From positions 1 to 23,066 of the IMG/VR virus record IMGVR_UViG_3300031631_000029: a stretch of DNA of 23,066 bases. One strand, 5' to 3'. The notes below the pieces were generated by a model. The model had not been told where the DNA came from. It ran no database searches and saw only the letters and a program-made list of their open reading frames with translations. Positions within the stretch are counted from its first letter, which is position 1. The number at the start of each line of letters is the position of its first letter. A program made the position numbers and the translations under genes. Below are positions 1 through 23,066 of this stretch, in pieces. Source of the stretch: a virus.

Positions 1-1
1 G

Positions 2-40
2 TTTAACATTTTAGCTGGTTTATTCCAGTTCATTCTTTAA
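2..40 (+). CDS. C-terminal end of an upstream gene, probably the tail sheath (partial)
   Basis: A reading frame open from the left edge gives 12 residues (FNILAGLFQFIL) and stops at TAA 38-40, just ahead of the tail tube ribosome binding site. In Mu-type tails the gene directly before the tube is the contractile sheath, and a hydrophobic C-terminus of this kind fits. The identification rests on gene order alone, because too little sequence is present to show homology; the frame could also be open by chance. Confidence 0.35.
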   Translation, partial: FNILAGLFQFIL

Positions 41-53
41 TTAAGGAGATATA

Positions 54-443
54 ATGGCTGGAAGGATTACAGGGGCGGTTGAAGTTATTTTAAACGGTGT
101 CCCTCTTTTAAATAAAGCTGGTGCCGTTGCTAGTGGTATCGGTTTAAGTGGTGAAGCTAATCACGAGCTAAAAGAAGTGGTTGGTGATAATGGGCTTCAT
201 GGATTTATTGAAGAGCCTGTTGTGGCAATGCTGGAAGTAACTATAACTGACCGTGATGATGTTAGTTTGAGTGATCTAGCAGCAGTTAGAGAAAATGGAA
301 CGGTTATTTTTAGAAGTCGTGGCAAAGGTAAAGTCTACACCATGACTGAAGGAACTTGTACTAGAAACTTTTCAGTAACTGGTGGTGAAGGTGAAACACC
401 AGTTAAGTTTATCGGTGCTTTCTGGACTGAAGGTACTTATTAG
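54..443 (+). CDS. Phage tail tube protein (Mu gpM-like)
   Basis: 129 residues, the usual size for the short tail tube proteins of Mu-like myoviruses. It would polymerise around the tape measure to form the inner tube inside the contractile sheath. The opening MAGRITGAVEVILNG, with a beta-rich body and a C-terminal GAFWTEG, resembles the Mu gpM-type tube family. A strong AAGGAG ribosome binding site at 43-48 fixes the start. The next genes (assembly chaperone, then tape measure) are the expected Mu neighbours. The family call comes from remembered pattern plus gene order. Confidence 0.85.
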   Translation: MAGRITGAVEVILNGVPLLNKAGAVASGIGLSGEANHELKEVVGDNGLHGFIEEPVVAMLEVTITDRDDVSLSDLAAVRENGTVIFRSRGKGKVYTMTEGTCTRNFSVTGGEGETPVKFIGAFWTEGTY

Positions 444-459
444 TTAATTTAAACGGCTT

Positions 460-519
460 TGAGCTTAAAATTATCCCAAACCTATAGTCAGGTATTAGTT
501 TTAAAAGTTTTTAAGCTCA
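460..519 (+). repeat. 11-bp inverted repeat between tube and chaperone genes
   Basis: TGAGCTTAAAA at 460-470 is matched exactly by its reverse complement TTTTAAGCTCA at 509-519, with 38 bases between. It sits in the 110-base gap after the tail tube gene, the largest gap in the tail module. No T-run follows the second arm, so it does not look like a standard terminator. It may form an mRNA hairpin that reduces read-through or protects the abundant tube transcript, but that is inference. Confidence 0.5.
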
Positions 520-553
520 CAGCCCATCTAAACCCATATAGCCCCTAAATAAA

Positions 554-850
554 ATGAATTATCCATTAAAACATCCCATTATTATCCCAGCTACTCCAGA
601 TAAGCCAGAACACGAAATAAAAGAATTGAATTTAGTAGATAGAATGAAAGCTAAACATGCTAAATTAATTCCTGATGAATGTTTTGAAGGTGGGCAGATA
701 AGCCCTACTAAATTTATTCCAATTATCGCTGCTATGGCTAGTATAGATGAATCAATAGCTGATGAGTTAGATTTTGTGGACCTAGTAAATATAGTGGGGG
801 GAATTGTAACACCTTTTTTATCCGAGTTGGGGCCACAAGTAGAAACGTAA
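554..850 (+). CDS. Tail assembly chaperone, short form (Mu gp41-like)
   Basis: 98-residue protein placed exactly between tail tube and tape measure, where contractile and siphovirus phages encode the chaperone that coats the tape measure before tube assembly. It has a proline-rich N-terminus, then a mostly helical acidic body (ISPTKFIPIIAAMASIDES), as in the gp41/gpE-type chaperones. The start lacks a good ribosome binding site; no better start is available. The gene contains an in-frame T TTT TTA heptamer at 814-820, and a -1 shift there joins it to a GpE-like extension, so this entry is the unshifted product. Confidence 0.75.
   Translation: MNYPLKHPIIIPATPDKPEHEIKELNLVDRMKAKHAKLIPDECFEGGQISPTKFIPIIAAMASIDESIADELDFVDLVNIVGGIVTPFLSELGPQVET
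814..820 (+). promoter_or_regulatory. Putative -1 ribosomal frameshift site (T TTT TTA)
   Basis: T814, TTT 815-817 and TTA 818-820 lie in the zero frame of the chaperone gene, the classical X XXY YYZ slippery arrangement and the same heptamer used by HIV-1. The -1 frame is open from 766 to its stop at 973-975, so a slip here makes a 140-residue fusion: 89 zero-frame residues plus 51 more. Tail chaperone frameshifting is widely conserved in tailed phages. I see no strong hairpin within about 10 bases downstream, so the stimulating signal, if any, is unclear. Confidence 0.75.
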
Positions 851-975
851 AAGAAATGATGCTGGTGGTTGGGTATATTTACCATTTCCAGCCTAGTGAA
901 ATTAATGAGTTATATGTAGAAGATTTAGTATTTTGGAATAATGGCCTACATTGGATTAAAGAGAATTTAAAATAA
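820..975 (+). CDS. GpE-like frameshift extension of the tail chaperone
   Basis: In the -1 frame relative to the chaperone, codons from 820 read into a segment with the pattern YIYHFQPSEINELYVEDLVF followed by W and a helical end. This resembles the P2 GpE family (a hydrophobic-H-F-x-P-S-E motif, then L-x-x-L-x-x-W). It would be made as the C-terminal part of a fusion through the slippery site at 814-820. An ATG at 856 could instead give a free 39-residue protein, but no ribosome binding site precedes it. The stop TAA (973-975) overlaps the tape measure ATG, keeping the genes coupled. Confidence 0.7.
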   Translation: MRVGATSRNVKEMMLVVGYIYHFQPSEINELYVEDLVFWNNGLHWIKENLK

Positions 976-2582
976 TGGCAAAGTTTGATTTAAGTGTAAT
1001 CTTACGATTCATAGACAAGTCAGCTCAAGGTCTTAAAGGCTTCCATGCTAATATGGGGAAAGTCGGTAAGAAGATGCAAAGCGTTGGACGTACTATGTCT
1101 ATGGCCGTTACAGCCCCATTAATTGCTCTGGGAGTGAACGCTATAAGAATGGGCGCGAAGTACCAGGACACTATGAATATGGTGGGCGCTGTTACTAATA
1201 CAACTGGAAAGGAGTTTGAAAAGCTTAAAAACTTATCCCAGAAATTAGGAGCAACTACACGATTTTCAGCTGTTGAAGCTGGTGAGGCCATGAAATTTAT
1301 GGGCATGGCTGGTTTTGATGCTAATAAGATTATAGCTGCAACACCTAAAGTCTTACAATTAGCAGCAGCAGCACAATTAGATATGGGAACCGCTGCTGAT
1401 ATTGTAACTAATATTATGTCGGGTTATGGAGCAAAGGCAAAAGATTTAAGTAAAATTAATGATGTATTAGTGTCTACTTTTACTAATGCTAATGTGTCTC
1501 TTCCTCAGTTGGGGGAAGCTTTAAAAAATGTAGGTTCGATAGCTTCAATAAATAACATACCTATCGAGCAAATGGCAGCTGTTTTAGGTGTTTTAGGAAA
1601 TGCCGGTGTCCAAGGCGCTGAGGCTGGGACAGCCATGAAAGTGCTTATGACTAAATTAGCTAAGCCGACAAAAGAAGCTACAAAGCAGATGCGTTTTTTA
1701 GAACTTGAATTATTTAATACTGATGGATCAATTAAAGATATTATTGGCGTAATGAAGGAATTTGAAAATGCACAAAGAAAAGGAGCCACATCAACACAGA
1801 TGCAAACAGCCGCTTATACTATATTTGGCAATAGGGCGGGGCCTAGATTAGTCACTTTACTAGGTCAAGGGTCTAAAGCGGTGGAGGATTTAACAAAAAA
1901 GAATAAGGAAAATTTAGGTATAACAAAAAGGTTAGAAGAAAGAATGAAGCTTGGATTGGGAGGGGCTTTAGATAAATTAGGGTCGGCCTGGAAAGGATTG
2001 AATTTAGCATTTACTGAAGGGAAGTTTGGGAAAGTGGTAGAGGGGTTAGTGCGTGATTTAGCAGATTTAATGAGTGGTATAGGGCTATTTGTACAAACGC
2101 ATCCTGAAATAACTAAGTGGGGTTTAGCGTTAGCCGGGGTAACTGCTATTGTCGGGCCTTTATTAATTGGTTTAGGTTTAGCAGCTATAGCAATAGGGGC
2201 AATAACTTTACCTATGGTTGCTGTGGCCGCTGCTGTATTAGGGATTACAGTGGGCGTTGCTAAGTTGATGCAACTTGCAGGACAGAAAAAAAGAGCGCAA
2301 ACAACCAATATAGCAAAGGCTACTGAAGGAGGTTTAGGCGGGTTTAGACAAGCTGAAGCAGCTAATACAGAAATGCTAAGAAAAAACCCTAATTTTATAT
2401 CAGAAAATATGGGAATAGCTGCTGGATTGGGGGCTTTTGGTACAGGTATGAATACAGAAATTACAGTAAAAGTGCTGGCTGAAAAAGATACTTCTGCTTT
2501 GGTTACAAATGTAAACGGTAACGGTAAAGTGAATGTTGAAAATGAAGCTTATGTTGGTCCTATCTTTGCTTTTGGAGCTTAA
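975..2582 (+). CDS. Tail tape measure protein (TP901 core family)
   Basis: 535 residues. The scaffold sets tail length and probably reaches the host membrane during DNA ejection. The N-terminus is helical, then a core at about residues 65-290 carries the phage-minor-tail (TP901 core) look: YQDTMNMVGAVTNT, TTRFSAVEAGEAMKFMGMAG, NIMSGYG and the AYTIFGNRAGPRLVTLL segment. A long glycine/alanine hydrophobic stretch at about 383-430 could insert in membranes. It is short for a tape measure, suggesting a modest tail length. The start overlaps the stop of the chaperone extension (TAATG). Confidence 0.93.
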   Translation: MAKFDLSVILRFIDKSAQGLKGFHANMGKVGKKMQSVGRTMSMAVTAPLIALGVNAIRMGAKYQDTMNMVGAVTNTTGKEFEKLKNLSQKLGATTRFSAVEAGEAMKFMGMAGFDANKIIAATPKVLQLAAAAQLDMGTAADIVTNIMSGYGAKAKDLSKINDVLVSTFTNANVSLPQLGEALKNVGSIASINNIPIEQMAAVLGVLGNAGVQGAEAGTAMKVLMTKLAKPTKEATKQMRFLELELFNTDGSIKDIIGVMKEFENAQRKGATSTQMQTAAYTIFGNRAGPRLVTLLGQGSKAVEDLTKKNKENLGITKRLEERMKLGLGGALDKLGSAWKGLNLAFTEGKFGKVVEGLVRDLADLMSGIGLFVQTHPEITKWGLALAGVTAIVGPLLIGLGLAAIAIGAITLPMVAVAAAVLGITVGVAKLMQLAGQKKRAQTTNIAKATEGGLGGFRQAEAANTEMLRKNPNFISENMGIAAGLGAFGTGMNTEITVKVLAEKDTSALVTNVNGNGKVNVENEAYVGPIFAFGA

Positions 2583-2587
2583 TTGAT

Positions 2588-3949
2588 ATGTTTTGGAGAG
2601 AAACTTTAAGACCAGCAAGTTTTAGAGGGGCTAAATTCTTTTTTGATAGTCATGATTATGAATTTGGAAGGAAAAACATATTTCATGATTTCCCATTTAG
2701 GGATGATGCTGAAGTAGAAGACCAAGGGGCCTTAGCTGATGGGTTTTCTATAACCGGTTATGTGTTAGCCAATAAAGATAATGATTTTAATTATTTTATT
2801 GATCGAGATATATTAATTGCAGCACTAAAGGAAGAGGGTCCAGGTCAATTAGTACATAGGTATTTTGGCAACAAGAGCGTGGCGTTAAACGGCTCTGCTA
2901 GGATGACAGAAACGAGTAGAGAAGGCGGTATTGCTCGTTTTCAGATGACGTTTAAGGAAGTTAAGCAAGAAAAACCTTTTACTGAAACGGCATCACCAAA
3001 AGATTCTATGGACCTTGTGGCTAAAGATTCTAGTAACCGTTTATTGGATGCTTTTGAATCAGCTATGGATGCTACAGCTGATTTACAAAAGTTGTCAGCT
3101 GGTATTACGGCAGGGATGCAGAATATAATTGGTAAAGTAAGACAGTTAAAAAGCTTACCAGGATCGGTTATATCAGCGGCTACAGGGATTGTATTAGCGG
3201 CAACAACGTTAGCGGGAACCGTTTTAGGAACCCCCTGTGCCTTAGCTAATGCTATAACCGGTGGATTTGATTCCTTTCTTTTTGCTGCTGGTATGTTGCA
3301 AGACACGGTATCAAGGGATATATTAGGTGGCTGTTCTGGCAGGGTCCAAAACCCTCTTGATGCTGATAGAAATCCAGATGAGTTAAGTCAAACAGAGGGA
3401 ACGGCTTTAGCTACAGCAGCAGCAGGATTATCAACGTTTGGTAATGAATTACCAGTTATCAGTGTGGTTTCTCCGGCTTCAGCGTCTGATCAAGCTAACC
3501 AGCAAGCCCTTATTAACCTAATGAGGTCTCAAGGCTTAATAGCTGCCTGTAGGATAGCTGTAAGAACTGTTTATACAAGTCAAGATGCAGCTAATAATTT
3601 ATTACTTTTGATTACTGGTTTAATCGATGATTATTTAGATTATCTAGGGGCTGAAGCTGGTGATGATACGTTAGCTAATTATAATATTAGTTTTAGTAAT
3701 GATGAAATCTATCAAAGTGTAAAAGGATTAAAATCAGGTATTAAAAAGTCAATGGATATTATCGGGGCTGAATTAGCTCAGATAGTAGAGTATGATGTAG
3801 GGCCTGAAGTGTTATCAACGCTTACTTTAGCTTATGATAGGTATGAAGATTTAAGCAGGGATCAGGAATTGATTGATAGAAACCCTTTATTGATTCTGAA
3901 TCCTTGTTTTATTCCTGGTGGCAAAACGATTAATATACTGAGTGAATAA
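2588..3949 (+). CDS. DNA circulation/tail hub protein (Mu gpN-like)
   Basis: 453 residues. The N-terminal 120 residues match the family historically named DNA circularisation N-terminus (Mu gpN): WRETLRPASFRGAKFFFDSH, then a domain with FPFRDDAEVEDQG and RYFGNKSVALNG. In Mu-type phages it is a structural tail/baseplate protein between the tape measure and the gpP hub, which is its position here. The middle is alanine-rich and helical (residues about 150-290). Its stop overlaps the next start (TAATG at 3947-3951), so the two are translationally coupled. Confidence 0.88.
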   Translation: MFWRETLRPASFRGAKFFFDSHDYEFGRKNIFHDFPFRDDAEVEDQGALADGFSITGYVLANKDNDFNYFIDRDILIAALKEEGPGQLVHRYFGNKSVALNGSARMTETSREGGIARFQMTFKEVKQEKPFTETASPKDSMDLVAKDSSNRLLDAFESAMDATADLQKLSAGITAGMQNIIGKVRQLKSLPGSVISAATGIVLAATTLAGTVLGTPCALANAITGGFDSFLFAAGMLQDTVSRDILGGCSGRVQNPLDADRNPDELSQTEGTALATAAAGLSTFGNELPVISVVSPASASDQANQQALINLMRSQGLIAACRIAVRTVYTSQDAANNLLLLITGLIDDYLDYLGAEAGDDTLANYNISFSNDEIYQSVKGLKSGIKKSMDIIGAELAQIVEYDVGPEVLSTLTLAYDRYEDLSRDQELIDRNPLLILNPCFIPGGKTINILSE

Positions 3950-5211
3950 TGGTTGATATAGCAGCTTTATCAGCATTACCAACAGGCTTGGCTGATCCAG
4001 TAGAAACTAGAGCCATATTAAGGGTTAATGGCCGTAGGTTTAACAGCTGGAAATCAATATCTATTAATCGTTCTATAGCTAATATATCTGGTTCATTCTC
4101 TTTTACAACCTCTAATAGATTTGCAGGAGAAGGGGAAAAGTGGGGGATTGAAGAAGGCGATCCATGCACTGTTGATATAGCTGATGAAAGGGTTTTAACT
4201 GGGTATATTGATGATATAAGCGATGGGTACAGCGTATCTAGTCATGATGTAACGTTTAGCGGTAGGGATAAGACAGGTGATTTAGTAGATTGCCATTACA
4301 ACCCGTTTGAAGAGGTTGATCAGGCTATTTTAACAGCTCTAAACAATACTTTGACAGGTAATAAAGGTGGGAAAAGTGAATTTAATAACCAGACTTTTCT
4401 TCAGATAATAGAAAAGTTATGCGCTCCTTTCAATATATCTGTTGAATTAGATTCAGCTTTATTAATTTATCCTGATTTGTTTCAGCCTATAGCTAAAGAA
4501 ACAATGGATTTGGCCACACCTGTTTATGAAAAAATAGCTTATTTATGCCAGTTAGTCGGGGTGCTTCCTATCACTACAGGAAACGGAAATCTATTCCTTA
4601 CGAGGGCAGGTGTATCAAAGGCTAATGATGATTTACAAGTTGGTGTTAATATTAAAGCTAATCGGGTAATCAGATCAGTAAAAGATAGATATTCTGTTTA
4701 CTATGCTGAGGGTCAATCTATAACAACCGCTTTCAATTCTAACCTGATTGCTGAAGGGAAAGCTGAAGATGAGTACATGAAGGAAAAAAGAGTAAGACCA
4801 TATATTATAATGTTGGGGGAACACGCCACTATCGGGGCTTGTCAGAAAAAAGCAGCATGGGAAGCCCGTATTAGAATGGGGGCGTCAAGGAAGGTAGAAA
4901 CACAAGTAAGAAAATGGACACAAACAAACGGCAAAATATGGCCTCTTAACGGTTTAGTCCAGATGTTTGATAGTAAAATAGGTGTTAATGCTGAATTGTT
5001 AATAGCTGGATTAGCTTTAAATTTAGATGGAACTGGGGGTGAATTAACCACAATGAGTCTAGTTCATCCAGATACTTTTATATTAAAAGAACGAGTACCG
5101 ATTAAAAAGACAGATGGTTTAAACGCTTTCAACAGGCCGATGGGAAGTAAAAGCCCAACAGTTATAAAGCAGAAAAATAATAGTAGATTTCATAGCTCAC
5201 GAAGCCTTTAA
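3949..5211 (+). CDS. Baseplate hub protein (Mu gpP/gp44-like)
   Basis: 420 residues. It resembles the Mu gp44 (P) hub, the counterpart of the T4 gp27 ring on which the spike sits. Supporting marks are the N-terminal domain with NGRRFNSWKSISINRSI, the GDPCTVDIADERVLTGYIDD strand and a GRDKTGDLVDC motif (residues about 107-117). The order N, P, gp45, gp46, gp47, gp48 confirms the role. The C-terminal 25 residues are basic and serine-rich and are likely disordered. One unrelated small gene separates it from the spike gene. Confidence 0.88.
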   Translation: MVDIAALSALPTGLADPVETRAILRVNGRRFNSWKSISINRSIANISGSFSFTTSNRFAGEGEKWGIEEGDPCTVDIADERVLTGYIDDISDGYSVSSHDVTFSGRDKTGDLVDCHYNPFEEVDQAILTALNNTLTGNKGGKSEFNNQTFLQIIEKLCAPFNISVELDSALLIYPDLFQPIAKETMDLATPVYEKIAYLCQLVGVLPITTGNGNLFLTRAGVSKANDDLQVGVNIKANRVIRSVKDRYSVYYAEGQSITTAFNSNLIAEGKAEDEYMKEKRVRPYIIMLGEHATIGACQKKAAWEARIRMGASRKVETQVRKWTQTNGKIWPLNGLVQMFDSKIGVNAELLIAGLALNLDGTGGELTTMSLVHPDTFILKERVPIKKTDGLNAFNRPMGSKSPTVIKQKNNSRFHSSRSL

Positions 5212-5230
5212 AATCATTTGCTGAGGGATT

Positions 5231-5479
5231 ATGACGGATCAGGAAGACAGGGCCAGATATGAAGATAATTTTAAAACACTTTTTTCTAAAATAAACAGGA
5301 TGCTGCCTATAAGTGCCTTTGCTGCTTTAATGGTGGTATTAATTGGCTTATGGGGATCATTATTTAGTCTTTTATATGTGGATTTACAGGGGTATAAGGC
5401 TATAAATACAGAACAAAGAATAGAATTTATTAAAGAAGTGGGTGAAGTTAAAGAGCTAATTGCAACAATAAAAAGATGA
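5231..5479 (+). CDS. Small single-span membrane protein in the hub cluster
   Basis: 82 residues: a charged N-terminus (1-23), one clear hydrophobic span at about 25-50 (FAALMVVLIGLWGSLFSLLY) and a charged helical C-terminus that could form a coiled coil. The function is not recognised. A holin, a lysis accessory or an infection-related membrane protein are possible; the XhlA type has its span at the other end. It lies between the hub and spike genes and overlaps the spike start by 4 bases (ATGA), so it belongs to the tail operon. A GAGG ribosome binding site precedes the ATG. Confidence 0.75.
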   Translation: MTDQEDRARYEDNFKTLFSKINRMLPISAFAALMVVLIGLWGSLFSLLYVDLQGYKAINTEQRIEFIKEVGEVKELIATIKR

Positions 5480-6036
5480 ATTTAGGTGATTTAACACGTT
5501 TTTTAAATCCGATTAAGCGCCAAATCTTCTTATTAATAGGCAAAGCTATATTAACTAAGGTTAATAATGAGGGGAAAACCGGCTTTCATGATTCAGGTTC
5601 AAGGGCTAATCCTCAGCGTGTAAGCATGAATTGGTTTGGGCAATTAACTGATATAGAGCGAGCACAACCTTACGGATTTGAGACTTATCCTAAAACTGAT
5701 ACCGCTAAATGTGTTATAGTAAGCCCTGATGGTTCTAGGTCTAATGCTTTTGTAATAATGATTCAGGATGATGAATACAGACCAACAGATTTAATAGAAG
5801 GTGATGTTTGTTTATATGATAAAGATGACGCTAGGATTAAGTGTTCTGGCGGTAAAGTAGCAATAGGAAATAAAGATAATGGCAATGAGTTATTAGATTT
5901 ATTTGATAAGTTATTAACTGAATTACAAAAACCAGTAGACCTAACAGGAACAGCCAGCACCGGGAAATTATTTAAAATAGAAACGGCTTTACAGGACATA
6001 CAAGCCAAACTAGCAACTATTAAAGGTACTATATAA
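5476..6036 (+). CDS. Baseplate spike/assembly protein V (Mu gp45-like)
   Basis: 186 residues, close to Mu gp45 (197). It would form the trimeric membrane-piercing spike under the hub. The core is typical: SGSRANPQRVSMNWFGQLTD, ERAQPYGFETYP and a later KVAIGNK strand at the end of the OB/beta-helix part. The last 50 residues are helical (NELLDLFDKLLTELQ ... LQDIQAKLATIKGTI) and replace the iron-binding HxH apex of Mu gp45; the only histidine is near residue 38. The start overlaps the preceding gene (ATGA) and the stop overlaps the next (TAATG). Confidence 0.88.
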   Translation: MNLGDLTRFLNPIKRQIFLLIGKAILTKVNNEGKTGFHDSGSRANPQRVSMNWFGQLTDIERAQPYGFETYPKTDTAKCVIVSPDGSRSNAFVIMIQDDEYRPTDLIEGDVCLYDKDDARIKCSGGKVAIGNKDNGNELLDLFDKLLTELQKPVDLTGTASTGKLFKIETALQDIQAKLATIKGTI

Positions 6037-6227
6037 TGGCATTAGATAAAGCTACTTTAATCACATCCTTAAAAGCTGCTTTTGTTGCTGGAGTAGGCCG
6101 AGATGATGACGCTTTACAGATATCAACTGATATAGCTAATGCAATTGATACTTATATTAAAGGATCTTTATCAGCCGCTACAGCCGGTGGCGCTGCTGTA
6201 ACCCCTGGTAAAACGGTGGTAGCATGA
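6036..6227 (+). CDS. Small protein between gp45 and gp46, unknown role
   Basis: 63 residues beginning MALDKATLITSLKAAF, with a helical body (DIANAIDTYIKGSLSAA) and a glycine/valine-rich tail (TAGGAAVTPGKTVVA). Small proteins of this shape recur in phage structural operons, but I know of no proven function. It is coupled on both sides (TAATG with gp45, ATGA with gp46), which supports real translation and a tail-related role. Confidence 0.75.
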   Translation: MALDKATLITSLKAAFVAGVGRDDDALQISTDIANAIDTYIKGSLSAATAGGAAVTPGKTVVA

Positions 6228-6712
6228 CAACAGACTTAAAAATAAGATGGGATAACGATCTGTTTGAAGGAGATTTCATCTTTGAAGATAATGATTTTAA
6301 TACTGATGAAGGATTAGCTACAGCCGTTTTAATTAGCTGGTTTACTGATCAAAGGGCTTCTGATGAAGATGATATACCTAATGCTGATTCAGAATTTATA
6401 GATAAAAGAGGTTGGTGGGGTGATTTAGTGGACCCTGTAGTAGTGGGTGATGAAATAGGTTCTAAATTGTGGTTATTGAATCGAGCTAAAACCACTCAAG
6501 AGAACATTACAGCCGGTATAGACTACGGTACAGCGGCTTTAGAATGGATGAAAGAAGATGGAATTGTTAAAGATGTATTAGTAACAGGAGAAAAACAAAA
6601 ATATAATAATGATTATATATTAGCCTTACAAGCTGAAATTACTAAGGCTGATGGAAATAAATTGAATATAAGTTTTGATTCAGAATGGTTCGCAACTTTA
6701 GAAGAAGATTAA
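6224..6712 (+). CDS. Baseplate wedge protein (Mu gp46-like)
   Basis: 162 residues. The DKRGWWGD signature (about residues 60-68) after an acidic FEDNDFNTDEGLATAVLISW region marks the Mu gp46 family, related to the T4 gp25 baseplate wedge that nucleates the sheath. It is slightly longer than Mu gp46 and ends in an ISFDSEWF strand. Its stop codon lies inside the left arm of a perfect 12-bp hairpin (6709-6739), which separates it from the inserted phosphoesterase gene. Confidence 0.9.
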   Translation: MTTDLKIRWDNDLFEGDFIFEDNDFNTDEGLATAVLISWFTDQRASDEDDIPNADSEFIDKRGWWGDLVDPVVVGDEIGSKLWLLNRAKTTQENITAGIDYGTAALEWMKEDGIVKDVLVTGEKQKYNNDYILALQAEITKADGNKLNISFDSEWFATLEED

Positions 6713-6739
6713 GTTTGTATCGATACTATACAAACTTAA
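6709..6739 (+). repeat. Perfect 12-bp hairpin overlapping the gp46 stop
   Basis: TTAAGTTTGTAT at 6709-6720 and its exact reverse complement ATACAAACTTAA at 6728-6739 enclose a 7-base loop. The left arm contains the TAA stop of gp46. There is no T-run afterwards, so it is not a textbook intrinsic terminator; an attenuating or processing hairpin, or a protein-binding palindrome, would fit. It stands exactly where the operon is interrupted by the phosphoesterase gene. Confidence 0.65.
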
Positions 6740-6766
6740 AGTGCTGTTAATTGAAGCGGTTATGAA

Positions 6767-7636
6767 ATGACATGGGAAACCGAACAGACCAATGAAACAA
6801 CAGCAACGATTAGAATAGATTTAAAACGCAATAAAGAATGGCAGCAATGGGCTTTATGTTCAGCTGACAGGCATTTTGATAATCCTAAATCAAATAGAGG
6901 GATGCAAAAGCGCCATTTAGATATGGCAAAAGAGAGAGAAGCATTTGTATTAGATGTAGGGGATTGTTACTGCGCTATGCAGGGAAAGTTCGATCCAAGG
7001 GGAAGGAAAAGCGATATAAGAGAAGAAAATAATGTTCCTGATTATTTAGATTCATTAGTTGATTCAGGGGAAAAGTTATTTGGGCCTTATGCTGATTTAT
7101 TCGCTTTACTAGCTGCCGGGAACCATGAAACCAGCATATTAAGAAGACTAGAAACGGACCTTACTAAACGATTAGTAAAACGATTAAATAATTTAGGTTC
7201 TAAAGTTATACAGGGGGGTTATCGGGGCTGGATTAGATTATTGTTTGAGGATGATGGTAAAAGTAAATTTAGGCAATCTTTTAATGTTTACTATACTCAT
7301 GGGTCAAACTCAAACGCTCCGGTAACTAAAGGGATATTAAGAACACAAAGAAGAGGGGTCGTTTATCCTGATGCTCATATATTGTTAAGTGGTCATATTC
7401 ATGAATCATGGGCCTTTCCTATTTATAGATCAAGGTTATCAGAAAAAGGTGTTGAATACACTGATAAACAAATGCATATCCAGCTACCAACTTATAAAGA
7501 AGAGTTCCAGGGGGTTAATGGTGGGTATCATCATGAAAACGAAAGGCCCCCTAAACCAATAGGGGCGTGGTGGTTAAGGTTTTTTTATGAAAGGGTTTCT
7601 AGAAAAATTAAATTTGAAGCAACACAAGCTGAGTAA
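6767..7636 (+). CDS. Calcineurin-like metallophosphoesterase inserted in the baseplate operon
   Basis: 289 residues with every metal-binding motif of the family in order: D-x-H at D34/H36 (SADRHFD), GD at 65-66 (LDVGDCY), GNHE at 118-121, H178 (YTHGS) and GHIH at 209-212. These bind two metal ions and hydrolyse phosphomonoesters or phosphodiesters; the substrate cannot be told. No signal peptide is seen, so a cytoplasmic or virion location is expected. It sits between gp46 and gp47, normally adjacent in Mu-like phages, and follows a 54-base gap with a hairpin, so it is probably an acquired gene. No clear ribosome binding site precedes the start. Confidence 0.85.
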   Translation: MTWETEQTNETTATIRIDLKRNKEWQQWALCSADRHFDNPKSNRGMQKRHLDMAKEREAFVLDVGDCYCAMQGKFDPRGRKSDIREENNVPDYLDSLVDSGEKLFGPYADLFALLAAGNHETSILRRLETDLTKRLVKRLNNLGSKVIQGGYRGWIRLLFEDDGKSKFRQSFNVYYTHGSNSNAPVTKGILRTQRRGVVYPDAHILLSGHIHESWAFPIYRSRLSEKGVEYTDKQMHIQLPTYKEEFQGVNGGYHHENERPPKPIGAWWLRFFYERVSRKIKFEATQAE

Positions 7637-7641
7637 ATAAT

Positions 7642-8736
7642 ATGCCTTTTGACAGACCATCATTATCAGAGCTAGTTACTAGAGCCTTAACGGATATTCA
7701 AACTAGGGTTACTGGTGCGAGTACATTATTAAGGCGTTCTGTATTGCGTGTATTAGCTAAAGTACAAGCCGGTGCTAATCATTTAGTTTATGGTTATTTA
7801 GATTATATTGCTAAGCAAACCTTTGTTTCTAAGGCTGATGAATTTGGGCTAAGGGATCACGGTATAGAATGGGGAATAGATAGGGATGAAGCTGGAACCG
7901 CTTCTGGTAATACAGTAGCTACAGGAACAAACGGTTTAATAATCACAGAAGGGTTAGAATTAAGTGCTGATGATGGTCAGATTTATACAGTTGATGAAGA
8001 TGTAACGGTGGCCGCTGGTATCGCTACTTTAGCCATTACAGCCCAATTAGCCGGGGATGATGGTAATCAATCAGCCGCTACAGTATTAATATTTACTTCT
8101 CCTCCTGATGGGGTTGACGCTAATACAGCGGTTGATAGTGATGGTTTAAATGGTGGTGGAGATATCGAAGACGTTGAGGATTGGCGTAATAAAATATTAT
8201 CTAGAAAGCGTAATCCTCCTCATGGTGGTGCTGAAAATGATTATAAAGTATGGCAGTTAGAAGTTGATGGAGTTTCTAGGGCGTGGGTTTTCCCTTTGTA
8301 TAATGGGGCGGGGACTGTTGGGTGTGCTTTTGTCAGGGATGCTGAGTCCCCAATAGTTCCTTCCGCTTCTGAAATAGCTACTGTACGGGCTTATATAGTT
8401 AGTCATACTGATCCAGCAACAGGACAAACAGTAGGTATTCCGGTTACAGCTCAACCGGGTTTATTTATGATTACGCTATCAACTAAAGCAGTGGATTTAT
8501 CAATATCAATCTATCCGAATACTGTCGCTGTTAATAATGCGGTTTCGGATATAATTGATGATGCTTTAGTAACTTATGGGGGGCCGGGGGAAACGGTTTA
8601 TTTATCACAGCTTCAAAAGGAAATAGCTAGAGCAACTGATTTAGAATATTTTAAAATTACTAGTCCTGTTGCTGATATAGTGGCAGCCCAAACAGAAGTT
8701 CATATTCCTGGCACTTATACTTTTGGTAATTACTAA
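7642..8736 (+). CDS. Baseplate J-like protein (Mu gp47-like)
   Basis: 364 residues, the normal length. Features include the N-terminal PFDRPSLSELVTRALTDI, the DEFGLRDHGIEWGIDRDEAGTA segment, a beta domain with ANTAVDSDGLNGGGDIEDVEDWRNKIL, and the RNPPHGGAENDYKVWQLEVDGVSRAWVFP signature region (about 193-220) of baseplate J. It is the main wedge arm linking the hub to fibre-bearing proteins at the baseplate rim. Its stop overlaps the gp48 start (TAATG at 8734-8738). Confidence 0.93.
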   Translation: MPFDRPSLSELVTRALTDIQTRVTGASTLLRRSVLRVLAKVQAGANHLVYGYLDYIAKQTFVSKADEFGLRDHGIEWGIDRDEAGTASGNTVATGTNGLIITEGLELSADDGQIYTVDEDVTVAAGIATLAITAQLAGDDGNQSAATVLIFTSPPDGVDANTAVDSDGLNGGGDIEDVEDWRNKILSRKRNPPHGGAENDYKVWQLEVDGVSRAWVFPLYNGAGTVGCAFVRDAESPIVPSASEIATVRAYIVSHTDPATGQTVGIPVTAQPGLFMITLSTKAVDLSISIYPNTVAVNNAVSDIIDDALVTYGGPGETVYLSQLQKEIARATDLEYFKITSPVADIVAAQTEVHIPGTYTFGNY

Positions 8737-9527
8737 TGGCCAGATCATCTAAAGATTATTTAAGGCTTTTACAGTCTTTATTACCGAGGGGAAAGGTCTG
8801 GTCTAGGGCTATAGCTGCTAGATTAACTGAATATCTTTATGCTGAAGCTGATGAACTAGCTAGGATAGATGATAGAGCGCAAGTTTTATTAAGGGAAAGA
8901 AACACTTTATATACTACAGAATTAATAGAAGATCATGAATTCGAGTTAGCTTTGCCTGATGAATGTACTAGGGATTATACTCTATCGTTGAATGAACGTA
9001 GGTTATCAGCTAATTCAAAATTAACGGCTACAGGGGGGCAGAGTAAGCCTTATTTCATAGCTATAGCGGCTAAATATGGTTATACAGCCACGATCACAGA
9101 GCATACCCCGGCTTGGTGTGGATTGGCTGCTTGTGGCGATCCTATAGGGCCAACAGCTAATATATTTTATTGGACCCTAACAATATTCACAGATGAAACC
9201 CCTATTATAGCTAGGTGCGGGGAAGCTGCTTGCGGTGATGCGTTACAAAAGGTTTCAGATTTAATTAATACTGTTTTTTGTTTTGCTAATAAATATAAAC
9301 CAGCTCATACAATTCTAAATATAGCATTACAAGGGGCTGGTTTTTCTTCTGGTTTTGATACTGGATTTGATTCGTTACCAAGCCAAACAATAGTTTTCTT
9401 AGGTGGTTTTGACGTAGGTTTTAGTTTTGGGTTTGATATTAACCTATCTAATTATTTAATAACTGAATCTAATGATATTTTAATAACGGAATCGGGTGTA
9501 ATGATAGTAACTGAGGGGACGGTATAA
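8736..9527 (+). CDS. Tail protein gp48-like (DUF2313) with repetitive C-terminal tail
   Basis: 263 residues. The first 200 match the Mu gp48 family: KDYLRLLQSLLPRGKVWSR, a central ELALPDECT segment and two CGxAACGD-type motifs (WCGLAACGD and RCGEAACGD). It sits at the end of the wedge and likely carries the fibre. Beyond residue about 203 there is an extension of GFD-type repeats (SGFDTGFDS, GGFDVGFSFGFD), then three I(L)ITE repeats. This tail probably forms the fibre attachment surface. Very AT-rich DNA here contrasts with the fibre gene that follows. Confidence 0.85.
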   Translation: MARSSKDYLRLLQSLLPRGKVWSRAIAARLTEYLYAEADELARIDDRAQVLLRERNTLYTTELIEDHEFELALPDECTRDYTLSLNERRLSANSKLTATGGQSKPYFIAIAAKYGYTATITEHTPAWCGLAACGDPIGPTANIFYWTLTIFTDETPIIARCGEAACGDALQKVSDLINTVFCFANKYKPAHTILNIALQGAGFSSGFDTGFDSLPSQTIVFLGGFDVGFSFGFDINLSNYLITESNDILITESGVMIVTEGTV

Positions 9528-9528
9528 A

Positions 9529-10155
9529 ATGACAACAAAGTTTAGTAGTTTCACATCAATAGCAGCCGGTGTGGCATTAGATACGGATGAATTAGTTGGT
9601 ATATTTAGTGGGGATAATGGAAGAATCACTCTAACAGATTTAAGGGTTATCCCTGACGGTGGCACAATTGGACAAGCGGCAGGACCGTTGCTCACTTTTG
9701 ACGATACTAATAATTATTTAAAATTAGCGGGTGCATATTTTTTAGTGAATACAACTAATCCAAACTTATTCACTGGCGCTTATGGTCAAACTAAGTCAAT
9801 CGTAACTGGTAATTCATCCGAAACAAACCCTATCAGCAATAATAATGCCTGTTTTGTCATATCAAACACAAACGACACAACAGACAACACAGCGGCCTTG
9901 CATTTTGCGTGGGAAGACTTAGACAACAATGCGCACTACGCAGGGGCGTCTATAGTTGCACAGATGGGAGCAAAAACAGCTGATCAATACCCCTCAACTT
10001 GTAGGCTGCACTTTCTGACTAGTCCAGCCGGGAACAATTCTCCTCAATTACGCATGTCAATAAGTGAGGCTGGCGTGGTTAAGGTTGCATCACTGGCGGG
10101 AATCGGAAGCAGAAACGTGGTTGTAGATGCTGACGGCAACATGTCGGCCCCTTAA
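9529..10155 (+). CDS. Tail fibre protein
   Basis: 208 residues, directly after gp48, where the receptor-binding fibre is expected. The N-terminus (FTSIAAGVALDTDELVGI) looks like an adaptor; the body is beta-rich with many N, T and A residues. It ends in GIGSRNVVVDADGNMSAP, a motif typical of phage fibre shafts where it often precedes a chaperone or tip domain; here it is the terminus. The 3' half (about 9840 onward) is clearly richer in G+C than the preceding gene, a sign of domain exchange. GAGGGG at 9513-9518 is a plausible ribosome binding site. Confidence 0.75.
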   Translation: MTTKFSSFTSIAAGVALDTDELVGIFSGDNGRITLTDLRVIPDGGTIGQAAGPLLTFDDTNNYLKLAGAYFLVNTTNPNLFTGAYGQTKSIVTGNSSETNPISNNNACFVISNTNDTTDNTAALHFAWEDLDNNAHYAGASIVAQMGAKTADQYPSTCRLHFLTSPAGNNSPQLRMSISEAGVVKVASLAGIGSRNVVVDADGNMSAP

Positions 10156-10177
10156 ACAAAACAATACGCAAATAAAA

Positions 10178-10408
10178 ATGAAAAATTTTAAAATAGGTGA
10201 AGCACTAGCGAACGATTTCGGAAACACATTGCAGCAAATTCCAGTGAAGCAATTTGCTGATAAAACACTGGGAGAATTAGCACAAGCACTAAGAAGTATA
10301 AACGGTTTAGTGGGCTATTCAACTATCCAAGAGTCAAAAGAGGGACCTTTGATTCAGGAAATTGAACAGCTGAAAAAAGAGCTTGAAGAGTTAAAGAAAA
10401 AAGAATGA
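10178..10408 (+). CDS. Small protein with C-terminal coiled coil, unknown
   Basis: 76 residues from the ATG at 10178 (MKNFKIGEALANDFG). An upstream ATG at 10127 is in frame but would overlap the fibre gene with an unconvincing 17-residue leader, so I prefer the later start; neither has a good ribosome binding site. The last 20 residues are a charged heptad-like helix rich in E, K and L. It may be a fibre chaperone or trimerisation aid given its place behind a fibre gene, but no family is recognised. Confidence 0.6.
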   Translation: MKNFKIGEALANDFGNTLQQIPVKQFADKTLGELAQALRSINGLVGYSTIQESKEGPLIQEIEQLKKELEELKKKE

Positions 10409-10452
10409 TTTTGTTTTGTTTTTATTTTAAACCTGCTTAATGGAGCTTTTAA

Positions 10453-11040
10453 ATGGCAGACACACAAAGAACTAGAGCCGCTTTACTGGCTCTTTTTGCA
10501 GATAATGTTACTGGTCAAATTAGTCCTCAAGATTTACGGGATGGTTTAGTTACATTGATGAATGGGGAATTTATTAACGTTGGGGATTTTTGGAAACAAC
10601 CTGATGGAAGTTTTATAACAGCTGATAGAAGCGGTAGAGGTTGGATTGATTATTCAGTCCTGATTTCTGAAGCTTGTTCTTTTGGTGATGTACTTGTTAG
10701 AGGGGCTTCAGGTGCTTATGCTTTGCTTAGTTTGCCATTGGAATACAGTCAAATCACTACAGTAGCAATGGCTTTAGATTCTTATACAGCTTCTACTTTC
10801 GGTAATGTTCTTAGGAAAGGATTAGCTAAATGTGCTGCTTGTTCTGTTCAATGGTCTGAAGGAATCGGCAAATTTATGTATGCTGATAGTGGTGATGCTG
10901 GTAAGTTATCAACTTGTTCCGGTGGTTTAATGTCTACTATGTATATGATTGGTTATCCAGAAATGCAGGCTAGTGACTACACAACTAAATTAACAGATGT
11001 TTTCCGTTTTGATCCAGGTTGGGCAGCGGTTGAGAGATAA
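10453..11040 (+). CDS. Fibre-associated structural protein, unknown family
   Basis: 195 residues. The N-terminus (QRTRAALLALFADNVTGQIS, then PQDLRDGLVTLMNGEF) is a helical head found at the start of many phage fibre or spike proteins. The rest is beta-rich with a cysteine group (KCAACSVQW, TCSGG), and no catalytic motif is seen. GGAG at 10442-10445 gives a good ribosome binding site. It probably forms part of the fibre or a decoration at the tail tip, judged from its position between two fibre genes. Confidence 0.6.
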   Translation: MADTQRTRAALLALFADNVTGQISPQDLRDGLVTLMNGEFINVGDFWKQPDGSFITADRSGRGWIDYSVLISEACSFGDVLVRGASGAYALLSLPLEYSQITTVAMALDSYTASTFGNVLRKGLAKCAACSVQWSEGIGKFMYADSGDAGKLSTCSGGLMSTMYMIGYPEMQASDYTTKLTDVFRFDPGWAAVER

Positions 11041-11054
11041 GGAGATTATAAACT

Positions 11055-12203
11055 ATGCATAGAACAGAAGCCGATAATAAAATAGTAGTAGGAGGCTTAA
11101 ATAAATATACTGATGGGCCTCCAGGAACCACGATAGACGCTGCTGACCGGAATACGGTTCAAGAAGAGTTAGCTTATCTTATTGAAACAGCCGGGTTAAC
11201 TCTTAAATCAGCAGCTACAGAAACAAATCAACAGGCTTATAATGCTATATTAGCTTTAATAACTGCTAATTCTCCTAACAGCCCTAAAGTTGATTTTGAA
11301 TCTAAAGATTTAATCATTGATGTTGCTTCAATAACTACTGTAGATGCCGATGCTAAGAGGTTATCATTATTAAATACTAGTAGTGTTCCAGCTTATATTG
11401 ATGATTTAAATACTACTTTTAATATCGCTACTGATTTAATGGCCGGCACTACTGAGAAAGCTTCAACTTGGTATCAGTTATGGATTGATAGTGGTGGTAC
11501 TAGATTGATGGTGCCAGATTTAGAAAGTACAACAGACGGGACAACAGCTAGTAAATTGGTTGATTCAGGGGCTGATTTTGTAACTGATAAAGTTCAAGTT
11601 GGTGATATAGTTTACAATACAACTGATTTAACTCAAACAACTGTAACGGCTGTTGATGATTTACATACTTTGTCATTAGTTGCTGATATTTTTGTTAGTG
11701 GTGAAGATTATAAGATTAGAGCTTTGTCTCCTGTAGGGTTAGGAACGGCTTTTAAAGCTAGAATAGGAGCAGCTTTTAATAATTCAGGTTCTAATCTTGA
11801 TGATTCGACTTATACTCAGATTCAGGAGGTAAAAAATTATACGGGCGCGTTAACCGGAGCCGATTTTGACATAACAGGAGGAGCTGGATTGGCTATTTCC
11901 ATTGCCTTTGGTGCTGTTTTACAAGAAAACGATTGGACTGGGCGGGGATATTGGAAATTTAAATTTAACGTAGCAACGTCTTTCACCTCGTCCACTAATG
12001 CGGATATAGCGTTTACCGGTGTTCAGTTTAGGGCAGGCGGCAGTCAAGCAATAAGCGCCGACGAACCCGGAACAATTACAACGACTCAAAGCCGAACAAA
12101 CGCGGGAACAAGCGGATTAACTGTTACCCTAGCTTCTGCCGGGGTATTCGCAATATATTGGGGTGAACCCGTACTTGATAAAAAACCATCATTCCATAAA
12201 TAA
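11055..12203 (+). CDS. Tail fibre protein, likely receptor-binding
   Basis: 382 residues. The N-terminal region (residues 1-90) has the DAADRNTVQEELAYLIETAG and QQAYNAILALI helices common in phage fibre heads. The middle is a serine/threonine-rich beta shaft, and the C-terminal 120 residues form a distinct beta domain (GALTGADFDITGGAGLAIS onward). The DNA for this last domain (from about 11845) turns abruptly GC-richer, suggesting that the tip was swapped in. A strong AAGGAG at 11039-11044 supports the start. No enzyme motif is visible. Confidence 0.7.
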   Translation: MHRTEADNKIVVGGLNKYTDGPPGTTIDAADRNTVQEELAYLIETAGLTLKSAATETNQQAYNAILALITANSPNSPKVDFESKDLIIDVASITTVDADAKRLSLLNTSSVPAYIDDLNTTFNIATDLMAGTTEKASTWYQLWIDSGGTRLMVPDLESTTDGTTASKLVDSGADFVTDKVQVGDIVYNTTDLTQTTVTAVDDLHTLSLVADIFVSGEDYKIRALSPVGLGTAFKARIGAAFNNSGSNLDDSTYTQIQEVKNYTGALTGADFDITGGAGLAISIAFGAVLQENDWTGRGYWKFKFNVATSFTSSTNADIAFTGVQFRAGGSQAISADEPGTITTTQSRTNAGTSGLTVTLASAGVFAIYWGEPVLDKKPSFHK

Positions 12204-12206
12204 AAA

Positions 12207-12575
12207 ATGAAATATAAAAAATCAGCAGCAGCGGGGTGGATGTGGCAAATAGACGAATTCGGAAATAAAATAGAATTCAACGAGAAAAACAAGCCGTATC
12301 GATGGGCCGCAATGCTCGCATGGGCAGCAGAAGGAAACGAGATTGAAGAGGCTTACAACGCCGAAGAACTAGCAGCAAAAGAATTAAAAGATAATGAACA
12401 AGCTTTAGAATCACAGAACCAAACTTTAATTAATTATTTAAATTTATCAGAAAAACATGTTAGTAATGATCCCCCATATCCAGCTAATGTACCTGAATGG
12501 GTAACGGCTAGAAATGAATGGAGGATACAATTAAAAGCTAATGAGCTGACAGAAATCTATGAAAAACCATATTAA
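12207..12575 (+). CDS. Probable tail fibre assembly protein
   Basis: 122 residues immediately after the fibre. The plan resembles phage fibre assembly chaperones: an N-terminal part that mentions the fibre end (AAAGWMWQIDEFGNKIEFNE), a central alanine/glutamate helix, and a C-terminal proline- and tryptophan-containing section (PPYPANVPEWVTARNEWRIQ). The first third of the gene shares the GC-rich composition of the preceding fibre tip and the rest is AT-rich, so tip and chaperone start may have moved together. No good ribosome binding site is seen, so coupling to the fibre gene is likely. Confidence 0.6.
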   Translation: MKYKKSAAAGWMWQIDEFGNKIEFNEKNKPYRWAAMLAWAAEGNEIEEAYNAEELAAKELKDNEQALESQNQTLINYLNLSEKHVSNDPPYPANVPEWVTARNEWRIQLKANELTEIYEKPY

Positions 12576-12660
12576 ATAATCGTTTACTTTGATTTTTGTT
12601 TATATTTGGTTGCGGTGGTAAAGATGGTGGATAATTTTGATTAAAATTTAAGGAGTAATT

Positions 12661-12846
12661 ATGTGGGAAATAATTTGTTTGTATTGGCCGGTTTTACCTT
12701 CAGTGATAGCTTTAGCTAGTGTGATTGCTAAAATTACACCGAACGAAACTGACAATAAAGTGGTAGCTAATATTCAAAAAGTAGTTGATGCTTTGGCCTT
12801 GACTACAGGTAAAACAGGATTTCTAAATAAGATAGGCTGGAAATAG
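12661..12846 (+). CDS. Small membrane protein, possible holin-like
   Basis: 61 residues with one hydrophobic segment (about 3-24, IICLYWPVLPSVIALASVIA), then a soluble helix (ETDNKVVANIQKVVDALALT) and a basic end. Small single-span proteins of this form are common near phage fibre and lysis genes and are often called holin-like, but nothing here proves pore formation. A perfect AAGGAG precedes the ATG. It is the last plus-strand gene; the hairpin at 12880-12922 follows. Confidence 0.6.
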   Translation: MWEIICLYWPVLPSVIALASVIAKITPNETDNKVVANIQKVVDALALTTGKTGFLNKIGWK

Positions 12847-12879
12847 TGTTAGAAGGTGGATAGAGCTAATGAGGATTTA

Positions 12880-12922
12880 AAAGCCGGTTGATTTAATACT
12901 AAGGTATAGGTTAACCGGCTTT
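12880..12922 (+). terminator. Terminator-like hairpin between convergent operons
   Basis: AAAGCCGGTT at 12880-12889 pairs perfectly with AACCGGCTTT at 12913-12922, with a 23-base loop. It lies between the last plus-strand gene and the end of the minus-strand cassette, where a terminator would serve both directions. The T-run is short (CTTTATGCGTTTT), so efficiency is uncertain. Confidence 0.65.
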
Positions 12923-12929
12923 ATGCGTT

Positions 12930-13238
12930 TTAAGGGTGTTTAAAACGATCTGAATTGTGGTTATGTGCTGGTATGTCTTTTTGGTTTATAAAAACCCCGC
13001 ATTGAGAACAGACAGCTCCTTTCTCTTTAATAATATTACCCCTGAATCCAGAAAAACAATAAATACCGGTTGACTTCCCCGTATAATTCTTAACTGTTAT
13101 TTTTTTATTCTGATCCTTTCTTAAGAAATCAACAGCTTTTTCAAAATTACCCTCTGAAGAGATAAGTGCTTTTTTGCAAGCCATCATAGGCAGCCCGGTT
13201 GCTTTTCTTAATTTACTTACTTCTTGTGCTGTTATCAT
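12930..13238 (-). CDS. EF-Ts N-terminal (UBA-like) domain protein with Cys/His cluster
   Basis: 102 residues. Residues 1-45 ([20 protein letters not shown] then [20 protein letters not shown]) match the N-terminal helical module of elongation factor Ts, which touches the EF-Tu G domain. The EF-Ts core and its TDFV motif are absent. The C-terminal part has C77-x2-C80 and H92-x-H94, a possible zinc-binding group. A strong GAGGAG ribosome binding site lies just upstream on the minus strand. It overlaps the 3' end of the Maf-like gene by 26 bases and is the last gene of that operon. The role is unknown; binding to EF-Tu or to the ribosome is conceivable. Confidence 0.75.
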
Positions 13239-16038
13239 ATATCTCCTCTTTAAGTTTTAATCCCCTTGGATCAAATTCAAATTTACTGCAATACAAATCA
13301 ATAGCCACTTTAGCCTCTTCAATCATATCAGCATTAAAATATAATTCAGCCAACGATTTAAGAAACCAATCATAACTATCAGTCAAGGTAAAAATAGTAT
13401 TAAACAGTTTATCAGCATCAGCCCCGAAACCTACTTGTAAATATACTAAACCTAATTCAAATTTAAACTGAGTGTTATCAGGGTATTTTTCTATTAATTC
13501 CTTATAAGCTTCTATTGATCTATCCTGCATAGCTGCTGCTTCTGTTAGATTACCGTTTGCTTGTTCTATATCCCCTATGCCATGATAAGTGGTGGCTATA
13601 CCCCACTTAGCTTCTGGACGGTCTGGATCAAATTCAGCAGCTTTAAGAAGATAACCTAATGACTTTTGAAAGTTTCTTTTTTCTGGCACCCCTTCTTTTT
13701 GGTTACGGCCTTCTTTATGAGCTAATTCTATAAAGTGATTATATTTAATTATCTTGTCTTTTCCTGATCGATCGTATTCTTCTATTGCTTTGTTTACAGC
13801 GTCTTTACGGTATTCTGAACAATGCAAATCAATACCTATAGCTTTATCTATAAGTTCATCTTTTTCTTTTCCATCCCCCATTAAATATTCAACAAGATTT
13901 TTAGTTTTTAAAATCCTTTTAGCCTCAATCAGATTATGGCCCCAATTACCATTATCAAAATACTCTTCAGCATCATCTAAAAAAGGTTCAGGATTAAGAG
14001 ATTCAAAAGGTTTTAACTCTTCATTATCCTTTAGATATTCCATTTCAATTAACGTTTCTTCATAATCCTTTAATAAGTCTTTAGCCTTGTCATTGCTGGC
14101 CCTCATTACTATTTCATTAGCTTCAATCCTGATTTTCAATACCTCTTTCCCTTCTTTAGTATAGAAAAAGCTTAAATCAGACTTGTTTTTATCATCTAAT
14201 TTATCCTTGATATCCTGTCTAGCTGTACTATAACGGTTTTGTGCAATAGCTTTCCCAGCCCAAAATACTGACATAGCAATCAAAGGGTTTTTATCCACTA
14301 ACTTTTTAGCTGCTATTGTGGTTTCATAATTCTCATTTAATCTTTTGGCAAACTTCTTTCGGTCTACATTCTTTCCTTTTAACCGTTTCAGTAAGACTAA
14401 GGATCGTTGAGACTGTTTAATGATTTCTTTTATATCATCAATATCAGCCTTCATTAGATCAACAGCTTTATTAACTAATTCTTTTCCGTTGTCTACTTCT
14501 GTTAATAGTGGGGTTAGAACTGATTTATTGATAGGAACTTGCAGCATATAGTGTTCTTCAACCCCTTTCAATATATCAACTACATTTATATTTTCATCAG
14601 GGAACAAACCAGTGTACTTTTCAATAACCTCTTCTAAGGTCATAGCTTCAGCCCCTTCCAGCTTAGCCCCACCTTCAGTAGCATTAATAAAAGTAGTATC
14701 AGGTAAGCTTCTGAACATCCTTTCAAAGGTACTAATAAAAGAAACATAACCAGCATTAGTTTTAACTGGTTGTCCATAATACCCATTAACCCACTGTAAA
14801 GGCCCTAACGAGTGTTCACCTTGGATTTCTGACCTAGGATCATCCACTTTCCAAATGATACTATCACTTTGAATATCCACTTTACCGGCTTCATCAGTTA
14901 GCGAATGGTGGGAGCGATCATCATCAGTATAGGCTAAATCCTGTCCTAAAATTATAATAGGATTACAGCCCATATTAACAGCAAGTCCTAGATTCATATG
15001 GCTAACAGAACCACCCTGAAGCAATCCACCCTTATGCATCATAAATTCTGACAGAGTACCCGTTGATGTTCCATCCAGGCTGACAGATATAAATTTCGGC
15101 CCCTCCCAGTGTTTAATAATTGGCTGATATGTACGATTAATGGTAACCAGCGGTATATCTTTAATATCAAGTAAGCCTTTATAATGACCAAAATTAACGG
15201 GACCGAAATCAACAGAGCAAATAAAATCAGGTTTGATATCATAGCTTAAAAGCACCCTTAATGCTTGACCAACCGCAATAATGATAAAGCGTTTCTGAAC
15301 CTCTTTATCAATAAGTAAATGAATATTTTTTTGAAGACTAGGGCCGGTAGAAACTAAGATAGCTGGTTTATCTTTGTAAATATCTTTAAGCTCAGCAACC
15401 CCACGATGCTTAATCACAAAAGGTAAATTAGTGATATCATTTTTAGCAATTAAAGCCCCGGCTCCAGCTATAGTACCCGTATTAGATTTAAGCTGAGTAA
15501 TCAGCATCATTACATGGTTCAGCAAATGGCTATATTCAGCAGGTCTTTTATTAACATAATCCTCAACCGGTAGAAACCATTGTGTTATAGTTTTCCCGGC
15601 TTCAATCAAGGATAGCTGATAGTCTAAATCCTCTCTAGTACAGGCAAACAATAAGCTTCCATTTTTAATAGCTTCAGAATAATCGTTTAACCTTAAAGCT
15701 ATTTTAAGCATATGAAAAACAGGCTCTACAATAACTATAACATGTCTTTTACTCATTTCTTTTATTACCGCTGCTGTAAAATACCCGGTTCCTATTCCGA
15801 AAATAACCGTAGCAGCATCATTATGATAATCGTTTTCCTTAGCCTTGTCCTTTGCTTCAACTATTGGGAAATCCCCATTAATTATAAACGGTTTATTCCC
15901 GGTTCTTATTACCACGTTAGCTCCCATACCAGCTGAAATTTCATCAATCCAGTCAACCCCTTTATCCTCTTCAATTGCCTTAGCAAAATCAGGGGTTCTA
16001 GCTTTAATAGCTTCTAAATTCTTTTTATAATTAGTCAT
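13213..16038 (-). CDS. DUF115/Maf-type glycosyltransferase with TPR C-terminus
   Basis: 941 residues. A Rossmann-like N-terminal part ([12 protein letters not shown], 80-91; VEP, 104-106) leads into the DUF115 (MptE-like) domain at about 205-400, with [38 protein letters not shown] and [11 protein letters not shown]. This is the architecture of motility accessory factors (Maf), which in Campylobacter-type bacteria attach nonulosonic acids to flagellin Ser/Thr. Residues about 740-930 contain helical pairs of TPR type ([40 protein letters not shown]), making it longer than typical Maf proteins. Its operon partners are sugar-acid biosynthesis enzymes, which supports glycosyl transfer over the pterin role of archaeal MptE. 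Confidence 0.82.
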
Positions 16039-16354
16039 TAATTCCTTCTAGTTTTATAAATTTATACGGCTTTAATTCCGAAATACCGTAGCCTATATTT
16101 TCAGTAAAGGATTCTATGAAGTCAGCAAAAGTATTTCCATCCGGTACACAATAAGCACAAATAGTGTTTGATTCAGGAAATGTAGGCAACCAGTCCCCTA
16201 TCTCATCTTGATGAATTAAATAGACTACAACCCCATATTTAGGCGCATAAATACCAAAATGTTCTATTGCTTCTTTTCCACAAATAAAAGAAACAGGCCA
16301 AGGGGGTATTTTTATTTTATCAGTACAATTTACTTCAGTATATTTTTCACCCAT
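16031..16354 (-). CDS. Hypothetical protein in the glycosylation operon
   Basis: 107 residues, not recognised. It contains PPWPVSFICGKEAIEHFGIY near the front, two cysteines close together (ICAYC) and a hydrophobic/aromatic C-terminus, with no signal peptide or membrane span. An AAGGAG site just before the ATG supports the start. It overlaps the Maf-like gene by 8 bases and lies 8 bases after a GNAT gene, so it is part of the same transcript. It may help glycosylation, but nothing in the sequence shows it. Confidence 0.65.
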   Translation of the reverse strand: MGEKYTEVNCTDKIKIPPWPVSFICGKEAIEHFGIYAPKYGVVVYLIHQDEIGDWLPTFPESNTICAYCVPDGNTFADFIESFTENIGYGISELKPYKFIKLEGIND

Positions 16355-16362
16355 CTTGCTCC

Positions 16363-16947
16363 TTAGATTGGTAATTCTTGAAATAATTCTTTAGCTTGTT
16401 TGCCATAAAGAAACATCCACTCTTCTCTTAAAGCCCCTACAAGTAATGAATCATAACGTTTCCCGTTACGTTTAAAATGTTCTTTTTGACACCCCTCTAC
16501 TTGTAAACCAACTTTTTCACATACTCTTTTTGATGCTTTATGATCCGCCACAACGCCACCCCAAATCCGTTCAAAATTAAGCTTATTAAAACCATAATAC
16601 ATCATCATTAAACAGGCTTCAGGAATAATACCTTTACCTGTAAAATCTTTATCTCCTAACATGTAAGCAATAAAAGCGGTTTGATTAATCCAATCTATTT
16701 CTTGAAAGGTTATATTGCCTATATGCTTTCCTGATTCATTATCAAAAATACCGAGTAAAATTAAATTAGTATTAGTGCAAGCGTGTTCATAATAGTCAAA
16801 CATCCGTTTCATATTATTTGGGAAATAAGAACGAGTTGTAAATAAATCTAAAGATAAATCATCCATCCAATCGTAATAATCACCTTTCAGCTGATCTGCA
16901 TCCAAACCATGCAATGATATTCTTTTTCCTACTAGATATTTTTTCAT
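16363..16947 (-). CDS. GNAT acetyltransferase (RimJ/RimL type)
   Basis: 194 residues with the RimJ/RimL order of elements: N-terminal VGKRISLHGLDADQL, a GKHIGNITFQEID strand, the acetyl-CoA pyrophosphate loop at about 107-117 (KDFTGKGIIPEAC) and a C-terminal NFERIWGGVVADHKASKRVC, EKVGLQVEG motif. It would acetylate an amine using acetyl-CoA. In this cassette a PseH-like role (N-acetylation of the 4-amino sugar nucleotide) is plausible, though a second GNAT at 19918-20502 competes for it. It shares an ATGA overlap with the dehydratase gene. A protein N-terminal acetylase cannot be excluded. Confidence 0.82.
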   Translation of the reverse strand: MKKYLVGKRISLHGLDADQLKGDYYDWMDDLSLDLFTTRSYFPNNMKRMFDYYEHACTNTNLILLGIFDNESGKHIGNITFQEIDWINQTAFIAYMLGDKDFTGKGIIPEACLMMMYYGFNKLNFERIWGGVVADHKASKRVCEKVGLQVEGCQKEHFKRNGKRYDSLLVGALREEWMFLYGKQAKELFQELPI

Positions 16948-17921
16948 CCTATCACCTCTTTAATCATTTTGAGTAAGCTTTTACTAGCTTGGTTTTTTGA
17001 ATATTCCCCATCAGAAGTATAAGTCCAATTAGTTGGAGCTTTATCATCAGTTACAGTTTTATAAGAATTGATAACAAACCGGTTTAACCCTTGAACTATC
17101 CTTTCTGATTCTTCAATAGTGGTTAGTGATTCGTGTTTCTTTTCATTTGTTTGTGTTGGGATATGGTTCCAGTTTAATTCCTTTTTATGGAGTTGTTCCA
17201 ACGTAAATACTAAATCTAAAATTGTACTGCTGATCATGTTAGGAATATGGATTCCACTTTTATAAGTTCCTAAAGTAGTGATAATAAATTTACAAACATC
17301 TGGCAAAGTAATCCAGAATCTAGTCATGTTTTCATTAGTAACGGTTAAATCCTCCCCGGCTGCAATCTGCTTTAAAAATATTCCTAAAACGGAACCATTA
17401 GAACCCAAAACATTGCCATATCTAACAGCCATAAACCTTGTGTTTCCATCTCCTGAATAAGTGTTCGCATTAATAATCAAATCCTCAGCGCACTTTTTAG
17501 AAGCTCCATATAAAGTAGTAGGATAAACCGCTTTGTCCGTACTAACTTGTAGGACTTTTTTAACGCCACAATCCAAAGCAGCACTAACAACATTAGAAAC
17601 ACCGCTTACATTCGTTTTAAGGCACTCTAACGGGTCTGAATCGCATACTTCTATACGTTTCATTGCTGCTGCATTAACAACGTAATCAACCCCCTTAAAA
17701 GCCATTGTAAGTCTGTCCCTATCTCTAATGTCCCCTATGATATATGAAATAGGCAAATCAACGTCTTTTAACTCTGTTTGCATATTAAATTGGTTTAATT
17801 CTGACCTAGAAAATATTCTAATTCCTTTTGGTTTTAATGGAATTAATGCTTTTGTTAGGGCTTTTCCTAGAGATCCAGTTCCTCCAGTTATCAATACCTC
17901 TTTTCCTTTAATATCAGTCAT
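16944..17921 (-). CDS. pseB: UDP-GlcNAc 4,6-dehydratase, inverting type (PseB-like)
   Basis: 325 residues, the length of PseB. Short-chain dehydrogenase fold: GGTGSLG nucleotide loop (13-19), FSRSELNQFNMQ (37-48), GDIRDRDRL (63-71), catalytic T128-D129-K130 with Y138 and K142 (STDKA ... YGASK), RYGNVLGSNGSVLG (167-180) and NMTRFWITL (198-206). PseB removes water from UDP-GlcNAc and inverts C5, the first step to pseudaminic acid. The C-terminal Y-T-S...N pattern also fits. The usual PGEKLHE stretch is weaker (NEKKHESL). It overlaps its neighbours by ATGA on both sides. Related dehydratases of other 6-deoxy amino sugars are the main alternative. Confidence 0.88.
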   Translation of the reverse strand: MTDIKGKEVLITGGTGSLGKALTKALIPLKPKGIRIFSRSELNQFNMQTELKDVDLPISYIIGDIRDRDRLTMAFKGVDYVVNAAAMKRIEVCDSDPLECLKTNVSGVSNVVSAALDCGVKKVLQVSTDKAVYPTTLYGASKKCAEDLIINANTYSGDGNTRFMAVRYGNVLGSNGSVLGIFLKQIAAGEDLTVTNENMTRFWITLPDVCKFIITTLGTYKSGIHIPNMISSTILDLVFTLEQLHKKELNWNHIPTQTNEKKHESLTTIEESERIVQGLNRFVINSYKTVTDDKAPTNWTYTSDGEYSKNQASKSLLKMIKEVIG

Positions 17922-18172
17922 TTAAACCTTTTGTTTTGATAAAACGTTTCAAATTCTATATTAGTTAATTCTATAGGAGCTGGATTACATTTTATAGGTC
18001 TATTATCTTTTCCGATAACAGTTAATTTATCCGTGTTTAATAAAACCCCAAAATCACAATAATAACGGCTCCATATTACAGGACCATATTCAGTATCATA
18101 ATATTTATTTGTGGTGTTCGAGGCTTCACAACCAACTATAAACAAGGCTAAAATAATAAGTAAATATTTCAT
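17918..18172 (-). CDS. Small lipoprotein
   Basis: 84 residues. It starts MKYLLIILALFIVGCEAS: one basic residue, a hydrophobic core and a lipobox-like IVGC with Cys15 as the lipidation site. The mature part of about 70 residues has two further cysteines (YYCDF and IKCNP), possibly a disulfide in the periplasm. The function is not recognised. Phage lipoproteins of this size include superinfection-exclusion factors and outer spanins; the lack of a proline-rich stretch or partner argues against a spanin. It is embedded in the glycosylation operon with an ATGA overlap. Confidence 0.7.
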   Translation of the reverse strand: MKYLLIILALFIVGCEASNTTNKYYDTEYGPVIWSRYYCDFGVLLNTDKLTVIGKDNRPIKCNPAPIELTNIEFETFYQNKRFK

Positions 18173-18173
18173 T

Positions 18174-18431
18174 TCAATTTATATCCTCTGGGTGTAAAAA
18201 TACGGTTTCAGTAGCTTCAATTAATACCGGTGGCTGTGAGAATCCACTTAATACTCTAAGCCATACATAACCCTTTTCAGCAACATGTTTTTTCTCTTCA
18301 TCACTTAATTCCCATTTTGAAATACAAACTTTACCATCACAATAAACCGGCAAAGCCCCACACTCTTCATCAGTCATATTATCAGGCTTGCCTAGTAAAT
18401 GAGTTTGTTCTGGAAATTCCATCCATTTCAT
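18174..18431 (-). CDS. Conserved-looking small phage protein, unknown role
   Basis: 85 residues. The pattern KPDNMTDEECGALPVYCDG, a short charged helix, then VWLRVLSGFSQPPV resembles small phage proteins I have seen annotated only as hypothetical, in which W-L-x-V-x-S-G-x-x-Q-P-P-V is the recurrent end. No catalytic or membrane feature is seen. Its ATG overlaps the stop of the 46-residue gene upstream (ATGA), and the lipoprotein starts 2 bases after its end. Confidence 0.65.
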   Translation of the reverse strand: MKWMEFPEQTHLLGKPDNMTDEECGALPVYCDGKVCISKWELSDEEKKHVAEKGYVWLRVLSGFSQPPVLIEATETVFLHPEDIN

Positions 18432-18568
18432 ATTTCCCCCGTTTCACATTTAGCAGCGTAAAAAGTTTGGTTTAATCTTGAAAGCTCATCACCTAATCTA
18501 TCAGCTGTTACCATGCCGTAATAAGTCCAGCTAGAACTACTATCAACTTTAATATATAATCTTATCAT
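18428..18568 (-). CDS. 46-residue protein, unknown
   Basis: A short minus-strand frame reading MIRLYIKVDSSSSWTYYGMV, then a helical TADRLGDELSRLNQTF, ending CETGEI. It is convincing despite its size: an AAGGAGG ribosome binding site stands about 7 bases before the ATG, the start overlaps the previous stop by ATGA (18565-18568), and its own stop overlaps the next start by ATGA (18428-18431). It therefore fills exactly the gap between two genes in the operon. No family is recognised. Confidence 0.65.
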   Translation of the reverse strand: MIRLYIKVDSSSSWTYYGMVTADRLGDELSRLNQTFYAAKCETGEI

Positions 18569-18849
18569 CCTAAAGCCCTCCTTGAAAAGTATTGACAGCT
18601 AGTGTTTAATTGAGCTGGATAAAGTTGTGGTGTAAGGTCAATAAATTCAGGAGCTTTTATCAGACAAATATGGATAAAAGTGTTTTTCAATAACTTGATA
18701 TTATCATGGTTATATTTATAATGATTACAAATTAAACAACTATCACAAGCGTTTGCTTCATCTTCTATTACCCAATCAGCTGTCTTTTTCCCTCTACGGT
18801 TGATAGCGGTTAACGTGGCTTTTATAACACCTTCAGTTTTAAATATCAT
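18565..18849 (-). CDS. Cysteine-cluster protein, unknown
   Basis: 94 residues. A basic N-terminus (INRRGKKTADWVIEDEAN) is followed by C35-x2-C38-x2-C41, then single cysteines at 62 and 85. The spacing suggests a metal site (zinc or iron-sulfur), but no known family is recognised. It ends in a basic tail (SRRALG). It overlaps the upstream gene by 11 bases and the downstream one by ATGA. Confidence 0.6.
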   Translation of the reverse strand: MIFKTEGVIKATLTAINRRGKKTADWVIEDEANACDSCLICNHYKYNHDNIKLLKNTFIHICLIKAPEFIDLTPQLYPAQLNTSCQYFSRRALG

Positions 18850-19105
18850 TAATAACCCTAAATTTATGAGAAGGTATTAGTAATAATTCCCCTTCATCAG
18901 TTAAAATAATAGCTTCAAATATAGTGGTGGAAGGTATTCTACTATCAGGACCGGTTATAGTTGATTCCCTTAATTCTATTATTTTTCCTTTTCCTTTTAT
19001 AACTGTTTTTGATTTACACCAAGTTGAAGGTTGAAATAATTTACTAGGTAGGTATTCAGTATCTAATAATTCAACAGTTTTATTTTTAAATACAGATTCA
19101 CTCAT
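18839..19105 (-). CDS. Hypothetical protein
   Basis: 88 residues, not recognised. A lysine-rich middle (CKSKTVIKGKGKIIELRES) is followed by a beta-rich region (TTIFEAIILTDEGELLLIPS). There is no membrane span or signal peptide. The ATG follows the stop of the NeuB-like gene directly, with a GAGGGGG ribosome binding site inside the 3' end of that gene, so it is translated from the same mRNA. Confidence 0.6.
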   Translation of the reverse strand: MSESVFKNKTVELLDTEYLPSKLFQPSTWCKSKTVIKGKGKIIELRESTITGPDSRIPSTTIFEAIILTDEGELLLIPSHKFRVINDI

Positions 19106-19921
19106 TTATCCCCCTCTTAAACCGGTTTCAGGATCAGCTTTATATTTCCTATCTTGTAATTTAATAATTTCATCCCAATTATCAGTGCCTAGTGCTTTAT
19201 ATAAATTTTTAGAAGCTTCTATCATTAATATCGCATGTCCAGGGATCCAGCTATGGCTATATTCTAATCCTTTTTTATCCCGAAAATCTAAGTGAAATTC
19301 TATAACTTTAGCTCCTAAAGCTATTGATGCGTAAATAGCCATAGGGTGTTTTGTATGATCAGAATACCCATTAATAAAAGGATTAGATTTAATAATATTT
19401 AGATTACAATCTTCAACCATAGCCGGATACTTACTAACACAATGAAGGATATCTATAATAGTAGGTTCATTTAAAGTAAATGGCAGATTAGAAATTATTT
19501 TCATAATCTCCATATTATCACTTTGCCCGGTGCTAAGCATCAACCTTTTACCAGTTAAATAACATTTTTCAATTAAATCAAATAAGCTAATCTCAAAACT
19601 AGCTATCTTAAAATAATCCACATAAGATTCTACCTCTTTCACATCATCTTTATCAAATACTGATAAGCCGAATAATAAACCGTACTTGTGAGCATGAAAA
19701 CATAGGGGCTTAACCCATTCTAAAGGCAATTCACGCCATCTAGCGGCCACTATTTCCTTAACCATACTAGGATGCCATAGCTTATCAGCTTTAAAATATT
19801 GAAACTTAACCCCCGTACAGCCTATTTCAGCAGCGGTTTCTATTAATTCTAAAGCCCTATCATAACTAGGGCCGTCTTTAGTGGTGTAGTTTGAACCTAT
19901 TTCAGCAAAAAATTCAATCAT
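19106..19921 (-). CDS. NeuB/PseI-family sugar acid synthase lacking the SAF domain
   Basis: 271 residues forming the TIM-barrel of sialic-acid-type synthases, which condense PEP with a 6-carbon amino sugar to give a 9-carbon nonulosonic acid. Motifs: FFAEIGSN (4-11), VKFQYFKA (38-45), FKIAS (104-108), LSTGQ (129-133), LHCVSKYP (159-166), GYSDHT (185-190) and KVIEFH (205-210, usually KVIEKH), then HSW at 223-225. The C-terminal antifreeze-like SAF domain of full-length NeuB (about 340-350 residues) is absent; the protein ends DPETGLRGG, as in short relatives. It overlaps the GNAT upstream by ATGA. PseI, LegI, NeuB or SpsE-type specificity cannot be separated by eye. Confidence 0.85.
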   Translation of the reverse strand: MIEFFAEIGSNYTTKDGPSYDRALELIETAAEIGCTGVKFQYFKADKLWHPSMVKEIVAARWRELPLEWVKPLCFHAHKYGLLFGLSVFDKDDVKEVESYVDYFKIASFEISLFDLIEKCYLTGKRLMLSTGQSDNMEIMKIISNLPFTLNEPTIIDILHCVSKYPAMVEDCNLNIIKSNPFINGYSDHTKHPMAIYASIALGAKVIEFHLDFRDKKGLEYSHSWIPGHAILMIEASKNLYKALGTDNWDEIIKLQDRKYKADPETGLRGG

Positions 19922-20502
19922 GATAAAGCTCCCTGTATTTCTTCCCAGTTATACCCATCTTTATTTTGTTTTTGTTTCCATTCTGATTGAAGGATAGAGC
20001 CCACTGTTGAAGTATAATAATCACCAGCTTTAAAATGTCGTTGCCTTAAATAACCTTCATATACAAATCCTTGCTTCTCCCAGAATAAATGGTTATCAGT
20101 TGTATTAATAACCTCGATGAAAATACAATTAAGATTAAAACCTAAAAACGCTAATTCTAAAAGAGCTTTAATAGCTGCCGTCCCGTATCCTTTTTTGTGC
20201 GCTTTAGGATTAATTAATAATCCCATTTCAGCCGTTTTATTAACTGGATCAATTTTATCTAACCCACAATAACCGGCTAAATAAGCATAAGTGTCTTTAT
20301 ATGAATTTCCCCTAATTAATTTATCATCAATATAAATAAAATAATACTTCTCACTAGACCCAAACCCATTAACCCATTTGGTTTGGGAATCCCCTTTAGC
20401 GGTTAAATCATTAGACCGTAAGCTGATTAGGGTTTGATTTCTCCATTCTGCTATCAAGTCTAATTCTGGTTGCTTGTTGCTCATCTTTTCTAATTTGATC
20501 AT
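19918..20502 (-). CDS. GNAT acetyltransferase, candidate PseH role
   Basis: 194 residues. Order: IAEWRNQTLISLRSND, an AGYCGLDKIDPVNKTAEMGL strand pair, an acetyl-CoA loop at about 116-124 (HKKGYGTAA), FIEVINTTDNHLFWEKQGFV and a C-terminal RQRHFKAGDYYTSTVGSILQ. The AEWRN opening and the final layout recall PseH and related sugar-nucleotide N-acetyltransferases. It lies directly upstream of the NeuB-like gene (ATGA overlap), which favours this GNAT over the one at 16363-16947 for the pathway step. An AAGGAG ribosome binding site supports the start. Confidence 0.8.
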   Translation of the reverse strand: MIKLEKMSNKQPELDLIAEWRNQTLISLRSNDLTAKGDSQTKWVNGFGSSEKYYFIYIDDKLIRGNSYKDTYAYLAGYCGLDKIDPVNKTAEMGLLINPKAHKKGYGTAAIKALLELAFLGFNLNCIFIEVINTTDNHLFWEKQGFVYEGYLRQRHFKAGDYYTSTVGSILQSEWKQKQNKDGYNWEEIQGALS

Positions 20503-20714
20503 TTTTCCATCTCCTTGCTTAGAGCTTTAAAAGCCAATCCTATTACGCTAACACAAAACACTTCTAACTTTCCTTTATTATATAAAATAGCTGGATCAAT
20601 TTTTTTAGGTTTCCAGCTCCACACCTTTCCGTTTGATAAATGCAGATGACAAATAATTTCATCTTTAGTTACTAACTCTATTTTATCAACCTTGATTCCG
20701 TTTTTATATATCAT
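20499..20714 (-). CDS. Hypothetical protein, first gene after the TTTAAA-rich gap
   Basis: 71 residues from the ATG at 20714. A GTG at 20720 is in frame, but it lies within the GAGGTG ribosome binding site that best serves the ATG, so I chose the ATG. The protein has a beta-like front with ICHLHLSNGKVWSWKPKKID and a moderately hydrophobic end (VFCVSVIGLAFKALSK). The function is not recognised. It overlaps the GNAT start by ATGA and opens the tightly coupled run of genes down to 12930. Confidence 0.55.
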   Translation of the reverse strand: MIYKNGIKVDKIELVTKDEIICHLHLSNGKVWSWKPKKIDPAILYNKGKLEVFCVSVIGLAFKALSKEMEK

Positions 20715-20940
20715 TTTCACCTCAAAAAATAATCGTTTAAAGGGGGCTTAAATCGATTTGTTTTAAACCCACCTCTTACTATTAGTTGAAAAAGTTTTTA
20801 AAACCTCAACCCTTCTATACCCGTTTAAACTATAAAACTTGTTAAACTTTAAAACTCAATCTAGTTAATGTAATCGTATTAAGAAACTTGTTATTGGATT
20901 TAAAGGTATTTAAAACGCTGTTTAAGGCTATAAATTAATT
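20715..20940 (-). other. AT-rich intergenic region with repeated TTTAAA elements
   Basis: This 226-base gap is the largest in the window. TTTAAA occurs seven times on either strand reading (starting at 20736, 20762, 20797, 20824, 20848, 20899 and 20909), several inside wider palindromes such as GTTTAAAC (20823-20830), GTTTTAAAC and GTTTTTAAAAC. It is the natural place for a promoter and operators controlling the operon from 20714 down to 12930. No sigma-70 pair with good spacing on the minus strand convinced me, and I see no gene in it. Confidence 0.5.
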
Positions 20941-22275
20941 TCAATTACCCTTTTTTATGGTATGGTTTAAGCATTGATGCAGCTCAGCACGATTTGTCCA
21001 AACCTTGTTAAATGCCTCAATAATATCATCTAAATCCATTCTGGAAGTTGGGGGGGCTAAATATAAATGTAAAAATAATTCATCTTTCCATAGCTTTTCA
21101 ACATTTGGTAAAGGGTAAATAGGATCATAAGTAATAAATGAAGTTCTTTCAACCGGAATATATCGATCAGCAAAAATAGGCATACGATAAAGCGGTTTAA
21201 TATAACCGTTTCCCATTCTAACCCCTTCAGATTCTCTTCCTCTCATTGGCATTAATTCAGCCTTAACCGCATTAATAAAAACATCCCTGTGGATTCCTTC
21301 AGCTGCTTCTTGATCATATAAAAACGGCTGGCAATAGTATGTATGAGTGCAGTTAGGTCTGGTTATTCCGGCTTCAATAGGCGATAAATATTCTAAAGCG
21401 TTAGATAGATATTCAGCATTTTCCTGTCGTTTACCAATAAAGAAATCCAGCTTTTTCAACTGCTCTTGAACTATAGCGGCTTGGATTTCAGTCATTCTCA
21501 TATTGAAACCCCACAATTCTTTTCTTGAATCTGTTAAAGGGCTTGTCTGCCAATCAGCTATATCATTAACAACCGCTTCAGCATGATTTAAAAGGAAACG
21601 GCAACGTTCTGCTAGATTATCATCATTAGTGGTTATCATACCACCTTCGCCCGCTGTTAGATGCTTACCTTGAGTAAAAGAGAAACAACTGATATGGCCT
21701 AGATTACCCGTAAATTGTCCATATTCATTAGAAGCCCCAACAGCTTGAGCTGCATCTTCTATTACCCATAATTCATGCCTTTCAGCTATTTCCATAATTT
21801 GTTCACTAAAAGGTTGCCCAAAAATATCCACGGCAATAATAGCTTTAGTTTTATCAGTGATCTTTCTTTCTACATCTTCAGGATCAAGACAAAAATAATC
21901 TTTTTCCACATCAGCAAAAACAGGAGTAGCCCCCCACAATAAAGGGGCTGTAGCTGAACAAGTCATAGAGTAAGGGGTTACTATGACTTCATCCCCTGGT
22001 TTCAATCCTATAGCTCCACAAGCAACGTGCAAGGCAGAAGTACAACTGTTAATAGCTATACTATGTTTATTACCGAACTTTTCAGACCAAGCTTTTTCTA
22101 ATGCTTGAATTTTAACCCCGCCTCTGTACGCACTAGCGTTCCCCCTGTAACCGCTTAACATCTGAGTATCTAACACTCTTTGTGCTGCTGCTTTCTCTTC
22201 TACTCCTATTCCAGCTTGATTAGGAAATAGTGTGCTTCTAACCGGTGTTCCTCCAAATAATGCTAGTTTACTCAT
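20941..22275 (-). CDS. DegT/DnrJ/EryC1/StrS aminotransferase (PLP), candidate PseC role
   Basis: 444 residues from the ATG at 22275, which has GGAGG about 8 bases upstream; the in-frame TTG at 22290 is a poorer choice. Fold-type I PLP enzyme: SCTSALHVACGAIGLKPGDE (77-96), VIEDAAQAVG (171-180, PLP-contacting Asp174), FSFTQGKHLTAGEGGM (198-213, Schiff-base Lys204) and NMRMTEIQAAIVQEQL. It would transfer an amino group to a keto sugar, as PseC does after PseB. The LFGGTPVRS opening and the length are closer to StrS-type cyclitol or deoxysugar aminotransferases than to short PseC proteins, so the exact substrate is open. Confidence 0.87.
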   Translation of the reverse strand: MSKLALFGGTPVRSTLFPNQAGIGVEEKAAAQRVLDTQMLSGYRGNASAYRGGVKIQALEKAWSEKFGNKHSIAINSCTSALHVACGAIGLKPGDEVIVTPYSMTCSATAPLLWGATPVFADVEKDYFCLDPEDVERKITDKTKAIIAVDIFGQPFSEQIMEIAERHELWVIEDAAQAVGASNEYGQFTGNLGHISCFSFTQGKHLTAGEGGMITTNDDNLAERCRFLLNHAEAVVNDIADWQTSPLTDSRKELWGFNMRMTEIQAAIVQEQLKKLDFFIGKRQENAEYLSNALEYLSPIEAGITRPNCTHTYYCQPFLYDQEAAEGIHRDVFINAVKAELMPMRGRESEGVRMGNGYIKPLYRMPIFADRYIPVERTSFITYDPIYPLPNVEKLWKDELFLHLYLAPPTSRMDLDDIIEAFNKVWTNRAELHQCLNHTIKKGN

Positions 22276-22276
22276 A

Positions 22277-22492
22277 TTAATAACCTCCAAATTTACGCAT
22301 TAAATCAATAAATTTCCACATTTTTTTATCATCAGTTACTATCTCTTTCATAGCATCTATTAAATCTTTATTTTTACTGTTATTACAAACAGGACAAGTT
22401 AATAGATCCATTTCAACAGCTGAAAGGGATTTAACTCTAAATTCAGATTTACATGCCTTACAAATTATACTTTCTGTTTTTCCTTCCATCAT
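22277..22492 (-). CDS. Zinc-ribbon protein
   Basis: 71 residues from the ATG at 22492, whose ATGA overlaps the upstream stop; a longer frame from 22516 would overlap more and lacks a ribosome binding site. Two CxxC knuckles (IICKACKSEF and LTCPVCNNS) about 20 residues apart form a classic zinc ribbon, followed by a charged helical tail (LIDAMKEIVTDDKKMWKFID). It may bind nucleic acid or protein; no specific function is recognised. A GGGGG run before the start may act as ribosome binding site. The aminotransferase starts 2 bases after its end. Confidence 0.65.
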   Translation of the reverse strand: MMEGKTESIICKACKSEFRVKSLSAVEMDLLTCPVCNNSKNKDLIDAMKEIVTDDKKMWKFIDLMRKFGGY

Positions 22493-22737
22493 CCACAACC
22501 CCCGGCATAAGAGCAATCATGGCAGGTTTTACAAGTGCCTGATTGATAGTAATTAATTGATCCACATTTAGGACAGCAGTCTCCTGATCTAAATTCATGT
22601 TTCTTTTTCTCCTGTTCTTTTTTTACAAGCACTTCCATAATGCCTTTTATTTTTTCTATATGAGCAACATTATATCTTAACTCTAGGTCTTTCATATCAT
22701 CTGGATTATTCGTATCATAGATTTTACATTTTTCCAT
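22489..22737 (-). CDS. Small protein with ribonucleotide-reductase-like C-terminal zinc ribbon
   Basis: 82 residues. A charged helical front (DDMKDLELRYNVAHIEKIKG) leads to a cysteine ribbon (CCPKCGSINYYQSGTCKTC, then HDCSYAGGCG) whose layout closely resembles the C-terminal zinc ribbon of B12-dependent ribonucleotide reductases (CPxCG, then G-x-C-x-x-C-x-x-C-G). No reductase catalytic part is present, so it is a free-standing ribbon. It overlaps the 3D-domain gene by 14 bases and the next zinc-ribbon gene by ATGA. Confidence 0.65.
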   Translation of the reverse strand: MEKCKIYDTNNPDDMKDLELRYNVAHIEKIKGIMEVLVKKEQEKKKHEFRSGDCCPKCGSINYYQSGTCKTCHDCSYAGGCG

Positions 22738-23066
22738 AATGACTCAATAGAACAGCGTTTAAATTCTTTTTAACCCCAAAATCAATAGCTTCTTTTACCT
22801 TTTCCATTATTATATCCACTTGATTAGTTTTCCTAACATGCATCACATCATCAATCTGAAATATACCTAACCCCTGAATTGAAATCCATTTACCACAAGT
22901 CCAACCCTTATAAAATAAATCTTGGCTAACAGCTATCCTTCCGATTCTAGGGTATTTCCTGCAAGCATTTACATCTGGTTCATTATCGGTTTGTTCTGGT
23001 ACAGCATTATAAGCAGTGGCTTTAACTGTTATGTTTGAAGTTTCATTAATGATTAGTTTTAGGGTT
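22724..23066 (-). CDS. 3D-domain protein, possible endolysin (5' end outside window)
   Basis: The frame enters from the right edge (first whole codon at 23065) and runs 113 residues to TAA 22726-22724. It reads TVKATAYNAVPEQTDNEPDV, then RIGRIAVSQDLF, IQGLGIFQIDDVMHVRKTNQ and VDIIMEKVKEAIDFGVK. This is the 3D (Asp-Asp-Asp) fold related to the MltA lytic transglycosylase core, with aspartates in TDN, SQD, IDD and VDI. Phage proteins of this form occur as lysis or peptidoglycan-cutting enzymes. The N-terminus, including any signal peptide, is outside the window. Confidence 0.75.
   Translation of the reverse strand, partial: TLKLIINETSNITVKATAYNAVPEQTDNEPDVNACRKYPRIGRIAVSQDLFYKGWTCGKWISIQGLGIFQIDDVMHVRKTNQVDIIMEKVKEAIDFGVKKNLNAVLLSHYGKM

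Follow-up and report, generated by a model that had tools for sequence, protein, structure and literature searches.

An accessory metallophosphoesterase gene with a predicted DP1-like fold, inserted between gp46 and gp47 in a Mu-like phage lineage

A gene for a complete two-metal phosphoesterase was found as a clean accessory insertion between gp46 and gp47 in a Mu-like phage lineage. The stretch of DNA that was analysed (hereafter the window) comprises 23,066 bases of the IMG/VR virus record IMGVR_UViG_3300031631_000029, which may be a fragment. A preliminary description of this DNA had placed a complete phosphoesterase with all metal ligands between these two genes, and this was confirmed: ORF 6767-7636 on the plus strand encodes, from an ATG, a protein of 289 amino acids with the full ligand set. 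The reading of its function that we favour, with an evenly balanced confidence, is that the product is an accessory, late-expressed nucleic-acid phosphodiesterase made of a single DP1/Mre11-like domain, and not a part of the baseplate.

The gene lies in a Mu-like tail operon on the plus strand that encodes, in this order, the tail tube (PF10618), the tape measure, a DNA_circ_N protein (gp43), gp44/P, a small protein (of membrane type as judged by eye), gp45, a 63-amino-acid protein, gp46, the enzyme, gp47 and gp48. Within the 23,066-base window no terminase or lysis genes are close to it. The enzyme gene and its flanks show the following features.

6224..6712, plus strand: gp46, baseplate wedge, left flank (PF07409, 1.5e-27; phrog_180, 6.3e-34)
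6709..6739, plus strand: perfect hairpin (12 bp, loop of 7 nt), which overlaps the gp46 stop codon
6713..7641, plus strand: stretch of 929 nt from the gp46 stop to the gp47 start (the closest relatives have 3 or 46 nt here)
6767..7636, plus strand: metallophosphoesterase gene, 289 amino acids, phrog_7339-like, predicted fold closest to PolD DP1
6866..6874, plus strand: motif I, D34-x-H36 (62/62 members)
6962..6964, plus strand: motif II ligand, D66 of GD (62/62 members)
7121..7126, plus strand: motif III, N119 (ligand) and H120 (catalytic-type His) of GNHE (62/62 members)
7298..7300, plus strand: motif IV ligand, H178 (62/62 members)
7394..7402, plus strand: motif V, H210-x-H212 (H210 in 61/62, H212 in 62/62 members)
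7642..8736, plus strand: gp47, Baseplate_J, right flank (PF04865, 2.6e-52)

The ATG at 6767 is the one sensible start of the ORF; the frame is closed upstream of 6755. The metal ligands of the window protein are D34, H36, D66, N119, H178, H210 and H212, and the catalytic-type H120 is also present. Its match to PF00149 was weak (16.6 bits, below the gathering cut-off of 21.5), and a search of its own record with this model was empty because the protein scores below the reach of the model. Nevertheless, its identity as a phosphoesterase is settled by the PHROG match, the alignment of 62 family members and the fold. Both the five motifs with the two-metal ligands and the predicted fold (Z 14-18 to solved members) place it in the calcineurin-like metallophosphoesterase superfamily. 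The lack of an evident ribosome binding site had earlier been put forward as a peculiarity of the gene. The site is indeed weak (GAAG, 10 nt upstream of the start), but gp46, gp47 and gp48 have weak sites at most, and this is normal for the operon. GC3 and codon use of the enzyme gene were inside the range of the 13 other tail-module genes that were compared, although only one of these 14 genes had a lower codon score.

Loci encoding relatives of gp46 and gp47 were collected and the gap between the two genes was measured. This yielded 126 rows with gp46, 117 of which also had gp47, some contigs being represented twice (e.g. L056 and L150). The enzyme was present in four of these 117 rows, all of them copies of one contig, IMGVR_UViG_3300031603_000339, which is identical to the window over 8099/8099 bases (L001) and may not be an independent sample. 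The three closest other contigs found (L148, L149 and L150) showed the same gp46-gp47-gp48 order without the enzyme. In L148 gp46 was 67% and gp47 74% identical to the window proteins, in L149 68% and 74%, with 46 nt between the genes in both contigs, and in L150 the identities were 68% (for the part of gp46 that is on the contig) and 66% with a gap of 3 nt. Relatives with gp47 at 44-52% identity had estimated gaps of -11 to 14 nt. A search of eight relatives with the enzyme family profile was empty; the profile matched six of six genomes elsewhere, all known carriers. The 42-kb contig L152 (gp46 56% identical), which ends before gp47, had no family-profile match anywhere. The absence of the enzyme from the closest relatives indicates that the gene is an insertion in this lineage. 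The earlier suggestion of a moron gene is thus supported at this junction, and universal presence of the gene as a structural component was not found, the three closest relatives that were identified lacking it here. With their empty site for comparison, this is a clean case of a conserved baseplate operon that has received an enzyme cassette. No relative of gp46 or gp47 was found at the other enzyme-carrying loci, a comparison that was confined to these two baseplate genes.

In several distant rows gp46 and gp47 were separated by 232-809 nt without a match to the enzyme. Five rows had gaps of 232-249 nt, and the gap measured 335 nt in L208, 346 nt in L163/L164 and 809 nt in L187. From the gaps in these last loci (L187, L163/L164 and L208), the junction may be open to other inserts.

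The gap had also been described as carrying a hairpin. The hairpin is real, with arms TTAAGTTTGTAT-7 nt-ATACAAACTTAA that form a 12-bp stem, but it overlaps the gp46 stop codon and is not part of the insert. It is the sole perfect stem of at least 12 bp (loops 3-10) in the window, compared with a mean of 0.025 in 40 Markov-resampled windows. Folding of a 96-nt region gave a z of -2.07, 9 of 200 shuffles folding equally well. A related dyad was present at the same place in the 46-nt gaps of L149 (TTTGTATTGATTCGATACAAACTTAAA) and L148 (TTTGTGTTGAATCGATACAAACTTAAA), both without the enzyme gene. Since the dyad is kept in these contigs, the hairpin belongs to the gp46 end. It is older than the insertion, and the enzyme gene entered between the hairpin and gp47. 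For a 9-pair version of the hairpin 26 of 27 cells pair, without compensatory change, and covariation analysis gave no support. A function as terminator was unsupported as well: no T-run follows the stem, and the hairpin was absent from the list of a terminator scan that demands three G-C pairs, the stem having two.

Elsewhere in the window the minus strand carries, at 13213-22290, a sugar cassette of the nonulosonic-acid type. It encodes a Maf/MptE-like protein of 941 amino acids with TPR matches (PF01973, 2e-45), two GNAT acetyltransferases, a Polysacc_synt_2 dehydratase (3.9e-80), a NeuB-family synthase (8.1e-42) and a DegT aminotransferase (2.6e-83), and it may decorate a surface protein of the host or the phage with a sialic-acid-like sugar. 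In L149, which is without the enzyme, a similar gene with TPRs was recognized by eye from its C-terminal part, downstream of the tail genes (9410-10165, minus strand); the Maf-like gene may be a trait common to this phage group. At 12930-13238, also on the minus strand, a 102-amino-acid protein is encoded with an N-terminus like the elongation factor Ts N-terminal domain (PF25025, 5.9e-7; 29.8 bits, below the cut-off of 33.2), followed by a tail that bears cysteines and histidines.

The predicted model of the window protein (pLDDT 92.5, pTM 0.91) was compared with solved structures. Foldseek listed a PolD entry first, with modest TM-scores of 0.50/0.35. With VIA-align the best match was DP1 (8ppt; Z 18.2 over 226 residues at 3.1 A, residues 1-289 being spanned), followed by the human polymerase delta B subunit (Z 16.6), LpxH (15.3), an archaeal phosphodiesterase (15.3) and Mre11 (14.3). 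The alignments with DP1 and with the polymerase delta and zeta B subunits started at residues 1-3, those with two polymerase alpha entries at 18 and those with LpxH and Mre11 at 18-28. When the phage family was compared with reference alignments by hhalign, values of 92.6% over 183 columns (DP1), 41% over 93 (SbcD) and 1% over 89 (LpxH) were obtained from alignments that were built from genomes and contained 20, 7 and 9 rows, respectively, a depth that may favour DP1; the nine LpxH sequences had been chosen by their GNRD motif. In the controls, in which these three known families were compared among themselves, the values were 93.7-96.6%. This is better than the match of the phage family to any of them, and the phage family therefore stands apart from all three. 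The predicted fold is DP1-like, ahead of LpxH and Mre11, and the profile comparison agrees with this. A sequence search of the solved structures revealed no relevant match with either a 3-member (E 0.79) or a 62-member profile (E 0.24). The closest entry in a library of viral structures was H9YSH0 (33% identity, TM 0.91), which is unnamed in the tables.

A scan of IMG/VR with a three-member profile gave 202 confirmed viral loci, 80 of which were used further, and 62 members that are 29-56% identical to the window protein were aligned. D34, H36, D66, N119, H120, H178 and H212 were invariant in 62/62 and H210 was present in 61/62. M71, G73, D76, R78, Y93, Y243, K244 and P262 were likewise invariant across the aligned members, some of these positions falling in a loop of low confidence (residues 71-80, pLDDT 58). 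Exact patterns taken from motif V and from the PTYK and MQGK stretches were required in the scans, so that members lacking them were missed. Conservation at these three places is partly due to selection because they served as search patterns; motifs I to IV were not among the patterns. All 62 members matched phrog_7339 at E <= 0.001 (the window protein with 34 bits), the label of which, DNA repair exonuclease, is an annotation and not an assayed function. PF00149 matched 30 of the 62 at E <= 0.01, NCBIfam produced one chance-like match in one member, and the PADLOC models, a library of defence systems and not of anti-defence genes, matched none. Neither Pfam nor NCBIfam has a specific model for the family. 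In the tree the window protein had no well-supported sister, its nearest relative being L058 (56%).

The family was represented by 12 loci in a genome collection with one genome per species (84,980 species), as against the 202 in IMG/VR, and a plasmid search returned no family match. Among 50,697 GenBank phage records one full-length match was found, in Rhodobacteraceae phage LS06-2018-MD07, together with two partial matches that are both records of one phage, Bacillus phage Staley. LS06-2018-MD07 was also the sole GenBank phage match at E <= 1e-5 when four other family members were used as queries, and no mycobacteriophage among these records matched the window protein at E <= 1e-3. This is a large viral enzyme family, mainly on viral contigs and nearly absent from the GenBank phage records. 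As far as the accessible text of the literature on phosphoesterases in connection with endolysin, terminase, baseplate or anti-defence goes, no published description of it was found. Phosphoesterases of unclear function are mentioned for marine OM43 phages, where one, to judge by the ORF numbers, adjoins a peptidase M15 gene (PMC8024684; PMC10580990), and for Geobacillus phages (PMC10459684).

Clustering at 90% identity grouped 91 loci into 60 clusters, and their neighbourhoods were labelled on the basis of crude longest-ORF gene calls, the labels being spread by clusters. The labels first assigned to the 60 clusters were endolysin (10), TerL (6), DUF5675 (5), portal and TerL (3), portal (2), TerS (1), baseplate (1, the window) and other (32). 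Profile matches took L099 (TerS and TerL), L116 (TerL) and L132 (endolysin) out of this last class, and L003, in which the endolysin gene is the fourth gene upstream, was counted as unclassified. The resulting counts were packaging or portal 14, endolysin 10, DUF5675 5, baseplate 1 and unclassified 30. An endolysin gene on the same strand at most three genes away was found in 10/60 clusters. The clearest arrangements on one strand were TerS-enzyme-TerL in L057 and L099, endolysin-enzyme-TerL in L061 and TerL-enzyme-portal in L076 and L091. In L116 the enzyme is followed by TerL. TerL was on the opposite strand in 6 of the 14 terminase-or-portal clusters. Seven unclassified loci were picked by eye, hence non-randomly, and six of these (L137, L114, L112, L111, L145 and L140) had a gene of DNA or nucleotide metabolism or a methyltransferase gene at most three genes away: a Dda-like helicase in L137, a RusA-like resolvase in L112, a ParB-like protein and an exonuclease on the opposite strand in L114, and nucleotide kinases or methyltransferases among the neighbours in L145 and L140. 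L067 had an integrase on the opposite strand. An exclusively late context of the family was rejected on account of the DNA-metabolism-type neighbours in six of the seven loci chosen by eye. Late timing is not a family rule because the contexts are mixed, with TerL on the opposite strand, DUF5675 and genes of replication or modification type.

In 12 loci (five clusters, one representative of which was tested) the gene immediately preceding that of the phosphoesterase encoded a DUF5675-type protein, for example at L002:3651-4061. This hints at a DUF5675 function that is linked to the phosphoesterase.

In the phage of the window, inserted between gp46 and gp47, the gene would be read from the baseplate operon and hence late in infection, and the enzyme would be translated like its operon neighbours. 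The product would be a two-metal phosphoesterase with one domain, which resembles Mre11 and the exonuclease domain of PolD DP1 in its build, and would cut phosphodiester bonds in nucleic acid, for example in the processing of DNA ends around packaging or in the clearance of host nucleic acid before lysis. Late expression is proposed because the gene sits in the baseplate operon, and a nucleic-acid phosphodiesterase is the most economical account because an intact two-metal site is combined with a DP1-like frame; it is in this sense that we infer late expression here, catalytic activity, a nucleic-acid substrate and the role. The superfamily also holds protein phosphatases, nucleotidases and lipid hydrolases, and the shared fold alone leaves the substrate unfixed. 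The DP1-like fold and the recurrent neighbours from packaging, lysis and DNA metabolism make a nuclease role directly testable.

Other roles have to be weighed against this accessory late nuclease. The protein could be a counter-defence enzyme that destroys a host nucleotide signal (a cyclic nucleotide or an oligonucleotide) or otherwise blunts immunity, which we consider rather doubtful. An accessory phage enzyme with a patchy presence within its lineage would fit such a role, and Gp48 of mycobacteriophage A10ZJ24, another phosphoesterase, is described as counter-defensive and as damaging host DNA (PMC12287305). However, this Gp48 is expressed early according to the same source, whereas the gene studied here is in a baseplate operon and many family members are next to packaging or lysis genes; moreover, the search with the window protein found no mycobacteriophage record at E <= 1e-3. 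By analogy with the HNH endonucleases that play this part elsewhere, the DP1-like family might consist of packaging nucleases that trim or resolve DNA ends for the terminase, encoded by a cassette that moves between gene slots and that here would have entered the baseplate operon. This has a slim chance of being right, lowered as it is by the six terminase-adjacent clusters with TerL on the opposite strand and by the several members among DNA-metabolism genes. PF01844 (HNH) was absent at E <= 0.001 from 14 of 15 terminase- or portal-adjacent records, L116 having one, and from 20 of 24 records overall, all of these being fragments considered without a comparison set, so that these counts carry no weight for the idea that the enzyme takes the place of HNH at the terminase.

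A late envelope or lysis helper, i.e. an LpxH-like or other phosphatase whose substrate would be a lipid-linked or cell-wall precursor and which would act shortly before lysis, has similarly slender prospects. The same-strand endolysin gene within three genes in 10 of the 60 clusters and the high structural match to LpxH (Z 15.3) speak for it, but the family has GNHE and not the GNRD of LpxH, the LpxH profile matched at 1%, and other members have packaging or DNA-metabolism genes as neighbours. The placement of the gene inside a baseplate operon would suit a virion-borne baseplate component or a tail enzyme acting at cell entry, as had been considered in the preliminary description. This is very improbable, since the closest relatives keep the same run of gp46, gp47 and gp48 without the enzyme and relatives of gp46 or gp47 occur at no other enzyme locus. 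That the ORF is an assembly chimera or arose by chance is scarcely credible. The record is a viral contig of a metagenome collection; however, a second contig, possibly not an independent sample, is identical over 8099/8099 bases, homologues that are 29-56% identical have intact ligands, and the codon use is in the range of the neighbouring genes.

Among known systems, phage terminase-associated HNH endonucleases are a case of a nuclease-type gene linked with packaging (PMC5304195); their fold is unrelated, so that the analogy is one of function only. Mycobacteriophage A10ZJ24 Gp48 is a phage phosphoesterase of the same superfamily but the product of an early gene, which is reported to damage host DNA and to silence defence genes (PMC12287305). 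The full-length homologue of LS06-2018-MD07 (WBK39924.1, 35.6% identity) is annotated as hypothetical, and its gene is downstream of an endolysin gene with three annotated genes in between. Motif III of LpxH is GNRD; the phage family has GNHE instead, with H120 in 62/62. Mre11/SbcD shares the fold (Z 14.3) and the GNH[DE] motif, and an SbcC/Rad50 partner was unrecognized among the 30 window proteins scanned, the record possibly being a fragment. The closest likeness in predicted fold is to DP1 of PolD, the archaeal 3'-5' proofreading exonuclease. The DP1 set comprises D360, H362, D404, N450, H497, H560, H562 and the catalytic H451 (PMC10721889), some of these residues being numbered differently in a 2016 paper (PMC4996933). 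The seven ligand types and the catalytic histidine occur in the same order in the phage protein, N119 and H120 being the equivalents of N450 and H451 (PMC10721889). In contrast to DP1, the OB domain of which comprises residues 249-338 (PMC4996933), the phage protein of 289 amino acids, in which about 25 residues precede the first core strand, has no room for an OB domain. Identity to DP1 is about 13%, the gene is a phage gene, and a DP2 partner was unrecognized in the 23-kb record, which is possibly a fragment. The phage protein may thus work like the nuclease domain of DP1, yet it is not to be filed as a DP1.
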